From NCBI RefSeq assembly GCF_025499425.1, contig NZ_JAIMCB010000002.1:62001-126000 (forward strand): a DNA stretch of 64,000 bases, written 5' to 3'. Source of the stretch: Acidiferrimicrobium sp. IK. Lineage in GTDB: Bacteria > Actinomycetota > Acidimicrobiia > Acidimicrobiales > Palsa-688. The translations under genes were made by a program, and so were the position numbers. The notes beneath the pieces were generated by a model. That model had not been told where the DNA came from, searched no databases, and saw nothing but the letters and a program-made list of their open reading frames with translations. Numbering within the stretch: the first letter of the stretch is position 1; each line of letters begins with the position of its first letter. This document shows, piece after piece, positions 1-64,000 of this stretch.

Positions 1-574
1 CGATGTACTCCTGGAGATAGCTGAACAGCGCCAGCCCCGCCTCCATCTGCTCGGGAGTGGCTTCGCCCACGCCACCCCCCGACGAACCGACGAGCACCTT
101 GGTCCAAGCGATGAAGGTGTCCCGGTCCTCGAGGGGGAGCCCGAACAGGGTCATGATCACCTGCGCCGGGTAGAGCTTCGCCAAGTCGGCCATCACGTCA
201 CAGCTTCCCCGGCCGGCGAACTCGCCGATGATCTCCCTCACCTGGCGACGCAGTTCGTCCTCGATGCCCCCGATCACGCGCGGGGCCAGCATCGGGTCGA
301 GGAGGCGCCGGTAGCGGACGTGGGCAGGCGGGTCGATAGCGATGGGGATGAGCGGGACCGGGCTGCCGAGGCTGTCGAACGCCTTGGCCGAACTGAATAT
401 CTCTGGGTGCTGGTGGGCGAAGCGAACCGCCTGCGGGCTGGTGAGGTACCAAAGCCCGTCGCGCTCGTACACGTCCCCAGGACCCCGAAAGTACGCCCAT
501 CCTTCCGTGCGGTCGAAGGCCATCGGTGCGGCGTCGTAGAAGCTCGCGGCGGCGCCGCCAGTGTCGTGTGCCAT
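1..574 (-). CDS. cytochrome P450, N-terminal part (gene continues beyond the left edge)
   Basis: About 191 codons are visible. The reading frame starts MAHDTGGAAASFYD at an ATG preceded by a G-rich stretch. It contains the P450 helix C signature H-V-R-Y-R-R at residues 85-90, whose arginines and histidine contact haem propionates, after an I-A-I-D-P-P-A lead-in typical of bacterial CYPs. The I helix and haem-binding cysteine lie outside the window, so catalytic competence cannot be judged. P450s use O2 and electrons from a ferredoxin partner to hydroxylate a substrate in the cytosol. The gene is divergent from an OmpR-like regulator at 718, and the 143-bp gap carries an operator-like palindrome, suggesting specific control. 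The substrate is unknown. Confidence 0.88.
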   Translation of the reverse strand, partial: MAHDTGGAAASFYDAAPMAFDRTEGWAYFRGPGDVYERDGLWYLTSPQAVRFAHQHPEIFSSAKAFDSLGSPVPLIPIAIDPPAHVRYRRLLDPMLAPRVIGGIEDELRRQVREIIGEFAGRGSCDVMADLAKLYPAQVIMTLFGLPLEDRDTFIAWTKVLVGSSGGGVGEATPEQMEAGLALFSYLQEYI

Positions 575-607
575 CCCCCATCCCCCTGCATCTCGGTGTC
601 CGGTCAC

Positions 608-680
608 GATATCGCTTTGTGAGGCAATTTGTCTCATAACCGGGGGACCGCCCCAAGAGCCCCCCGCTGGGAGCGATATC
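608..680. promoter_or_regulatory. divergent control region between P450 and regulator
   Basis: Positions 620-636 form a 17-bp interrupted palindrome, TGAG-n-CAA-n-TTG-n-CTCA, in which all 14 symmetric positions pair. It is flanked by a separate inverted pair, GATATCGC at 608-615 and GCGATATC at 673-680. On the minus strand TTGACA (699-694) followed after 16 nt by TATCGC is a possible promoter for the P450. Both the palindrome and the inverted pair look like binding sites for dimeric regulators. The divergent regulator at 718 is the obvious candidate but this is inference. Confidence 0.5.
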
Positions 681-717
681 ATCGAGGCAGACGCTGTCAA
701 GTCTGTACAGGGGGGAA

Positions 718-2070
718 ATGGCCGTAGGTGGGGACGCAGGGGTCGCGGTCTCGGTAGCGCCGTCCCAGTTGACCGGGGACGTGTGCCCTGATTACCCGGT
801 ACTGCTGGTCGGCCCGGTGGACGACGACGCACCGGGCCTGCGCGACTGGCTGGGCCGCAACGGGTGGCTGGTGACACTGGCCCCTGATGCCGACCGGGCC
901 CGATGGCTGGCGTCGATCCAGAAGATCTCCGTTGCCCTGCTCACCGGCCCTCCCCCGCTCGTCTGGTCGACGGTTCACGCCATCCGTCCCGTGACCCTCG
1001 CGCCGATCGTCGTGCTCGGCTCTCCCCCCGCCGACGATGCCGCCGCGCTCGTGGCGGCCGGCGTCGATGCCATCGTCGAGGCCCGGAGCGGAACGGTGGG
1101 TATCGCAGCGCGCATCGCCGCCTTGGTGCGCCGGGCTGACAGCAGCTGGGAGCCGGGAGTCCGCTTCCTCGCCGCGGGAGATCTTTGCGTCGACCTCCGC
1201 GCCCAGCAGTGCCGCCTGCGCGACCAGCCCCTTCACCTGTCCCCGACCGAGTACGCCCTCCTGACGTTTCTCATGCGCCAGCCCGGACAGGCGTTGACCA
1301 CCGAGGTGATCGTGCGAAAGGTGTGGGGATGGTTGCCGACCGATGGCCGCAACACGCTCCGGATCTTCGTCAACCGACTGCGCCGCAAGCTGGACGACGA
1401 TCCTCGCCAGCCGCGCTACATCGCTTCGGTGCGCGGCACGGGCTACCGCTTCGCTGCGGACGTGACCGAGCTCGGTGACGTCGGCACGCCGGGGGCCGCC
1501 CCCGGCGACGACGGGGCGTCGCTGCTGCGGGCCGTGACAGCCTTGAGCCAGGCGCTGGCCGTTTGCCGCTCGGTAGAGGATGCCGGCGCCGAGCTGCTGG
1601 CCCGCATCGACGAGACAGGCTACGCAGACGCGATGGCAGTGTTCCGCACGATCGGCGAGGGGATGCGGCTGGTGGCCGAACGCCACATGCCGCCCGCCTG
1701 GCACGATCGGGTTGCGGACGGCGTCCCCCTGCTCCCCTCCTTCGCCAGCGCCCACAGCGTTATGACCAACGAACCGGTCCAGTTCGCGGACATCGCGGCG
1801 CGCGGCGAGCAGTTCACGGCGACCGCCGACCACCTAGTGGCGGCGGGCTACCGAGCGTGCCTCTTCCTCCCAATATTGCGCGACGATCGGGTGTGGGGCC
1901 ACCTGGGCCTTGTCCGCCGGTCGCCCGAGGCGTTCGATGCCACGGGAACCGCCTTCCTCAGGGCGATGTGCGCAGTGTTCAGCCTAGGGCTGAATCGCTC
2001 GGGTGCCCTTCGTCCGCTGGCCGAACCGCTCCTCGACGACCCTCTCCTCGGGGAGCGGAGCCCAAACTGA
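718..2070 (+). CDS. atypical OmpR/PhoB-type winged-helix regulator with C-terminal GAF-like domain
   Basis: A 450-residue regulator in three parts. Residues about 25-140 resemble a response-regulator receiver (Y-P-V-L-L-V-G-P start), but the usual phosphoacceptor aspartate position reads A-L-L-T-G-P, so it is probably not phosphorylated in the canonical way. Residues about 148-245 are a clear OmpR/PhoB winged helix, with the L-S-P-T-E-Y-A-L-L entry helix, a recognition helix around R-N-T-L-R-I-F-V-N-R-L-R-R-K-L and the terminal wing V-R-G-T-G-Y-R-F. Residues about 270-440 resemble a GAF-type sensor domain, including F-L-P-I-L-R-D-D-R-V-W-G-H-L-G-L. The start is an ATG behind a strong AGGGGGGA. 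No histidine kinase is adjacent, so it may sense a small molecule through the GAF part. It may control the divergent P450. Confidence 0.8.
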   Translation: MAVGGDAGVAVSVAPSQLTGDVCPDYPVLLVGPVDDDAPGLRDWLGRNGWLVTLAPDADRARWLASIQKISVALLTGPPPLVWSTVHAIRPVTLAPIVVLGSPPADDAAALVAAGVDAIVEARSGTVGIAARIAALVRRADSSWEPGVRFLAAGDLCVDLRAQQCRLRDQPLHLSPTEYALLTFLMRQPGQALTTEVIVRKVWGWLPTDGRNTLRIFVNRLRRKLDDDPRQPRYIASVRGTGYRFAADVTELGDVGTPGAAPGDDGASLLRAVTALSQALAVCRSVEDAGAELLARIDETGYADAMAVFRTIGEGMRLVAERHMPPAWHDRVADGVPLLPSFASAHSVMTNEPVQFADIAARGEQFTATADHLVAAGYRACLFLPILRDDRVWGHLGLVRRSPEAFDATGTAFLRAMCAVFSLGLNRSGALRPLAEPLLDDPLLGERSPN

Positions 2071-2081
2071 CATCTTCGTCA
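2068..2081. promoter_or_regulatory. candidate operator, weaker member of the shared GAC-N-GTC family
   Basis: TGACATCTTCGTCA overlaps the stop codon of the preceding regulator and lies 63 nt before the amidohydrolase start. It matches the 14-bp motif found at 24397, 25301, 30387, 32640 and 35798, but its left half lacks the G of GACG. A second inverted repeat, GTCAC-N7-GTGAC, overlaps it on the right. Confidence 0.35.
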
Positions 2082-2144
2082 CGTCTACGGTGACACTGTG
2101 AGCGCGGGGCCGGCCGGGCCCGAGCCGGATTTAGCGAGGCACAC

Positions 2145-3338
2145 ATGGACCTACCGAAGCTGATCAGCGTCGACGACCACGTCGTCGAGCCGCCGCACGT
2201 GTGGGACCGTTGGCTCCCGGCGAAGTACCGGGATCGGGGCCCGAAGATCGAGCGGCGGGGCATCGGCAACATCGACTACGTGGGCACCGCAAGCTACAAG
2301 GAGCACTTCGACGACTCCTCCCCCACCAAGGTTGACTGCTGGGTCTACGAGGACTTGATCTACACCCACAAGCGGATGGTCGCTGCCGCGGGGTACCCGA
2401 AAGAGGAGATGACCCTCACGCCGATCACCTACGAGCAGATGCGGCCCGGGTGCTACGACCCGAAGGCTCGCCTCGATGACATGGACGTGAGCTGGGTCGA
2501 GGCCTCGATGTGCTTCCCGACGCTGCCCCGGTTTTGCGGCCAGACGTTCTACGAGGGCAAGGACAAGGACCTCGGGATGGCCTGCGTGGTGGCCTACAAC
2601 GACTGGATGGTCGAGGAGTGGTGCGGCGACTCCGGAGGGCGCCTCATCCCGCTCGGCATCATCCCCCTGTGGGATGTGCAGGCCGCGGCGGCCGAGGTGC
2701 GCCGCAACGCCGCCCGGGGGGTACGAGCGGTCTGCTTCAGCGAACTTCCGTACCACCTCGGCCTCCCCACCATCCACTCCGGCTACTGGGATCCCTTCTT
2801 TGATGCTTGCGCCGAGACCGGCACCGTGGTGGCTATGCACATCGGGTCCTCCTCGAAGATGCCTGCCGCGTCACCAGACGCGCCGCCGTCGGTGAGCGCC
2901 ACACTGGCGTTCGGCAATGCGATGACATCGCTGATCGACTTCTTGATGTCGGGCTTGCTCGTCCGCTACCCGGCTCTCAAGTTGATGTACGCCGAGAGCC
3001 AGATTGGCTGGATCCCCTATGCGCTTCAACGGGTCGACCAGGTGTGGGAGGACAACCAGGGCTGGGCACAAACCAAGCACATCCCGGAGCCTCCGTCCAC
3101 CTACTACTACCGCAGCGTCTACGGCTGCTTCATCAACGACCCGCATGGCTTGGACTCCATCGACGAGGTCGGGGAGGACAACATCACCGCCGAGACCGAC
3201 TACCCCCACAGCGACTCGACCTGGCCCGACAGCGGCACAATCATGGCCAAGCTCACCGCTGGCCTCACTCCCGAGCAGACGAGGAAGGTCCTCCGGGGCA
3301 ACGCCATTCGGCTCCTCGATCTTCCGCTGGAGCCCTGA
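2145..3338 (+). CDS. amidohydrolase-2 family metal-dependent hydrolase
   Basis: A 397-residue TIM-barrel protein of the amidohydrolase 2 (aminocarboxymuconate-semialdehyde-decarboxylase-like) family. It starts I-S-V-D-D-H-V-V-E-P-P, the degenerate N-terminal metal-binding strand of this family. It has a mid-protein M-H-I-G-S-S-S strand and ends with the family's A-E-T-D-Y-P-H-S-D-S-T-W-P. Members hydrolyse or decarboxylate small organic acids using a divalent metal in the cytosol. A GAGG motif about 8 nt upstream supports the ATG. It resembles the second amidohydrolase at 31410 in architecture. It is convergent with the phosphotransferase gene. The substrate cannot be assigned. Confidence 0.85.
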   Translation: MDLPKLISVDDHVVEPPHVWDRWLPAKYRDRGPKIERRGIGNIDYVGTASYKEHFDDSSPTKVDCWVYEDLIYTHKRMVAAAGYPKEEMTLTPITYEQMRPGCYDPKARLDDMDVSWVEASMCFPTLPRFCGQTFYEGKDKDLGMACVVAYNDWMVEEWCGDSGGRLIPLGIIPLWDVQAAAAEVRRNAARGVRAVCFSELPYHLGLPTIHSGYWDPFFDACAETGTVVAMHIGSSSKMPAASPDAPPSVSATLAFGNAMTSLIDFLMSGLLVRYPALKLMYAESQIGWIPYALQRVDQVWEDNQGWAQTKHIPEPPSTYYYRSVYGCFINDPHGLDSIDEVGEDNITAETDYPHSDSTWPDSGTIMAKLTAGLTPEQTRKVLRGNAIRLLDLPLEP

Positions 3339-3350
3339 GGAGGATCCCGG

Positions 3351-4490
3351 CTACGAGGAGGCCGCCGGGGCGCTCCGGCTCTGGCGGTGGGCCAAATAGT
3401 CGGCGTCGAGGCGGGGGACGGGCAGCCCGAGGCGGGCGGCGATCATACGGGTGACCGCGTTGCCGTGACCCATCCCGGTCCCTGCCGGCAAGAGGCCGGC
3501 CTGCACGCGCAGGTCGGCCTGTCGGATCAAGGTAGTGGCCACCATCGTCTCCGCCATTAGCTCGAACCACTCGAGGTTGCGCAGCGTCCGGCCGCTAGCT
3601 GCCTCATAGCGGGCGATGGTGGTAGCCCGGTCCGGGAACCCCTCCAGCGGTTCGACTCCGGCCCCCTCGGTGAAGAACCGGTCGAAGAAAAGCCAGTGTC
3701 CCAGGTCGACCTCGGGGGGGCCTATCGAGGCCAGTTCCCAGTCGATGGCGGCCGCGACACGGAGGTCGTCGGCGACGATCATGTTGCCGATCCGGGCGTC
3801 GCCCCACACAAGGACCGGATCGCCGGCGCGCACGGCGGGGGCTTCGGCGCGCAGCGCATCCAAAGCGGCGTCGGTGACGGGGAAGGATCGCCCTCCGGTC
3901 ACCCACCGGTACCACCTGGCGAGCGCCGCCAGCCGATCCTCGAGAGTCGGGTCGCCGCCCGGCGCCAGCCACTCATGGGTGTCGCGCCAGTCAGTCTCGT
4001 GCACCGCGACGACCACATCGAGGGCCGACGACCACAGACGCCCCCGCTCGGCGACGCTCAGTTCTGGCAGCCAGCCGGCGGTGTGGATCGAAGGGCGGGC
4101 GGTCGGCACCCGCCCGGCCACCCGGCGCATCACGAAAAAAGGCGTCCCGATCACGGCGGCATCTGCTTCGGACCAGAGCATCTCCGGGACCGGGACCCGG
4201 GAGCGCAACTGCAGAGCCGCCATCACATCGAACTCCCGGATCACATCGGCATCGTCGAAGAGCCGGTTGGCGCCCGGTTGCCGGCGCAGTACGAACTCGC
4301 CGGAGCGGGGCCGGTCGCCGCCGGTCCACCAAGCCCGGAAGAGGGCGGTGTCGTTGGACTGACCGGCGGCGGCAGGTTCCAGCGCGCCGACCGTGACCTC
4401 CCCGGTGTTTCCTTCGCCCAGAGCGGCCAGGCGGGGCCGCAGCCAGGCGGCCAAACGGGAGGCGACCGAGGTGGGGTCGGGCTCAGCCAC
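3351..4490 (-). CDS. aminoglycoside-phosphotransferase-fold kinase (ACAD10/11-like)
   Basis: A 379-residue protein with the APH/choline-kinase fold. The catalytic loop reads V-L-V-W-G-D-A-R-I-G-N (Brenner-type D and N present, with the usual H of HGD replaced by W, as is common in actinobacterial members). The following metal-binding element is A-I-D-W-E-L-A-S-I-G-P-P-E-V-D-L-G-H-W. In other organisms this subfamily is linked to acyl-CoA dehydrogenases and is thought to phosphorylate hydroxylated acyl chains before beta-oxidation. That role is inference here. Its start overlaps the stop of the upstream LLM gene by 8 nt, so the two are translationally coupled. Confidence 0.82.
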   Translation of the reverse strand: MAEPDPTSVASRLAAWLRPRLAALGEGNTGEVTVGALEPAAAGQSNDTALFRAWWTGGDRPRSGEFVLRRQPGANRLFDDADVIREFDVMAALQLRSRVPVPEMLWSEADAAVIGTPFFVMRRVAGRVPTARPSIHTAGWLPELSVAERGRLWSSALDVVVAVHETDWRDTHEWLAPGGDPTLEDRLAALARWYRWVTGGRSFPVTDAALDALRAEAPAVRAGDPVLVWGDARIGNMIVADDLRVAAAIDWELASIGPPEVDLGHWLFFDRFFTEGAGVEPLEGFPDRATTIARYEAASGRTLRNLEWFELMAETMVATTLIRQADLRVQAGLLPAGTGMGHGNAVTRMIAARLGLPVPRLDADYLAHRQSRSAPAASS

Positions 4491-5598
4491 CCAGCCGCTC
4501 CCCGGCAGCGGGGGCGGACGGGCCGAACGCTCCTGCTAGCCCATCGAGGTGCTCCGCGGTCGAACCGTGAACGATGATCTCGTCGGCACCGGCACGCAAG
4601 TAGCGGTGCAAACCTGCGGCACAGTACGCAGCCGTGCCGGCCAGGGCCGTCGTCTCCAGCCAGCCTTCCGGCAGCTCCCGGCTGAGCTCGATGAGCTCGG
4701 GCCTGGACAGAGTCTTGTCGGCGGAACGGTCGCCCAGCGCCCGCAGCACCGGATGGGAGCGGTAGCGCTCCAGCTCCGACCGGTCCCACCCGTTGGCCCG
4801 CACCAGCGAGTCTCCGAGCCCGGGCACGGAGAAATAGCCGGCGGCGCGGGCCCCGATGGCCAGATCGGTGTCGGCCGCCGTTCGGTCCGGTGCCACCACG
4901 ACCGTGACCACGCACCGGACGGTCTCCGGGTCCCGGCCGGCGTCGGCCGCAGCCTGCCTCACGATCCGGCAGGACTGCGACACCGCGTCGACGGTCAAAA
5001 ACGGATGGAGGATCGCGCCGTCGAAGCAGGCCCCGGCAAGCGCCAGGGTCCGGGGCCCGACCGCGGCGAGGAGCATGTCGGGAGCGGGGGCGTCGGGACG
5101 CTGCGCCAGCCGCAGCTGCGGGTAGCACCCCGCCGGTCCGTCATAGGAGACGGTGCCCCCCGCCCACAGGGAGCGGAGAATCCCGGCGGTGTCGGCCATG
5201 GTCCGCAGCGTCGGTTCCGGCACCCCGTATGCGTCCCACCGCCAGGACGCGGAGCGACCGAAACCCAGGGTGAAGCGCCCGCCACTCAAGGATTGCAGGG
5301 TCTGGCCCATCGACGCCAGCACCATGGGGTGGCGGAGACCGAAGTGCGTCACCCCGGCACCGATGCGCACACGGCCGGTCGTCGCCGCGATGGCGCCGGC
5401 GAGAGCCGGTAGGTCCTTGGTGTCGTAACGCTCCCCGATCCACACCCCGCCCATGCCGATCCGCTCGGCGGCTGCGGCCTGCGTCAGCGCTGCCCGGGAG
5501 TCAGTGACGCCTCCAGGAAGCACGTAGCAGGCCAGCCGCCCGTAGCGGCCGCCGCTCGGCCCGTCGCCTTGGCGCGCGGTGATCTCCCCCGGTCTCAT
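4483..5598 (-). CDS. LLM-class (F420-type) flavin-dependent oxidoreductase
   Basis: A bacterial-luciferase-like TIM-barrel oxidoreductase of 371 residues from the ATG at 5598. Longer in-frame starts run into the divergent gene's promoter and were rejected. Visible landmarks are G-R-Y-G-R-L-A-C-Y-V-L-P-G at the first strand, A-A-T-T-G-R-V-R-I-G-A-G-V-T, and L-S-G-G-R-F-T-L-G-F-G-R, the cofactor-binding strand characteristic of LLM enzymes. In actinobacteria many such enzymes use F420 rather than FMN. The sequence alone cannot decide. It forms an operon with the downstream kinase and is divergent from the acyl-CoA ligase. Confidence 0.83.
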   Translation of the reverse strand: MRPGEITARQGDGPSGGRYGRLACYVLPGGVTDSRAALTQAAAAERIGMGGVWIGERYDTKDLPALAGAIAATTGRVRIGAGVTHFGLRHPMVLASMGQTLQSLSGGRFTLGFGRSASWRWDAYGVPEPTLRTMADTAGILRSLWAGGTVSYDGPAGCYPQLRLAQRPDAPAPDMLLAAVGPRTLALAGACFDGAILHPFLTVDAVSQSCRIVRQAAADAGRDPETVRCVVTVVVAPDRTAADTDLAIGARAAGYFSVPGLGDSLVRANGWDRSELERYRSHPVLRALGDRSADKTLSRPELIELSRELPEGWLETTALAGTAAYCAAGLHRYLRAGADEIIVHGSTAEHLDGLAGAFGPSAPAAGERLGG

Positions 5599-5705
5599 GG
5601 TGCCCTCACCACCGTAACCGGCGCATCCTGTCCGTTGCCTTTCCACCCCCACAGCCGGGCTCGGGACCTCCCCCACGCACGGGGACGCTTCCTACAGTGA
5701 CCGCG

Positions 5706-7253
5706 ATGAACGTCGGTCAGATGCTCTCCGCCACCGCCCGTCGACTCCCGGATGCGCCGGCTCTGACATGGGGTCAGCGCTCTGTCACCTACGGAGAGCT
5801 TGACCGGCGCTCCGATGCCCTGGCCGCGGGTCTGGCCGCCATCGGGGTGACCCGTCAGGACCGCGTGGGCGTGCTGATGCGCAACCGGCCGGAGCTGCTC
5901 GAAGCGATGTACGCCTGCTTCAAAAGCGGCCTGTGTGTCGTTCCCCTCAACGCCCGCTTCACCGGCCCGGAGGTCGCCTACCACCTCGAGGATTCCGGCG
6001 CAGCCGCCATCATCACCGACCCCGCCAGTCTGGACATGGCTCTCAAGGCGGGCGTGCCCGGAGTGGAGGTCGTCGTGGCGGACGGGCCGGGGGGGCTCCC
6101 GACCGGCGTGCACGCGCTGGACACCCTCGTGTCGAACCACCTCGGCGACCGGCAGCGACCCGTCCCCGTCGGGCGCGACGACCTGGCCTGGCTCTTCTAC
6201 ACCTCAGGGACGACCGGCCGCCCGAAAGGGGCGATGCTCACCCACGCCAACCTGTCCTTCGCGGTCGCCTCGTGGTTGGCCGACTTGACCCCGATGGACC
6301 ACACCGGCGTCACGCTTCACGCCGCGCCGTTAAGCCACGGGGCCGGCTTCCACGCCCTGGCTGCGACGGCCCGCGGCGCCCACCAGGTGCTTCCCCCCGA
6401 CGGCGCCTTCGACGGGCGGGCGATTGTCGAGCTGATGCGCCAACACGGCGTGACCAACACCTGGTTGGTGCCGACCCAGATCGTGATGATCCTCGACGCA
6501 ATGGCCGGAGAGGCCATCGACCTTCCGGCCCTGCGCCAGGTGGTGTACGGCGGCGCGCCTTTTGCCCCCGCTGATCTGTCCCGGGCCGTCGACGCCTTCG
6601 GCCCGGTGCTGGTCCAGCTCTACGGCCAGGGGGAAACCCCCATGACCGCGACGGTCATGCCGGCCGCCGATCACGTGCTCCCCAAGGACGCGGCAGGGCC
6701 GGGTCACCTGGCGTCCGCCGGTTACCCTCGCCCCGGCGTGGACGTGCGCATCCTCGGAGGTGACGACGAGGAGCTCCCACTCGGCGAGGTCGGCGAGATC
6801 TGCGTGCAGGCGCCGTGTGTGATGCTCGGCTACTGGCAGCGGCCGGAGGAGACCGCGAGGACCCTCCGCGGCGGGTGGCTGCACACCGGCGATCTGGGAC
6901 GCCAGGAGGCCGACGGGTACCTCTACCTGATGGACCGGGCCAAGGACATGATCATCAGCGGGGGGTCCAACGTCTACGCGATGGAGGTCGAAGCCGCTCT
7001 GGCCGAGCACCCGGCGGTTCGTGACGTCGCTGTGATCGGCGTCGAGGACCGGACCTGGGGCCAGCTCGTCGTGGCAGTCGTGGTCACCGACCTCGCGGAG
7101 GATCAAATCGCAGACGCGCTCGACGCTCACTGCCGCGAGCAGCTGGCCACCTACAAGCGGCCTCGACGCTTCGTGGTGACCGGCGCGCTGCCCCGCAATG
7201 CCTACGGCAAGGTCGACAAGAGATCCCTTCGCGAGCGCCTGACAGGCCTGTAG
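5706..7253 (+). CDS. AMP-forming acyl-CoA synthetase
   Basis: A 515-residue ANL-superfamily ligase that activates a carboxylic acid to acyl-AMP and then acyl-CoA. The P-loop is Y-T-S-G-T-T-G-R-P-K-G (about residues 164-174). The A5 motif reads Y-G-Q-G-E-T-P-M-T, the A7 hinge G-W-L-H-T-G-D-L-G, and the C-terminal catalytic lysine motif Y-G-K-V-D-K-R. A GTG lies 9 nt upstream in frame, but TACAGT at 5693-5698, exactly 7 nt before ATG 5706, fits a -10 box of a leaderless mRNA and covers that GTG, so I start at 5706. No Shine-Dalgarno is present. The organic acid substrate is not identifiable. Confidence 0.9.
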   Translation: MNVGQMLSATARRLPDAPALTWGQRSVTYGELDRRSDALAAGLAAIGVTRQDRVGVLMRNRPELLEAMYACFKSGLCVVPLNARFTGPEVAYHLEDSGAAAIITDPASLDMALKAGVPGVEVVVADGPGGLPTGVHALDTLVSNHLGDRQRPVPVGRDDLAWLFYTSGTTGRPKGAMLTHANLSFAVASWLADLTPMDHTGVTLHAAPLSHGAGFHALAATARGAHQVLPPDGAFDGRAIVELMRQHGVTNTWLVPTQIVMILDAMAGEAIDLPALRQVVYGGAPFAPADLSRAVDAFGPVLVQLYGQGETPMTATVMPAADHVLPKDAAGPGHLASAGYPRPGVDVRILGGDDEELPLGEVGEICVQAPCVMLGYWQRPEETARTLRGGWLHTGDLGRQEADGYLYLMDRAKDMIISGGSNVYAMEVEAALAEHPAVRDVAVIGVEDRTWGQLVVAVVVTDLAEDQIADALDAHCREQLATYKRPRRFVVTGALPRNAYGKVDKRSLRERLTGL

Positions 7254-7265
7254 CGCCGGCGGCCG

Positions 7266-8540
7266 TCACTCTTGGGTGGCGGTCACCCCGGTGTCTGCCA
7301 GGAGGTGCTGGAGGGAACGGAACAGCACGTTGGGCGAGTACTCCCATTCCTGCCCCTCGACGAGCCTGATCCCAGGCATCATCTCCCGCATCGCCTCCAA
7401 GACGAGCCGAAGCTCCAGGCGGGCCAACGGTGCGCCGAGACAGAAGTGAACCCCCTTGCCGAAGCTCAGGTGGTCGCGGGCGTTGGGCCGGCTCACGTCG
7501 AGTACGTCCGCGTCGGGAAACTTGGCACCGTCATGGTGGGCGGACGCAAACAACAGGATGATTTTGGCCCCTGCCGGGACCGGCGTACCGCCGATAGCGG
7601 CGTCGCGGGCAGCGAGCCGCCGATGACCCATCACCGGTGGGTCGAAGCGCAAACCTTCCTCCACCGCGTCAGGGATCAGGCCCGGTTCGGCGCAGAGACG
7701 CTGCCACTGCTCGGGGACCGCGAGAATCCGGCGGAGGCTGTTGGCGATCGCGTTGCGAGTCGAGTCATGCCCGGCCAGCGCCATCGAGTAGACGATGTTG
7801 AGCACGTCGTCGGTCGTCACCAGGTCCGGATTGTCGTCGCGGTACTGGAGTAGATCGCTGGTCAAGTCGTCGGCGCGTTCCTGGTCGCGCCGGGTCACGA
7901 AGGCGTCGATGTAGTTCCAGAACGCCACCACGTTGCCGGCCACCGCGACCTGCTCGTCAGGAGGTAGGTGCCCGTAGGTGAGCACCACCCGGCGGGACGA
8001 CCACTCGAGGATCTGGTCGCTGTCCTCCATCGGGAGCCCGAGCAGCCCCAGGGCGGTGTGGATCGGGAGCGGCTCTGCGATCGAGGAGACGAGGTCGACC
8101 CTCGGGCGGCGGGCCATCTCGGCCACGCATGCCCGAGTGAACTCCCGCAGCTCCGGCTCGAGCGCCCGCAGCCGCCGGGGCGACATGCAGGCCAGGACCG
8201 CCTTGCGCATCGGTCCGTGGCGGGGCGGATCGGCGTTGTTGAGCGTCGGGACCCTCCGATAACCGCCCTCCTGCATGATGGCTGCGGCCTCGGGCACCGG
8301 AGGCCAGATCGGGGACGAGGCGTTGGCGGCGTGGAAGGTGTCCCGATCGAGCAGCACCTGCTCGATGTCGGCATAGCGAGTAACGATGTAGTGGCCGAGC
8401 TCCTCGTCGTACCAGACCGGGGACTGCTCACGGAGCGTCCCGATCGCGTCGAACGGCTCCGCCAAGAACGCCTGGTCCAGCCAGTCCACCCCGTGGGCTA
8501 CCGGGCACGTCGCTACATCCACGCTGACCCCCTTCGTCAC
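7266..8540 (-). CDS. cytochrome P450
   Basis: A complete 424-residue bacterial P450. It shows the helix I oxygen-activation motif M-A-L-A-G-H-D-S-T-R-N-A-I, and a haem-binding loop F-G-K-G-V-H-F-C-L-G-A-P-L-A-R-L-E in which the cysteine is the axial ligand. The helix C arginine motif is D-P-P-R-H-G-P-M-R-K. The A-G-H-D-S-T form (H before the acidic residue) is a common bacterial variant. The start GTG has no Shine-Dalgarno but TAGGCT lies 6 nt upstream, so it is probably leaderless. It is convergent with the acyl-CoA ligase and divergent from the enoyl-CoA hydratase. The redox partner is not encoded nearby. Confidence 0.92.
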   Translation of the reverse strand: MTKGVSVDVATCPVAHGVDWLDQAFLAEPFDAIGTLREQSPVWYDEELGHYIVTRYADIEQVLLDRDTFHAANASSPIWPPVPEAAAIMQEGGYRRVPTLNNADPPRHGPMRKAVLACMSPRRLRALEPELREFTRACVAEMARRPRVDLVSSIAEPLPIHTALGLLGLPMEDSDQILEWSSRRVVLTYGHLPPDEQVAVAGNVVAFWNYIDAFVTRRDQERADDLTSDLLQYRDDNPDLVTTDDVLNIVYSMALAGHDSTRNAIANSLRRILAVPEQWQRLCAEPGLIPDAVEEGLRFDPPVMGHRRLAARDAAIGGTPVPAGAKIILLFASAHHDGAKFPDADVLDVSRPNARDHLSFGKGVHFCLGAPLARLELRLVLEAMREMMPGIRLVEGQEWEYSPNVLFRSLQHLLADTGVTATQE

Positions 8541-8620
8541 GGTGCCAGCCTACGGGCATCGGTGATGTCGGTCGTGTGTCGGCGCGCCACCGGCGGCGCG
8601 CGTTGTGCTGAGGTGGGCGC

Positions 8621-9463
8621 ATGGACCTCGTGGACATCACCTACAGCCCCATGGACGGCTTCGCCGAGATCGTGCTGGACCGGCCCGATGCCCTCAATCC
8701 GATCTCGGCCGCCTCCGGGGGAACCCGGGACCAGATCCTCGCTGCTCTGGCCATGGCCGAGGCCGACCCGGCGGTCGGCGCCGCGGTCATCCGCGGTGCC
8801 GGGCGGGCATTCTCGGCGGGGGGCGACCTGACGGGCAACGCCCGGCGCGAGTCCGCCGCCGAAGAGCTCGGCTTCGTCGAGGGCGCCGCTCGTTTCCACG
8901 CCGCCCTGCGGGCGACACGCATCCCCGTCGTCGCCGCCGTCCACGGCTACTGCCTGGGCGCGGCGCTCGGGCTGGTGGCGGCCTGCGACCTCGTCGTCGC
9001 CTCGCACGAAGCCCGCTTCGGTCTGCCCGAGGGTCGGCTGGGCCTCGTAGGGGCAACCCCGCTGGTGCCGGTCATCGGCCGGCAGTGGGCCAAGTACCTG
9101 ATCATGACCGGCGAGATGATCGGCGCCGAGCAGGCGGCCCGGATCGGCCTGGTCCTAACCGTCGTGGCGGCCGACGGGCTCGTCGAGCGGGCTCGGGACC
9201 TCGCCGGTCGCCTGGCCCGGATGCCCTCGGAGGCGATCGCGCTCAACAAGCGAGCCATCGACGCTACCGCTGACGGCATCGAGTCGGGCGGGTTGGCGAC
9301 GGGCGTGGCTCACGACGCGGTCACCTTGGCGAACTCATCGCGGGCGATGGCTCCCGACGGGCGCCCTTTTCGCGACATCATCGCTGCGGAGGGCATGGAC
9401 GGGCTGAAGAAGGCCCGGGCGCAGCAGTGGGACACCCCGTGGCTGGTGTCCCCGACGGCCTAG
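8621..9463 (+). CDS. enoyl-CoA hydratase/isomerase (crotonase) family
   Basis: A 280-residue crotonase-fold protein. The oxyanion-hole segments are R-A-F-S-A-G-G-D-L (about residues 65-73) and G-Y-C-L-G-A-A-L-G. The first catalytic glutamate position of classical hydratases reads L-V-A-A-C-D-L-V-V, and the second reads G-L-P-E-G-R-L-G-L, so one acidic residue is kept. It would act on an acyl-CoA intermediate made by the nearby CoA ligases. TGAGGTGG precedes the ATG. The exact reaction (hydration, isomerisation or hydrolysis) is not determined. Confidence 0.86.
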   Translation: MDLVDITYSPMDGFAEIVLDRPDALNPISAASGGTRDQILAALAMAEADPAVGAAVIRGAGRAFSAGGDLTGNARRESAAEELGFVEGAARFHAALRATRIPVVAAVHGYCLGAALGLVAACDLVVASHEARFGLPEGRLGLVGATPLVPVIGRQWAKYLIMTGEMIGAEQAARIGLVLTVVAADGLVERARDLAGRLARMPSEAIALNKRAIDATADGIESGGLATGVAHDAVTLANSSRAMAPDGRPFRDIIAAEGMDGLKKARAQQWDTPWLVSPTA

Positions 9464-9597
9464 TCAGTCGCCCTGCGACCATGTCGGGCGGATGTCCATC
9501 GCCGCCCGATACCGAGCCTCCGTTGTCCGGCGCAGACTTGGTCCCTAACCTCCAAACCGGCTGGACAACCCGGCCAACGTACGCTCGGGAGGCGCCC

Positions 9598-10743
9598 GTG
9601 ACCCTTGCTGACCACCTCGAACGCAACCTCCTCGAGATCCCGATCCCCCCGTCGGGCCGAGTCGATGTCTACTCCGGAGTCGCTCGCCTGTCCGGCGCGA
9701 CGTGGGCGTCGGAGGTCCGCCGCAAGGGCCACACGCCCACCACCGCCGTGCTCATCGTGCACCCGACCGCCAACTTCCTCGGACACTACGCACTGCCCAC
9801 GCTGGCCGAGCTCGGAGTCGGGGCGGTCGGGATGACCACCCGCTACGTAGCCAACGACTCGAGCATGGTCCTCGAGAACTGCCTGCTCGACATCGCATCG
9901 GCCATCCTGACGCTGCGCCAGCGGGGCTACGAGCGGGTCGTCCTGGTCGGCAACTCGGGAGGCGGCTCGATCGTCCCCTACTACCAGGCCCAGTCGGAGC
10001 GCCCCTCGGTGACCACGCCCCCGGGCGGGGTGGGACCCGATCTGACCGCCGCGGACCTGCCGGCGGCGGACGCCGTGGTCCTCTTGATGGCACACGTGTC
10101 GCGGGCCAAGCTGAGCACGGAGTGGCTCGACCCGGCGATCATCGACGAGGGGGCACCGTTCCAGCGCGACCCGGCGCTCGATGCCTTCGACCCGGACAAC
10201 GGCCCCCCCTACACGCCGGAGTTCGTCGAGCGGTACCGGTCGGCGCAGCTGGAGCGCAACCGCCGGATCACCGAGTGGGCGGAGCGCCAGCTGAACGCCA
10301 TCGGCAGCGCCCGGCACTTCCCTGCCGGCCTCGACGACCTGGCGTTCGTCGTGCACGGGACGTCGGCAGACCTGCGCTTCCTCGACCCGACCGTCGACGC
10401 CAGCGATCGGGCCGTCGGCTCTACCCTCTGGGGCCGCCCGGAGGTCGCCAACTACCTGCCGGCGGGCATCAGCCGTTTCACGACGCTGCGCTCATGGATC
10501 AACCAGTGGTCATTCGACCGCACCAACGGCAACGCCCTGCTGTGGCTACCCAAGCTCGAGACCCCGGTGCTGGTCATCGGCGGGTCGGCCGACTCGGGAT
10601 CCCCTCCGTCGGTTTTCACCCAGCTCTACGACGCGGTCGGCACGGCTCGACGGGAGCTGCTCGTCCTCGAAGGGGCGACCCACTACTACGAGAACCAACC
10701 GGAGCTGTTGCGCCAGGCCTGCGAAGCAATCGTGGCCTGGTGA
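9598..10743 (+). CDS. alpha/beta hydrolase
   Basis: A 381-residue alpha/beta hydrolase. The nucleophile elbow is V-L-V-G-N-S-G-G-G-S-I (G-x-S-x-G), the early strand A-L-I-V-H-P-T-A-N-F-L-G precedes the oxyanion hole, and a late G-A-T-H-Y-Y-E-N supplies the histidine. The GTG at 9598 is chosen because GGGAGG lies 5 nt upstream; an earlier in-frame ATG would overlap the hydratase gene. The next gene follows after 29 nt and then overlaps the third, so the hydrolase, VOC protein and CoA ligase form an operon. The substrate is unknown, but an ester or thioester of the same pathway is plausible. Confidence 0.85.
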   Translation: MTLADHLERNLLEIPIPPSGRVDVYSGVARLSGATWASEVRRKGHTPTTAVLIVHPTANFLGHYALPTLAELGVGAVGMTTRYVANDSSMVLENCLLDIASAILTLRQRGYERVVLVGNSGGGSIVPYYQAQSERPSVTTPPGGVGPDLTAADLPAADAVVLLMAHVSRAKLSTEWLDPAIIDEGAPFQRDPALDAFDPDNGPPYTPEFVERYRSAQLERNRRITEWAERQLNAIGSARHFPAGLDDLAFVVHGTSADLRFLDPTVDASDRAVGSTLWGRPEVANYLPAGISRFTTLRSWINQWSFDRTNGNALLWLPKLETPVLVIGGSADSGSPPSVFTQLYDAVGTARRELLVLEGATHYYENQPELLRQACEAIVAW

Positions 10744-10772
10744 GCGGCACGGGACCAGCCACGGAGGACACG

Positions 10773-11390
10773 ATGATCGACCAGACCGCCACCCCGGCGG
10801 CGGACGCCACTGGCGCCGTCGCCGTTAGCGACGCCGAGGCGCCGATGCGCCTGAACCACCTGGCGTACGTCACCCACGACACCCGGGCCACCGTCGACTT
10901 CTACACCCGGGTAATGCGGATGCCGCTCACCGAAGCGGTGATGAACAGCCAGGTGCCCTCGACCGGGGACCCCTTCCCCTACGTCCACTTCTTCTTCCGC
11001 ATGCAGGACGGCTCGACGATCGCTTTCTTCGAGGCCGTCGGCCTCCCGGAGCGCTCAGCCCCCAGCCACCAGGCCTACGACACCTTCGATCACCTCGCCT
11101 TGGAGGCGGCCGACACCGACGAGGTCGACCGGTGGCGCGACCACCTGTTGGCCGAGGGCGTCGATGTCCTCGGGCCCATCGACCACGGGATCATCTACAG
11201 CATCTACTTCCACGACCCGAACGGGATCCGCCTCGAGATCACGACGCCTCTCGTGGCCGACTGGAACGACCGGCCTGCCTCCGCCAAGGCCATCGTGGAT
11301 GCATGGCTGGCCACCAAGGAAAGCGGCGTCGCCGCGGACCTGCCGGACCGGCTGAGGGCCCTCATCGCGTCGAACGAACACTCAAAGTGA
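10773..11390 (+). CDS. VOC (glyoxalase/dioxygenase-fold) family protein
   Basis: A 205-residue single-domain VOC protein. R-L-N-H-L-A-Y-V-T-H-D begins the first beta-alpha-beta-beta-beta module with its metal-binding histidine. The second module has D-H-L-A-L-E-A-A and ends S-I-Y-F-H-D-P-N-G-I-R-L-E-I-T, supplying the typical H and E ligands. Members are lyases, isomerases or extradiol dioxygenases. The ATG has GGAGG at 10763-10767. The stop codon overlaps the GTG of the following CoA ligase. Confidence 0.85.
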   Translation: MIDQTATPAADATGAVAVSDAEAPMRLNHLAYVTHDTRATVDFYTRVMRMPLTEAVMNSQVPSTGDPFPYVHFFFRMQDGSTIAFFEAVGLPERSAPSHQAYDTFDHLALEAADTDEVDRWRDHLLAEGVDVLGPIDHGIIYSIYFHDPNGIRLEITTPLVADWNDRPASAKAIVDAWLATKESGVAADLPDRLRALIASNEHSK

Positions 11391-13492
11391 GCATCGCCGC
11401 CGACGACGGCCCCACTTCCCTGGGCCGGCTGCTCTCGCCCCGCTCGGTGGCGCTGGTCGGCGCCAGCGAGGGACGGACCATGTCCGACGTCGCCGTCTCC
11501 CACCTGCAGAACGCGGGCGTGGACCTGCACCTGGTGAACGCGCGCAGCGCCACCGCCTACGGGCTGGCCACGGTACCGAGCCTGTCTGCGATCGGCACCC
11601 CGGTCGACGCGGTGCTGACCCTGATCGGGGCGAAGGCGACCGCGGACGTCGTCGACGAGGCCGGCGCCCTGGGCTGCGCAGGCCTGGTCCTGGTCGCCAG
11701 CGGCTTCGCCGAGGTTGGCCCCGACGGCGTCGGACTCCAAGGCCGTATCGTCGACGCCTGCCACCGCTACGGCATGGCCGCCGTCGGCCCCAACTGCACG
11801 GGCTTTGCCAACATCTCCGAAGGGGTGTCCCTGTTCACGGGCATGCCGGTGGCGCTGCGGCCAGGACCGCTGAGCATCGTGTCGCAGAGCGGCTACTTGA
11901 TGCGCGCCGCCATGGTCGCAGCACGCGAACGCAACCTCGGCGTACGCCTGGCCGTGTCATCCGGCAACGAAGCGGTCACCGGTCTCGCCGACTACATCGA
12001 CTTCCTGGCCGCCGACCCCGAGACCACGGTCATATGCCTGGTACTCGAGACGATCCGGGACCGGGAAGGCTTCTTCGCCGCGGTAGGCCGGGCCCGGGCG
12101 GCCGGCAAGCCGATCATCGCGTTGAAGCTCGGCCACAGCGACCGGGGCCGCGACATCATGCAGTCCCACACCGGAGCGATCGCCACCGAAGCGTGGGTGT
12201 ACGAAGTCGGGTTGCGCCAGGCCGGCGTCGTCCTGGCCGAGGACCTCGAGGGCCTCTTGGACCGGGCCCAGCTCCTTGTGCAGCTGCCGCGGGAGCGGTG
12301 GCGCGTCACCCGCAACGTGGCCCTCATCGCTTCCTCGGGCGGGGTCGCAGCGCTGGCCAGCGACATCGTTACCAGCGAAGGCGTCGACCTGCCGGCCCTC
12401 GACGACCTTCGCGAGCGGGTCCGCCAGACCATCCCCACCGCCCCCTACGCCAACCCCCTCGATCTCACCGGCTTCGCGGTCGAACCGCCCTCGGTCGTGG
12501 AGGACCTGGTCGAGATCTTCACCGCGTCCGACGACGTGGATGCCCTGGTGGTCGGCTGGTGGACCGGCGACGAGGACGCTCGCCGAGCCGAGATGTTCCT
12601 GGAGCCGCTGCGCAACGTGGCCGGGCGAACCGACACGCCTCTCATCATCACCACGGTCGAGGAATCGCGGATCGGCACGTGGACCACCGACGCAGCCCAG
12701 GGGCTTGTCGCTTGCACCCGGGGGCTGCGGGGCACCGCTCGCGCCCTTGCGGCCATGGCCGAGCATGTCGGGTTCCGTGGCGGCCCGCTCGGCACTCCAC
12801 TCCTGCGGGACCCCCTCCCCCGCCCGGCGACCGTCAACTCCGCGGCCGGCCCGATCGTCGGGTTCGCCGACAGCCTCCGGCTCCTCGCGGAGGCGGGCGT
12901 CCCGGTCGCCGCTCCGATCATCGCCGACGGTCCAGGCGGCCTGGCTGACGCCGACCTGAGCGGCCTCGGCGATGCTGCAGTCGTCAAGCTGGCCGACGTC
13001 CCCCACCGCACCGAGATGGGGGCGGTCCGCGTCGGGGTTCCCTCGGCGGACCTCCTCGCCGTGGCCGAGGACCTCGACGCCATCGCCCGGCGCGAGGGCG
13101 TCCCTCCCACCCTTGCGATCCAGCCCCTGGTCACCGGCCGCGGCGAGGCGTTCATCGGCGGACGCAACCGGACCGATCTCGGGGCGATCATCGTGGTGGG
13201 TCTGGGCGGGGTCCTGGTGGAGCTCACCGGTCGCCCGATCGGTCGCCTTCTGCCGGCAACCACCGAGGACATCGAGGCAATGCTCGACGAGCTGGGAGCC
13301 GGCACCGTCTTCGCCGGCCTGCGAGGTCAGGAGGCCTGGGACCGCAAGGCCCTGGCCGCAGCCGTGGCCGGCGTGGCCGAGCTGATGACCCGAGCGCCGT
13401 GGCTGGAGTCGATCGACGTCAACCCGCTGATCTGTGACGAGCGGGGGTGCACCGCCGTCGATGCGTTGCTCGTCATGACTCCGGAAACCTGA
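11387..13492 (+). CDS. ADP-forming acyl-CoA synthetase (acetate-CoA ligase family)
   Basis: A 701-residue fusion of the alpha and beta parts of an NDP-forming acyl-CoA synthetase. Residues about 10-130 are a CoA-binding Rossmann domain (S-V-A-L-V-G-A-S). About 140-300 is the succinyl-CoA-ligase-like core with V-G-P-N-C-T-G and Q-S-H-T-G-A-I, whose His261 is the expected phosphohistidine. About 480-700 is an ATP-grasp domain (A-A-V-V-K-L-A, H-R-T-E-M-G-A-V). It makes acyl-CoA from acid, ATP and CoA with ADP release. It starts with GTG in a GTGA overlap with the VOC stop, so it is translationally coupled. The acid preference is unknown. Confidence 0.9.
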   Translation: MSIAADDGPTSLGRLLSPRSVALVGASEGRTMSDVAVSHLQNAGVDLHLVNARSATAYGLATVPSLSAIGTPVDAVLTLIGAKATADVVDEAGALGCAGLVLVASGFAEVGPDGVGLQGRIVDACHRYGMAAVGPNCTGFANISEGVSLFTGMPVALRPGPLSIVSQSGYLMRAAMVAARERNLGVRLAVSSGNEAVTGLADYIDFLAADPETTVICLVLETIRDREGFFAAVGRARAAGKPIIALKLGHSDRGRDIMQSHTGAIATEAWVYEVGLRQAGVVLAEDLEGLLDRAQLLVQLPRERWRVTRNVALIASSGGVAALASDIVTSEGVDLPALDDLRERVRQTIPTAPYANPLDLTGFAVEPPSVVEDLVEIFTASDDVDALVVGWWTGDEDARRAEMFLEPLRNVAGRTDTPLIITTVEESRIGTWTTDAAQGLVACTRGLRGTARALAAMAEHVGFRGGPLGTPLLRDPLPRPATVNSAAGPIVGFADSLRLLAEAGVPVAAPIIADGPGGLADADLSGLGDAAVVKLADVPHRTEMGAVRVGVPSADLLAVAEDLDAIARREGVPPTLAIQPLVTGRGEAFIGGRNRTDLGAIIVVGLGGVLVELTGRPIGRLLPATTEDIEAMLDELGAGTVFAGLRGQEAWDRKALAAAVAGVAELMTRAPWLESIDVNPLICDERGCTAVDALLVMTPET

Positions 13493-13504
13493 CCACCTGC
13501 GGTG

Positions 13505-14551
13505 TCAGCGGTGAGGGTCGACCATGATCTTCACGTGGCGATCGGGATGGTGGAGCAGCTCTTCGAGGCCGTCGCCAACGAGTTCTTCGAGGCCGATCTC
13601 ATCGCTGATCATGCCGGCGTCCACCCGCCCCGAGGCCAGCAGGGCCAAGGCGGCGGGGAAGTCGACGGCGGGTTCGTAGGTCATTGTGAAGCGCAGGTCC
13701 AGTTCCTTGGCCATGCACCGTCCCATGTCCAAGGCGCTCCGATGCTGCCAACCGGCCACGTTGACAAGCGCGCCTCGCTGGCGCAGGGCGCTGAGCGCGT
13801 CGTCGAGGGCCCGGTCCGACCCTGTGGTGTCGAACACCACGTCAACCCCGGGGCTGGTGAGGTCCCGGCACACCGAAGATGCCCGCTCGACCGAGGGGTC
13901 GGCGACGGCTGTCGCCCCGAAGCGAAGGGCCGCAGCGCGCCGCGATACCGACAGGTCCGACGCCACGACCAAGGCGGCGCCAGCCGCCCGGGCGCACTGG
14001 AGGACGGCCAGTCCGACCGGGCCGGTACCGAGGACGAGCACTGTCGACCCGAGTGGCATCGGCGCCCGCCGAACCGCGTGAACGGCCACCGCGACCGGTT
14101 CGGTCAGCGCAGCAGCCCGGAGGTCCAACTCGTCTGGGACCGAGAACAGGCTGCGGGCCGACACGACGGCGCGGGGAGCAAGGCCGCCGTGAAGCGGCTG
14201 TCGGTAGCCCCCGTAGATAGCCAGGCGCCGGCACAGGTTCGGCCACCCCTGTGTACAGGGCCAGCACTCCCCGCACCATTCGATGGGCGCCACCGCCACC
14301 CGGTCGCCCTCGAACACGGTTGTGACCCCCTCCCCCACTTCTCTGACCGTTCCCGCGAACTCGTGGCCCAACACCACGCCGGGCACGTGCATCGCAGCAC
14401 CCCCAGTGTCCGACCCGACGTAGGTGTGGAGATCACTCCCGCAGATCCCGTTGCGGTCCACCTCAATCACCACCTGCCCCGCGCCGACCGACGGTGTCGC
14501 CACGTCCTCGATTCGGATGTCGCGCGGGCCGTAGTACACCGCCGCCCGCAT
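13505..14551 (-). CDS. zinc-dependent alcohol dehydrogenase (threonine/butanediol dehydrogenase-like MDR)
   Basis: A 348-residue medium-chain dehydrogenase. The catalytic zinc site is seen in N-G-I-C-G-S-D-L-H and G-H-E-F-A-G. The structural zinc lobe has four cysteines in C-G-E-C-W-P-C-T-Q-G-W-P-N-L-C. The NAD(P)-binding fold is V-L-V-L-G-T-G-P-V-G-L. Two adjacent ATGs exist (14554 and 14551). GGAGG is 4 nt before the second, and family members start M-R-A-A, so 14551 is used. It would oxidise a secondary alcohol or diol. It is convergent with the CoA ligase operon. Confidence 0.88.
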   Translation of the reverse strand: MRAAVYYGPRDIRIEDVATPSVGAGQVVIEVDRNGICGSDLHTYVGSDTGGAAMHVPGVVLGHEFAGTVREVGEGVTTVFEGDRVAVAPIEWCGECWPCTQGWPNLCRRLAIYGGYRQPLHGGLAPRAVVSARSLFSVPDELDLRAAALTEPVAVAVHAVRRAPMPLGSTVLVLGTGPVGLAVLQCARAAGAALVVASDLSVSRRAAALRFGATAVADPSVERASSVCRDLTSPGVDVVFDTTGSDRALDDALSALRQRGALVNVAGWQHRSALDMGRCMAKELDLRFTMTYEPAVDFPAALALLASGRVDAGMISDEIGLEELVGDGLEELLHHPDRHVKIMVDPHR

Positions 14552-14678
14552 CATCCCTCCACCCCCGGCAACCACACTATTGAGGTTAGACCCCGCCGCC
14601 TGCCGCACGCCTTTCAGTGACCATGCCGGCTGCGACCACCTACCCCGACACAGCACGACCGGCCTAGTGTCTCGGGCT

Positions 14679-15092
14679 ATGACCGCGGACGAGCGTGGCG
14701 CCGTTGAGGGAAGCCACTGGGTGTTCGATCTTGACGGCACCCTGGTGGACGGGCTCGCGGCCACCAGTCTGAGGCCAGGGGCCGCCGCCTTGCTCGACCG
14801 CTTGGGCCTCGCTGGCGCACGGGTCTTCCTCTGGAGTGCAGGCGGGGCGGCATACGCGAGCAGAGTCGCCGAGGGGTTGGGAATCGCCCACTGGTTCGCC
14901 GCTGTCGCCGACAAGGAGCCCGGTGCGGACGGGCGCTGGGTGCTCCCCAGGGAGTGGGCGTCGGGCCACGAGGTCGTCTGTGTCGATGACGAGCCCGGCC
15001 GCCTTCCTCACGGCGTCCGCATCGTCGCGGTCCGACCCTGGCTTGGGGCGACGAGCGACGCTGTGCTAGACGGCGTCGCCGCATGCCAGTAG
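14679..15092 (+). CDS. small HAD-like hydrolase
   Basis: A 137-residue HAD-superfamily protein. Motif I is W-V-F-D-L-D-G-T-L-V, with nucleophile and acid/base aspartates. Motif II is F-L-W-S-A-G-G. The motif IV region reads V-V-C-V-D-D-E-P-G-R-L. No cap domain is evident, so it may act on a larger substrate or a phosphopeptide. There is no Shine-Dalgarno, but TAGTGT lies 8 nt before ATG 14679, supporting a leaderless start and excluding a longer upstream extension. Function is unassigned. Confidence 0.72.
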   Translation: MTADERGAVEGSHWVFDLDGTLVDGLAATSLRPGAAALLDRLGLAGARVFLWSAGGAAYASRVAEGLGIAHWFAAVADKEPGADGRWVLPREWASGHEVVCVDDEPGRLPHGVRIVAVRPWLGATSDAVLDGVAACQ

Positions 15093-15139
15093 GCCGGCCG
15101 GCGACAGACCAGCCCGGCTGATGATCGAAGCGGCTGTTG

Positions 15140-15170
15140 ACCGGAGGCGTCCCCTCGGGACGCCTCCGGT
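15140..15170. terminator. strong bidirectional hairpin between convergent genes
   Basis: A perfect 14-bp GC-rich stem (ACCGGAGGCGTCCC and its complement) closes on a 3-nt CTC loop, 48 nt after the HAD stop and 17 nt before the end of the leftward substrate-binding-protein gene. There is no T-tract, as is common in actinobacteria. The position suits transcription termination in both directions. Confidence 0.8.
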
Positions 15171-15186
15171 CACGCCTACCGGCCTC

Positions 15187-16467
15187 TCAGGTGGATGCTT
15201 TGAGCCCTGGGATCCTCGTGCCGCAGATCGGGCCAGCGCCGCTGATCGTGGTGAAAGTCGATCCCGAGAGCTTGGCCACATACATGCAATCGCCCGGCCC
15301 GACGGAGCCGGCGACGTTGCCGAACTGCGAGAAGTCGAGGGTGTGCGTGCCGTACAGGCCGAAGCCGTCGAAGTCCGTCACTTCGCGCAGTGCAGTCATG
15401 AATGACGAGGTGGTCGGCGACGCGCCGCCCTTCAGCAGGCCCGACGTCAGTCCGGCCACAGCCAGGTAAGCCTCGTACTCGGAGAAGGTGGGGATGGTCG
15501 TGACGTTGGCATAGCTCTTCAACGCGGCTTGGAACTGCTTCGTGCCTGGCGTGTTGAGGTCGACCGTGGCGGCGGTCGTCTCGAAGTCGATGCCTTGGGC
15601 GGCCTGCACCCCCGCCGGAGACTGGAGCAAGTCCCCGCCATAGCCAGTGGGACTGAGGAACACTTTTGGCTTCGCTCCGAGAGCGAGCAGCGCGGCATAC
15701 AGGGCAAAGGACGTGCTCGGCACGACCGGGACATAGACGCCGTCGACCCCGGCCGCTTTCATGGCGATGGCCAGCGGTTGTACGTCGGTGCTCCCGAAGG
15801 GAAAGTTCAGGTTTTGGTAGGCAATCGAGATGCCGGCGGTTGAGGCCGACTGCGCGGCGCCGGCGGCTGCCTCCCTGGCCGTCGCCGAGACCCCATAGCC
15901 GACGACGCCGATCTTGGTCACGCCCTGGCTCTTCATGAAGGCGCCGATGGTGGTCGACACACCCGAGTAGTCCACGCTGCCGGCGACGTCGAACAGGTTC
16001 GACAGCGCTCCGGTCGACCACTCCGGCCCGTCGAAGCCTCCGCCAATCACCGGGATGTGCTGTTGGAAGAGGTACTGCGCTGCGCCGTAGAAGTCGGAGC
16101 TGACTTCGAGGATGGCGAAGACGTGGTCCTGCTCGACTAGCTTCTGCGCCGCAGCCAGGGCCCCAGCCGGCGTGGACTGGGTGTCGGCCATTACGTATTG
16201 GATCTTCAGGCCCTTGGTTGCCGCGACGCCGATCCCCGCTTTGATCCCCGACTCCGTCCCTTGAAATCCGGATGCGGCCGCTCCGGTGGAATCGGTCATA
16301 ACCCCGACTTTTACCGTCGTTGTTGCGCTCGTGCCAGTAGATCCGCCGCCACTTCCCGGTGTTGCAGTCGTGGCACTGGTGCTAGCGGATTTTCCGCTCC
16401 CGCACGCAGCCGTGGCCATTGCCAGCGCCGCGGCGACGCCGGCCCCCCTTAAAAGTGCTGAACGCAC
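15187..16467 (-). CDS. ABC transporter substrate-binding lipoprotein, branched-chain amino acid type
   Basis: A 426-residue periplasmic-binding-protein type 1 receptor (LivK/Peripla_BP_6 family). The N-terminus M-R-S-A-L-L-R-G-A-G-V-A-A-A-L is a signal sequence ending in the lipobox T-A-A-C, followed by a Ser/Thr/Gly linker. The mature domain starts T-V-K-V-G-V-M-T-D-S-T-G. The GTG start has GGGGGGAAA upstream. It lies 131 nt downstream of the livF-type gene on the same strand, so it is probably in the same transcription unit. In this catabolic setting it may capture an aromatic or other organic acid instead of leucine; that is inference. Confidence 0.9.
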   Translation of the reverse strand: MRSALLRGAGVAAALAMATAACGSGKSASTSATTATPGSGGGSTGTSATTTVKVGVMTDSTGAAASGFQGTESGIKAGIGVAATKGLKIQYVMADTQSTPAGALAAAQKLVEQDHVFAILEVSSDFYGAAQYLFQQHIPVIGGGFDGPEWSTGALSNLFDVAGSVDYSGVSTTIGAFMKSQGVTKIGVVGYGVSATAREAAAGAAQSASTAGISIAYQNLNFPFGSTDVQPLAIAMKAAGVDGVYVPVVPSTSFALYAALLALGAKPKVFLSPTGYGGDLLQSPAGVQAAQGIDFETTAATVDLNTPGTKQFQAALKSYANVTTIPTFSEYEAYLAVAGLTSGLLKGGASPTTSSFMTALREVTDFDGFGLYGTHTLDFSQFGNVAGSVGPGDCMYVAKLSGSTFTTISGAGPICGTRIPGLKAST

Positions 16468-16598
16468 GTATTTCCCCCCTGATAGCGGATTCGATAGAAC
16501 CCGCCATCAACGTAGTAGCAACGTTCCCTCGCTACAACCGTTCCGACTGTCAGCGAGATGTCGGTCCCGGGGTCCCCTGCTCGACCGCGGACTGGCCG

Positions 16599-17366
16599 CT
16601 ACGCCACCTCGGACGAATCGCTGCCGAGATAGCGGGCGGCGACCTCGCCGGCTGCCGCGTTGGCGGGACCTGACCAGGCTTGGGTGCCCCGTTCGAGGAT
16701 GAGGCAGGAGTCGGCGAAGCCGAGAGCGCGGTGCACGAATTGCTCGATCATGAGGACGCTGACGCCGGCTTGTTGGGCTTTGGCCAGCGAGTCGAAAACG
16801 ACGTCGACCATGCGGGGGGCGAGACCGAGTGACATCTCATCGGCGATGATCAGCTTGGGTGAGGTGGCCAAGGCCCGGGCGAGGGAGAGCATCTGCTGCT
16901 CGCCGCCAGAGAGCAGCCCGGCCCGTTGACGGCGGCGTTGGCCGAGCACGGGGAACAGCTCGCAGGCTCGTTCGATGGCGTCGCGGCGTTGGGGCCTGCC
17001 CTCGATCTCCGACACGGCCATGCGCAAGTTGTCGATAACCGAGAGGGCAGGGAAAACGCCGCGCCCTTCGGGGAGATGGATGATCCCGGCCTTGCGTATG
17101 ACATGGGGTGCGCGGCCAGTGAGGTCGTGTCCGTCGATCGCGAAGGTGCCGCCGACGGAGGGGATGAGCCCGCTGAGCGCTCGGGCGAGCGAGCTCTTGC
17201 CGGCGCCGTTGGCGCCGAGGACGGTGATGACCTCACCGGCACGGACGTCGAAGCTAATCCCGCTGAGCGCACGGGCGGCGCCGTAGCGGACATCTAGGTC
17301 CCGGACGCTGAGCAACGGGGTTGGGGTCCCGGCATCGGAGGCCCCGCTGGGCTCGGTGGTGGTCAT
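16599..17366 (-). CDS. ABC transporter ATP-binding protein, LivF type
   Basis: A 255-residue ATPase. Walker A is L-G-A-N-G-A-G-K-S-S, the signature is L-S-G-G-E-Q-Q-M-L-S-L-A-R-A-L, and Walker B is L-I-I-A-D-E-M-S-L-G-L-A. That is the canonical LivF layout. Its ATG overlaps the stop of the LivG-type gene by 4 nt (ATGA), so the two are translationally coupled. It energises uptake by the fused permease encoded upstream. Confidence 0.92.
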   Translation of the reverse strand: MTTTEPSGASDAGTPTPLLSVRDLDVRYGAARALSGISFDVRAGEVITVLGANGAGKSSLARALSGLIPSVGGTFAIDGHDLTGRAPHVIRKAGIIHLPEGRGVFPALSVIDNLRMAVSEIEGRPQRRDAIERACELFPVLGQRRRQRAGLLSGGEQQMLSLARALATSPKLIIADEMSLGLAPRMVDVVFDSLAKAQQAGVSVLMIEQFVHRALGFADSCLILERGTQAWSGPANAAAGEVAARYLGSDSSEVA

Positions 17367-18163
17367 GCCGGCACCCCCGGGGTAACAGGCTCCTCGCCGA
17401 GGTAGGCGGCCCGCACGGCCGGATCGGAGCGGACTGTCGCCGGGGCGCCGCAGGCGATTCGGACCCCGAAGTCAATGACTGTCACCGTCGAGCACATCGA
17501 GAAGACCAGGTCGACGTCGTGCTCGACGAGCACCAGCGCGACGCCCTGGGCCTCCGACGCGGAACGCAGCACTGCGGCGAGGGCTTCGGTCTCGCCCCGG
17601 TCGAGGCCCGAGGAGGGCTCGTCGAGCAGCACCACCGATGGGCCCACGGCCAAGGCACGGCCGACCTCGATCAGCCGGGCTATCCCGAGCGGGACGCCGA
17701 CTGCGGGACGCCCGGCCACGGGTCCAAGACCCAGCTGCTGGATCAAGGCGTCGATCCGCTCCCTCTCCGCTTTCGTGTTGCGGCGAAGACCGCCCATCGT
17801 GACGAGGTCACCCCAGAGACGCCTCCGGTTGTAGCGCATACGGTCCGCCAGGATCAGGTGCTCCCGGATCGTCAGCCCCGAGAACAGCTCCGGGTGCTGG
17901 AAGGTGCGGGCCAAGCCCCGACGGGCGCGGGCCGGAGTCGGCAACCCAGTGATGTCCTCTCCATCGAGCCACACCGTCCCCGCCGTCGGGCGCAGCAAGC
18001 CTGACAGGACCGCGAACAGGGTGCTCTTGCCCGCGCCGTTGGGTCCAACCAGCCCGCAGATGGCGCCAGGCGCTACCTCCAGGTCCACCTTGTCGAGAGC
18101 GGTCAGCCCTCCGAATTGGACGGTGATGCCATCCGCGCGCAGGCGCATATCAGTGCCGGTCAC
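17363..18163 (-). CDS. ABC transporter ATP-binding protein, LivG type
   Basis: A 266-residue ATPase. Walker A is V-G-P-N-G-A-G-K-S-T, and Walker B is V-V-L-L-D-E-P-S-S-G-L-D. The signature segment reads V-P-L-G-I-A-R-L-I-E-V-G-R-A-L, lacking the canonical S-G-G. LivG-type subunits commonly deviate here, and the partner LivF subunit keeps the canonical form. The ATG overlaps the permease stop by 4 nt. Confidence 0.92.
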   Translation of the reverse strand: MTGTDMRLRADGITVQFGGLTALDKVDLEVAPGAICGLVGPNGAGKSTLFAVLSGLLRPTAGTVWLDGEDITGLPTPARARRGLARTFQHPELFSGLTIREHLILADRMRYNRRRLWGDLVTMGGLRRNTKAERERIDALIQQLGLGPVAGRPAVGVPLGIARLIEVGRALAVGPSVVLLDEPSSGLDRGETEALAAVLRSASEAQGVALVLVEHDVDLVFSMCSTVTVIDFGVRIACGAPATVRSDPAVRAAYLGEEPVTPGVPA

Positions 18164-20178
18164 TGGTCACCTCCAGAAGATACGGGGACGGCCGCAGGCG
18201 GCAGGGACTGCTGCGGCGGGGCCTGCTCAGGTAGGGCCAGATCGGCGTCGTCGAACTCGCCGGCGGCCGGGGAGCGGAGTACAAGGTGCCGGATACGCCG
18301 GACGTTCGACACCGCCGCGCCTTCGGGGTCGGTGGCCAGGCCGATGGCCCCGAGGCCGAACAGGATCGGCGGAACGTTGCCCCACTTGGTCGACAGGTAG
18401 GTGGTGAAAATTCCCGGGATCAGCGTGAAGGCCATTCCCGCGACCGCGGCGCCCAGTATGGAGCGCACGCCGATGGTCACTAGGACCGCCAGCCAGATGA
18501 TCCCGGCGAAGGTTGGGTACGACGTCGGCAGGGCGGAGCGGGCGTCCATAGCCAAGAAGGCTCCTCCGATCCCGGCGACGAACGCCGCCAGCCCCGACAC
18601 GAGGACCTTCATCTGCAACACGCTCAACCCGAGGGTCTCCGACGCCGGCTCGCTGGAACGAACCGCCCCGAGCGCCAGCCCGGCGGTCGATCGGCGCAGG
18701 TTGAGCATCAAGATCCCGATCACTGCGAAGACCGCCAGCGCCAGGTAGGCGAAGGCCCGGTCGCCGTTGGCGAACTGTGGACGGTTGAGGACCACGCCCA
18801 GGCCTTGCTGGAAGAAGCGGGTTCGGGTGTATACGAGCGTCTCCATCAACAACCCGAAACTGAGGGTCACCAATCCGACGTAGAGGTCACCGAGACGGAT
18901 CGTCAACGCACCGAGCAGGGCGCCGATTGGCAGCATGATCAACCCGCCGAGCAGTACCGCCAGCAGCACCGGCAGGTGCTCGACGGTCGCGAACTGCGCG
19001 GCGGCAATGGCCCCCCCGCCCGCGAAGGTGATCTGGCACAGCCAGATCATCCCGCCCTCACCGGTCACCAGCGTGAAGGACAGGAACACCAGGGCGAACG
19101 AGGCACCCATGTCGACCTGCTCCAGCCAGAAGCCGTGGAAGATCACTGGCGACAACGCCAGCAGCAAGATGATAAGGCCGCCACCAGCCCGGTTGAAGCG
19201 AGTCACGTCGCGAGCCGGCGCCTCCTGGGTGCCGACACCGGTCTCGGCGTCCTGCGTCTGGATCGCCCGGTCCAGCGCACCGCTGGCGCCGCTGCCCTCA
19301 CTTACCCTGCCGCTGCGAAGGATGTAAATGATCAGGAACACCAGGATGAACCCGAACGGGATGCTCGGCACGATCGCCGCCGTGTAGGAGCTGTTCGCCG
19401 GCAGGTACTTCTGGATGATCTCGGTGACCAGCCCCATCAGGACAGACACCCCTACCGCCACGGGCAGGCTCCGCAGACGGGCCGCGACCACCGCTGCGAA
19501 CGCAGCGGCCATCAACGTGGTCATCCCGCCCGGGGTGAGCCCGTCGGTCGGGGCGACCAGGATTCCGGCCAGGCCGGCCAGGAACGCACTTGCCGCCCAC
19601 ACTGCCAGGGAGATGAGGTTGGGGTTGCGCCCCGACAGCGACGTCAGGGCCTCCGAGTCGACCATGGCCCGAACCTTGAGTCCCGCGTCCGTACCCCGCA
19701 ACACCAGCGTGCCGATCACGAGCACCGCGATCACGCAGATATAGGTGATCACGGCGTTGAGGTCCACTACGCCGCCGAACACCTTGTACACGTGCACCGG
19801 CACCGGCGCCAGACCCGGGGCCGAGGTGATCGTCGCGTCGCCAAAGAGGATGTTGGCCACGGGGGGGATGGCCACCGACAGACCGATCGTGGCCACCAAC
19901 TTGATCAGCGATGACCGCAGGCGCAGATACCGGAACAACACCGCCCACAAGAACACCCCGAAGGCTGGCGCCACCAGCAGCAGTGAGACCAGCGCGGACA
20001 GCACCAACCCTTGTCCGTGCTGGGTGTGCATCCAGTAGAAGAAGCGGGCCACGAAGAACGCCATCGCCCCAAAGGCGAAGTTGAGGATCCCGGCCGACAC
20101 GAAGGTGACGACCAGGCTCGACGAAGCGATCGCGTAGATGCCGCCCAAAGCCAGACCGGCGAAGATGTACTGCAGCAT
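18160..20178 (-). CDS. fused LivH-LivM permease of a branched-chain-amino-acid-type ABC transporter
   Basis: A 672-residue integral membrane protein. Residues about 1-290 form a LivH-type permease beginning L-Q-Y-I-F-A-G-L-A-L-G-G-I-Y-A-I, with many hydrophobic helices. A polar linker about 291-335 (R-S-G-R-V-S-E-G-S-G-A-S) follows. Residues about 340-615 form a LivM-type permease with G-E-G-G-M-I-W-L-C-Q-I-T-F-A-G-G-G-A-I-A-A. The C-terminal tail of about 50 residues is polar. The two permeases are usually separate genes, so this fusion fixes a 1:1 ratio. It overlaps livG by 4 nt. Confidence 0.9.
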   Translation of the reverse strand: MLQYIFAGLALGGIYAIASSSLVVTFVSAGILNFAFGAMAFFVARFFYWMHTQHGQGLVLSALVSLLLVAPAFGVFLWAVLFRYLRLRSSLIKLVATIGLSVAIPPVANILFGDATITSAPGLAPVPVHVYKVFGGVVDLNAVITYICVIAVLVIGTLVLRGTDAGLKVRAMVDSEALTSLSGRNPNLISLAVWAASAFLAGLAGILVAPTDGLTPGGMTTLMAAAFAAVVAARLRSLPVAVGVSVLMGLVTEIIQKYLPANSSYTAAIVPSIPFGFILVFLIIYILRSGRVSEGSGASGALDRAIQTQDAETGVGTQEAPARDVTRFNRAGGGLIILLLALSPVIFHGFWLEQVDMGASFALVFLSFTLVTGEGGMIWLCQITFAGGGAIAAAQFATVEHLPVLLAVLLGGLIMLPIGALLGALTIRLGDLYVGLVTLSFGLLMETLVYTRTRFFQQGLGVVLNRPQFANGDRAFAYLALAVFAVIGILMLNLRRSTAGLALGAVRSSEPASETLGLSVLQMKVLVSGLAAFVAGIGGAFLAMDARSALPTSYPTFAGIIWLAVLVTIGVRSILGAAVAGMAFTLIPGIFTTYLSTKWGNVPPILFGLGAIGLATDPEGAAVSNVRRIRHLVLRSPAAGEFDDADLALPEQAPPQQSLPPAAVPVSSGGDQ

Positions 20179-20232
20179 TCCCGGACGCTCCCCCTTGCAG
20201 GACCGTTGCCGACCCTAACTAAAATCGTACAC

Positions 20233-20246
20233 TGATTGTAGCGTCG
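20233..20246. promoter_or_regulatory. weak match to the shared operator upstream of the importer permease
   Basis: TGATTGTAGCGTCG (minus strand CGACGCTACAATCA) matches only one half of the YGACG-N4-CGTCA family well. It lies 55 nt upstream of the permease start, in the only gap of any size between the hydrolase and transporter genes. An AT-rich TACGAT follows on the minus strand. Confidence 0.3.
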
Positions 20247-20263
20247 GGTCAGCGCCGGTGCAG

Positions 20264-21289
20264 TCAGGCCCCGCCCGGCGTCGCGACGGCCGCGGCGACC
20301 GCGTCCCCCCACGACTGGATGCGCGACCAGAGGACCTCGCGCGTCGACGCGAAGTTGTGCATGTGAGCCATCCGCGGCACCACGACCACGGTGATGTCCG
20401 GCGACGAGATGTAAGCCCGCGGCTCAGAGCGCGGGTCGGCCATCACGTCGCGCTCACCCGCGGCGATGAGCACCGGGGTACGGATCGCGGCGGCCTCCGT
20501 CGACACCGTCCCCGGCGCAACCATCTTGAGCGCGCAGGCCGGAATAGTGGCGGACTTCCACGCGGGGAGCGGGTCAGCGGGCCTCATGTCCGCCGCCACC
20601 ACCTCGGCCGGCTCGTCGTCGTAGTGGAAGGCCCAGCTCCACGGGTTGGCCGCCCCGTCGCCCGGCTCCGCCGGTACCGGGGCGGCGAGATCCTCGGGGT
20701 TGAGGATCACCGGATCGGACATGTCGCTCCTCCGCGTCACCCACGGCATTGGCACGATCGGCTGGCCTGGACGGGACGGCACCGAAGTGTGGATGGCGCT
20801 GTAGCCGAGGATGCCGACCGCGTCGAACACCCGGTGATGAGCCTGGAGGACGATCGTGAAGCACCCTCCCATCGACTGGCCCAGCCCGATCGTCACCGGA
20901 TCGGTGATCGCCGGGAACCCGTCGGCCAACCCGCCGGCCGCCAGACGCTCGAGGACCGAGCCCACGACGACCCGGTTGGTCTCGGCGATGGATTCGTAGT
21001 CCAGCGTGTCGGTCGGCGGGATCCACGAATCCCCGACACCAAGGTGGTCGCAAGCCACGAAGATCCAGCCGCGCCGGGCATGCCAGCCAGCCTCTCCACC
21101 GCTCGACGCCCCCGGCATGTCGAAGGTGTAGTAACGACGGCCGTAGCCGCCGCCGGGGAAACCGAAGCACACGACTGGCCGGCCCGGCAGGGCGGCGGCG
21201 TCGGGAAGGATGACCGTTACGGCCGCATGGGCCTGCCCTGCCAATGCAAGTGGCGATGGGACATCCAGGTTCAAGTCGATCTGGCGCAT
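20264..21289 (-). CDS. alpha/beta hydrolase
   Basis: A 341-residue serine hydrolase. The nucleophile elbow is I-G-L-G-Q-S-M-G-G-C-F (G-x-S-x-G), the early strand is V-V-C-F-G-F-P-G-G-G-Y-G-R-R, and the late histidine is probably in M-A-H-M-H-N. The start is the ATG at 21289, 12 nt downstream of the stop of the acyl-CoA dehydrogenase gene in the same operon. It may hydrolyse an ester or thioester intermediate of the pathway. Confidence 0.83.
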   Translation of the reverse strand: MRQIDLNLDVPSPLALAGQAHAAVTVILPDAAALPGRPVVCFGFPGGGYGRRYYTFDMPGASSGGEAGWHARRGWIFVACDHLGVGDSWIPPTDTLDYESIAETNRVVVGSVLERLAAGGLADGFPAITDPVTIGLGQSMGGCFTIVLQAHHRVFDAVGILGYSAIHTSVPSRPGQPIVPMPWVTRRSDMSDPVILNPEDLAAPVPAEPGDGAANPWSWAFHYDDEPAEVVAADMRPADPLPAWKSATIPACALKMVAPGTVSTEAAAIRTPVLIAAGERDVMADPRSEPRAYISSPDITVVVVPRMAHMHNFASTREVLWSRIQSWGDAVAAAVATPGGA

Positions 21290-21301
21290 CGCTCGGCCGT
21301 C

Positions 21302-22288
21302 CTAGAGCATGCCGACTCGAGGCACGGACCGGGTGGCTTGGAGACGCTGACCTATCTCCACCTCGAGGCTACGCCAGTCGCCGAGCAGCCAGTCCAGTGC
21401 ATAGGTTCGCCGCAGGTAACGGTGGAACTCGTGCTCCCAGGTGAACCCGATCGCACCGAAGGTCTGCTGGGCCTGGGTGCAGCCCATCTCCGCGGCCCGG
21501 CCGGCAACGGCCTTCGCGACGGTCGCAACCCACGGGGACCCGCTGTTGGCTGCCACTTCCACGACGCGCCCCGCTCCGACCAGACTGGCGTGCGCGCCGG
21601 CCAAGCGGTGCTGCACAGCTTGGAAGCTGCCGATCGGCCGACCGTATTGGTGCCGCTGCGCGGCATACTCCACCGCAGTCGCCACCACGTGGCGCCCCAC
21701 CCCGAGCAGTTCGGCGCCAAGAGCCCAACGACCGGTGGCCACCGCCGCGGCCCACGACTCCCGCGCCGGCACGCCGGTGACCAACTCGACGTCGGCCTGG
21801 TCGATCTCGGCAGCCACTCGCCACAGGCCGATGCTGGCGTCGGTGCCGCTCAGCTCGGTGACGCTCCACTCGACCCCGGCCGGAATGATCGTCACCGCCA
21901 CGTCGTCGCCACTGGCGACAGGAACCAGGACCGGCGCTCGCCCGGGGGGGGACCCGGTGACGCCGGCCACCGCCACGCGACCTTTGTCGACGCGCGACGA
22001 CAACTCGTCGGGCCGGAGAGAACTCGGCAGCACTACGCCGGCCCCAGCCAACTCGGGCCGCTGAAGGATCAGCGCAGCAGCTCTCGCCATGGCCGGCCCG
22101 AGGGCATCCCCGGGCGCGGCCGTTTGGCCCTTGACCTCGAAGAGGGCCCGAAAGGCGGTCGGGGCGTCGTCGTCGAGGACCTCGGCCCACCCCAGGGTGG
22201 CGAGCCGGGCGCTCAGCTCGCGGTCGGCCTCGTCGACCAGTACCTTCGTCAGGCTCCGGCGCAGCAGCTGCTCGGTGTCGGTGTCCAT
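21302..22288 (-). CDS. acyl-CoA dehydrogenase, small subunit of a probable heteromeric enzyme
   Basis: A 328-residue acyl-CoA-dehydrogenase-like protein that is shorter than usual (about 380) and divergent at the N-terminus. The C-terminal part is recognisable from Y-A-A-Q-R-H-Q-Y-G-R-P-I-G-S-F-Q-A-V-Q-H and from T-F-G-A-I-G-F-T-W-E-H-E-F-H-R-Y-L-R-R. It starts in a TGATG overlap with the stop of the full-length dehydrogenase gene (ATG at 22288). Adjacent pairs of this kind in actinobacterial steroid catabolism form alpha2beta2 heterotetramers; extending that to this pair is inference. Confidence 0.85.
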   Translation of the reverse strand: MDTDTEQLLRRSLTKVLVDEADRELSARLATLGWAEVLDDDAPTAFRALFEVKGQTAAPGDALGPAMARAAALILQRPELAGAGVVLPSSLRPDELSSRVDKGRVAVAGVTGSPPGRAPVLVPVASGDDVAVTIIPAGVEWSVTELSGTDASIGLWRVAAEIDQADVELVTGVPARESWAAAVATGRWALGAELLGVGRHVVATAVEYAAQRHQYGRPIGSFQAVQHRLAGAHASLVGAGRVVEVAANSGSPWVATVAKAVAGRAAEMGCTQAQQTFGAIGFTWEHEFHRYLRRTYALDWLLGDWRSLEVEIGQRLQATRSVPRVGML

Positions 22289-23424
22289 CACTTCTCCCTC
22301 GGCATGCCGAGCACCCGCTGGGCCACGAGGGTGCGCTGGATCTCCTGAGAGCCCCCGTAGATGGGAGCGGCCCGGCTGAAGAAGTACTCGGTGCGCAGCC
22401 AGCCGAACCGCTCGTCTAGATCGAACGCAGGGCCGAGGTGGTGACGGATGGCGTCCCAGGTAGCCAGCTCGGCGTCGACGAGGAGGAGCTTGTCGATCGA
22501 GACCTCCGGGCCGAGCACCTCCTCTTCCGCCAGCCGGTCGACCGTCGCCTTGGTGTGGAGCCGGAGGGCTGTCGCCATCGCGTATGCGTGACCGAGCATC
22601 GCCGCCGAACCCGGGTTGTCGCCGCCGAGACGCAGGGCGTGCTCGAGGCGACTGTGGAAACGGCCCTGCTGCAGCCAGCCGTAGGCCCCTCGCTCCCATT
22701 GCAACATGTACATGGCAATGGCCCAACCCTGGCCGAGCTCCCCGATGACCCGATCACCTGGCACATGGGCACCATCGAGGAAGATCTCGGAGAAGTGGTT
22801 CTCCCCGTCCTCAGAGCGGATGGGCCTGACATCTATACCGGGCTGGTCGAGATCAATGAGCACCATGGTCAACCCACGATGCCCCGGACCTCCGGAGCGA
22901 GCCAGGAGCACCGACCGCTGCGCCAGATGAGCGAAGCTGGACCACACCTTCTGACCGGTGAGCCGAAAGCCGTCGCCATCGGGCTCCATCCGCGTCCGCA
23001 ACGACGCCAGGTCGCTGCCGGCATCGGGTTCGGAGAAGGCTTGGGCCCAAGCCTCGTCGCCCCGGAGCAGAGAGTAGAAGTAGCGTTGGGCCAAGTGCGG
23101 CGCGTGCACCAGCATCACCGGGGCGAGGATCTCGAGGGTGTTGAACGGCTCCGGCACCGGGATGTCGTGTTCCCACAGGGTATCGAACATGGCCCCCCGG
23201 AACCGTGGGTCCCCGCCGAGGCCACCACAGCGCTCCGGCCACCCGAGGCGCGACCACCCCTCATCGGCCAGGACCGCCTGCAACCCCTTCAGACGTGACG
23301 CGCTCTCCTCGAGGCTGGCGGGGCGGTAGCCCCGGTAGCCCTGGATCCGCTCGTCAACAGCCAGCCACCCCGAGAGGGCGGCCATGTACTCGGCCGTAGA
23401 GCCATAGCCCGCTGCTGCGCTCAT
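22288..23424 (-). CDS. acyl-CoA dehydrogenase, full-length subunit
   Basis: A 378-residue flavoenzyme subunit. Landmarks are A-Q-A-F-S-E-P-D-A-G-S-D-L-A-S-L (FAD and substrate binding), K-V-W-S-S-F-A, and the C-terminal P-I-Y-G-G-S-Q-E-I-Q-R-T-L. The usual base position of medium-chain enzymes (E in YEGT) is G here, so the catalytic glutamate must come from another position or subunit. Its ATG overlaps the stop of the upstream LLM gene by 4 nt. It should introduce the alpha-beta double bond into an acyl-CoA. Confidence 0.9.
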   Translation of the reverse strand: MSAAAGYGSTAEYMAALSGWLAVDERIQGYRGYRPASLEESASRLKGLQAVLADEGWSRLGWPERCGGLGGDPRFRGAMFDTLWEHDIPVPEPFNTLEILAPVMLVHAPHLAQRYFYSLLRGDEAWAQAFSEPDAGSDLASLRTRMEPDGDGFRLTGQKVWSSFAHLAQRSVLLARSGGPGHRGLTMVLIDLDQPGIDVRPIRSEDGENHFSEIFLDGAHVPGDRVIGELGQGWAIAMYMLQWERGAYGWLQQGRFHSRLEHALRLGGDNPGSAAMLGHAYAMATALRLHTKATVDRLAEEEVLGPEVSIDKLLLVDAELATWDAIRHHLGPAFDLDERFGWLRTEYFFSRAAPIYGGSQEIQRTLVAQRVLGMPREK

Positions 23425-24314
23425 GCGTAGTTTGCCCCGAAGGACTCGAGGAACTCCCTCGAGCGAGCCGGCGAGCCCACTGGGCCGCTTACCACCACCC
23501 AGGTGACACCGATGTCGGCCAGCCGGCCCAGCGAGTCCTTGTGGCGCTCCACGTCCGTGCCCGGGGAGGCGATGGTCGTGTCGGTGTACGGCAGTGCGAC
23601 GTCGAGGGCGTCACCGCGCTCCCCAGCCATGTCACGTAACTCCTTGATCTTCGACCCGATCTCCTCTATCGACGAGAGGTTCGCAGTCCGAGCGGTGGTG
23701 AACAGTTCGTCAGGACCGAGCAAGGGCATCCAGCCCTGGGCTCGTGCCGCGACCCGGCGAAGCGTCAACCGTGAGTTCCCGCCGATCCAGATCGGGATGG
23801 GGTCCTGCACGGGACGGGGCCTGGCGATGATGCCTCGCGCCGAGAAATGCCTCCCCTCGTAGCTGAAGGGGTCACCGGCCCAATGCAGCGGCAGAACGTC
23901 GAGGGCCTCGTCGAAGAGGGCGTTGCGCTCCTCGAAGTCGACGCCCAGGGCCGCGTACTCCCCCTTCAAGTACCCGGTACCCGCTCCGAGTGTCAGCCGC
24001 CCGCCGGAGAGCTTGTCGACCGTGGCGGCGGCCTTTGCCAACAGGAACGGGTTGCGGTAGGGCAGGACGGCCAGATACGTGAGCAGCCTGATTCGGCTGG
24101 TGACCGCAGCGACGTGCCCGAGCGCCACCAGCGGATCGAGGGTCTGGTGCCCGCCGTTCTCCAGCCACCTCGCACCCGGCGCCGGATGCTCGGTGAAGGA
24201 GAACCCGGCCCAACCGGATCCCTCCGCGATCACGGCGAGCTCCGCGACAGGTCCGGAGTCCAATAGATCCGTGTCCGTCCCATGCGCGTCCGGGTACTGG
24301 TAGATATACCGCAT
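23421..24314 (-). CDS. LLM-class flavin/F420-dependent oxidoreductase
   Basis: A 297-residue luciferase-like protein from ATG 24314. Landmarks are M-R-Y-I-Y-Q-Y-P-D-A at the start, W-A-G-F-S-F-T-E-H-P-A-P-G, and L-S-G-G-R-L-T-L-G-A-G-T-G-Y, the typical cofactor-binding strand. It is the first gene of a long leftward operon with the acyl-CoA dehydrogenase pair, a hydrolase and an importer. Earlier in-frame starts overlap the divergent promoter and were rejected. Confidence 0.86.
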   Translation of the reverse strand: MRYIYQYPDAHGTDTDLLDSGPVAELAVIAEGSGWAGFSFTEHPAPGARWLENGGHQTLDPLVALGHVAAVTSRIRLLTYLAVLPYRNPFLLAKAAATVDKLSGGRLTLGAGTGYLKGEYAALGVDFEERNALFDEALDVLPLHWAGDPFSYEGRHFSARGIIARPRPVQDPIPIWIGGNSRLTLRRVAARAQGWMPLLGPDELFTTARTANLSSIEEIGSKIKELRDMAGERGDALDVALPYTDTTIASPGTDVERHKDSLGRLADIGVTWVVVSGPVGSPARSREFLESFGANYA

Positions 24315-24396
24315 CGGCGGAACCCCCTTCGAAAACGAAGAGCCGACGAGCGCGGCTCCGTTGCATGGCATCGCCTGCTGTACGGTCCAACATACT

Positions 24397-24410
24397 CGAC
24401 GACACCGTCA
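24397..24410. promoter_or_regulatory. shared operator (divergent LLM promoters)
   Basis: CGACGACACCGTCA, flanked on the left by ACT and on the right by ACT, fits the extended consensus ACTYGACG-N4-CGTCAAGT. It lies between two divergent LLM genes, 18 nt before the rightward start and 83 nt from the leftward one, so it could control both operons. Confidence 0.6.
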
Positions 24411-24427
24411 ACTGCTCTGGAGGCACG

Positions 24428-25282
24428 ATGCGATTGGGATTCTCCACGATGAACACGCCAGAAGACGTGCCCCCCGACGTACTGGCACGCCACCTCGAGG
24501 AGCGGGGCTTTGACTCGCTCTGGATCGGCGAACACTCCCACATCCCGGTCTCCCGACTCACGCCCTACCCCTCGGGAGGGGAGATGCCCGACCAGTACCG
24601 GCGGATGATGGACCCGTATGCCAGCCTGCTCGTAGCGGCCACGGCGACCACGGACCTCCTCATCGGCACGGGGGTCGCGCTGGTCCTGGAGCGGGACCTC
24701 CTCGCAATGGCCAAGCTCGTCGCCACGGTCGACCGCCTGAGCGGCGGCCGGCTCCAGTTCGGCGTGGGCGTCGGCTGGAACCGCGAGGAGCTGGCCAACC
24801 ACCGCCCGTTCCCCTGGGCGCAGCGGTACCGGGCACTGGCCGAGGGCATTGCTGCCCTCCGCACGCTCTGGAACGACGAGGAGTCGGAGTACCACGGGCA
24901 GTACTACGACTTCGACCCGGTGTGGTCGCTGCCCAAGCCCCTCCAGCGCCCCCACCCTCCCATCTGGTGCGGGACCGGAGGGAAGCTCGGCACCCAACAC
25001 GCCGTCGCCTGGGCTGACGGCTGGATGCCCATGGACGTGGCTCTCGGCGACGTGGCCCGAAAGGTCAGTCGGTTCCGGCAGGTGGCCGCCGATGCCGGGC
25101 GGAACCAAGTGCCGATCACGATCGTGGCCTTCGGTGATCCGACACCGGCGACCCTCGCCAGCTACCGTGACCTTGGGGTAGAGCGCGTCGTCCTCGGTGC
25201 CTCCCGCGCCGGGTGGGACGACCCCTCGACGACACTTCCCTTCCTGGACCACTACGCGCCGCTCGTTGCAGATCTGGCCTAA
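24428..25282 (+). CDS. LLM-class flavin/F420-dependent oxidoreductase
   Basis: A 284-residue luciferase-like oxidoreductase. Landmarks are M-R-L-G-F-S-T-M-N-T, F-D-S-L-W-I-G-E-H-S-H, and L-S-G-G-R-L-Q-F-G-V-G-V-G-W-N-R-E-E, the family's hallmark. GGAGG sits at 24419-24423, 4 nt before the ATG, deciding the start. It is divergent from another LLM gene of a different subfamily. It is followed after 68 nt by the CoA-transferase gene, which has its own operator. Confidence 0.87.
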   Translation: MRLGFSTMNTPEDVPPDVLARHLEERGFDSLWIGEHSHIPVSRLTPYPSGGEMPDQYRRMMDPYASLLVAATATTDLLIGTGVALVLERDLLAMAKLVATVDRLSGGRLQFGVGVGWNREELANHRPFPWAQRYRALAEGIAALRTLWNDEESEYHGQYYDFDPVWSLPKPLQRPHPPIWCGTGGKLGTQHAVAWADGWMPMDVALGDVARKVSRFRQVAADAGRNQVPITIVAFGDPTPATLASYRDLGVERVVLGASRAGWDDPSTTLPFLDHYAPLVADLA

Positions 25283-25300
25283 GGGGAACACCTTGTGACT

Positions 25301-25314
25301 CGACGATATCGTCA
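25301..25314. promoter_or_regulatory. shared operator, best copy
   Basis: CGACGATATCGTCA, extended by ACT on the left and AGT on the right. The 20-bp ACT-C-GACGATATCGTC-A-AGT at 25298-25317 pairs at 18 of 20 positions. It lies 36 nt before the CoA-transferase start, and its centre contains TATCGT, which could double as a -10 box, so a bound repressor would block RNA polymerase. Confidence 0.7.
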
Positions 25315-25350
25315 AGTAGCTTGGTCTCGAGGGAACGCGAGGGGAGAAGC

Positions 25351-26565
25351 ATGAGACCGCTGCAGGGGATCAAGGTCGTCGAGGTCGCGTCGTGGACGTT
25401 CGTCCCCGCCGGGGGCGCGGTGCTGGCCGAGTGGGGCGCGGACGTGCTGAAGATCGAGCACCCAGACGGGGGTGATCCGCAGCGGGGACTGGTCTCGTCA
25501 GGACTGGTGCCGTCCGGGAGCGGCGGAGTGAACTTCTTCCTAGAGCAGCCCAATCACAACAAGCGCTCCGTAGCCCTCAACCTGCAGCATCCCGACGGGC
25601 GTGCCGCCCTCTACAAGCTCTGCGAGACCGCGGACGTGTTTTTGACCAACTGGCTGCCAGGCGCCCGCCGACGGGCCAAGGTCGACGTGGAGGATATTCG
25701 CGCCGCCAACCCCAACATCATCTACGTCCGCGGGCACGGTCAGGGCATCCGCGGCCCTGACGCCGACAAGGGGGGTTACGACGGCTCTGCGTTCTTCGCC
25801 CGCTCGGGCGTCATGGCATCCCTAATGTACGGCGACGACCCCTACGGGCCGACCCAGCCCCCGGCGTTCGGCGACCTTCCCGGCGGCCAGACCATCGCGG
25901 GTGGCATCGCCGCCGCCCTCCTCCGCAGGGAGCGCACCGGGGAGGCAGCAGTCGTCGACGTGTCCCTGCTGGGCTTCGGCATGTGGGTCAACGCCCCCAA
26001 CATCGTCATGTCGAAGCTGTTCGAGGGCCAGGACGTGCCCCGGATGAGCAGAGACAACCTGCCCAACCCGCTCGTCAACCGGTACCTGACCAGCGATGGG
26101 CGCCTCCTCCAATTGGTCATGCTCCAAGGGGTCCGCTTCTGGCCTGAGCTCATCAGTGCCGTCGGCCGCCCCGATCTGGCCGACGACGAACGCTTCACCT
26201 CGCCCGAAGCCCTATTCGCCAACCGGGCAGAGGCGACGCGAATCCTTGACGGGATATTCGCCACCAGGAGCCTCGACGAGTGGCGCAAGGTGCTGGCCGG
26301 GGTCAAGGGAGTTTGGTCCGCCGTCCAGCAGGGGCTGGATCTCTACGACGACGAGCAGGTCCTGGCCAACGGTTACCTGGCCGAGGTCGCGTCCGAGCAA
26401 GGCAACGCATTCCCCCTCGTCACCAACCCAGTGCAGTTCGACGAGTCGCCGCCCGAACTGACCCGCGCCCCCGCTCTCGGCGAACACACCGACGACGTGC
26501 TGCGCGAGGCCGGCTACGACGACGAGACCATCATCAACCTGAAGATCGACAACGCGATCCTGTAG
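25351..26565 (+). CDS. class III (CaiB/BaiF) CoA-transferase
   Basis: A 404-residue family III CoA-transferase, which moves CoA between acids through an aspartyl-CoA anhydride. Landmarks are the N-terminal L-Q-G-I-K-V-V-E-V-A-S-W, A-D-V-L-K-I-E-H-P-D-G-G-D, H-N-K-R-S-V-A-L-N-L-Q-H-P-D-G, and G-G-Y-D-G-S-A-F-F-A-R, where the aspartate is the expected nucleophile. ATG 25351 has GGGGAG upstream. It is the first gene of a rightward operon with two SDRs and a thiolase, consistent with CoA activation of a pathway acid. Confidence 0.88.
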   Translation: MRPLQGIKVVEVASWTFVPAGGAVLAEWGADVLKIEHPDGGDPQRGLVSSGLVPSGSGGVNFFLEQPNHNKRSVALNLQHPDGRAALYKLCETADVFLTNWLPGARRRAKVDVEDIRAANPNIIYVRGHGQGIRGPDADKGGYDGSAFFARSGVMASLMYGDDPYGPTQPPAFGDLPGGQTIAGGIAAALLRRERTGEAAVVDVSLLGFGMWVNAPNIVMSKLFEGQDVPRMSRDNLPNPLVNRYLTSDGRLLQLVMLQGVRFWPELISAVGRPDLADDERFTSPEALFANRAEATRILDGIFATRSLDEWRKVLAGVKGVWSAVQQGLDLYDDEQVLANGYLAEVASEQGNAFPLVTNPVQFDESPPELTRAPALGEHTDDVLREAGYDDETIINLKIDNAIL

Positions 26566-26578
26566 AGAGGGAGACCAC

Positions 26579-27493
26579 ATGGGAATTCTCGATGGAAAAG
26601 TAGCCATCGTGACTGGCGCCGGACGCGGCATCGGGCGGGAGCATGCGCTGCTGCTCGCCCGCGAGGGTGCAGCGGTCATGGTCAACGACCTGGGAGGCGA
26701 CGGTCGGGGCGAGGGGCAAGACCTGACGCCCGCCCAGCGGGTGGCCGACGAGATCCGCTCTTTCGGTGGGAAAGCCGAGGTCAACGGCGCGAACGTCGCC
26801 GACTGGGCCGCCGCGGAGGGCCTCGTGGCCCAGACCGTGGAGGCGTTCGGGAAACTCGACATTTTGGTCAACAACGCCGGGATCCTCCGGGACCGGATGT
26901 CTTTCAACCTGGGCGAGGACGAGTGGGACGCGGTGCTCAACGTCGTCTTGAAGGGCAGCTTCGCTCCGTCGCGCTTCGCAGCCACCTACTGGCGGGAGCA
27001 GACCAAGAAGACACAGGAGCCGATCAACGGTGCCATCGTCAACACGTCATCCGAGTCGGGCCTTTATGGCAACGCCGGCCAGGCCAACTACGCGTCGGCG
27101 AAAGCCGGGTTGGTCGCCATGTCGCTCGTGATGGCCCGGGAACTCGAACGGATCGGGGTCAGGGTGAACGCCATCGCTCCCCTTGCCGCGACGCGCCTAC
27201 TGGGCACCGTGATCCAGCCCGAGGAGGGCTCGGCCGAAAAGCGGGACACGATGTCACCGGCCGAGATCTCCCCGCTGGTGGCCTGGCTGTGCTCCGACCT
27301 GGCCAAGGACGTGAACGGGCAGGTCTTCGCCGTCAGCGGGGAACGCATCCAGCGGATCCAGGGCCACCACCCAGTCACCGAGATCCCCGCCGGCGACGAG
27401 TCGTGGAGCATCGAGCGCATCGAGGGCGCCCGGGGCGACCTCCTCGGGAGCGCAAGCAGCTGGATCCCCGCCTTCCTCCCCCCCGTGAGCTGA
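26579..27493 (+). CDS. short-chain dehydrogenase/reductase
   Basis: A 304-residue SDR. The cofactor motif is T-G-A-G-R-G-I-G, with a downstream N-D-L-G-G (NAD-preferring acidic end). N-N-A-G and the catalytic Y-A-S-A-K follow. The length and the L-A-P-L-A-A-T-R-type loop place it near the MaoC-linked multifunctional-enzyme SDRs that oxidise 3-hydroxyacyl-CoA. The stop overlaps the ATG of the next SDR (TGATG). GGGAG precedes the start. Confidence 0.9.
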   Translation: MGILDGKVAIVTGAGRGIGREHALLLAREGAAVMVNDLGGDGRGEGQDLTPAQRVADEIRSFGGKAEVNGANVADWAAAEGLVAQTVEAFGKLDILVNNAGILRDRMSFNLGEDEWDAVLNVVLKGSFAPSRFAATYWREQTKKTQEPINGAIVNTSSESGLYGNAGQANYASAKAGLVAMSLVMARELERIGVRVNAIAPLAATRLLGTVIQPEEGSAEKRDTMSPAEISPLVAWLCSDLAKDVNGQVFAVSGERIQRIQGHHPVTEIPAGDESWSIERIEGARGDLLGSASSWIPAFLPPVS

Positions 27494-28392
27494 TGGGACT
27501 CCTCGATGGCAGGGTTATCATCGTCACGGGAGGCGGGCGGGGTCTCGGCCGCGCCCACTGCCACGAGCTGGCCCGCCACGGCGCCACGGTGGTGGTCAAC
27601 GATCTCGGGGTGGGACTGCGAGGAGAGGTCGAGGAATCCGAGATGGCGCCGGCCGAACAGGTCGTCGCCGAGCTCGAGGCCATGGGCGCCACAGCCGTAG
27701 CCGACGGGACGTCGGTTACGGACTGGGACGGCATGGAGGACCTGGTCTCCCGTGTCGTGGACCGCTTCGGGGCCCTTCACGGCGTGGTCAACAACGCTGG
27801 GTTCCTTCGGGACCGGATACTGACTTCGATGACCGAGGACGACTTCGACTCGGTCATCGCCGTCCACTTGAAGGGGACCTTCGCCCTCACCCGCCACGCC
27901 TGCAGCTACTGGAAGGCCGAGGTGAAGGCGGGCCGGAGTGTGAGCGGCCGAGTGGTGTGCACGACCTCGGGCGCCGGCCTCTTCGGCAATGTCGGCCAGG
28001 CCAACTATGGTTCGGCCAAGTCGGCCATCGCGACCTTCACCCAGATCGTCGCCTTGGAGATGCAGCGCTACGGGGTCACGGCCAACGCCCTCTCTCCTAT
28101 AGCCGCCACCCGCATGCTCGCCACGGTGGGACGGGAGGCGAAGGACGACGGCACCTGGGATCCGCTCGATCCGGCCAACGCGTCCCCGCTGGTCGCGTGG
28201 CTCTGCTCTGCGGAGGCCGGCTGGCTGAGCGGGGCCGTCCTCCGCGTCGACGGCAATGCCGTGCAGCGGGTCAGCGGCTGGGCGGTGACCGACGGCTACA
28301 CCGCCAAGTCCGGGGAGTCCCTCACCGTGGAGGAGCTGGGCCTCGGCCTCCAGCGCCTCTACGGTGTCATGCCCCGCGGCCTCGGAGGCTAG
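27493..28392 (+). CDS. short-chain dehydrogenase/reductase (paralogue of the preceding gene)
   Basis: A 299-residue SDR with T-G-G-G-R-G-L-G, N-D-L-G-V-G, N-N-A-G-F-L-R-D-R and Y-G-S-A-K. It is clearly related to the upstream SDR (shared V-N-D-L-G, N-N-A-G-x-L-R-D-R and G-N-x-G-Q-A-N-Y), so the pair arose by tandem duplication. ATG 27493 shares an A with the previous stop codon. The two enzymes may act on consecutive or stereo-distinct hydroxyacyl-CoA substrates. Confidence 0.9.
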   Translation: MGLLDGRVIIVTGGGRGLGRAHCHELARHGATVVVNDLGVGLRGEVEESEMAPAEQVVAELEAMGATAVADGTSVTDWDGMEDLVSRVVDRFGALHGVVNNAGFLRDRILTSMTEDDFDSVIAVHLKGTFALTRHACSYWKAEVKAGRSVSGRVVCTTSGAGLFGNVGQANYGSAKSAIATFTQIVALEMQRYGVTANALSPIAATRMLATVGREAKDDGTWDPLDPANASPLVAWLCSAEAGWLSGAVLRVDGNAVQRVSGWAVTDGYTAKSGESLTVEELGLGLQRLYGVMPRGLGG

Positions 28393-28460
28393 CGCTAGTG
28401 GCGACGGCACTATCGATTACGGTGCAATGATTAAGCTGAAAGCTGCAAGAGAGGATCAGC

Positions 28461-29690
28461 ATGTCTGAAGCATGGATCATCGACGGGGTGCGCTCGCCGC
28501 GGGGGAAGGGCAAGGCCAACGGCTCCCTCCACCACCTCCATCCCCAAGAGCTGCTTGGTCAGGTGCTCAACGCGGCCCGCGAGCGCATCGGCTTCGACGC
28601 GGCAGACGTCGACGACGTGATCATCGGCAACGGCAACTCGACCGGCGACCACGCCAACTGCATCGGGCGTATGTCGGTGCTGGCAGCCGGCTGGCCGGTC
28701 GAGGCTACCGGCGTCACCCTCAACCGCTTCTGCGGCTCGGGGCAACAAGCGATCACCTTCGCGGCGATGGGAGTGCAGGCCGGCCACCAGGACCTCGTGG
28801 TAGGCGGCGGCGTCGAGATGATGTCGCGCTGGGAGAGCACCGATGCTCCGCCGGACTTCGCAGCCGGCAACGCCGCCCTCCGTGCTCTGTATCCCATGGT
28901 GCCCCAGGGCGTCTCGGCCGACCTCATCGCCACGACCGAGGGGATCAGCCGGGAGGACGTCGACGCGTTCGCTCTGCGCAGCCAGGAGCGTGCCGCCAAG
29001 GCCATGGCCGAGGGCCGTTTCGACCGCAGCGTCGTGCCGATCCACAACGCCGACGGCACCGTGGCGCTCGACCGCGACGAGTTCCCGCGCCCCAACACGA
29101 CGCTCGAGGGCCTGGCCAAGCTGGAGCCGTCGTTCGCCAAGATGGGGTCGAAGGTGTTTCCGGGCTTCGAGACCTCCTTCGACGACATGTGCCGGCAGGT
29201 CTACCCGGAGGTCATGACCGTCGACCACGTCCACCACGCAGGTAACTCCTCGGGGGTGGTCGACGGTGCAGCGGTCGTCGTCGTGGCCTCCCCTGACTTC
29301 GCCCGGGCCCACGGGCTCGCCCCTCGCGCTCGCGTCGTCATGAGCGCCGCGGCCGGGGCCGAGCCCGTCATCATGCTCACCGCCCCGGGGCCGGCCTCCG
29401 CCAAGTGCCTTCAGCGGGCCGGCATGACTGTGGACGACATCGACCTCTGGGAGATCAACGAGGCGTTCGCTACCGTCCCCTTGAAGACCATCCGGGACCT
29501 CGGCATCGATCCCGACAGGGTCAACGTCAACGGGGGCGCCATCGCCCTGGGGCACCCGATCGGGGCGACCGGTGCCATGCTGATCCAGACCGCGCTTGAC
29601 GAGCTCGAGCGTCAGGACAAGTCAACCGCGCTGATCACCATGTGTACCGGAGGCGGGATGGGCACCGCCACCATCATCGAGAGGATCTAG
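28461..29690 (+). CDS. acetyl-CoA C-acyltransferase (thiolase)
   Basis: A 409-residue degradative thiolase. The acyl-accepting cysteine is in N-R-F-C-G-S-G (Cys91). H-H-A-G-N-S-S-G supplies a structural loop, [14 protein letters not shown] carries the active-site histidine, and C-T-G-G-G-M-G the second cysteine. It cleaves a 3-ketoacyl-CoA with CoA. It follows the SDR by 68 nt. AGAGGA precedes the ATG. It ends 4 nt from the end of the convergent TetR gene. Confidence 0.93.
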
Positions 29691-29694
29691 GGCT

Positions 29695-30378
29695 CTAGGG
29701 CCGCCGCGGCGCGACCGGTCTGGCGGGGGCCGGGTCGCGTAGCGTGGCGCAGATCACCTCGGCGATCTGGCGTTCGAGAGCACCATCGGAGATGGTGCCT
29801 GCATAGAGCTGGCGGTAGGTCCAGGCCCGCTCGAGGGCGCTGAAGATGACCAGCCCGTGTGCAGCGGGGTCCGCGAAGGGACGGCCCCGCAGGTCGCCCA
29901 TCGCCTTTCCCATCTTGGCGCAGTCACGCAGGTGCCGCTTCATCCCGGCCTTGTGGATCACCTCGTCCTCGTAGGCGGCCTGCGTCCAGGCGATACCGAA
30001 GCTGGCATGGTCGTCGAGAACGGCGAAGGACTTGACGACGAAATCCTCGATAGCGGCATCGCTCCACGGCAACTCGATCGCCCGCACGTAGCCGACCATG
30101 ACTTCCGCGGCGTGGGCCGACTCCGCGCCGAGGGCCAGGAGCACGTCGCGCTTCGAAGGGAAGTAGGTGTAGAACGAGGCTCGGGAGATACCGGCGACAC
30201 GGGCGATCTCGTCGACGGTCGTGCCGGCGTAGCCCCTCGTGAGAAAGATGTCCTTGGTTGCGCCGAGGATCAGGCCGACGGTCCGGGTTGCCCGGGGGCC
30301 TCGCTCCTTCGCCGGCTGGCGGAGGGTCGGGCTAACCGGGAACTGCCGCGCTTGGCGGCTCACAGGGGGGGCGGGCAT
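29695..30378 (-). CDS. TetR-family regulator, candidate controller of the surrounding catabolic operons
   Basis: A 227-residue TetR protein. The helix-turn-helix lies at about residues 34-80 (I-L-G-A-T-K-D-I-F-L-T-R-G-Y-A-G-T-T-V-D-E-I-A-R-V-A-G-I-S split by turn residues, then S-F-Y-T-Y-F-P-S-K). The rest is a ligand-binding helical domain. The operator TGACGTTACCGTCG starts 9 nt upstream of its ATG, so autoregulation is likely. The same palindrome precedes five neighbouring transcription units. No Shine-Dalgarno is visible, and the operator centre contains a TAACGT box 10 nt before the ATG. The ligand is probably a CoA thioester or pathway acid, by inference. Confidence 0.85.
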   Translation of the reverse strand: MPAPPVSRQARQFPVSPTLRQPAKERGPRATRTVGLILGATKDIFLTRGYAGTTVDEIARVAGISRASFYTYFPSKRDVLLALGAESAHAAEVMVGYVRAIELPWSDAAIEDFVVKSFAVLDDHASFGIAWTQAAYEDEVIHKAGMKRHLRDCAKMGKAMGDLRGRPFADPAAHGLVIFSALERAWTYRQLYAGTISDGALERQIAEVICATLRDPAPARPVAPRRP

Positions 30379-30386
30379 AAGAGGCT

Positions 30387-30400
30387 TGACGTTACCGTCG
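30387..30400. promoter_or_regulatory. shared operator upstream of the TetR gene
   Basis: TGACGTTACCGTCG (minus strand CGACGGTAACGTCA, continued by AGC). It starts 9 nt from the TetR start codon and overlaps the likely -10 box TAACGT, the position expected of an autorepressor. Confidence 0.65.
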
Positions 30401-30448
30401 ACTGCTCCCTGCCGACCACCCTGGTTCGCAACAGGCCCCCGAGGTGCT

Positions 30449-31375
30449 TTAGCGGAAGGCGGAGCGGGGCCGCTCGACGAACTCGAAAGGCACCCCGTCG
30501 GGGTCTGACAGGAAGCAGATCCACATGTCAGGCACCGGGGTCCCGTGCAGCTCGACCTCCATAGGCGCCCTGTCGAAGGTCCAGCCGGCCGACACCATGG
30601 CCTCGTAGGAGCCCCGGGTGTCGTCGACGCCTACCGCGGTACGGAACAGACCGGCGTGGGTGGGGTCGGCGACGTGGCGGCCGTGGGACGCCGGCGTGCG
30701 CCACTCCACCAGGAGCGCCTCGAACGGCTCGTCTGGCAGACGGAGCCGCGCCACGTCCGCTTCCACCTCGCCGTCGAGGCCGAGGTAGGAGGCATCGGTC
30801 AGCGGCGAGGTCTCGAGGTGTTCGAAGCCAAGCCCCTCGTACCAGGGGATCGACGCCGCCAGGCTGGTGACGGTGATGCGCAGATGCCGCATCTGGGTGC
30901 TGCCTGCCTCGAGAGCGGGCTCGTCGACCAGGTCGAGGGTAACGCCGGTGCCGTCCCGGAGGGTCACCCACGGCGAGTCGGAACTGGAAACGCCTCGCCC
31001 GACCACCTGGCATCCGGCTTCGGTCAGATCGCCGACCGCGGCCTCGATCTCTGGTACCGAGAATCCCAGGGCCTGGATCCCGACCCGCGTGGGGTCCGCT
31101 ACCGGGGTCCCGGACAGGGGCGGGTCGATCCAGCTTTGGATCTCGATGGCCGGGCTGGTCTTCGGGCCGCGCCGGTCGTAGACGAATGCCGCACCACCGA
31201 GCACCTGGCGGTCCAGGCCCAGGATCGCGCCGTCGGACTTCTCGACCGGGACGCTCATGGTGTTGCGCATGGCCAGGTTGTTGACGAAGAAATCGGTCAC
31301 CGGGCCCGTGTCGGCACAGCAATAGCAGACATGCAGGAACCGGCGGGCGGGTCTGGAGAGATCGTCAGTGGTCAC
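30449..31375 (-). CDS. two-module VOC family protein
   Basis: A 308-residue protein with two VOC modules, roughly residues 10-150 and 165-305. The first has F-L-H-V-C-Y-C-C-A-D-T-G-P-V-T-D-F-F. The second has M-R-H-L-R-I-T-V-T-S-L-A and ends W-I-C-F-L-S-D-P-D-G-V-P-F-E-F-V-E. The fold hosts extradiol dioxygenases, lyases and isomerases. The GTG at 31375 is chosen because upstream frames overlap the amidohydrolase. It lies 34 nt downstream of that gene on the same strand. Confidence 0.78.
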   Translation of the reverse strand: MTTDDLSRPARRFLHVCYCCADTGPVTDFFVNNLAMRNTMSVPVEKSDGAILGLDRQVLGGAAFVYDRRGPKTSPAIEIQSWIDPPLSGTPVADPTRVGIQALGFSVPEIEAAVGDLTEAGCQVVGRGVSSSDSPWVTLRDGTGVTLDLVDEPALEAGSTQMRHLRITVTSLAASIPWYEGLGFEHLETSPLTDASYLGLDGEVEADVARLRLPDEPFEALLVEWRTPASHGRHVADPTHAGLFRTAVGVDDTRGSYEAMVSAGWTFDRAPMEVELHGTPVPDMWICFLSDPDGVPFEFVERPRSAFR

Positions 31376-31409
31376 GGGCGGCCTTTCGGGGAAGTCTGGG
31401 CGAGGGAGA

Positions 31410-32612
31410 TCAGCGGCCCGAGAGAACTTTGAGGTTCTCCCGCAAGGCCAGGCGCTGCTCGTCGGGAGTAAGCGAGACGAAGTCAGGGATCCACGCCCGC
31501 GGCTCGGAGAGCCCTTCGGGGTGGGGCCAGTCGGAGCCGAGCAGGATCCGGTCGGCACCGATGGCGTCGCGCACGCGGCAGATGTCGTCCTCGTAGAAGG
31601 GCGCGACCCAGACGTGCTCGCGGAAGGACTCGACCGGGTCCCGCCCGAACAGCTGCGGGGTCTTTCCGTAGGAGACCTTGAGCCGCCGGATCAGCTCCGA
31701 GACCCATCCGCCGCCGAGCTCGAGCGAGGCGATGCGCAGCCGGGGGTGGCGGTCGAACACCCCGTGGCAGATCATCGCGGCCATCATGTCGAACATCGGC
31801 CGCTCGATGTGCACCGACATGACCTCGGAGAGCGGCGAGGACTTCATGCCGGTGTACTGCTGGGACTCGCCCCAGTTGGCCAGGTACTTGCCGTAGCCGG
31901 AGTCTGCGGCGTGGATGGCTATCACCAGACCGGCATCTGCGGCCAGGCCCCACACCCGGTCGTACGCCGGGTCCCCCGGCGAGCGGGGTCGCCCCGGGAT
32001 GTCGACCGGGGCCGGGCGGAAGGTGATGAAGCGGGCGCCGCGGTCGATGGCCCGCTTCACGTCGGCCTCAGCCTCGGAGGCGTCGAGGAGCGAGATCAGT
32101 GGGCCGGTCTGGATCCGCCCGTCTCGGTCGTAGCCCCAATCCTCGTCCAGCCAGTCGTTGTAAGCACGGAAGATGGCGTAGAGGGCCGTCGGGTTGTCGA
32201 GCAGCATTTCCTCGAGCCCGAGCCCTAGGCTCGGCAGCAGCCACGCCAGCTCTACGCCCTGCTCGTCCATCCGGGCCAGGCGGGCCTCCCGGCTGCGGTA
32301 CTCGGGCTGGATGGCGTGCATCTTGATGATGTCGCGCAGTTCCTTGCCGCTGTGGTTTTCGCTGCGGAAGTACGGCTCCAGGGATCCGGGCACACCGACG
32401 GGGTCGTATGTCGGGTTGGGCACGACGGTCACCAGCTTGCCGTTGACCACCAGGGTGCGCCGGCCTTCGATGTCCGCCCAGCGGACCAGGCCCCGGTGCG
32501 AGCGGTCCAGGTGACGGGTGAGAGCGTCCTCCGCCTCGTAGTAGTGCTCATCCGCGTCATAGATCCCGTAATCGACCTTGATCGCAGAAGCTTCGTCCTG
32601 GACGAGTGTCAC
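31410..32612 (-). CDS. amidohydrolase-2 family metal-dependent hydrolase
   Basis: A 400-residue TIM-barrel hydrolase. It opens G-I-Y-D-A-D-E-H-Y-Y-E, the family's N-terminal metal strand with D-x-D-x-H relaxed, contains V-I-A-I-H-A-A-D-S-G and ends L-L-G-S-D-W-P-H-P-E-G, where the aspartate is the usual C-terminal metal ligand. The GTG at 32612 follows a GAGGAG Shine-Dalgarno. A longer in-frame start at 32654 lies inside the operator and was rejected. It is a distant relative of the protein at 2145. Confidence 0.86.
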   Translation of the reverse strand: MTLVQDEASAIKVDYGIYDADEHYYEAEDALTRHLDRSHRGLVRWADIEGRRTLVVNGKLVTVVPNPTYDPVGVPGSLEPYFRSENHSGKELRDIIKMHAIQPEYRSREARLARMDEQGVELAWLLPSLGLGLEEMLLDNPTALYAIFRAYNDWLDEDWGYDRDGRIQTGPLISLLDASEAEADVKRAIDRGARFITFRPAPVDIPGRPRSPGDPAYDRVWGLAADAGLVIAIHAADSGYGKYLANWGESQQYTGMKSSPLSEVMSVHIERPMFDMMAAMICHGVFDRHPRLRIASLELGGGWVSELIRRLKVSYGKTPQLFGRDPVESFREHVWVAPFYEDDICRVRDAIGADRILLGSDWPHPEGLSEPRAWIPDFVSLTPDEQRLALRENLKVLSGR

Positions 32613-32639
32613 GGTGCTCTCCTCGGTCAGCCGCCAACT

Positions 32640-32653
32640 TGACTGTTTCGTCA
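32640..32653. promoter_or_regulatory. shared operator upstream of the amidohydrolase-VOC operon
   Basis: TGACTGTTTCGTCA within a TTGAC-N6-GTCAA inverted repeat (32639-32654). On the minus strand TATAGT immediately precedes it and overlaps the TAG stop of the SDR gene, giving a plausible -10 box for the amidohydrolase operon. Confidence 0.6.
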
Positions 32654-32654
32654 A

Positions 32655-33533
32655 CTATACCGCGTCGCCACCCGTTGTGTCCATAGCATCGAGGACACCC
32701 ACCGGGACCGCGTTGAGGTAGCCGTCCTCCGGCCAGTTGAACCAGCCGGATGCCGCGAAGGTCCCTCCGTCGGGATGCAGCGTGATCCCGGTCATGTACG
32801 ACGACAGCCCAGATGCCAGGAAGACCACGCTGCTGGAGATGTCCTGCGGGGTCCCGAGACGGCCCATCGGGACGGCGATGCGAACGCCCATGGGCGAGCT
32901 GCCGATCGGGCGGCCGCCGGAGATCTTCTCCATGTTCGGGGTGGGAGCCAGGTCCGGTGCGACGCAGTTGACCCGGATGGCGTCCGGCGCCAGTTCCACG
33001 GCCAGGGTCCGGGCGAACTGGGCGACGGCCGCCTTGGCCGCGGAGTAGACCGCGAAGTTGGGGGCGCCGCGGTGAGCTTCGATCGTCGTGACGTTGACGA
33101 TGCTGCCGCCCCGACCGCCGACGCGCATCCGGGGGATCGCCAGCGACGACGCGTGGAGGACGTGCATGAGGTTGGTGCGCAAGAGGGCGTCCCACGCCTT
33201 GGGGGTGCTGCCGGCGAAAGGCGCCTTGAACGTGCCGCCGACGACGTTGACCAGGGTGTCCAGTCGGCCCCACTCGTCGTCCACTCGGCCGAAGAGGGCG
33301 GCGAGCTGGTCGGGGTCCCGGGCGTCGCCGACGACGGCGACGTGGTGGGCTCCGGCGGCGGACAGCGACCGCTCGATGCTTGCCACTGCGGCCTCGTCAC
33401 GGTCGATCAGGGCCACCCGGACGCCGTTGTCGGCCAGATCGGTGACGATGGCCTCCCCCAGCCCGCCGGCGCCCCCCGTCACCAGCGCCACCGTGCCCTC
33501 CAGGCCGCCGCGCTGCTCGAACCATCCGGTCAT
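32655..33533 (-). CDS. short-chain dehydrogenase/reductase
   Basis: A 292-residue SDR with T-G-G-A-G-G-L-G, a D-R-D-E-A cofactor-selecting acidic turn, the N-V-V-G-G variant of NNAG, and Y-S-A-A-K. The start at 33533 (M-T-G-W) is preferred because GGAGAAGAG precedes it; an in-frame ATG 10 codons upstream lacks such a site. It is followed at 2 nt by the operator of the amidohydrolase operon and may be read through into it. Confidence 0.88.
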   Translation of the reverse strand: MTGWFEQRGGLEGTVALVTGGAGGLGEAIVTDLADNGVRVALIDRDEAAVASIERSLSAAGAHHVAVVGDARDPDQLAALFGRVDDEWGRLDTLVNVVGGTFKAPFAGSTPKAWDALLRTNLMHVLHASSLAIPRMRVGGRGGSIVNVTTIEAHRGAPNFAVYSAAKAAVAQFARTLAVELAPDAIRVNCVAPDLAPTPNMEKISGGRPIGSSPMGVRIAVPMGRLGTPQDISSSVVFLASGLSSYMTGITLHPDGGTFAASGWFNWPEDGYLNAVPVGVLDAMDTTGGDAV

Positions 33534-33607
33534 CTCTTCTCCTGTCTTGTCTCCCCCGCCCATTGAATGATCCGGGTGATGCCTGAATCAGGCCCTGGTG
33601 ATCCTGT

Positions 33608-34600
33608 TCATCGGGTGATACGGGGCCAGAGGGCGTCCGCTCCGCTGCTAGCGACCTCGCTGCCGAGCCATCTCCTCCACTCCCTGGCCTGCCGGTACTC
33701 GTGGCGCCAGGCCCACAGCAGCCGGGTGTAACGCTGCAGGCCGTACTCGCGAGTCACTCCCATGGCGCCGTGGGCCTGGTGGGCCGCCCTCGTCCCCTCG
33801 ATCGTTGCCTCATCGACGATCACCCTGGCGGCGGCCACCTCCCACGCTCCGCCTCCCCCCTGGACCGTGCGCACAGCGGTTTCGGCGGCCATCGAGGCCC
33901 GCACGGCAGACTGCGCCACGGCAACCAGGTGGTGCTGGACGGCTTGGAACGTGGCGATCGGCCGCCCGAACTGCCGGCGCTGGCTGGTGTAGTCGATGGT
34001 CATCTCGCTGATCGCCTGGAGCGCCCCGGCCGCCAGCACGACGCGGGTGAGGCATCCGTCGCGCTGGAGGTCGTCGGCGGCCCCGTCGGGCAGCGGGGCG
34101 GTCACCAGCTCGGAGAGGGCCACGTCGAAACGGACGTCGTCACGGGGCTCATCGGCCATGTTGAGCCGGCGTTCGATCCCCAGCTGCTCCGGGCGGGCCG
34201 CCGCCAGCACGGGGCTGCCGTCCAGGTCGACCACAGCCAGGACCTGGTCGGCCTCGGCGGCCCAGGCGACCACCGCGCTCCCCGTGAGCCGGCCGTCGAC
34301 CACGGCCAGGCCTGGTCCGGGCACCACCGCGAGCGATCCGCCGCTCACCTTCAGGCCGGCGCCGGCCAGCAGCCGGCCTCCGAGCATCGTCTCGGCGATC
34401 GGGGCGGAGGTGGCATGCCTGCCGGCCACCCTCAGCACCGACGCGGCGTCTCGGAGGTCGCCTCCTGAACCGCCTGCCGACTCCGGCACCGAGACCCACG
34501 CGAAGCCGCCCGCGGCCAGGTCGACCCACGGGTCCTCACCCGGGGGGGTGGCATTCAGTAGCCGCTCGACGGTCTCGGCGAGGAGATCCTGCCCGGTCAC
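33608..34600 (-). CDS. acyl-CoA dehydrogenase, small subunit of second heteromeric pair
   Basis: A 330-residue acyl-CoA-dehydrogenase-like protein. It carries I-D-Y-T-S-Q-R-R-Q-F-G-R-P-I-A-T-F-Q-A-V-Q-H-H and a C-terminal H-G-A-M-G-V-T-R-E-Y-G-L-Q-R-Y, and has a reduced N-terminal region. ATG 34600 overlaps the stop of the full-length partner by 4 nt. The arrangement repeats that at 21302-23424. Confidence 0.86.
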   Translation of the reverse strand: MTGQDLLAETVERLLNATPPGEDPWVDLAAGGFAWVSVPESAGGSGGDLRDAASVLRVAGRHATSAPIAETMLGGRLLAGAGLKVSGGSLAVVPGPGLAVVDGRLTGSAVVAWAAEADQVLAVVDLDGSPVLAAARPEQLGIERRLNMADEPRDDVRFDVALSELVTAPLPDGAADDLQRDGCLTRVVLAAGALQAISEMTIDYTSQRRQFGRPIATFQAVQHHLVAVAQSAVRASMAAETAVRTVQGGGGAWEVAAARVIVDEATIEGTRAAHQAHGAMGVTREYGLQRYTRLLWAWRHEYRQAREWRRWLGSEVASSGADALWPRITR

Positions 34601-35757
34601 CGGGAGCCCCCGGAGGGCGCCAGGCCCTTCGAAGCCACCGATCTGAGGATCTCGTTGGTGCCGCCGCGGATGGTGAAGGACGGCGCAGTGAGCGTGGCGG
34701 TCACGAGAAGCCGCTCGAACATCGAGCGGGCAGGCAGCCCCGGCTCCAGGTCGATCAGCGCCTGGATGCCGGAGAGGACGTCCTGCTCGAAGCGGGTGCC
34801 CATCTCCTTGACCAGTGACGCTTCGATCGACGGCGAGCGGCCCTCGTCGACGGCCCTGGCGATCGAGAGGGTCAGGTGGTGCAGCACCCAGTAGTTGGCA
34901 GCAGCGGCCCCGAGAAGGTCGGCTACCTCATGCGGCACCGGCCCACGCTCGAGGCCACGGAGGTACTCCTCCACCACGAGATAGGTGCTCAGCCAGCGGT
35001 CCGGCCCACCCCGCTCGAAGGCCAGCTCGGAGGTGTTTTGTGTCCAGCCGGCGCCGATGGTGCCGAGGACTTGTTCGTCGGGCACGTACACGTCCTCCAG
35101 CATCACGTCGCAGAAGTCCGCGGTTCCGTCGATGAAAGGGATCGGGGTGGCGACCACGCCATCCGCGCTCAGCTCGACCATCAGCTGCGACAGCCCGCTG
35201 CGCTTGTCGCCGCCCTCCTCAACCGGCGTGGTCCGGCACAACACGATCATCCAGTCGTTGACGGCGGCCCCGGTCGTCCACACCTTCCGACCGTTGAGGA
35301 GCCAGCCGTTGCCATCCCGGACGGCTCTGGTCGCCAGTGACGCCAGGTCGCTGCCGCTGTCGGGCTCGCTCATCCCGATCGAGAACGACAGGATGCCCCG
35401 GCAGATCGGGGGCAGGAAGCGTCGCTTCTGCTCCTCGGTCCCGTACCGGGCGATGATCGGCCCGGACTGGCGGTCCGCCACCCAGTGGTGTCCGACCGGG
35501 GCTCCCCAGCGCAGCAGCTCCTCGGTCACTACCAGCCGCTCCACCATGCTGCGCCGGTGACCGCCGTACTCTTCGGGAAGGGTCATCCCGAGCCACCCCC
35601 GCCGCCCGAGTTTCGCTGAAAAAGCCGGATCCTTGGCCGCGTTCATGCCCAGCCCGGGGACGAAGGAGCCCCTCGGCAGCTCTTCGGTCAGGAACTGCCT
35701 CACCTCGGCTTGCAACGCCCGCTCGACGGCACCGAGTTCTGTGACCTCGAAGTGCAT
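34597..35757 (-). CDS. acyl-CoA dehydrogenase, full-length subunit of second pair
   Basis: A 386-residue flavoenzyme with G-M-S-E-P-D-S-G-S-D-L-A-S-L, K-V-W-T-T-G-A and a C-terminal I-R-G-G-T-N-E-I-L-R. As in the first pair, the YEGT base is replaced by RGGT. AAAGGAGGGGAG ends 5 nt before the ATG at 35757, a strong ribosome-binding site that rules out an upstream ATG. It is divergent from the SnoaL-like gene, with an operator in between. Confidence 0.9.
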   Translation of the reverse strand: MHFEVTELGAVERALQAEVRQFLTEELPRGSFVPGLGMNAAKDPAFSAKLGRRGWLGMTLPEEYGGHRRSMVERLVVTEELLRWGAPVGHHWVADRQSGPIIARYGTEEQKRRFLPPICRGILSFSIGMSEPDSGSDLASLATRAVRDGNGWLLNGRKVWTTGAAVNDWMIVLCRTTPVEEGGDKRSGLSQLMVELSADGVVATPIPFIDGTADFCDVMLEDVYVPDEQVLGTIGAGWTQNTSELAFERGGPDRWLSTYLVVEEYLRGLERGPVPHEVADLLGAAAANYWVLHHLTLSIARAVDEGRSPSIEASLVKEMGTRFEQDVLSGIQALIDLEPGLPARSMFERLLVTATLTAPSFTIRGGTNEILRSVASKGLAPSGGSR

Positions 35758-35797
35758 GGCTGCTCCCCTCCTTTCTCCGTGGACTCCCCGGTGCACA

Positions 35798-35811
35798 TGA
35801 CAGTAGCGTCA
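35798..35811. promoter_or_regulatory. shared operator between divergent acyl-CoA dehydrogenase and SnoaL operons
   Basis: TGACAGTAGCGTCA, continued by AGT. It lies 40 nt from the leftward start and 20 nt from the rightward start. A TACCGT -10 box at 35819-35824, 7 nt before the GTG of the SnoaL gene, puts the operator over the -35 region of that promoter. Confidence 0.62.
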
Positions 35812-35831
35812 AGTGGGTTACCGTCATCGGC

Positions 35832-36299
35832 GTGACCGATCGCGTCGAGATGCAACCCTGGGTCCTGAGCGCACGTGAGCAGATCCGGGACCTCGTCGCC
35901 CGATACAACGCCAACGGCGACACCGGGCGATTCGAGCAGGTGATGGAGCTGTTCGCTCCCGACGCCGTTATGGAGGTGCCGGGCGGTCGGATCGAGGCCG
36001 GTCATGAAGGGATCCTCGGCATCTTCACCGGGGCGCAAGACCGCGGCCGCGCCGCGGATACTTCGTTCTACTTGCGGCACATGACCGCGACCCATCAGAT
36101 CGATATCCTCGACGAGGCCACCGCCGCCGGCCGCTGCTATTACCAAGTGCTCACCACTGTCGGCCTGGATCACTGGGGGCGCTACATCGACCGCTACCGC
36201 GTCGTCGAGGGTCGGTGGCGTTTCGCCCACCGGAGGGTCACCATCGACGGCCAGAGCCCCAAAAGCCTGATGGCCGGACCCACCCGGGGAGGGCAATGA
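35832..36299 (+). CDS. SnoaL-like / NTF2-fold protein
   Basis: A 155-residue cone-fold protein. I-R-D-L-V-A-R-Y-N-A-N-G-D-T-G-R-F-E-Q-V and L-F-A-P-D-A-V-M-E-V are typical of the SnoaL_4 family, which includes small isomerases, hydratases and uncharacterised helpers of catabolic clusters. The start is a leaderless GTG (TACCGT 7 nt upstream). Its stop overlaps the ATG of the hydrolase (ATGA), opening a three-gene coupled operon. Confidence 0.8.
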   Translation: MTDRVEMQPWVLSAREQIRDLVARYNANGDTGRFEQVMELFAPDAVMEVPGGRIEAGHEGILGIFTGAQDRGRAADTSFYLRHMTATHQIDILDEATAAGRCYYQVLTTVGLDHWGRYIDRYRVVEGRWRFAHRRVTIDGQSPKSLMAGPTRGGQ

Positions 36300-37087
36300 G
36301 CTCCCCGACCCCGGCAGACACCGGGCTCGAAGGAGAATCGCGGTGGGCGGCCAACGGCTCGGTCAGCCTTCACTACCTCGACCGGCGCGCCGATCGGCAC
36401 GAGCCTGCGGTCCTGTTCGTCCCCGGGTTCGGGGAGGACGCCGGAGACTACGTCGCGATGCTCGACGCAGTCGCTCCACGGCGAGCGCTCGCCGTCGATC
36501 TCCGGGGCCGCGGCCGCTCGACGGTCCCCGCAGCCGGATACCGGATCGAGGACCACGTGGCTGACCTTGACGCCATCGTCGCCGACGCCGGCCTCGGGCC
36601 GGTTCACCTGGTCACCTACTCCCGGGGCACGGCCTACGGGCTGGGATGGGCCCTCTCGGGGGGCGGACGCCAAGGGGGGCCCTCCGCCCGCGTCGCCAGC
36701 ATCACCATCGGCGACTATCCGCCCGCACATCTGGTGCCACCTGACAACCTCGCCGAAATTGCCGCCACCCGACGCTGGAGGAAGCGGGTCATGACAGATC
36801 GCATGCCGGCCACGGCCATAGCCGCCATGGTCCGCGACGCGGTCGCTGTCGACTGGTGGTCGGAGATGGCCGCCTGCGATGCGCCGGTGATGGTCATCCG
36901 GGCCGGTCCCGGTGGCATGGTGGGCGACGAGGTGGAGGCGATGTACCGTGACCGCATCCCGGGGGTACGGATGGTGACTTTCGCCGACTCCGGCCACGAC
37001 CTCTGGTCGCCCGACGCCGACCGCTTCGCAGCCACGCTGGTGTCGTGGTTGGACGAGCTGGAGAGCCAGCAGCGAGTGGCGAGATGA
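36296..37087 (+). CDS. alpha/beta hydrolase
   Basis: A 263-residue hydrolase. The nucleophile elbow reads V-T-Y-S-R-G-T-A, keeping S-x-G but replacing the first glycine of G-x-S-x-G by T. The oxyanion strand is V-L-F-V-P-G-F-G-E-D, the acid probably in V-M-V-I-R-A-G-P, and the histidine in F-A-D-S-G-H-D-L-W. ATG and stop are coupled by 4-nt overlaps on both sides. Ester or thioester hydrolysis is likely. Confidence 0.84.
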   Translation: MSSPTPADTGLEGESRWAANGSVSLHYLDRRADRHEPAVLFVPGFGEDAGDYVAMLDAVAPRRALAVDLRGRGRSTVPAAGYRIEDHVADLDAIVADAGLGPVHLVTYSRGTAYGLGWALSGGGRQGGPSARVASITIGDYPPAHLVPPDNLAEIAATRRWRKRVMTDRMPATAIAAMVRDAVAVDWWSEMAACDAPVMVIRAGPGGMVGDEVEAMYRDRIPGVRMVTFADSGHDLWSPDADRFAATLVSWLDELESQQRVAR

Positions 37088-37851
37088 CCGCCGCCGACCT
37101 GGTGCAAGTGGAGCGGGACGGACCCGTGGCCCTCCTTGTGCTCAACCGGCCCGAGGCCCGCAACGCCATGGATGCGGCCCTGGCGCAGGCCACGGTGGAT
37201 GCCATCGAAGGCTGCCAGGACGCCGCTGCCATGGTCCTCACCGGAGCCGACCCGGCCTTCTGCGCCGGCCTGGACCTACGCGCCCTCGGCGTCGATCGCC
37301 TCACGGCTCTACCGGGCTTCATCGCCGCTGCCGCCTCGTCCCAGGTGCCGATGATCGCCGCGGTTAACGGCGCGGCAGTGACCGGCGGCCTCGAGCTGGC
37401 GCTGGCCTGCGATTTCATCGTGGCGTCCGAGCAGGCCCGCTTCGCCGACACCCATCTCCGAGTCGGTGTCTACCCCGGACCCGTGTTGGTCGAGTTGCCC
37501 CGGAGGGTAGGCATGGCACGCGCCCGGGAGATGTCACTGACGGGCAACTTCGTCGACGCCGACACGGCCCTGCGGATCGGGCTGGCCAACCACGTCGTCG
37601 GGCACGAGGACCTCGTACCCTTCGCCATGGACTTGGCCCGGGCCGTCGCCGAGCAGGACGCCACGATGGTCCGGGCCATGCGGCGCGACTGGGACGCGAC
37701 GGACCGGCTGCCCGTCGCGGAGGCCCACCGGCTGCACGGGGAACACGCGGAGCAAGGCGGCTTCACGACCGTGGCTGCCGGCGACATCGCCGCCCGCCGG
37801 GAGACGGTCATTGATCGCGCTCACCGGCAAGCTCCGGACGCTGGCCCCTGA
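37084..37851 (+). CDS. enoyl-CoA hydratase/isomerase family
   Basis: A 255-residue crotonase-fold protein with A-F-C-A-G-L-D-L and V-N-G-A-A-V-T-G-G-L-E-L-A-L-A-C-D, the two oxyanion-hole segments. The C-terminal catalytic region is F-A-D-T-H-L-R-V-G-V-Y-P. A histidine/arginine pair replaces the second glutamate of classical crotonases. ATGA overlap with the hydrolase. It ends 12 nt from the convergent PPOX gene. Confidence 0.87.
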   Translation: MTAADLVQVERDGPVALLVLNRPEARNAMDAALAQATVDAIEGCQDAAAMVLTGADPAFCAGLDLRALGVDRLTALPGFIAAAASSQVPMIAAVNGAAVTGGLELALACDFIVASEQARFADTHLRVGVYPGPVLVELPRRVGMARAREMSLTGNFVDADTALRIGLANHVVGHEDLVPFAMDLARAVAEQDATMVRAMRRDWDATDRLPVAEAHRLHGEHAEQGGFTTVAAGDIAARRETVIDRAHRQAPDAGP

Positions 37852-37863
37852 GGGGCCGGGGCC

Positions 37864-38325
37864 TCACAGCTTGCGAAAATCCCACGAAACGACCTTCTCG
37901 GGCCGCAGCCTGAGCCAGCCGTGACGGCCGTCGGACACGAAGTCCCCCCCGGTCCCGAAGTACTTCTCGGCGAAGCGCCGCTCCGGGTCGGCTAGCACCT
38001 CGTCGGGAGCCGAGGTTCGGGGTACCTCCCCCACCTGCTCGAGCGAACCGGTCATCTCGACGCCCCGCAGCTCGCCGTACTCCCGGCCGGCGTCGACGAC
38101 CACGCTGACCGCCGGGTTGCGTTCGATGTCGGCCCACCGTTGGCTCTTGACGATCGAGTGCAGCCACAGCGCGCTGCTGTCCCAGACGAACCACAGCGGC
38201 GTGTTGTGCGGCGCTCCGCCCGGGCCGACCGTCGCCACTCGGCAGGTGCGCTCCTCGCCTAGGAAGCGGTCCAGCTCTTCGGCTGTCATCGCGATTCGCC
38301 GCCCCCGGCGCTGCTCCTTGGGCAT
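37864..38325 (-). CDS. pyridoxamine-5'-phosphate-oxidase-fold (PPOX/F420) protein
   Basis: A 153-residue split-barrel flavoprotein-fold protein. C-R-V-A-T-V-G-P-G-G-A-P-H-N-T-P-L-W-F-V-W and N-P-A-V-S-V-V-V-D-A-G are typical of the actinobacterial PPOX-class family that binds F420 or FMN. It is too short and divergent for pyridoxal phosphate synthesis. ATG 38325 has AGGGA about 10 nt upstream. Its role is probably reduction of a small molecule. Confidence 0.8.
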   Translation of the reverse strand: MPKEQRRGRRIAMTAEELDRFLGEERTCRVATVGPGGAPHNTPLWFVWDSSALWLHSIVKSQRWADIERNPAVSVVVDAGREYGELRGVEMTGSLEQVGEVPRTSAPDEVLADPERRFAEKYFGTGGDFVSDGRHGWLRLRPEKVVSWDFRKL

Positions 38326-38436
38326 GGTGCTAGTCCCTTCTGCCTCTCGCCCCCAGGCGGGGACCACGGCATGCTACGAGCCTGCGCCGGCGCCTTGCAG
38401 CCTGCGGGCGCTGCGGCCGGCGCCGCCGCGACCGCC

Positions 38437-38811
38437 TCAGGCCGGTCGGGCCTCGGCTTGGCGCATCGGGGCCGGGGCGCCGAGCGCGCCGCGGCGTCGG
38501 GCCCGGGCCCGGTCCGCCCGGTTCATGCCCCCCCACACCCCGTTGAGCATCGGTCCCTCCGCGAAGGCCCAGGCGCGGCATTCGTCGACGACGAGGCACC
38601 GGGCGCACACCGCTTTGGCCTGCTCGTCGGCGTTTTGCTCGTCGGTCAGCCAGGACAGCTCCCCGGCGTCGCCGTCGTTGAACCAGGAGATGTAGAAAGG
38701 GGCCTCGTGGCAGGCGGCATCGGCGTGCCAGGCGGGCCTGCTGCGCTCGAGGATGCCCAGGAGATCCTCGACGCCCAAACCCGAGGGTAGGTCGGCCGTG
38801 AAATGAGCCAT
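38437..38811 (-). CDS. WhiB-family iron-sulfur transcription factor
   Basis: A 124-residue WhiB-like protein. The first cluster cysteine is in D-A-A-C-H-E and the other three in V-C-A-R-C-L-V-V-D-E-C, the C-x2-C-x5-C pattern for a 4Fe-4S cluster. G-V-W-G-G-M is the invariant turn, followed by a basic DNA-binding tail R-A-D-R-A-R-A-R-R-R. WhiB proteins occur in Actinomycetota, so this is a strong taxon marker. The ATG at 38811 or an in-frame GTG three codons earlier could start it. TAGGAT lies farther upstream. Confidence 0.93.
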   Translation of the reverse strand: MAHFTADLPSGLGVEDLLGILERSRPAWHADAACHEAPFYISWFNDGDAGELSWLTDEQNADEQAKAVCARCLVVDECRAWAFAEGPMLNGVWGGMNRADRARARRRGALGAPAPMRQAEARPA

Positions 38812-38880
38812 AGTCAACACATCGGGTGGATCACGGAAATCCTAAGGAAAACTTCTGCCGGCGGGTGTAAAGGCGCCCGG

Positions 38881-39348
38881 TCAGGGGCCCGAAAGCGTCC
38901 CGGCCAGGTGCCGAAGCCCGCGGTGCAGGCGGTGCACGCCCTTCACCGGCTCCAGGAACATCAGCGGGCAGGCGCCGGCCACCACCGGCACGCCGCGCTG
39001 GTCGCACACCCGGACCGCCTCGTCTGACACCGCGCCGGGGCCCGCCCCCTTGAACAGCCAGATGCTGCCTACGCCCGCGTCGATGCAGTCCTCGACCACC
39101 GCCGCGGCGTGATCCCGGCCCACCATAATGATCGCCCCCGCCACCGCGCCGGGGATCGCCGCCACGGAGCGGTAGCAGTCGGCGCCCGCCACGTGAAGGG
39201 AGGTCGGATGGACCGCCACCGTGTCCACGCCGGCATCGAGGAGCGCCTCGACGATCGTCCGACCGAAGTTCTTGGGGTCGTCGGACGCGCCGACCACGGC
39301 GATGCGCCCCGAGGAGAGGAACTGCCTGGCCTCTGCGGTCACGATCAT
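38881..39348 (-). CDS. CoA-binding domain protein (YccU-like)
   Basis: A 155-residue single Rossmann-like CoA-binding protein. I-A-V-V-G-A-S-D-D-P-K-N-F-G begins the domain, I-W-L-F-K-G-A-G-P-G-A-V and A-C-P-L-M-F-L-E-P-V end it, as in small stand-alone CoA-binding proteins. GAGGAGG precedes the ATG. It is divergent from the CBS-domain gene. The precise role of this family is not established. Confidence 0.85.
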   Translation of the reverse strand: MIVTAEARQFLSSGRIAVVGASDDPKNFGRTIVEALLDAGVDTVAVHPTSLHVAGADCYRSVAAIPGAVAGAIIMVGRDHAAAVVEDCIDAGVGSIWLFKGAGPGAVSDEAVRVCDQRGVPVVAGACPLMFLEPVKGVHRLHRGLRHLAGTLSGP

Positions 39349-39416
39349 ACGGACCTCCTCTCGCCCCGCTCCCGCGGTCTGCCGACGACGCTAACCCCGC
39401 CCGCCGGGAGGTCATA

Positions 39417-39430
39417 GGGTCGAAAGCCCC
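39417..39430. promoter_or_regulatory. DosR-box-like palindrome
   Basis: GGGTCGAAAGCCCC has GGG-n-C-N4-G-n-CCC symmetry, similar to hypoxia (DevR/DosR) boxes of actinobacteria. It lies between the divergent CoA-binding and CBS genes, 103 nt before the CBS start. This is a resemblance only, with no regulator in the window. Confidence 0.25.
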
Positions 39431-39532
39431 TTCAGGCCCCGACCCGGCCACGGGCCTTCCCCGGGCGGCGGCCCGGTACTACGCTGCCGCGGGGCACCGG
39501 GACCTCACCGACGCCGCGAGGGGGGATGGCTT

Positions 39533-39964
39533 ATGAAGGTGGAAGCGCTGCTTCGCCGGAAGGGCAGCGACGTGGTGACGGTACGACCCGACGACCGTGT
39601 CGGCGTCGCGGTACGGAGCCTGACCGAGCACAACATCGGCGCGCTGGTGGTGTCCCCCGACGGGCGCACCGTCGAGGGGATCGTCTCCGAACGTGACATC
39701 GTCAACCGTCTGGGCCGGGGACCGGCCGGGCTGCTGGAGTCGACGGTGGCCTCTGTGATGGTCACCGACGTGCAGACCTGCAGCCTCGCCGATGACGTCG
39801 CGTCCCTGATGAGCGTGATGACCAACCGGCGTATCCGCCACCTGCCCGTCGTCGAGGGCGGCGCGCTGGCTGGCATGGTCAGCATCGGTGACGTCGTGAA
39901 AGCCCGGGTCGACGAGCTCGAAGAGGACCGCGACCGGCTGCACGACTTCATCAACGCCCGCTGA
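39533..39964 (+). CDS. two-CBS-domain protein
   Basis: A 143-residue protein made of a tandem CBS pair (Bateman module) at about residues 8-62 and 75-130. Visible repeats include H-N-I-G-A-L-V-V and R-R-I-R-H-L-P-V-V-E-G-G with the D-I-V-N and D-V-V-K module ends. CBS pairs bind adenosine nucleotides. GAGGGGGG precedes the ATG. It has the same length as mycobacterial Hrp1 but that is not evidence of the same job. Confidence 0.9.
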   Translation: MKVEALLRRKGSDVVTVRPDDRVGVAVRSLTEHNIGALVVSPDGRTVEGIVSERDIVNRLGRGPAGLLESTVASVMVTDVQTCSLADDVASLMSVMTNRRIRHLPVVEGGALAGMVSIGDVVKARVDELEEDRDRLHDFINAR

Positions 39965-39977
39965 GCGCCAGCCGAGC

Positions 39978-41720
39978 TCAGCGGGAAGCCGCCACGCTCC
40001 CGTCGCTCCCGGACCGGCACAGCCCGGCCGGCTCGACCGGGGCCGCGACGCCGGTCGGGGCGGCCAGGAAGTCGTAGAGGAGGATGGTCCCGTCGAGCTG
40101 GCCGACCGGGCAGTAGGCCCGGAGCCATCCGAGCTGCGAGTAGCCGCCGGCGGTGAGCACCGACGACGACACCGCCACCCACCCAGTGACAGTCCGGGGG
40201 TCGACCGCCACCAGCCGACCGGCGCGCCTGACAAGCAGCGGCCGGGCGCCTGGGATGTCCCCGACGGTCAACGCCAGGCCGGAGTACGCCACGAACGCCT
40301 TCCTCGGGGTCGCCCACCGGCGCAACGAGTAGAAGTCCTGGCCCCAGTCCTGCGACGAGTTGCTGGCCACCTGGTAGGACGGGCCGAGCCCCGGGTTGAC
40401 CCACGCCAGCGAGTGCGGAGCGGACCCGACGGTCTCCACGACGGCCACCGCGGCCGCCGCGGCCATGAGCCCCCCGGCGGCTACCGCCGCGGGTCCCCGG
40501 CGCCGAGCGGGTCGCCCGTCTTTGACGGCCCGGGACCGAAGCGCCGAGGGGACCTCGGCGATCGGCGACGCCAGGAGGGCGCACAGCGCGACGATCGGCA
40601 GCGCGTAGCGGACCCCGATGTCGCGCTTCACCTGCAGCAGCGCGATCGCCAGCGCGACGGCCGGGACCCCGAAAGCGGCCAGCACCTCCCGCCGCAGGCG
40701 TCGGGGCAGTCGGGGGTACGCGAACGGGCCGGCGAGGACCAGCGCCAGCAGCGCCCACGGCACCTTGACCGCCAAGCTGAGCGGCCAGTACCACCACCGC
40801 CCGCCGGTCCACGACCAACCCAGCAGGTAGCCGACGGCGGGCCGAGTGTCGTGGGTCAACAGGTAGCCGACGCCCTGCACGAAAGGCTCCGGCACCACGA
40901 CGTAGGGCAGGACCGAGGCCGGGTCGAACACCGCGTAGCCGGCGCTGAGCGACAGCCACCCGGCGACCGCTACGGGCAGGACGCGTCCTGCTGCGTTCCA
41001 CCGCTGCTTCCGCCACCCGGCGGCGACCACCACCAACAAGGCGACGCCGGCCAGCCCGAGCCCGTCGGCGTTGGCCAGGATCACCCCGCCGCACGCCGCT
41101 CCGAGCACCAGCAGGCGACGCCGGGACGGCGCCCGCACGGCTAGGAGCAGCGCCCACCCGAGGAGCATTGTCGCCAGGGTCATCGGCACGTCGACGCCGT
41201 CGAGGTGGGCCAGGCCGAGGGTCAACGGGTCGGCGAACCACACGACCGCGGCGAGCAGCCCGGCCAGCGGCCCGAACAGGGTCCTGCCGAGACGAAACAA
41301 AAGGAGGCCGACCGCGGCCGCCTCGGCCAGCGGGACGAGCCGGGCCAGGAGCATGACGAGGCGTAGCTTCCCGGCCCGAAGCTGGGCCTGCGCGAACGCG
41401 ACGGCGTAGGGATGCTGGTCCATGTGCCGGTAGCCGGGGGGGATCACCGGGTGCGCGAGCAGGACCGGCAGGGCGGCGAGGGCCTTGCCGAGCGCCGGGT
41501 GCTCGTCTTCGAAGGTGACGTCGTGAGCGGTCAGTGCCAGCACGCCGGCCGCTACGTATGTCGGCTCGTCGTAGGTGGGCGCGTCGGACCACGCCTGCCA
41601 GACACCGAGCGCTACGAACACCGCGCAGAGGACCACCGCGACCACGCCCGGCCACCGCCGCGCCGGCGCCTCGGGGTCAGCCGCCGAGGTGGGCGGCGCC
41701 TCCAGCACCTCGTCGGCCAT
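39978..41720 (-). CDS. GT39/ArnT-like membrane glycosyltransferase
   Basis: A 580-residue polytopic protein with about 11-12 hydrophobic helices. The first extracytoplasmic loop has A-P-T-Y-D-E-P-T-Y-V-A-A-G, where the D-E pair is the catalytic acid motif of GT-C enzymes. E-H-P-A-L-G-K follows. The C-terminal loop has S-S-Q-D-W-G-Q-D-F-Y-S-L, typical of this family. Such enzymes move a sugar from a polyprenyl phosphate to a protein or lipid at the membrane. ATG 41720 lies 7 nt after TAGTGT, a leaderless start. It is divergent from a DUF2079 gene. Confidence 0.8.
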   Translation of the reverse strand: MADEVLEAPPTSAADPEAPARRWPGVVAVVLCAVFVALGVWQAWSDAPTYDEPTYVAAGVLALTAHDVTFEDEHPALGKALAALPVLLAHPVIPPGYRHMDQHPYAVAFAQAQLRAGKLRLVMLLARLVPLAEAAAVGLLLFRLGRTLFGPLAGLLAAVVWFADPLTLGLAHLDGVDVPMTLATMLLGWALLLAVRAPSRRRLLVLGAACGGVILANADGLGLAGVALLVVVAAGWRKQRWNAAGRVLPVAVAGWLSLSAGYAVFDPASVLPYVVVPEPFVQGVGYLLTHDTRPAVGYLLGWSWTGGRWWYWPLSLAVKVPWALLALVLAGPFAYPRLPRRLRREVLAAFGVPAVALAIALLQVKRDIGVRYALPIVALCALLASPIAEVPSALRSRAVKDGRPARRRGPAAVAAGGLMAAAAAVAVVETVGSAPHSLAWVNPGLGPSYQVASNSSQDWGQDFYSLRRWATPRKAFVAYSGLALTVGDIPGARPLLVRRAGRLVAVDPRTVTGWVAVSSSVLTAGGYSQLGWLRAYCPVGQLDGTILLYDFLAAPTGVAAPVEPAGLCRSGSDGSVAASR

Positions 41721-41797
41721 GGCGCGGACACTACCGGCGCTTTCGCTTCGGCCCCCGCCACCTGCCGGGCTGCGCCCGGAGCGGTAGCGTCCCGGCG

Positions 41798-43357
41798 GTG
41801 ACCCGGTCGGAGCGTGTCGTCGCCGCCGGCGGCGCTCACCGGGACGCGGCGGCGACCCGGGAGGCCAGCCCGGCGGGGTCGGGCCCGTGGCGCAGCCCCC
41901 GGCTGCTGGCCGGCGCCGTCCTGGCCGGGTATCTGGCTGTGCTGGTCGCGATCTCGCTGCACGAGTACCGCACCTTCAACCTGAGCTGGGATTTCGGCCA
42001 GGCCGAGCAGGCCTGGCACCTGATCGCCCACGGGACCCTCGACCCCTACGACTCCCTTCACCATCACGCCTGGTGGCAGGACCACGCGGCGCTGCTGATC
42101 TGGCTGCTGGCGCCGCTGTACTGGCTGGCGCCCAACGACGGCTTGACCCTGCTCGTCGTCCAAGACGTCGCCATCGTGGTGGCGGTGGCAGCCGCCGCCG
42201 ACTGGGCGGTGCTGTTCTGCACCCGCCGAGGGGCGCGCCCGGCGGTGACCGCGACGTGCGTGTCGGCGCTCCTGGCGCTTTGCGTGTTCAACGTCGGCCT
42301 CTACGCCACGGTCCTCTACGACTTCCACGACCAGGTGCTCGGCGTCGCCTTTTTGGTGCTTACCGGTCGCGACGTCTACGCCGGCCGGAACCGTCGGGCG
42401 GTGCTGTGGGCGGCGCTCACGTTGCTGTCGATGGACCTCAGCGCCCTCAACCTGGCGGCCCTAGGAGCGGGCCTGGCCCTCACCGAGCGCCGCCTCCGCC
42501 GGCCCGGGGTGGCGATGGTCGCTGCGGGAGCGGCCTGGTACCTGGCGGCGGGACTGCTCGGCGGGACCAAGGGCACCACTCTCAGCTACTACGACGCGCT
42601 GGCCGGGCGGCGCCTGACCGGCGGCCTCGGCGACTACCTGTCCATCCTTCGGGGGGCCGCAGCCCACCCGTCGCGGGTGTGGCACCAGCTCACCGTCTAC
42701 CGCTACCGCCTCTACGAGGATTTGATCCCCTCGGGCGTGATCGGCCTGCTCGAGCCGGCGGTGCTGCTCCCGATCATCGTGGTGGTCGTCCCCGGAGCGT
42801 TGAGCTCCTACGGAGGGTTCGTCAAGCTCGGCTTCCAAAACTGCGCCGCCTACATCCTCGCCGCGCTCGGCACCGCGCTGGTCCTGGCCCGGATGGCGAC
42901 CCGGCCGGGCCACCGGTCCCGGCTGTGGCCGGTGGTGGCCGTGGCGGCGGGCGCCGTCGCCGTCGGTTTGGCCTGCGACGGGTCGGTCGCCGTTCGAGGC
43001 GCCGAGGTCGACTACAGCGTGTCGGGCGCCGCCGCGCACCAGCTCGCCGCGGTCCGCCAGCTGACACCCGCCGAGGCCGAGGTGGCGGTCCCCTTCGGCG
43101 TCGTGGGACGGTTCTCGGGCCGCCGATACGTCTACTTGATCCATGACCTGCCGTGGACGCTGCCGGTGCGAGCCAGCCGCGTCGAGGTGGTCTTCGCTCC
43201 CCGCGCCGGCAACGAATGGCTGCCGCTGCCGAAGGTCGCCGCCGCGGAAGCCGCTCTCGTCGGCCGGTACCGGGCGCGGGTCTTGTACCTCGGCTCCGAG
43301 GTGCAGGCCTACACCGTCGAGGACGCCCCCATCGGCGCCACGATCACCCTCCCGTGA
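41798..43357 (+). CDS. DUF2079-family membrane protein
   Basis: A 519-residue polytopic membrane protein with about 9-10 helices. N-L-S-W-D-F-G-Q-A-E-Q-A-W-H-L-I-A-H-G near residue 55 is the DUF2079 signature loop, and Y-D-F-H-D-Q-V-L-G follows. The C-terminal soluble tail handles an extracytoplasmic part. The family is related to GT-C glycosyltransferases but no reaction is known. GTG 41798 is leaderless (TAGCGT 7 nt upstream). Its 3' end overlaps the convergent UGSC selenoprotein gene by 14 nt. Confidence 0.8.
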   Translation: MTRSERVVAAGGAHRDAAATREASPAGSGPWRSPRLLAGAVLAGYLAVLVAISLHEYRTFNLSWDFGQAEQAWHLIAHGTLDPYDSLHHHAWWQDHAALLIWLLAPLYWLAPNDGLTLLVVQDVAIVVAVAAAADWAVLFCTRRGARPAVTATCVSALLALCVFNVGLYATVLYDFHDQVLGVAFLVLTGRDVYAGRNRRAVLWAALTLLSMDLSALNLAALGAGLALTERRLRRPGVAMVAAGAAWYLAAGLLGGTKGTTLSYYDALAGRRLTGGLGDYLSILRGAAAHPSRVWHQLTVYRYRLYEDLIPSGVIGLLEPAVLLPIIVVVVPGALSSYGGFVKLGFQNCAAYILAALGTALVLARMATRPGHRSRLWPVVAVAAGAVAVGLACDGSVAVRGAEVDYSVSGAAAHQLAAVRQLTPAEAEVAVPFGVVGRFSGRRYVYLIHDLPWTLPVRASRVEVVFAPRAGNEWLPLPKVAAAEAALVGRYRARVLYLGSEVQAYTVEDAPIGATITLP

Positions 43358-43883
43358 CGCCGCCGGGGCGTCCGAGCAGCCGGCCGACCAGCTCGTCGAG
43401 CGCAGCGTCGGCCAGCGCCCGCATCTCGTCATCGGTCCGGTCTTGGATCGGGTGGGGGACGAACACCGACGCGGGGGTCACGCCCAGCGCCGCCGACTGG
43501 GCCGCGGCGGCGTCCACGAACGTGCTCGACGCCACGAACACGCCGGGCACGCCCCGGCCTTCAAGATCGACGATGTCGTGCACACTGCACGACGTGCAGC
43601 TGCCTCAATCGGCGAGCGCCTCCATCACCGCCTGACACTCCAACGCGATCTCGTGGCGGAGGTCGATCGGCGCCGGCTTGGTGTAGGTCGGCTTCTTGTA
43701 GCGCCGGGTGACGACCCCCCGCTGGCGGAGCAGCTCCTCGATCCGGTCGAGGAACACGTTTCCTCGCGGCTTGGAGATGTCGAGCAGCCCGACGGTCACT
43801 CCGGCCAGCGACGCCAGCCGCGGCGCCAGCGGGCGGCTGGCGGAGCCGATCTCAGCGGTCGGGTCCATAAGGACTACACCCAC
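43344..43883 (-). CDS. UGSC-family selenoprotein with in-frame UGA (Sec93)
   Basis: A single 179-codon gene read through an in-frame TGA at 43607-43605. Codons 1-92 give V-V-L-M-D-P-T-A-E through A-V-M-E-A-L-A-D. The TGA is followed in frame by G-S-C-T-S-C-S-V-H-D-I-V-D-L, so the peptide is D-U-G-S-C-T-S-C, the diagnostic motif of the UGSC selenoprotein family. The downstream half (F-V-A-S-S-T-F, V-P-H-P-I-Q) continues the same fold. A perfect hairpin lies 11-29 nt after the UGA. GTG 43883 has GGAGG 7 nt upstream and overlaps the stop of the thioredoxin-fold gene, so the two are coupled. A redox role is likely, with Sec and the CxxC-like cysteines as active residues. The exact reaction is unknown. 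SelB, SelA and tRNA-Sec must be elsewhere in the genome. Confidence 0.9.
43575..43593 (-). promoter_or_regulatory. bacterial SECIS-like stem-loop
   Basis: In the mRNA sense, GTCGTGCA-GTG-TGCACGAC forms a perfect 8-bp stem with a GUG loop. The apical loop begins 20 nt after the UGA, inside the 16-37 nt range known for bacterial SECIS elements, and has a G in the first loop positions. The hairpin lies within coding sequence, as expected in bacteria. Confidence 0.75.
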
Positions 43884-45397
43884 GGCGTGACCTCCCTCGT
43901 GACGGGTTCGCTGCCCTCGGCACCGTTGACCCAGCCTCCCATGACAGCAGAGAACATCCCCGCGTCGCCACCGCAGTGCACCAGCAGCAATCCGCCGTCA
44001 CGGAACTTCGGCAGCACCCGATCGGCCAACCCGGAGGGGATCCCCTCCGAGATGCCGCCCGCCCCCTGCACCAGCTCGGATCCCGGCAGCTGGAGCAGGC
44101 CTTGCAGCTCGCCGACCAGGCGGCGGCGGTCCCAGCCCTCCGCCGCGAAGGTACGCAGATGCTCGGGTGACACCGCCACGATGGCGTCGAAAGCCATCGG
44201 CAGCTTCGGATGCCCGACGCTGCGCAGGCAAGCCGCGAACGAGCGGGCCAGCGAGGCCGCGGTGCGGGACTTTTGATCGACGATCCCTCGGGGGGCTTCC
44301 CCGGCGAACAACGTGACCGCTGACGTCCCGCTCGGCACGCCTCGCTCTTCCGCCAGCGACATCCACCCCGCGGCGCGCGCCGGGCCCTCCGACTCGGCGA
44401 AGCACAAGCCCGCCTTGCCGGGGTTGCCGAAGGTGGCACGGTCCACGCCACCGGGGCGGCCCCCGCCGACGTTGCGGATCACCAGCTGCAACGCCCGACC
44501 GATCGTCGAGTTGGCCCGGGTGCCCTGCCCGAACACGTTAACCCCGCTGTTGATCCCGACCGCGGGTGCGATCGGACCGTTGACGACGAGCACCGGGCCA
44601 GCGAAATGGGTGGTGGCGAGCAGACCATGAGCGTTGAACTCCGTGGTGCAAGCGGCCTCCACCGCGGTCAGCACGACGGGGAGGTACTCCGGGCGGCAGC
44701 CGGCCATGACCGCGTTGACGGCCACCTTCTCCACGGTGCACTCGACGAGGTTGGGCGGCACGACGGCCACGACGTCGGTCGCGGCGCGGGTGGTGCCGGC
44801 GAGCATGCGCAGCACCCGCACCTCGGTCGGGGCGACGAGCGGAAGGCCGTCAGACCAGCCCCGGTCGTACATCGCCTCCGCTTCGTCCTCGGCGCTGGCC
44901 AGCTCCACCCGGCGGGACCGCAGCGGGCTGCGACCGAAGCGAACCGCCAGCGTCTCGGGCATCCCGACGTCGTGGGTGCGCGACCCGCACCCGGGGCGGT
45001 AAGGCGGCAGCGCCGGGAACGCTGCTCCCAGGTCGACGCCGAAGAACTCGGACCACCGCCCCACCTCCCACCCCACGACCCGGCTCTGCTCCCGACCGTC
45101 GACAACCCGCACGACGGTCGGGACCGTCTCGATGTCGAGATGGAAGCTGACCGCGAGCTCGCGGTCGTCGATGACACCGGGGACGCCGTCGGGGAAGGCC
45201 GGGTCGTCTTGGCTGTAGACCGCGGCGATCGCCCCGTCAGCGGCGAGGCGGGCGATGACTGGGGCCACCAGCTCGCAGGTCGGGCAGTCCCGCTTGAGGA
45301 CCGCTACCACCCCGTCGGGCACCGCCGGCGGAAACGGGCCGCCGGGTGCAAGTGGCGCCTCGGCGCCGACCGTCGGGCTGGGCGGCTGGTTCCCCAC
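43874..45397 (-). CDS. thioredoxin-fold protein, partner of the UGSC selenoprotein
   Basis: A 507-residue protein. Residues about 28-115 are a thioredoxin fold with V-A-V-L-K-R-D-C-P-T-C (Cys38 and Cys41) and a cis-proline region E-T-V-P-T-V. The remaining about 380 residues belong to a conserved domain I do not recognise by name; it contains M-Y-D-R-G-W-S-D-G-L-P-L-V and many glycine-rich strands. GTG 45397 follows TATGGT by 6 nt, so the operon is probably leaderless. The UGSC gene starts inside its 3' end. The pairing suggests the thioredoxin domain reduces or is reduced by the Sec centre. It is divergent from a SulP transporter. Confidence 0.8.
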   Translation of the reverse strand: MGNQPPSPTVGAEAPLAPGGPFPPAVPDGVVAVLKRDCPTCELVAPVIARLAADGAIAAVYSQDDPAFPDGVPGVIDDRELAVSFHLDIETVPTVVRVVDGREQSRVVGWEVGRWSEFFGVDLGAAFPALPPYRPGCGSRTHDVGMPETLAVRFGRSPLRSRRVELASAEDEAEAMYDRGWSDGLPLVAPTEVRVLRMLAGTTRAATDVVAVVPPNLVECTVEKVAVNAVMAGCRPEYLPVVLTAVEAACTTEFNAHGLLATTHFAGPVLVVNGPIAPAVGINSGVNVFGQGTRANSTIGRALQLVIRNVGGGRPGGVDRATFGNPGKAGLCFAESEGPARAAGWMSLAEERGVPSGTSAVTLFAGEAPRGIVDQKSRTAASLARSFAACLRSVGHPKLPMAFDAIVAVSPEHLRTFAAEGWDRRRLVGELQGLLQLPGSELVQGAGGISEGIPSGLADRVLPKFRDGGLLLVHCGGDAGMFSAVMGGWVNGAEGSEPVTREVTPWV

Positions 45398-45446
45398 CGC
45401 GCCACCATACGCCCCGGCATCGCACGGTCGCCGGGGGCAGTGGGCG

Positions 45447-47171
45447 ATGATGACCGCCATGGCCCAGGCGAGGACACCAACGGACCGCGACGGGAGCAGA
45501 ATCCCGGAGGTCTTCTCGTCGCTCAGGGGCTACCAGGCGTCGTGGGCCGGCCCCGACGCCATCGCCGGGGTGACCCTTCTGGTCATCGCCGTCCCCGAGC
45601 AGATCGCCACGTCGAGGCTGGCCGGCATGCCCCCCATCACCGGCCTGTACGCGTTCGTGGCCGGCACCGTCCTCTTCGCCCTGGTCGGACGCAACCCCCG
45701 GATGTCGGTGGGGGCCGACTCGACGATCGCGCCGCTGTTCGCGCTGGGCGTGGCCCAGTTCGCGCCGGCCGGGACACCGCGTTACGTGGCGCTGGTCGGG
45801 CTCCTCGCGGTCCTGGTCGGGGCGCTGGTGGCGGCGGTCGGGCTGCTGCGGCTGGGGTGGCTCGCGGAGTTCCTCTCCGCTCCGATCATCACCGGATTCC
45901 TGGCCGGCATCGCAGTGGTGATCGTCATCCACCAGCTCCCGGACCTGCTCGGCATCCCCTCCTCGAGCGGCTCGAACCTCCATCGGGTCGGCTACATCGC
46001 CACCCACCTCGACGGGGTCAACGGCTGGTCGGCGGGGATCGGGGTGGCGGTCCTGGCCGCGGTGGTCGGCGCGGAGCGCGTCGACCGGCGGATCCCGGGC
46101 GCGCTCGTCGGCCTGCTCGCCTCGACGATCGTGGTGGCGGCCGCCGGTCTGCGCGGCCACGGCGTCGCTGTGCTCGGCCACGTGGTGCATGGCGCCCCCC
46201 GCTGGGGTCTCGCCGGCCTGTCGTGGAGCGCGGTGCGCGACACCGCGCCCATCGCCGGGGTCGTGGCTCTGGTGGTCATCAGCCAGTCGGCCGCGACGGC
46301 CCGGGCCTTCCCGGGCAGCGCCGAGTACCAGGAGGACACCAACCGGGACTTCGTCGCGGTCGGCGCCGGCAGCATCGTCGCCGGGCTCGCCGGCGCCTTC
46401 CCGGTGAACGCCAGCCCGCCCCGGACCGCCGCGGTGGCCTCCGCCGGCGGCCGCTCGCAAGCGGCCGGGCTGGGGGCCGCCGCCGCCGTGGTGCTGCTGG
46501 TCCCGGCCGCCCGGCTTCTCACCGACGTTCCCGTGGCGACGTTGGCCGGTGTGCTCATCTTCGTGGCCGCCCGGATCTTCCGCGTCGGGGACCTCGTCGC
46601 GGTGCTGCGCTTCGACTACGTCGAGTTCGCCTTGGCCGTGGTCACGTTGCTGACCGTCGCGCTGGTCGGGGTGGAGCAGGGCATCGGAGTGGCGGTCGGG
46701 CTGGCCATCTTGGACCGCACCCGTCTCAGCGCCCGGCCCCAGCTGCACGTGCTCGGTCGGATCCCGGGGACCACCAGCTGGGCGCCGCTCAGCGGTGTCG
46801 AGCACGCCGCGCAAGTGCCCGGCGTCCTGGTCGTCCTTTTCGCCACGCCGCTTTGGTACGCCAACGCCGTGCACTTCCGCGCCGAGCTGCAGACCGCTCG
46901 CCTGCGGGTTGCCGGCACCCTCCACGCCGTCGTCCTCGACGCCATCGGGATGAGCGACATCGACTACACGGGAGCCAAAGCCCTCGCCGAGGCGCTCGAC
47001 GACCTCGACGAGCAGCAGATCGGATTCGCCATCGCCAGAGCCGGCGAGCACGTCCGCGTCAGCCTCGAGCGCAGCGGGCTGCTGGCCCGCATCGGCGAGG
47101 ACCACCTGTATCCCGCGGTCGACGAGGCGGTGACCGCTCTGACCGCCGGCGGCGCTCCCCGCCAGCCCTAG
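45447..47171 (+). CDS. SulP-family anion transporter with STAS domain
   Basis: A 574-residue protein. Residues about 25-430 are the SulP membrane domain (G-V-T-L-L-V-I-A-V-P-E-Q-I-A, T-G-L-Y-A-F, F-P-V-N-A-S-P-P-R-T-A-A). Residues about 460-570 are a cytoplasmic STAS domain with V-V-L-D-A-I-G-M-S-D-I-D-Y-T-G, in which a serine is kept at the anti-sigma-antagonist position. SulP proteins move sulfate, bicarbonate or other anions. Three close in-frame ATGs exist; the first has GGGGG 9 nt upstream. Next to a selenoprotein operon, a role in oxyanion uptake is an open guess. Confidence 0.87.
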   Translation: MMTAMAQARTPTDRDGSRIPEVFSSLRGYQASWAGPDAIAGVTLLVIAVPEQIATSRLAGMPPITGLYAFVAGTVLFALVGRNPRMSVGADSTIAPLFALGVAQFAPAGTPRYVALVGLLAVLVGALVAAVGLLRLGWLAEFLSAPIITGFLAGIAVVIVIHQLPDLLGIPSSSGSNLHRVGYIATHLDGVNGWSAGIGVAVLAAVVGAERVDRRIPGALVGLLASTIVVAAAGLRGHGVAVLGHVVHGAPRWGLAGLSWSAVRDTAPIAGVVALVVISQSAATARAFPGSAEYQEDTNRDFVAVGAGSIVAGLAGAFPVNASPPRTAAVASAGGRSQAAGLGAAAAVVLLVPAARLLTDVPVATLAGVLIFVAARIFRVGDLVAVLRFDYVEFALAVVTLLTVALVGVEQGIGVAVGLAILDRTRLSARPQLHVLGRIPGTTSWAPLSGVEHAAQVPGVLVVLFATPLWYANAVHFRAELQTARLRVAGTLHAVVLDAIGMSDIDYTGAKALAEALDDLDEQQIGFAIARAGEHVRVSLERSGLLARIGEDHLYPAVDEAVTALTAGGAPRQP

Positions 47172-47253
47172 CCTCCTGGCTGCTGGTTCGCCGGGCCGCC
47201 AGGATGGGGCTTCGCCTCGCTGGAGTCGCCGGTCGGCTGCCCGAGGCTGGGAC

Positions 47254-47282
47254 TTGACAGTCCCCTCACCGGCCGTTAGACC
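47254..47282 (+). promoter_or_regulatory. sigma70-type promoter of the thi operon
   Basis: TTGACA (47254-47259) and TAGACC (47277-47282) are separated by exactly 17 nt, placing the transcription start near 47289, about 7 nt before the TPP aptamer. Confidence 0.8.
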
Positions 47283-47295
47283 CGGTGCTCGATAA

Positions 47296-47385
47296 CACGG
47301 GAGCCCGGTGACACCGGACTGAGAGGGGCGCTCGAAGCGCCCGACCGTCGAACCTGATCCGGGTCATGCCGGCGAAGGGAGCGTG
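47296..47385 (+). ncRNA. TPP (THI-box) riboswitch
   Basis: The conserved elements appear in order: ACGGGAGCCC, the hairpin CCGGT-GAC-ACCGG, CTGAGAG, a variable stem GGGGCGC-TCGAA-GCGCCC, CCTGAT, and TGCCGGCGAAGGGA. P1 is closed by CACG (47296-47299) with CGTG (47382-47385). Only 2 nt separate the aptamer from the thiE GTG, and the likely Shine-Dalgarno AGGGAG (47376-47381) lies inside the aptamer's 3' strand. TPP binding should therefore hide the ribosome-binding site directly, repressing thiE-thiO-thiS-thiG-tenI translation. Confidence 0.95.
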
Positions 47386-47387
47386 GA

Positions 47388-48008
47388 GTGCCGGGCCGCC
47401 TGCATCTGATCACCGACACGAGGTCCGGCCTGGATCCGTTGGCCGCGCTGCCCGCCGCCCTGGCCGCCGGCGTGGACGTCGTCCAGGTCCGGATGAAAGA
47501 AGCGACCGACCGTGAGGTCCACGCCGCGACCCGCCGGGTCGTGGCCATGTGCGACGCCCACGGCGCGACCTGCATCGTCGATGACCGCCTCGACGTGGCG
47601 CTCGCCGCCGGCGCCGCAGGCGTGCACCTCGGAGCGGAGGACCTGCCGGTGGCCGACGCCCGGCGGGTGGCCGGCGCCGGGTTCGTCATCGGCGCGACCG
47701 TCCGCGATCCCGACGCGGCGCTACGAGCCGTCGACGACGGCGCTTCCTATCTCGGTGTCGGACCGGCGTTCGCCACCTCGACCAAAGCCGGCCTGCCGGC
47801 GCCGCTCGGCCCGGCCGGCATCGCAGCTGTGTGCGCGGTCGCCGGCGTGCCTGTGATCGCCATCGGCGGTGTCCGGGCCGGCCGGGTGGCCGCCTTGATG
47901 GAGGCCGGCGCGGGCGGGGTGGCCGTCGTGGACGCCGTCTACGGCGCGCCCGACCCGTCCGACGCGGTCCGGGCGCTTCGCGCCGCGCTCGACGAGGCCG
48001 GAGCTTGA
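47388..48008 (+). CDS. thiE: thiamine-phosphate synthase
   Basis: A 206-residue TIM barrel that joins the pyrimidine diphosphate and thiazole phosphate to thiamine phosphate. Hallmarks are L-I-T-D, V-Q-V-R-M-K-E-A-T, I-V-D-D-R, G-V-H-L-G-A-E-D-L, G-V-G-P-A-F-A-T-S-T-K and V-I-A-I-G-G-V. GTG 47388 lies directly after the TPP riboswitch. Its stop overlaps the start of thiO. Confidence 0.94.
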   Translation: MPGRLHLITDTRSGLDPLAALPAALAAGVDVVQVRMKEATDREVHAATRRVVAMCDAHGATCIVDDRLDVALAAGAAGVHLGAEDLPVADARRVAGAGFVIGATVRDPDAALRAVDDGASYLGVGPAFATSTKAGLPAPLGPAGIAAVCAVAGVPVIAIGGVRAGRVAALMEAGAGGVAVVDAVYGAPDPSDAVRALRAALDEAGA

Positions 48009-49131
48009 CCGGCCCCGACGTGGTCGTGGTGGGCGGCGGGGTCATCGGCTTGTCGCTGGCGTGGCGGGCGGCGACGGCCGGCATGGCGGTGACGGTGTGC
48101 GACCCGACCCCCGGGCGAGGGTCCTCTTGGGTCGCGGCGGGGATGCTGGCGCCGGTGACCGAGGCGACGACCGAGGAGCGGGACCTGACCCGGATGGGGC
48201 TGGCGTCGATCGCCCGCTGGCCGCGCTTCGCCGCGGACCTGGAGGAGGAGACCGGCGTGGACGTGGGGCTCCGCCAGGACGGGACGCTCCAGGTCGCGTT
48301 CGACAACGACGACCGGCGGGCCCTCGACCATCTGGCGGCGGTACACCACGATCTCGGATTGGCCAGCGAGCGGTGCTCGTCGAGCCGGTGCCGGGCCCTC
48401 GAACCGGCGCTCAGCCCCGGCGTGCGCGGCGGGCTGTTCGCCGGCGACGACTGGCAGGTCGATCCCCGCTCCGTCGTGGCCGCGCTGCGCGAGGCCCTGC
48501 AGCGTAGAGGCGTCCCGGTGCTGCGCACCGCGGTCCGCAGCGTCGGGGTCGGACCCGGCGGCCGGGCTACCGGCGTCGACACCGACGACGGGGAGTTCCG
48601 CCGGGCGGGGGCGGTGGTGCTCGCGGCGGGAGCCGACTCGGCGAAGGTGGCGGGGGTCCCGGACGCGGCGCGGCCCGCGGTCCGCCCGGTGAAAGGAGAG
48701 ATCCTTCGGCTGCGAGCCGAGCCCACCGAGGTCCCCTTCACCCGGACGATCAGGGGCAGCGTGCAGGGGCGCAGCGTGTACCTGGTCCCGCGGCTCAACG
48801 GGGAGGTGGTGGTCGGCGCGACGATGCAAGAAGCCGGTTACGACACGACGGTACGGGCCGGCGCGGTCCACGACCTGCTCCACGCCGCGATCGACCTGGT
48901 ACCCGCGATCGAGGAGCTGCGCCTCGTCGAGGCCGCGGCCGGCTTGCGCCCCGGGAGCCCGGACAACGCGCCGCTGCTCGGAGCGTCGGGGACCCCCGGA
49001 CTGCTGCTCGCGACCGGTCACTTCCGCAACGGCGTGCTGCTCGCGCCGCTCACCGCGGACGCGCTGGTCGAGGTCCTCGCCGGACGGCCGCTGCCGGCCG
49101 ACGCCGCGGCGGGCTGCGCCGGGAGGTTCCA

Positions 49132-49135
<4 letters not shown>
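48005..49135 (+). CDS. thiO: glycine oxidase
   Basis: A 376-residue FAD-dependent oxidase that makes dehydroglycine (iminoacetate) for thiazole assembly under aerobic conditions. The dinucleotide motif is V-V-V-V-G-G-G-V-I-G-L-S-L-A-W. G-S-S-W-V-A-A-G-M-L-A-P and A-A-G-L-R-P-G-S-P-D-N-A-P are typical of ThiO. The start is a TTG sharing TTGA with the thiE stop, with GGAG just upstream. An internal GTG at 48020 is a weaker alternative. Using ThiO rather than ThiH implies an oxygen-dependent route. Confidence 0.92.
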
Positions 49136-50760
<1,625 letters not shown>

Positions 50761-50823
50761 GCGGTCCCCGCATCGCTGCCGGCGGGCGCCGGAGGGCTCC
50801 CTCGACGAGGCGACCGCACCCGA

Positions 50824-51708
50824 TCAGGGCAGCCGAGCGGCGGCCACTGGTACCAGCACCTCTCGGCACCAGGTGCGAAAATCCGTCGCGGTCGGCGTTG
50901 CGAAGGCCCAGTCGGCTTCGTAGATGCCCTCTTGTGCCGCAGTGAACGTCTCGACGGTCTCGGTGATCTGCCCTTCGGGGGCGTTGACGGAGCGCAGGGA
51001 GGCCACCAGGTCGTCGATGCTCGCCGGCACGTAGGCGATGGTCCGGCCGAGCTCCTCGCCCATCACGGCGGCCATCTGGTCGGGGGTGAGTCGGTCTGGG
51101 CCGAACACCGGAAGGTTCTCCTGGCCGGACCAACTCAGGTCCGCGAGCAGGTCAGCCGCGGTGCGTGCGATGTCGCGGGTCGCGATGGTCGGCATCGCCA
51201 CGTCGGCTCCCCACGCGAGCGAGAACGATCCGCGAGACACGATGCTGTCCACCTGGCGCAGCAGGTTCTCCATGTAGAAGGGCATGCTCAACGCTCGGTA
51301 GGCGGCTCGGGACCTTCGCAGTTCGGCGTCCATGGCGAACGCGGAGGACAAGACCCCGGCGGGTTTGGCCCAGCCGTGCCCTGCGCTGGAGACGCCGACG
51401 ACGTGGCCGACGTCGTGGCGGCTGATTGCTTGGGAGGCGATGCGGGAGAAGCTGACGTAGTGCTCATGGGTGCTCGGCGCTGCTGGGTGCGGGGGCACCA
51501 ACCAGAACACGGCGTCGGCCCCGGACAGCGCGGCGTCGAGCACCGCAGGGTCCCCGTGCGACCCAACGACCACGTCGGCCCGGCGCCGGGCGTCATCGCT
51601 CAGCCGGGAGGCGTCCCGGGCGATGACCCGCAGCTCGCTGCCCCGCTCGAGCAGTTCCCGCACCAGCTCACTGCCGATCTGTCCGGTGGGGGCGGTGATC
51701 ACGATCAT
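50824..51708 (-). CDS. NmrA/quinone-oxidoreductase-like NAD(P)-binding protein
   Basis: A 294-residue atypical SDR of the NmrA type. M-I-V-I-T-A-P-T-G-Q-I-G starts the Rossmann fold with a relaxed glycine motif. V-V-G-V-S-S-A-G-H and F-Y-M-E-N-L-L are typical, and the catalytic Y-x-x-x-K is absent. ATG 51708 has AGGA about 10 nt upstream. It is divergent from a TetR regulator with an operator between them, so it is probably the regulated target, perhaps a quinone or aldehyde reductase. Confidence 0.83.
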   Translation of the reverse strand: MIVITAPTGQIGSELVRELLERGSELRVIARDASRLSDDARRRADVVVGSHGDPAVLDAALSGADAVFWLVPPHPAAPSTHEHYVSFSRIASQAISRHDVGHVVGVSSAGHGWAKPAGVLSSAFAMDAELRRSRAAYRALSMPFYMENLLRQVDSIVSRGSFSLAWGADVAMPTIATRDIARTAADLLADLSWSGQENLPVFGPDRLTPDQMAAVMGEELGRTIAYVPASIDDLVASLRSVNAPEGQITETVETFTAAQEGIYEADWAFATPTATDFRTWCREVLVPVAAARLP

Positions 51709-51734
51709 CGAGTAGATCCTTTCGCGGGTTCTGA

Positions 51735-51761
51735 AAGTAGACGGCACCGTACCGTCTACTT
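51735..51761. promoter_or_regulatory. 27-bp operator between TetR and NmrA genes
   Basis: AAGTAGACGG and CCGTCTACTT form a perfect 10-bp inverted repeat around a 7-nt centre (CACCGTA). It lies 27 nt from the NmrA start and 49 nt from the TetR start. TAGACT at 51770-51775 may be the -10 box of the TetR gene. Confidence 0.8.
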
Positions 51762-51809
51762 CGGGACTGTAGACTCACCCGTACCGTTCGGCAACCAGGA
51801 GATACGTCG

Positions 51810-52454
51810 ATGGCACGGCGCGGGGCAGCTCTTCGCGACCACATCCTCGACTCGGCAAAAGTGGCCTTTCTCGAGTCGGGCTTCGAGCGCACCTCGATGG
51901 ACGCCATCGCGGCGCGAGCCGAGACCTCCAAGCGGTCGCTGTACGCGTACTTCCCGACCAAGGACAACCTCTTCGTGGCGGTCGTGGCGAGGATCCGGGA
52001 GCAGTTCGCGGCGCGGCTCTTGTCACCCTCGGCCTACGCGGCGGATCCGCCCGAGGCGATCGCTCGCTATCTGGCACGCTTCGACCAGCTGCTTCGATGG
52101 TCCTCCGTGGTCCTCACGCTGCGGGTCGGGATGGGGGAAGCCGACCGGCTGCCGGCGGTCGCGGCTGGACTTGATGACGCGCTCTTCGGGGTGGCCGATC
52201 GCCACCTCGATGACTACCTAGCGTCGCACTACCGGGGGGAAGAAGATGCCCTAGCGGTGATGCGCGACCAGCTCCTCGGCTTCGCCGTGTACCCGCTGCT
52301 TCCCAGACTCCTGCTCGGGGTCGAGCCGATGGAGGACGTGCTCGGCGACGCCGACGGCGTTTCCGCCGCGACCATTGAGCGGGCGCGCGCCGCGACGCGC
52401 GCAATCATCGATCTCCATCTTCACAGCGGGCGCGTGAGCCCAAGCGGCGCCTAA
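51810..52454 (+). CDS. TetR-family regulator
   Basis: A 214-residue TetR protein. The N-terminal helix-turn-helix (residues about 8-55) includes L-D-S-A-K-V-A-F-L-E-S-G-F-E-R-T-S-M-D-A and S-L-Y-A-Y-F-P-T-K-D. The C-terminal domain is helical and unassigned. AGGAG precedes the ATG. It most likely represses the divergent NmrA-type gene and itself through the 51735 operator. It is distinct in sequence from the TetR protein at 29695. Confidence 0.88.
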   Translation: MARRGAALRDHILDSAKVAFLESGFERTSMDAIAARAETSKRSLYAYFPTKDNLFVAVVARIREQFAARLLSPSAYAADPPEAIARYLARFDQLLRWSSVVLTLRVGMGEADRLPAVAAGLDDALFGVADRHLDDYLASHYRGEEDALAVMRDQLLGFAVYPLLPRLLLGVEPMEDVLGDADGVSAATIERARAATRAIIDLHLHSGRVSPSGA

Positions 52455-52797
52455 CTCGCTCAGCCCCGGCTGCCTCGGCGTCATCGGCGGCGGCCAGCTC
52501 GATGATCGACCCCGAAATCCGGGAGTGACAACCCTGCAAGAAGCCGTGACCGGCGAATGGCTGGAAAGGGCGAATGAATTCCTCCCCAGCGGCCGCCTTG
52601 TCGTCCTGCGCACCGAGGCTCGACGGGATCGATGAATCGACCGAGTCGCTGGAAGGCGCCCGGGCCTGAGAGCGGAAGCCGCCGAGGAGCTCGGTGAGCC
52701 CCCGGCTCGGGGCTGACTCGCCGCCGGCGAGTTTGCGCCGGTCGCACGGCCGCGTTGCTCCAGGCAGCACACTCAGTCGACATCCGGTTGTGCGTGT
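52455..52797. other. non-coding stretch, left edge of the toxin-antitoxin island
   Basis: About 340 bp between the TetR gene and the first toxin-antitoxin remnant. I see no convincing reading frame, RNA gene or strong hairpin. It may be decayed sequence. Confidence 0.4.
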
Positions 52798-52900
52798 CGA
52801 ACGCCAACTCGCCCGCCGCCTCGCCGACATGGCCACCGACACCGGCACCCCCACCGAGGCTGACCGGCAATGGGCGCGCTTCGCGCTCGGACTCGACTGA
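52798..52900 (+). pseudogene. VapB-type antitoxin remnant, C-terminal part only
   Basis: The last 34 codons (A-R-R-L-A-D-M-A-T-D-T-G-T-P-T-E-A) match the C-terminus of the intact antitoxin at 53961 (A-D-M-A-T-D-T-G-T-P-T-E-E). The N-terminal DNA-binding part and start codon are missing. Confidence 0.8.
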
Positions 52901-53196
52901 CGCCTGGAGTCACCCTGGACACAGCCGGACTCGCTCCATCGAGCGAGGCGACCGGCGCGTGCAGGCGCTCCCCGGCGAAGCCCACCTGACCGGCGCAGAC
53001 CTCACCATCCCCGCTGGAGCACTCGCACAATGCTGGCGAGGAAGCCCCCCGTCAAGACGCCTCGCCCGGCTCCTCGAACTCCACAACGTCACCGTCGACC
53101 CCAGCGACGCAGCCGCCGCAAAGGCCGCCGGCATCCGCTGCGGACAAGCCGACACCCACGACCTCCTCGACGCCTCCGACCTCCTCACCGCCCGCG
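52900..53196 (+). pseudogene. VapC-type PIN toxin remnant
   Basis: Homologous throughout to the PIN toxin at 54188, but its start codon is ACG where the other has ATG. A frameshift near 52925-52940 follows L-D-T-A-G-L, and the sequence ends after L-L-T-A-R-G without the last acidic motif. The downstream sequence becomes the promoter of the RHH antitoxin. Confidence 0.82.
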
Positions 53197-53219
53197 GTTA
53201 TACCTGTTATACTAGATAC

Positions 53220-53465
53220 GTGAAGACGGCCGTGTCCTTGCCGGATGACCTCTATGAGCGTGCCGAGCAGGCGGCTCAGCAGCTTGGCGTAAACCGCTCC
53301 CAACTCTACGCACGCGCCCTGACCAAGTACCTCCAAGACATCGGCCCGGACCCCGTCACGGACCGACTGAACGCACTGGCCGACGAACATGCCAAGGAAC
53401 GGACGGCCCCCGAATCATCGGCGGCGGCCCGCTCGATGATCGACTCCGGCGGCTGGGAGTGGTAG
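53220..53465 (+). CDS. ribbon-helix-helix antitoxin (MazE-like)
   Basis: An 81-residue antitoxin. V-K-T-A-V-S-L-P-D-D-L-Y-E-R-A-E-Q-A-A is the RHH DNA-binding start, N-R-S-Q-L-Y-A-R-A-L-T-K-Y-L its second helix, and the acidic tail wraps the toxin. GTG 53220 is leaderless (TATACT 6 nt upstream). Two GTTATAC direct repeats (53197-53203 and 53206-53212) overlap this promoter and may be its operator. It overlaps the toxin start by 7 nt. Confidence 0.85.
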   Translation: MKTAVSLPDDLYERAEQAAQQLGVNRSQLYARALTKYLQDIGPDPVTDRLNALADEHAKERTAPESSAAARSMIDSGGWEW

Positions 53466-53794
53466 CGCGCGGAGAGGTCTGGTGGACAGACTTCGGCGAT
53501 CCGGCGGGTTCGTCGCCCGGGTACCGGAGGCCAGCCGTCGTGATCTCCTCCGACCGCTTCAATCGGTCTCGAATCAACACAGTGATCGTGGCGGCGATCA
53601 CGTCCAATACTCGGCTGAGCCGCGAGCCGGGGAACGTGACGCTGCCAGACGACCTGTTGCCCAAACCTTCCGTCGTCAACGTGACAGCTCTATTCACAGT
53701 CGATCGCGACCAACTGGTCGACCACGTCACGGACCTCCCCGCTCTCGAATCCAGGGCGCTCGACGACGGGCTTCGACTGGTCCTCAGCCTCTAA
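53459..53794 (+). CDS. MazF/PemK-type endoribonuclease toxin
   Basis: A 111-residue toxin with R-G-E-V-W-W-T-D-F-G-D-P-A-G-S, Y-R-R-P-A-V-V-I-S-S-D and I-V-A-A-I-T-S-N, the MazF core. The catalytic arginine and threonine of MazF are present as R (R-R-P) and T (I-T-S-N). It cleaves mRNA at short motifs and is neutralised by the preceding antitoxin. This is the most intact pair in the island. Confidence 0.9.
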   Translation: MVARGEVWWTDFGDPAGSSPGYRRPAVVISSDRFNRSRINTVIVAAITSNTRLSREPGNVTLPDDLLPKPSVVNVTALFTVDRDQLVDHVTDLPALESRALDDGLRLVLSL

Positions 53795-53960
53795 CAACCA
53801 TCGAGAGAGGGTCGTGAATGCACACGCTAAGCGCAGCCCCGGGCCATACGTCGTGGCGGCTCACCTCGGTATCGGAGGACCAGACAGCATCTAGTCGTAC
53901 CACTGCGACATGGCGATTGGCGGCGTGGCCGCCGGCCGACGACGCCCGTACCATCGAACT

Positions 53961-54188
53961 ATGACCACGAAGCTGGCGACAAGCCTCCCGGACGAGCAAG
54001 TCGCAGCCGCCCGGCAAGCCGTCAGCGAAGGGCGAGCCACGTGGGTCTCCGCGTACACCGCCTCATCGCTCGCCAAGCGGATCCGCAACGACCAACTCAC
54101 CGACCTCCTCGCCGACATGGCCACCGACACCGGCACCCCCACCGAAGAAGCCCGGCAGCAGGCGCGCGGCGCGCTCGGACTCGACTGA
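53961..54188 (+). CDS. VapB-type antitoxin
   Basis: A 75-residue antitoxin (T-T-K-L-A-T-S-L-P-D-E-Q-V, S-E-G-R-A-T-W-V-S-A-Y-T) with a helical C-terminus. The ATG at 53961 is leaderless (TACCAT 6 nt upstream). The TGATG overlap couples it to the PIN toxin. Its C-terminus is nearly identical to the remnant at 52798. Confidence 0.84.
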   Translation: MTTKLATSLPDEQVAAARQAVSEGRATWVSAYTASSLAKRIRNDQLTDLLADMATDTGTPTEEARQQARGALGLD

Positions 54189-54561
54189 TGCCTGGGGTCA
54201 CCCTCGACACCGGCGCCCTCATCGCCATCGAAAGAGGCGACCGGCGCATGCAGGCCCTCCTCGACAAAGCCCACCAGGCCGGCGCCGACCTCACCATCCT
54301 CGCCGGGGCACTCGCCCAATACTGGCGAGGAAGCCCCCTGGAGCACGCCTCGCCCGGCTCCTCGGACTCGACAACGTCACCGTCGACCCCATCGACGAAG
54401 CCGCAAAGGCCGCCGGCATCCTCTGCGGACGTTCCGGCAGCCACGACATCGTCGACGCCTCCGACATCGTCACCGCCCGACTTCACCCGCAGACGGTCAT
54501 CACCAGGGACCCCGACGACCTTCGGGGCCTGGACCCGCAACTGCGACTAGTCACCCTCTGA
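54188..54561 (+). pseudogene. VapC-type PIN toxin with a one-base frameshift
   Basis: The first part reads M-P-G-V-T-L-D-T-G-A-L-I-A-I-E-R-G-D (PIN acidic residue and fold). One base is missing near 54335-54350 relative to the older copy at 52900, after which the frame shifts. In the restored frame the rest reads S-G-S-H-D-I-V-D-A-S-D-I-V-T-A and V-I-T-R-D-P-D-D-L, the second and third acidic motifs, ending at TGA 54561. It is either a recent pseudogene or a base-calling error. Confidence 0.82.
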
Positions 54562-54576
54562 AAGTCACAGGTGGTC

Positions 54577-54640
54577 GTGTCGGAGGGGGACTTGCCCACC
54601 TGCGACACACGAAGTCGTGTTCGATATCGCTGCTTGAGAC
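54577..54640. repeat. tRNA-Leu 3'-end scar, copy A
   Basis: GTGTCGGAGGGGGACTTG at 54577-54594 matches the 3' end of the tRNA-Leu gene at 57971-57989 except for one G. It continues into a segment (CCCACCTGCGACAC, then ACACGA-AG-TCGTGT hairpin, TTCGATATCGC) shared with copy B at 56504 and with 55501. Confidence 0.75.
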
Positions 54641-54664
54641 TACGGATGGCTCGGGTCCCCAATC

Positions 54665-54905
54665 GTGGAACTTCGGTTCAGTGCTCATGCTCTGGAGCGG
54701 ATGGCCGAGTGACTGATCGACGAGGCCGAAGTCGCCGAGGTCATCCGACTCCCCGGACGCTGAACGTCCGAGCGAGGGCAGGGAAGACCGCTCGGTGGTG
54801 GTTGGCGTCACCCCGGCCGGTCGTGTCCTCATGGTCGTCGTAGCTGGGACCGATCCGAACGTGGTGGTGACGGTTGCAGAGCGTAGGCCGGCTCCTCGCC
54901 GGTAG
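54665..54905 (+). pseudogene. DUF4258 gene, broken
   Basis: V-E-L-R-F-S-A-H-A-L-E-R-M-A-E is followed by a TGA where CGA is expected, then L-I-D-E-A-E-V-A-E-V-I-R-L. After a frame change V-V-V-G-V-T-P-A-G-R-V-L-M-V-V-V-A-G-T and V-V-V-T-V-A-E complete the family pattern. DUF4258 proteins are commonly the toxin-like partner of DUF2283, which follows. The TAG stop overlaps the -10 box of that gene. Confidence 0.75.
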
Positions 54906-54916
54906 GATCGCGGCCA

Positions 54917-55165
54917 GTGCTCGTCACCTACGACCCTGAAGTCGACGCCTCGTATGTCCGTGTCTCTGAAGGAGCAATTGTGTCGACCGACAGCTTTACG
55001 GACCTTCTGGCTGTCGACTTGGACGCTGCCGGGGTCCCGGTAGGTCTCGAGGTCCTCAAGGCTCCCGGTGCCGTGACTTCCGCCGACGAGGCCGTCGTGA
55101 CAGACCGTTACCCGACCCTTCGGGATGCATTCGAAGCACTGCGCCGTATCGCCCAGCCCGCCTGA
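54917..55165 (+). CDS. DUF2283 protein, partner of DUF4258
   Basis: An 82-residue DUF2283 protein (V-T-Y-D-P-E-V-D-A-S-Y-V-R-V-S-E, L-A-V-D-L-D-A-A-G-V-P-V-G-L-E-V-L). The family is regularly next to DUF4258 and is thought to be its antitoxin. GTG 54917 is leaderless, TAGGAT lying 8 nt upstream. It survives although its partner is broken. Confidence 0.82.
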   Translation: MLVTYDPEVDASYVRVSEGAIVSTDSFTDLLAVDLDAAGVPVGLEVLKAPGAVTSADEAVVTDRYPTLRDAFEALRRIAQPA

Positions 55166-55308
55166 CGCCGCCGGCGACGTGACCGAGGCTTCATCAGCCT
55201 TGGGCCCTAGACGGCCCCTCACGACGGGCAAGGAGCGTCGCCTATGTGGTTGCGTTTGTTTCGTTTACGGGCTGGGACAACACCACGTCGAAGTTGAAGG
55301 AGCGAGAC

Positions 55309-55500
55309 GTGACGGCACCAACCCCTCTCGGCTGAGAGCCCCGTCGCGCCCGCCCCCGAGGAGAGGGAACTATTACGCGCCCTCGACCGTTATCGCCCTG
55401 CTCCCACCTCGCCGGCAGCGACGGCAAAGCTAGTTGCGCCAGACGGGCGCGAGTTCCTCCTCCCACCCTCGATGTACGAGGTTCTCCGTCAAGCCGCCCA
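55309..55500 (+). pseudogene. excisionase-family antitoxin, N-terminal fragment
   Basis: V-T-A-P-T-P-L then, after a one-base insertion, A-E-S-P-V-A-P-A-P-E-E-R-E-L-L-R-A-L-D-R-Y and L-L-P-P-S-M-Y-E-V-L-R-Q-A-A. This resembles the N-terminus of actinobacterial excisionase-type antitoxins partnered with PIN toxins. The helix-turn-helix part is missing and the sequence stops at repeat copy C. Confidence 0.6.
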
Positions 55501-55558
55501 GGGGAGACATGGCCACCCGCGCCACGCGAGACCGTGTTCGATCTCGCTCGCTGACATA
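55501..55558. repeat. scar-associated repeat, copy C
   Basis: Shares CCACCCGCG-CCACGCGAGACCGTGTTCGATCTCGCT-like sequence (with small gaps) with the segments following the tRNA-derived scars at 54577 and 56504. It lacks a clear tRNA 3' end. Confidence 0.55.
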
Positions 55559-55575
55559 GCGGGATGGCGTTCGAG

Positions 55576-55627
55576 TCACCACTCCCACCCATCATACAAG
55601 ATCTTGTATGATGGGTGGGAGTGGTGA
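55576..55627. repeat. 52-bp perfect palindrome over the higBA promoter
   Basis: Two 26-nt arms (starting TCACCACTCCCACCC, centre ACAAGA|TCTTGT) are exact reverse complements with no spacer. The right arm contains TATGAT (55607-55612) and the GTG start codons of the toxin gene. The mirror image offers an identical -10 and GTG facing left. Confidence 0.9.
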
Positions 55628-55948
55628 AGAAGCTCACCTTTCTGGGGTCATCGCTGGATGACATCCGGCGGTTCCCTGAGAACGCCCCGGCGCCGGGCCG
55701 GGTACCAACTGGATCGGGTACAGCACGGTCTCGATCCCGACGACTGGAAGCCGATGTCCTCGATCGGATCGGGCTGCCGGGAGATCCGTGTCAGAGACAA
55801 GGACGGAACCTTCCGGGTGTTCTACGTCGCCACTATCGACGAGACGGTGTACGTGCTGCACGCCTTCCAAAAGAAGACCCAGAAGACCTCGAAAGCGGAT
55901 CTGGACCTGGCCAAACAACGATACGGAGAGATCAGGAACGAACGATGA
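55621..55948 (+). pseudogene. HigB/Gp49-like toxin with a one-base insertion
   Basis: V-V-K-K-L-T-F-L-G-S-S-L-D-D-I-R-R-F-P-E-N-A is followed by a frameshift in a run of four Cs at 55685-55688. With one C removed it continues R-R-R-A-G-Y-Q-L-D-R-V through T-V-Y-V-L-H-A-F-Q-K-K-T-Q-K, the RelE-fold Gp49-like toxin signature. GTG 55621 lies 8 nt after TATGAT (leaderless). The homopolymer makes a sequencing error possible, in which case the gene is intact (about 108 residues). Confidence 0.83.
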
Positions 55949-56223
55949 CGGACAGCAAGGAGAGCTACGACAGCGTCTGGGACGCCATCGAGAACACCCC
56001 CGCCGAGGCAGAGAACCTGCGCATCCGAGCCGCCCTGATCAGAGAGATCACGGAGTACATCCGCCGTGAGAACCTCACGCAGTCGGCGGCAGCCAAGCTC
56101 TTCGGCGTCACCCAGCCACGGATCTCCGACCTGGTGCGAGGCAAGATCGACCTGTTCAGCATCGACAGCCTCGTGAACATGCTCGCCGCCGCCCACCTCC
56201 GAGTCGAGATGAGGGTCGCCTGA
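55945..56223 (+). CDS. HigA-type XRE antitoxin
   Basis: A 92-residue antitoxin. The C-terminal helix-turn-helix reads L-T-Q-S-A-A-A-K-L-F-G-V-T-Q-P-R-I-S-D-L. The ATGA overlap couples it to the toxin. It probably binds the ATACAAGATCTTGTAT centre of the palindrome at 55576. Confidence 0.9.
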   Translation: MTDSKESYDSVWDAIENTPAEAENLRIRAALIREITEYIRRENLTQSAAAKLFGVTQPRISDLVRGKIDLFSIDSLVNMLAAAHLRVEMRVA

Positions 56224-56266
56224 GGACCCGAGCAGATCCTCAGAGTGGTTTCTGAAGCAGGCTCCG

Positions 56267-56490
56267 CATCTCGCCGCCCGGGCCGAGCATGACCGGGGTT
56301 TCGAGGCTGTCGTCATAGGCGAGCCGCGGCGGGCGTTCCACGGCAACCGGTTCAGCCTTACCTTGCCGGTCTTCGTCCGCTACGGCGATCCCTATCGGCA
56401 CCAAGGTCGGAGTCGCCGTCGACCTGGCTCCGAGGCCCACGACATGCTCATGAACCTCTTCGGCGGCATGAACGAAGGCCGGCGCTCGTG
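56267..56490 (+). pseudogene. serine recombinase fragment (resolvase domain)
   Basis: About 75 codons resembling residues 80-155 of large serine recombinases: F-E-A-V-V-I-G-E-P-R-R-A-F-H-G-N, L-P-V-F-V-R-Y-G and G-S-E-A-H-D-M-L-M-N-L-F-G-G-M. The catalytic serine region and the DNA-binding part are absent. It is cut off exactly where the direct repeat at 56487 begins, consistent with deletion at an attachment site. Confidence 0.75.
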
Positions 56491-56568
56491 GGGGTTCAAC
56501 TCGGTGTCGGAGGGGGGACTTGCCCATCTGCGACACGCCAGGCCTTCTTCGATCTCGCGACTTGACAG
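56487..56568. repeat. tRNA-Leu 3'-end scar with upstream 20-bp match, copy B
   Basis: CGTGGGGGTTCAACTCGGTG (56487-56506) is identical to 57951-57970. It is followed by TCGGAGGGGGGACTTG, as at the tRNA except for a GTG insertion there. The two copies bracket 1.4 kb carrying Fic. It continues as in copy A (TGCGACAC, TTCGATCTCGC). Confidence 0.85.
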
Positions 56569-56677
56569 GCAAGATACGAAAGGATCCTCAAATATCCTTG
56601 CGTTAGATCCCAGGGTGGGCAAAGATGTCCCTTACGAAAGGATCGCTGGTCTTCGTTTTGTACTGGTGAAGGAGTGA

Positions 56678-57922
56678 AAGGATCGGCCGACGCCCGAGTT
56701 CATCGATCGAGTATGGGAAGGCAGCGGCTACGGCGCCCGCCGGGACCGCCGGCCGTTCCGTTACCAAGCACTCGTCCCCGACCACATCCGGGATTGGGAC
56801 GAGCCCCTCGCCGGCCGTGCCGCTGAGGCAGTCGCATCCGCAACGGCCGCAGTTCGAGAGCTCCAATCAGCGGGCGCGGCCCACGATCTCGAGACGCTGG
56901 CCGCCCCACTCCTGCGCTCAGAGGCGCTCGGTTCGTCGTTCATCGAAGGCTTACGGGCGTCGAACAAGCGCGTCGCCCTAGCTGCCTACGAACCACTCGC
57001 CGCCGATGTGACAGCGAGAGCCGTGCTCGGCAACGTGCGCGCCATGGAGCAGGCAGTCGACCTCGGTACCGCTAAAGAGCGCATCCGCGTCGACGATCTC
57101 CTTGACATCCATCGCACTCTCCTCGAAGGAACCTCCGAAGAGCGATGTGCAGGTGTCGTTCGCAGCGACCAGAATTGGATCGGTGGACGAGGGCTGAGTC
57201 CCGTCGACGCCACCTTCGTCCCCCCTCCTGAGAGCCGCGTCCGCGATCTCCTCGAAGATCTCGTCGCGTTCGTGAACCTCGACGATCTGCCAGCCATCGC
57301 CCAAGCCGCGGTGGCTCACGCCCAGTTCGAGACCATCCACCCTTTCGGCGACGGCAACGGACGCACCGGACGCTGCCTCATCCACGTCATTCTCCGCCGG
57401 CGCGGCCTCACGCCGTTTCTCGTACCACCCGTCAGCGTCGTGCTCGCCACCAACGCCCGCCGGTACGTCACCGGCCTGGTCGACTTCCGCGAGGGACGGA
57501 CCGACGACTGGATTGGCATCTTCGCCGACGCCACCGCGGCAGCCGCTGCAGCGGCCACCCGACTTCGGACCCAAATCGACACGTTGCTCGACGACCTGAT
57601 CGACCGGGCCGGATCGCCCCGGGCGGACTCCGTCGCCCGCAAAATCATTCGTGGTCTTCCAGCACAGCCGGTCGTCAACGCCGACACCGCCGCAGCGCGC
57701 CACGACGTCACCCCCACCGCAGCACGAGCTGCTCTAAACCGTCTCCAAGAGGCCGGAGTACTAGTGCCGACCCGTGTCGGTCGCCGCCGAGACCGGGAGT
57801 GGATCAGCGACGAACTCTTCCACCTCCTCGACGCGTTCGAGCACGACATCGGCCAAACCCATGGCGACGACGCACACCGGCCCGCTCCACCACCGACTCG
57901 CCCGCCCCGACATCAGGGCTGA
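56678..57922 (+). CDS. Fic-family AMP-transferase, 5' end lost or non-canonical
   Basis: The open frame runs 414 codons from a stop at 56675. It contains an N-terminal Fic_N region (W-E-G-S-G-Y-G-A-R, then A-L-G-S-S-F-I-E-G with the inhibitory S-x-x-x-E-G motif), the catalytic H-P-F-G-D-G-N-G-R-T-G-R, and a C-terminal winged helix (A-A-A-R-H-D-V-T-P-T-A-A-R-A-A-L). No ATG, GTG or TTG occurs before GTG 57008, which lies after the inhibitory motif. The natural start was probably removed with the upstream scar. Translation from 57008 (304 residues) would give a Fic core without its inhibitor. Confidence 0.8.
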   Translation, partial: KDRPTPEFIDRVWEGSGYGARRDRRPFRYQALVPDHIRDWDEPLAGRAAEAVASATAAVRELQSAGAAHDLETLAAPLLRSEALGSSFIEGLRASNKRVALAAYEPLAADVTARAVLGNVRAMEQAVDLGTAKERIRVDDLLDIHRTLLEGTSEERCAGVVRSDQNWIGGRGLSPVDATFVPPPESRVRDLLEDLVAFVNLDDLPAIAQAAVAHAQFETIHPFGDGNGRTGRCLIHVILRRRGLTPFLVPPVSVVLATNARRYVTGLVDFREGRTDDWIGIFADATAAAAAAATRLRTQIDTLLDDLIDRAGSPRADSVARKIIRGLPAQPVVNADTAAARHDVTPTAARAALNRLQEAGVLVPTRVGRRRDREWISDELFHLLDAFEHDIGQTHGDDAHRPAPPPTRPPRHQG

Positions 57923-57950
57923 TCGATTCGCGCAGGAACTTGAGCCGTCG

Positions 57951-57989
57951 CGTGGGGGTTCAACTCGGTGGTGTCGGAGGGGGGACTTG
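57951..57989. repeat. attachment-site-like repeat at the tRNA-Leu 3' end
   Basis: CGTGGGGGTTCAACTCGGTG then GTG then TCGGAGGGGGGACTTG, i.e. the 3' end of the tRNA gene plus 18-20 bp beyond it. It matches copy B at 56487-56522. It is the likely intact integration target. Confidence 0.8.
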
Positions 57990-58055
57990 AACCCCCACGT
58001 CCTTGCGGACACTAGCCCCTCAAGCTAGCGCGTCTGCCTATTCCGCCACTCCGAC
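57969..58055 (-). tRNA. tRNA-Leu (anticodon GAG), CCA encoded
   Basis: An 87-nt class II tRNA. The acceptor stem GTCGGAG pairs with CTCCGAC, followed by A and an encoded CCA. The anticodon stem CTAGC/GCTAG closes the loop TTGAGGG with anticodon GAG (58021-58019). The long variable arm GTCC-GCAA-GGAC is typical of Leu. The T arm GGGGG-TTCAAGT-CCCCC is intact. Its 3' end is the target of the island's scars. Confidence 0.95.
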
Positions 58056-58196
58056 GTGGCGCACCTGGTTCCTGTGCGGATGAAGAGCATAGCCCGTCGC
58101 CACCCCGGCCCGCAGGGGACGTCGGCAGGCGCGAATGACGCCACGCGACCGGGCCCGGCGAGAGCCGATGGGCGCCCCAGCGGCCGATCGTTGGGC

Positions 58197-59495
58197 TCAG
58201 CTGGCTCCCCCGCCGCTTGAGGGGCGCCCCTCGGGTCCTTGCATGGCCCCCAGCCCCCCGTCGAGGTCGTAGGCGCTCTCCTCGTGCTGGCTCAGATCCA
58301 GCCCGGCGAGCTCCTCCTCGGGGTCGACCCGCAGCCTGAGGACCCGGTTGAGGCACCAGGCGAGCGCCGCCGAGCCCGCGAACGCGTATGCGGCGACTGC
58401 GACCAGGGCCAAGGCCTGGCGGCCGAGCAGCGTGAACCCGCCGCCGTAGAAGAGGCCGTTGGCGCCGCGGACCGCAGCGGACCCGAACAACCCGACCAGC
58501 AGCAGACCGACGACCCCTCCGACGAAGTGCACGGCGAGGACGTCGAGGGAATCGTCGAGGCCGATGCGGTACTTGATCTCTACCGCCCTGGCGCACAGGG
58601 CGCCGGCGACCAGCCCGATCACCGTGGCCCCGAGGGTGTTGACGTACCCGCAGGCCGGGGTGATCGCCACCGCGCCGGCCACCGCCCCCGACGCCGCGCC
58701 GAGCGTGGTCGGCCGGCCGGTACGGATCCACTCGGTGGCGATCCACGCCAGCAGCGCAGCCGCGGTGGCGGTGTTGGTGTTGATGAACGCGCTGCCCGCA
58801 TCGGCGACGCGAAGGGCCGAACCGGCGTTGAACCCGAACCACCCGAACCACAAGATCCCCGCGCCGAGCACCGTCAGCGGCACGGAGTGGGGGCGCATCA
58901 GCTCCCTGGGCCATCCCCGGCGCCGGCCGAGGACCAACGCCAACGCCGCGCCGCTCATGCCGGAGCACACCTCGACCACCGTGCCGCCGGCGAAGTCCTC
59001 TGTACCCCTCGACGCCAGCCACCCCTGCGGGGAGAACACCCAGTGGGCGATGGGGGCGTACACCGCGATCGTCCAGCAGGCGACGAACACCGCGAACGCC
59101 GCGAACCGCATTCGGTCCGCCACCGATCCCGACAGCAGCGCCGCGGTGATGACCGCGAACGCCAGCTGGAACGCCACGAACACCACCGGCGGGATGGTCT
59201 GCGCCGCGGCACCGGTGAAGCCCGGTACCGGCTGGCTCATGTGGGCCAGGCCGGCGAAGTGCAGCGTGCCGAGCAGCCCGGCGCCGCCCCAGTCGGGACC
59301 GAACGCCAAGCTGTAGGTGCCCCACACCCACAGCAGGCTGACGACGGCCATAGCCACCAGGTTCTGCATGAGCATGGCCAGCACGTTCTTGCGCCGCACC
59401 ATGCCGGCGTAGAAGAACGCCAGGCCGGGCGTCATGAAGATCACCGTGCTGGCGCTGACCAGCACCCACGCGGTGTCACCCGTGTCGACGTGCAC
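58197..59495 (-). CDS. amt: ammonium transporter with Glu at the first twin-His position
   Basis: A 432-residue Amt/Mep/Rh channel with about 11 helices. Pore landmarks are the Phe gate (Phe113 and Phe220, in F-Q-L-A-F and W-F-G-W-F-G-F), and H-W-V-F-S-P-Q-G-W-L. The twin-His segment D-F-A-G-G-T-V-V-E-V-C-S-G has Glu175 where E. coli AmtB has His168; the second histidine (His323, L-A-V-H-F-V-G-G) is kept. GTG 59495 has GGGAGG upstream. No glnK is adjacent. It moves ammonium across the membrane, and the Glu may alter pH dependence or selectivity. Confidence 0.92.
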   Translation of the reverse strand: MHVDTGDTAWVLVSASTVIFMTPGLAFFYAGMVRRKNVLAMLMQNLVAMAVVSLLWVWGTYSLAFGPDWGGAGLLGTLHFAGLAHMSQPVPGFTGAAAQTIPPVVFVAFQLAFAVITAALLSGSVADRMRFAAFAVFVACWTIAVYAPIAHWVFSPQGWLASRGTEDFAGGTVVEVCSGMSGAALALVLGRRRGWPRELMRPHSVPLTVLGAGILWFGWFGFNAGSALRVADAGSAFINTNTATAAALLAWIATEWIRTGRPTTLGAASGAVAGAVAITPACGYVNTLGATVIGLVAGALCARAVEIKYRIGLDDSLDVLAVHFVGGVVGLLLVGLFGSAAVRGANGLFYGGGFTLLGRQALALVAVAAYAFAGSAALAWCLNRVLRLRVDPEEELAGLDLSQHEESAYDLDGGLGAMQGPEGRPSSGGGAS

Positions 59496-59657
59496 CGTGA
59501 CCTCCCATGCCCCTCGAAGCGTCAGATTGGAGAAAGGGGCGAGGGTAGCGGCCGGCGGCGGTCCCGGACCACCGGCGGCCTCCTCACGGTCTCTGCCGGT
59601 CAGATCCCGCGGCCCGGGCCAGGGCCGCCCGGGGTGCAGCCTTGACCGGCCGGGCTT

Positions 59658-59966
59658 TTAGAGGGCGCCTTTGGCCGGGTCGCCCTGAGGCAGCGGCTCC
59701 AGCACGGTGATCTCCGGGCGCCCGGCGACGAGGTTGGCCAGTCCGGCGCCGATCTCGGCCATGGCCGGCCCCTTGCTGTGGGTCTGCAACGCGTCCGCGT
59801 CAGCCCACCGCTCGATCATCACCAGCGCACCCTCGCGGCGGTGCAGCGCGTACAGCTCACAGCCGGGCTCTTGGTGCACCGTCGGGATGGCCGCCGCGAA
59901 GACGGCTTCTACCTCCGCTTCCTTTCCTGGCTGTGGGGTGATGGTGGCGACCACGATGACGGACAT
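59658..59966 (-). CDS. antibiotic biosynthesis monooxygenase (ABM)-domain protein
   Basis: A 102-residue dimeric ferredoxin-like-fold protein (V-V-A-T-I-T-P-Q-P-G-K-E, E-P-G-C-E-L-Y-A-L-H, E-R-W-A-D-A-D-A-L). ABM proteins include quinol monooxygenases, and the adjacent menB makes that tempting but unproven. ATG 59966 has TAGGGT 6 nt upstream, overlapping the TAG stop of menB. Confidence 0.85.
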   Translation of the reverse strand: MSVIVVATITPQPGKEAEVEAVFAAAIPTVHQEPGCELYALHRREGALVMIERWADADALQTHSKGPAMAEIGAGLANLVAGRPEITVLEPLPQGDPAKGAL

Positions 59967-59975
59967 GACCCGACC

Positions 59976-60887
59976 CTAGAAGTGCCAGGGGAACGCCGAC
60001 CAGTCCGGGTCCCGCTTCTCCAAGAACGCGTCGCGTCCTTCGGCGGCCTCGTCGGTGCCGTACGCCAGCCTGGTGGCCTCCCCGGCGAACAGCTGCTGGC
60101 CGACCAGCCCGTCGTCGATCAGGTTGAACGCGAACTTGAGCATCCGCTGCGCGGTGGGGCTCTTGGCGTTGACCTCCGCCGCCCACTCCAACGCGGTGCG
60201 CTCCAGTTCCGAATGGGGCACCGCGGCGTTGACCGCCCCCATCTCGAACGCCTCCTGCGCGCTGTAGGTGCGCCCGAGGAAGAAGATCTCCCTGGCTCGC
60301 TTCTGCCCGACCTGACGGGCCAGGTAGGCGGACCCGAACCCGCCGTCGAAGCTGGCCACATCAGCGTCGGTCTGCTTGAAGCGGGCGTGCTCGGCGCTGG
60401 CCAGGGTCATGTCGCACACCACGTGCAGGCTGTGGCCGCCCCCGGCGGCCCATCCCGGCACCACGCAGATGACCACCTTGGGCATGAACCGGATCAGGCG
60501 CTGCACCTCGAGGATGTGGAGGCGGCCGGTGCGGGCCGGGTCGATGCTCTCCTGGGTGGTGTCGGACGCGTACCGGTAGCCGTCCTTGCCCCGGATCCGC
60601 TGGTCGCCGCCGGAGCAAAAAGCCCATCCGCCGTCGCGCGGCGAGGGCCCGTTCCCGGTGAGCAGCACGCACCCGACGTCGGAGGTCATGCGGGCGTGGT
60701 CCAAGCAGCGGGCCAGCTCGTCGACGGTCTGGGGCCTGAAGGCGTTGCGGACCTCCGGCCGGTTGAACGCGATGCGGACCGTCCCGTGGGCCTTGGCCCG
60801 GTGGTAGGTGAGGTCGGTCAGCTCGAAACCGGGGACGACGTCCCAGGCGGCAGGATCGAAGATCTCGGAGACGGACTCGGTGGGCAT
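59976..60887 (-). CDS. menB: 1,4-dihydroxy-2-naphthoyl-CoA synthase
   Basis: A 303-residue crotonase-fold enzyme that closes the naphthoquinone ring in menaquinone synthesis. Diagnostic segments are F-N-R-P-E-V-R-N-A-F-R-P, A-F-C-S-G-G-D-Q-R-I-R-G, V-V-P-G-W-A-A-G-G-G-H-S-L and F-D-G-G-F-G-S-A-Y-L, which separate MenB from ordinary enoyl-CoA hydratases. ATG 60887 is leaderless (TAGGCT 8 nt upstream). Confidence 0.95.
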   Translation of the reverse strand: MPTESVSEIFDPAAWDVVPGFELTDLTYHRAKAHGTVRIAFNRPEVRNAFRPQTVDELARCLDHARMTSDVGCVLLTGNGPSPRDGGWAFCSGGDQRIRGKDGYRYASDTTQESIDPARTGRLHILEVQRLIRFMPKVVICVVPGWAAGGGHSLHVVCDMTLASAEHARFKQTDADVASFDGGFGSAYLARQVGQKRAREIFFLGRTYSAQEAFEMGAVNAAVPHSELERTALEWAAEVNAKSPTAQRMLKFAFNLIDDGLVGQQLFAGEATRLAYGTDEAAEGRDAFLEKRDPDWSAFPWHF

Positions 60888-60921
60888 GACGGCCGAGCCT
60901 AGGCAGGCCGTCGCCGGCGAA

Positions 60922-61950
60922 TCAGACGACCTGGATGACCTCGGCGAAATGGCATGCCACCTGGTGGCCGGTCCCCCGCTCGATCAGCTCCGGCTCCTGC
61001 TCGGCGCAGATGTCCTGAGCCTTGGGGCAGCGGGTCCGGAACCGGCATCCCGACGGCGGGTTGGCCGGGCTCGGCGGGTCACCGACGAGCATGATCCGCT
61101 TGCGGCTGCGCTCCCGGACCGGGTCCGGCTCGGGCACCGCGGAGAGCAGGGCCTGGGTGTAGGGGTGGGACGGCTTGCCGTAGATCTCGTCGCGGGTGCC
61201 GATCTCGACGATCTTGCCGAGGTACATGACCGCCACCCGGTCGGAGATGTGGCGGACCACCGACAGGTCGTGGGCGACGAACAGGTAGGCCACGCCCAGC
61301 TTGTCCTGGATGTCCTCCAACAGGTTGACCACGCCGGCCTGGATCGACACGTCGAGCGCGGAGACCGGCTCGTCGAGGATCACCAGCTTGGGCTCGAGGG
61401 CCAGCGCCCGGGCGACGCCGATGCGCTGGCGCTGCCCGCCGGAGAACTCGTGCGGGTAGCGGTTGCCGTGCTCAGGGTTGAGGCCGACGGTGCGCAGCAG
61501 CTCGGCTACCCGCTCCGGGCCGCCCTTCTTGGTCCAGGTCTTGAAGATCCGCAGCGGCTCGCCGATGATGTCGTTGACCGGCATCCGGGGGTTGAGCGAG
61601 GCGTACGGGTCCTGGAAGACAACCTGGATGTCCTTGCGGACGCTGCGCATCTCCCGCTTGGAGAACTTCGCCAGGTCGGCGCCTTGGAACCACACCTCGC
61701 CGGCGGTCGGGGGGTCCAGGCGCAAGATCGCCCGGCCGGTCGTCGACTTGCCCGAACCGGACTCCCCCACCAAGCCGAGGGTCTCGCCTGGGGCGATGTC
61801 GAAGGAGACGTCGCACACGGCGTGAATGGTCGATCGGCCGCCGACGCCCACGTTGAAATGTTTGACCAGGTGCCGGACGGACAGGACGGTGTCTTGGGAG
61901 GTGTCCGGCGCAGCGGCGACGGGCGCGGGGGCCGAGGACGGGTTGCTCAT
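60922..61950 (-). CDS. oligopeptide/dipeptide ABC transporter ATP-binding protein, OppF/DppF type
   Basis: A 342-residue ATPase. Walker A is [11 protein letters not shown], the signature [15 protein letters not shown], Walker [13 protein letters not shown]. The C-terminal oligopeptide domain has [14 protein letters not shown]. It starts in an ATGA overlap with oppD-type gene 61947. Confidence 0.94.
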
Positions 61951-63038
61951 GCGACGGTCTCCACGTGGCCGAGGCGCTCTTGCACCAGCGCGGGCACCGC
62001 GTCGATGCGCCGGCACGCGGCGCGGTGACCGGCGCCCACTTGGGTCAGATCGGGCTCGGCCTCGTTGCACGCCGGTTCGCTCAGCGGGCAGCGGGGAGAG
62101 AACGGGCAGCCCGGCGGAAGGTTGATCAGCGAGGGCGGGTTGCCGGGCACCGGGACCAGCCTGCCGTCCGACTCCGTCGACAGTCGGGGCATGGCGCCGA
62201 GCAGACCGACGGTGTAGGGCATCCGGGGCCGGTAGAAGATGTCGTCCACCGAACCGAACTCCACCGGGCGCCCGGCGTACATCACGAGGACCTTGTCGGC
62301 GCTGCCGGCCACCACACCGAGGTCGTGGGTGATGAGCACCATGCCCGCTCCGCTGTGGCGGCGGGCTTCCTCCATCGCCTCGAGGACCTGAGCTTGCACG
62401 GTCACGTCGAGAGCGGTCGTCGGCTCGTCGGCGATGATCACGTCCGGGGAGTTGGCCACCGCGATGGCGATCACCGCTCGCTGACGCATCCCCCCGGAGA
62501 ACTCGTGGGGAAAGGAGCGGACGCGCTCTTCGGGGTTCGGTATCCCGACCATCCTGAGCAGCTCGACGGAGCGCTCCATGGCGGCGTGCTTGGAGATCTT
62601 GTTGTGGGCCCGGATCGCCTCGGCCAGCTGCCACCCCACCCGGTACACCGGGTTGAGGGAGGTCATCGGGTCCTGGAAGATCATGGCCAGTCCCCGGCCG
62701 CGGATCTTCGCCAGCTTGCGGTTCTTCATGCCGATCAGCTCGACGCCCCGGTACTTGACCGACCCCGAGATCCGAGCGGTTTTGCCCAGCAGCCCCATGA
62801 TGGCCAGAGACGTGACCGACTTGCCGGACCCGGACTCCCCGACGATCGCCAGCACCTCCTTCTCGGCCAGCGAGAAGGAGACGCCCCGCACCGCGTGGAC
62901 GATGCCGTCGTCGGTCGGGAAGTCCACGGTGAGGTCGGTGACCTCGAGCAGGGGCGCGTCGTCGCGAAGGACGATGCCCTCCGCCGCCAGGTCCGCCTGC
63001 TCTTCGGGCGTGGCCAGCTGCTCGGACTCGGGGGCCAT
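61947..63038 (-). CDS. oligopeptide/dipeptide ABC transporter ATP-binding protein, OppD/DppD type
   Basis: A 363-residue ATPase. Walker [11 protein letters not shown], signature [14 protein letters not shown], Walker [13 protein letters not shown], and a cysteine-rich C-terminal motif [14 protein letters not shown]. The TAATG overlap with the permease stop gives the start at 63038. Confidence 0.94.
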
Positions 63039-63997
63039 TACGCCCGTACCCGCGTCTGGCCCGGGTCGAAGGCGTCCCGGAGGCCGTCGCCGACGAAGTT
63101 GACGGTGAGGCAGATCAAGATGATGAAGATACCCGGGAAGTAGAACAACCACGGCCTGGTCTGCGACGCCTGGTCACCGAGGCTGATCAGCAGGCCGAGC
63201 GAGGTGTCGGGCTGCTGCACCCCGAGACCGATGAAGGACAGGATCGTTTCGGTCAGGATCGCCAGGGCGACGGTCAGGGTGGCGTTGACGATCACCGGGC
63301 CGACCACGCTCGGCAGGAGGTGACGGAAGATGATCCGCCGGTCGCTGGCCCCGAGGGCCCGGGCCGCGTCGACGAACTCCTTCTCGCGAAGCGACAGGAA
63401 CACGCCGCGCACGATCCGGCAGATGGACGTCCACAGCAGCAGGGCGAGGATGATGGCGATGGATATCCACCCGTTGCTCGACCCGACGGTGAACTTGTAG
63501 GCGATGGCACCGGCGATGGCCACCAGCGGGAACACCAAGAACAGGTCGGTCAGCCGCATGATCAGCGAGTCGATCCAGCCCCGGTAGTAGCCGGCCACCG
63601 CGCCGAGCACGGTGCCGATCACCGTGGAGAGCCCCGCGGTCATAAGGGCGATGAGGCAGCTCTTCTGGGCGCCGCGAAGCACCTGGGCGAAGGTGTCGAT
63701 GCCGAGCTCGTTGGTCCCCATCGGGTGCTTCCAGTGGGTCAGCTGCCCCCAGTGGAAGCTGCCGTTGAAGTACGGCCACCACGTCGGGCGCACCGAGTTG
63801 TCGGGTGTCTCCTGCTTGTAGGTGTAGTGCCAGATGTGACCCCCGAAGAAGGCCATGAAAAACAGCACCAGCAGCACGATGAGGCTGGCGATGGCCAGGC
63901 GATGGTGGAAGAAGCGGGTGAGGACGATCCGCCGCTGCGACTTGGCGACGACGGTGAACTCCCGCTCCGGACCGCCCGGCGGTGTGGCCATGGCCAT
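63038..63997 (-). CDS. oligopeptide/dipeptide ABC transporter permease, OppC/DppC type (start may lie beyond the edge)
   Basis: A 319-residue membrane protein with about six helices, including the OppC N-terminal helix and loop ([14 protein letters not shown]) and the transporter-facing loop [13 protein letters not shown], the EAA motif. The frame reaches ATG 63997, 3 nt from the window edge. A longer N-terminus cannot be excluded. The OppB-type permease and binding protein should be outside. Confidence 0.9.
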
Positions 63998-64000
63998 CCC

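Follow-up and report, generated by a model that had tools for sequence, protein, structure and literature searches.

A UGSC-family selenoprotein gene and its thioredoxin-domain partner: a candidate two-subunit selenoreductase and remote relative of glycine and proline reductases

A UGSC-family gene with an in-frame UGA and the gene upstream of it

The window (the whole stretch of DNA analysed, 64,000 nucleotides) carries on its reverse strand a gene of the UGSC family and, directly upstream, a longer gene whose product joins a thioredoxin-like domain to an unnamed core domain (Table 1). The two genes share 10 nt (43874-43883). The GTG start of the UGSC gene is backed by the co-linear N-termini of its relatives, and around the UGA its product reads ...ALADUGSCTSCSVHD... 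when TGA is taken as selenocysteine (Sec). An earlier reading made from the sequence only had joined two same-frame segments through this TGA, giving the peptide D-U-G-S-C-T-S-C, and had assigned the result to the UGSC family; its coordinates are exact to the base, and the profile check it had proposed for the joined 179-residue protein gives matches above cut-off to both PF24696 (9e-42, 143.5 bits, cut-off 25) and NF041046 (6e-44, 149.6 bits, cut-off 125). On its sequence, the gene falls within an already known family, UGSC, and a profile search finds it as the only such gene in this genome. Two other matches to the protein, to KAS III (E 0.0076) and to DUF116 (E 0.067), were both treated as chance, the profile having failed to recover KAS III.

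Table 1. Features of the UGSC gene and of its upstream partner, with positions counted from the first nucleotide of the window.
Feature	Position	Strand	Remarks
UGSC-family gene, very probably encoding a selenoprotein	43344..43883	-	179 aa including Sec93; GTG start 43883-43881; terminal TGA 43346-43344
In-frame UGA, very probably read as Sec (D-U-G-S-C-T-S-C)	43605..43607	-	TGA in 80/80 closest relatives; Cys codon in distant ones
GGGAGG, probable RBS	43891..43896	-	7 nt 5' of the UGSC GTG; inferred from sequence
Bacterial SECIS hairpin	43575..43593	-	8-bp stem, loop GUG; synonymous freeze and compensatory pairs
Partner gene, coding for a thioredoxin-like and an unnamed core domain	43874..45460	-	may really start further in, e.g. 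at GTG 45397
Thioredoxin-fold domain of the partner	45035..45334	-	residues 43-142; profile and fold matches
C-P-T-C redox motif of the partner	45275..45286	-	residues 59-62; CxTC in 63/63 thioredoxin-bearing rows (alignment A3)
Core domain of the partner	43877..44893	-	residues 190-528; no Pfam/NCBIfam family
Invariant Cys255 of the partner core (A-G-C)	44696..44698	-	72/72 rows (alignment A3)

The same reading had expected automatic annotation to split the gene, and the ORF list does so, giving one ORF of 92 aa (43605-43883) and another of 79 aa (43344-43583). On plasmid pFER4 of Paracoccus ferrooxidans, a UGA-type UGSC homologue (L193 8378-8947) is deposited as two adjacent 'hypothetical proteins', which when joined read ...LANUGSCTSWSVHD...; on that plasmid, the gene has selA on one side and selB on the other.

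In the partner, the N-terminal domain has a profile match to a thioredoxin (E 1.5e-5), in agreement with the fold search, and a cis-Pro accompanies the CxTC motif in all 63 partners that carry this domain (A3). It also fills the structure-match lists obtained for the whole partner. The core matches no Pfam or NCBIfam family, and its profile finds no match among PDB sequences. A divergent gene for a SulP-family anion transporter (window 45255-47171, forward strand) has a listed start that overlaps the partner gene; its true start probably lies near 45447-45459, and the start of the partner is therefore also uncertain.

Evidence that the UGA is read as selenocysteine

TGA occupies the Sec codon in each of the 80 closest relatives found (species genomes), and the protein sequence is conserved on both sides of it. 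Distant UGSC homologues (L131, L145, L148 and L149) have TGC or TGT, i.e., Cys, at this position in an unbroken frame, so the two halves form one protein and are not separate ones; the sequence-only reading had considered that the halves might exist only as separate proteins, and these four are single chains.

The stem-loop that it had placed at 43593-43575, with the first base of the apical loop 20 nt after the UGA, is confirmed as a perfect 8-bp stem, in which GTCGTGCA (43593-43586) pairs with TGCACGAC (43582-43575) around the loop GTG (43585-43583). Scaled to the gene as a whole, the synonymous-codon entropy of 81 sequences drops to 0.00-0.18 over codons 97-101 and at codon 103, as opposed to ~0.9 elsewhere, and is 0.69 at codon 102, where the choice between CAC and CAT keeps a G-C or a G-U pair. 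One stem pair changes from G-C to A-U in L039, and another from C-G to G-C in L133 and L142, two relatives with a protein identity of only 30-34%. Among 43 aligned sequences 96.4% of cells are paired, with changes on both sides at two pairs, and the covariation score of the stem exceeds that of all 500 shuffles, a result that kinship among the sequences can also produce. A comparable stem is absent from three of the four Cys homologues, while the stem present in the fourth, L148, is unrelated. In the window itself, the 36 nt concerned have an unremarkable folding energy (z = -0.5), which is not decisive as SECIS evidence, and their MFE favours a competing hairpin, CUGCAC-GUC-GUGCAG; it is conservation that supports the 8-bp stem.

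The host had been expected to possess a Sec pathway, and the search of its genome found one, with selA and selB adjacent to each other (C3), selD (C34) and, on C20, a tRNA-Sec whose anticodon is UCA. SelA is likewise present in 17 of the 18 sampled phylum genomes with a UGA-type UGSC. One genome (G036) has a UGA-type UGSC and a partner with no detectable SelA, which may reflect an incomplete assembly, contamination or loss of the Sec machinery.

A rival view takes the UGA for a genuine stop, an error of sequencing or the mark of a pseudogene, and the downstream ORF for separate or dead. The split in the mechanical ORF list and a hairpin unremarkable by energy alone speak for it; against it stand the TGA shared at this codon by 80 independent loci, a protein conserved on both sides of it, frozen hairpin codons, compensatory pairs and a complete Sec machinery, and for practical purposes such an explanation is already refuted. 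A recoding of the UGA other than as Sec was dismissed in view of the 80/80 TGA, the synonymous freeze, the Cys homologues and the tRNA-Sec. Taken together, the profile matches, the invariable TGA, the frozen codons and compensatory pairs of the hairpin and the Sec machinery make it almost certain that the gene encodes a selenoprotein of a known family, in which Sec would be inserted at this codon.

Fold, distant homology and genomic pairing of the UGSC protein

The structure model of the UGSC protein (pLDDT 94, pTM 0.87) shows five strands alternating with five helices and places Sec93 between strand 85-91, the third, and helix 94-109; the U/C-G-x-C motif lies at the end of this third strand, and C(U)93, G94 and C96 are invariant across 57 aligned UGSC rows. 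The model matches flavodoxin- and Rossmann-like structures with generic strength, and the protein is predicted to form a single Rossmann/flavodoxin-like alpha/beta domain. No thioredoxin is found among the listed structure matches and the strand order is unlike that of thioredoxin; as far as the model goes, the thioredoxin-like fold inferred for UGSC in an ocean survey (PMC2398784) is not supported.

Profile comparison points to homology between the Sec-bearing half of the protein and the GrdB/PrdB C-terminal domain. Against a profile of GrdB and PrdB-like proteins, built from selenoproteins found in related genomes, hhalign gives a score of 45.2 (P 6.8e-7) and places Sec on Sec over only ~83 residues, as compared with a mean of 14.3 (sd 3.5, max 28.2) for 300 shuffled targets, 26.9 for Asp/Glu racemases and 11.5 for response regulators taken as control families; a relation to the racemases, prompted by the CTS motif, was set aside as weak. 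Both sides share the order of a strand, Sec, a helix, an 'E-x-x-G-I/V-P' strand and an HP/FP motif. The likeness might instead be convergent, two Rossmann-like folds having acquired UxxC at the same strand end with the UGA still read as Sec, and the restriction of the match to ~83 columns would fit this, as would the separate comparisons with GrdB and with PrdB-like proteins, each of which reaches only P ~5e-4. Yet the combined profile scores above all 300 shuffles, both control families fall far below it, and the order of the shared elements agrees, so that we regard convergence as unlikely and retain homology as the better reading.

The UGSC protein and the host genome have no match to PF07355, NCBIfam returns UGSC only, and the upstream partner has neither a match to PF09338 (GrdE/PrdA) nor profile similarity to GrdE (P 0.61), by which an identity of the core with GrdE/PrdA was ruled out. 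Lacking both a PF07355 match and a GrdE-type partner, UGSC is not itself a member of GrdB/PrdB. Searches by sequence turned up no GrdB or PrdB-like relative whose structure has been solved. In the GrdB proteins from actinobacteria that entered this comparison, the +3 residue is Gly, not Cys. Actinobacterial genomes also encode many small PrdB-like selenoproteins with a UPxC motif (L109-L130); in these, the coverage by PF07355 ends at the Sec, and two of them (L114 and L119) have an extra C-terminal domain of ~150 residues.

Of the 80 closest-relative loci, 76 have a homologue of the partner; almost all of these homologues lie immediately upstream of UGSC, and in many cases stop and start overlap by 4 nt. 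Over 296 genomes of the phylum, the partner core occurs in all 22 with an above-cut-off UGSC and in a single one (G183) of the 274 others, which is the only core-bearing genome without UGSC. The pairing persists among UGSC proteins of 25-43% identity and among Cys forms, whichever gene comes first, extends to haloarchaeal and proteobacterial plasmids, and in L151 takes the form of a fusion of UGSC and partner core in one 592-aa chain with a UGA. The sequence-only reading overlooked both this near-obligate upstream partner and the relation of the Sec half to GrdB/PrdB.

Distant partners are devoid of the thioredoxin domain. Alongside these, genes of the thioredoxin system may be found: the order is trxB-trxA-core-UGSC in Arthrobacter and core-UGSC-trxB in Roseovarius, and trxB lies near the core in Variovorax. 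The arrangement is not general, with trxB beside the pair at only 3 of the 8 plasmid loci and at none of 16 phylum loci. Beyond the pair itself, no neighbour is common to a majority of close relatives, other high counts being due to shadow frames of the pair, and in the window the operon is not flanked by catabolic genes from which a substrate might be guessed. On several plasmids the UGSC-core pair lies within clusters holding CoA-transferases and TRAP/TTT transporters, a setting that suits small-acid metabolism.

Plasmid 2 of the haloarchaeon Halalkalicoccus jeotgali (L191 7279-9978) has two core genes flanking one annotated UGSC family gene, in a cluster that also holds CoA-transferase, RraA and TRAP transporter genes. 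ORFs L182 and L214 of G183, a genome with no UGSC match, each have two tandem partner cores in one chain, which suggests that the core may act as a (pseudo)dimer. A UGSC-core fusion in G136 (L152 1447-3195) has M-G-T-S, i.e., neither Sec nor Cys, at the U-G-S-C site in a genome without SelA, and is apparently a non-redox relative. On pVEu of Vibrio europaeus, a 562-aa core protein (L196 8323-10008) has room for a UGSC-type fusion but no UGSC match, and adjoins an aconitase X/DUF126 gene and an enolase-like gene.

A possible thioredoxin-fed reductase and its known relatives

From the pairing with the partner, the domain content of the two proteins and the homology to GrdB/PrdB, we infer that UGSC and its partner probably form a two-subunit, thioredoxin-fed selenoreductase, with glycine and proline reductases as distant relatives. 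The host SelA, SelB, SelD and tRNA-Sec would read the UGA (43607-43605) as Sec under the direction of the hairpin (43593-43575), and UGSC, as the Sec-bearing subunit, would be complexed with the protein encoded by the upstream gene that overlaps its own, as the genomic pairing suggests. The partner core would bind a small substrate, whose electrophilic carbon, by analogy with the homologous GrdB/PrdB, would most likely be attacked by the selenolate with displacement of a leaving group; Cys96 of the UxxC motif would then close a selenenyl-sulphide, to be reduced by the thioredoxin domain of the partner (CPTC) with electrons from thioredoxin reductase. As to the substrate, a small organic acid or amine is our guess, and a tentative one. 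Several observations count against such a selenoreductase: the core is unlike GrdE, which leaves the pair lacking the best-known subunit for substrate activation; the match to GrdB covers ~83 residues, with no PF07355; trxB is sparse at these loci; G036 is without SelA; actinobacterial GrdB has Gly at +3; and the operon in the window is free of catabolic neighbours.

UGSC might alternatively be a general thiol-disulphide or peroxide-type redox protein, with the partner as its redox client or electron relay and no carbon-heteroatom chemistry. The UxxC motif and the real thioredoxin domain of the partner are compatible with this, as is the likely Trx-like fold inferred in the 2008 survey (PMC2398784), whereas the confident UGSC model has five alternating strands and helices in an order that is not that of thioredoxin, the Sec half aligns to GrdB/PrdB far better than to the control families, and the plasmid clusters contain CoA-transferases and TRAP/TTT transporters. 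A purely thiol-based role consequently appears rather unlikely, if somewhat less so than convergence, and a selenoreductase remains the preferred reading. In broader terms, UGSC and the core could represent an unrecognised, widespread class of two-subunit selenoenzymes, present in bacteria and haloarchaea (where UGSC-core pairs are annotated). Such a class would branch from within the GrdB/PrdB superfamily, differ in its substrate subunit and draw on thioredoxin that is either built in or encoded nearby; we see the case for this as evenly balanced.

In the ocean survey, UGSC ranks among the most abundant bacterial selenoprotein families of aquatic metagenomes (PMC2398784), and a 2026 review lists it without a function (PMC13188914). 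The pairing with the partner, the fusion to thioredoxin and the relation to GrdB/PrdB are not stated in the papers on UGSC that the search covered. New here are the upstream partner and its thioredoxin/core makeup, the GrdB/PrdB homology, and the position of some distant pairs beside trxB or trxB-trxA. The partner, the thioredoxin supply and this homology give a protein listed without a function a specific candidate role that can be put to the test, as part of a two-protein reductase driven by thioredoxin, for which natural fusions and Cys variants exist, ready for expression; moreover, an unannotated protein family, the partner core, accompanies UGSC nearly wherever UGSC occurs.

At the gene level there is no difference from the UGSC family of PF24696/NF041046, with which the gene shares the cut-offs, the U-G-S-C motif, the in-frame UGA and the SECIS. 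With GrdB, selenoprotein B of glycine/betaine/sarcosine reductase (PF07355/TIGR01918), and PrdB of D-proline reductase (TIGR04483) it has in common a homologous Sec domain, Sec on Sec, and with PrdB-like proteins also the UxxC motif; in contrast with both, UGSC stands alone at 179 aa without PF07355, and is paired with a protein other than GrdE/PrdA (PF09338). In glycine reductase, according to the 2026 review, the selenoprotein GrdB binds the substrate and releases ammonia, and electrons come from thioredoxin (PMC13188914), the source also proposed here; for C-F cleavage, nucleophilic attack by the Sec of a GrdB-like protein has been proposed (PMC10838667). The N-terminus of the partner resembles thioredoxin (TIGR01068/PF00085) in its CxTC, cis-Pro and fold, and differs from it in being fused to the core and in the Thr that precedes the second Cys. 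Finally, the ocean survey describes a UGSC/Unknown_1 fusion in which the uncharacterised domain has a conserved Cys (PMC2398784); L151 likewise fuses UGSC to the partner core and is probably the same kind of fusion, Unknown_1 then likely being the partner core itself.
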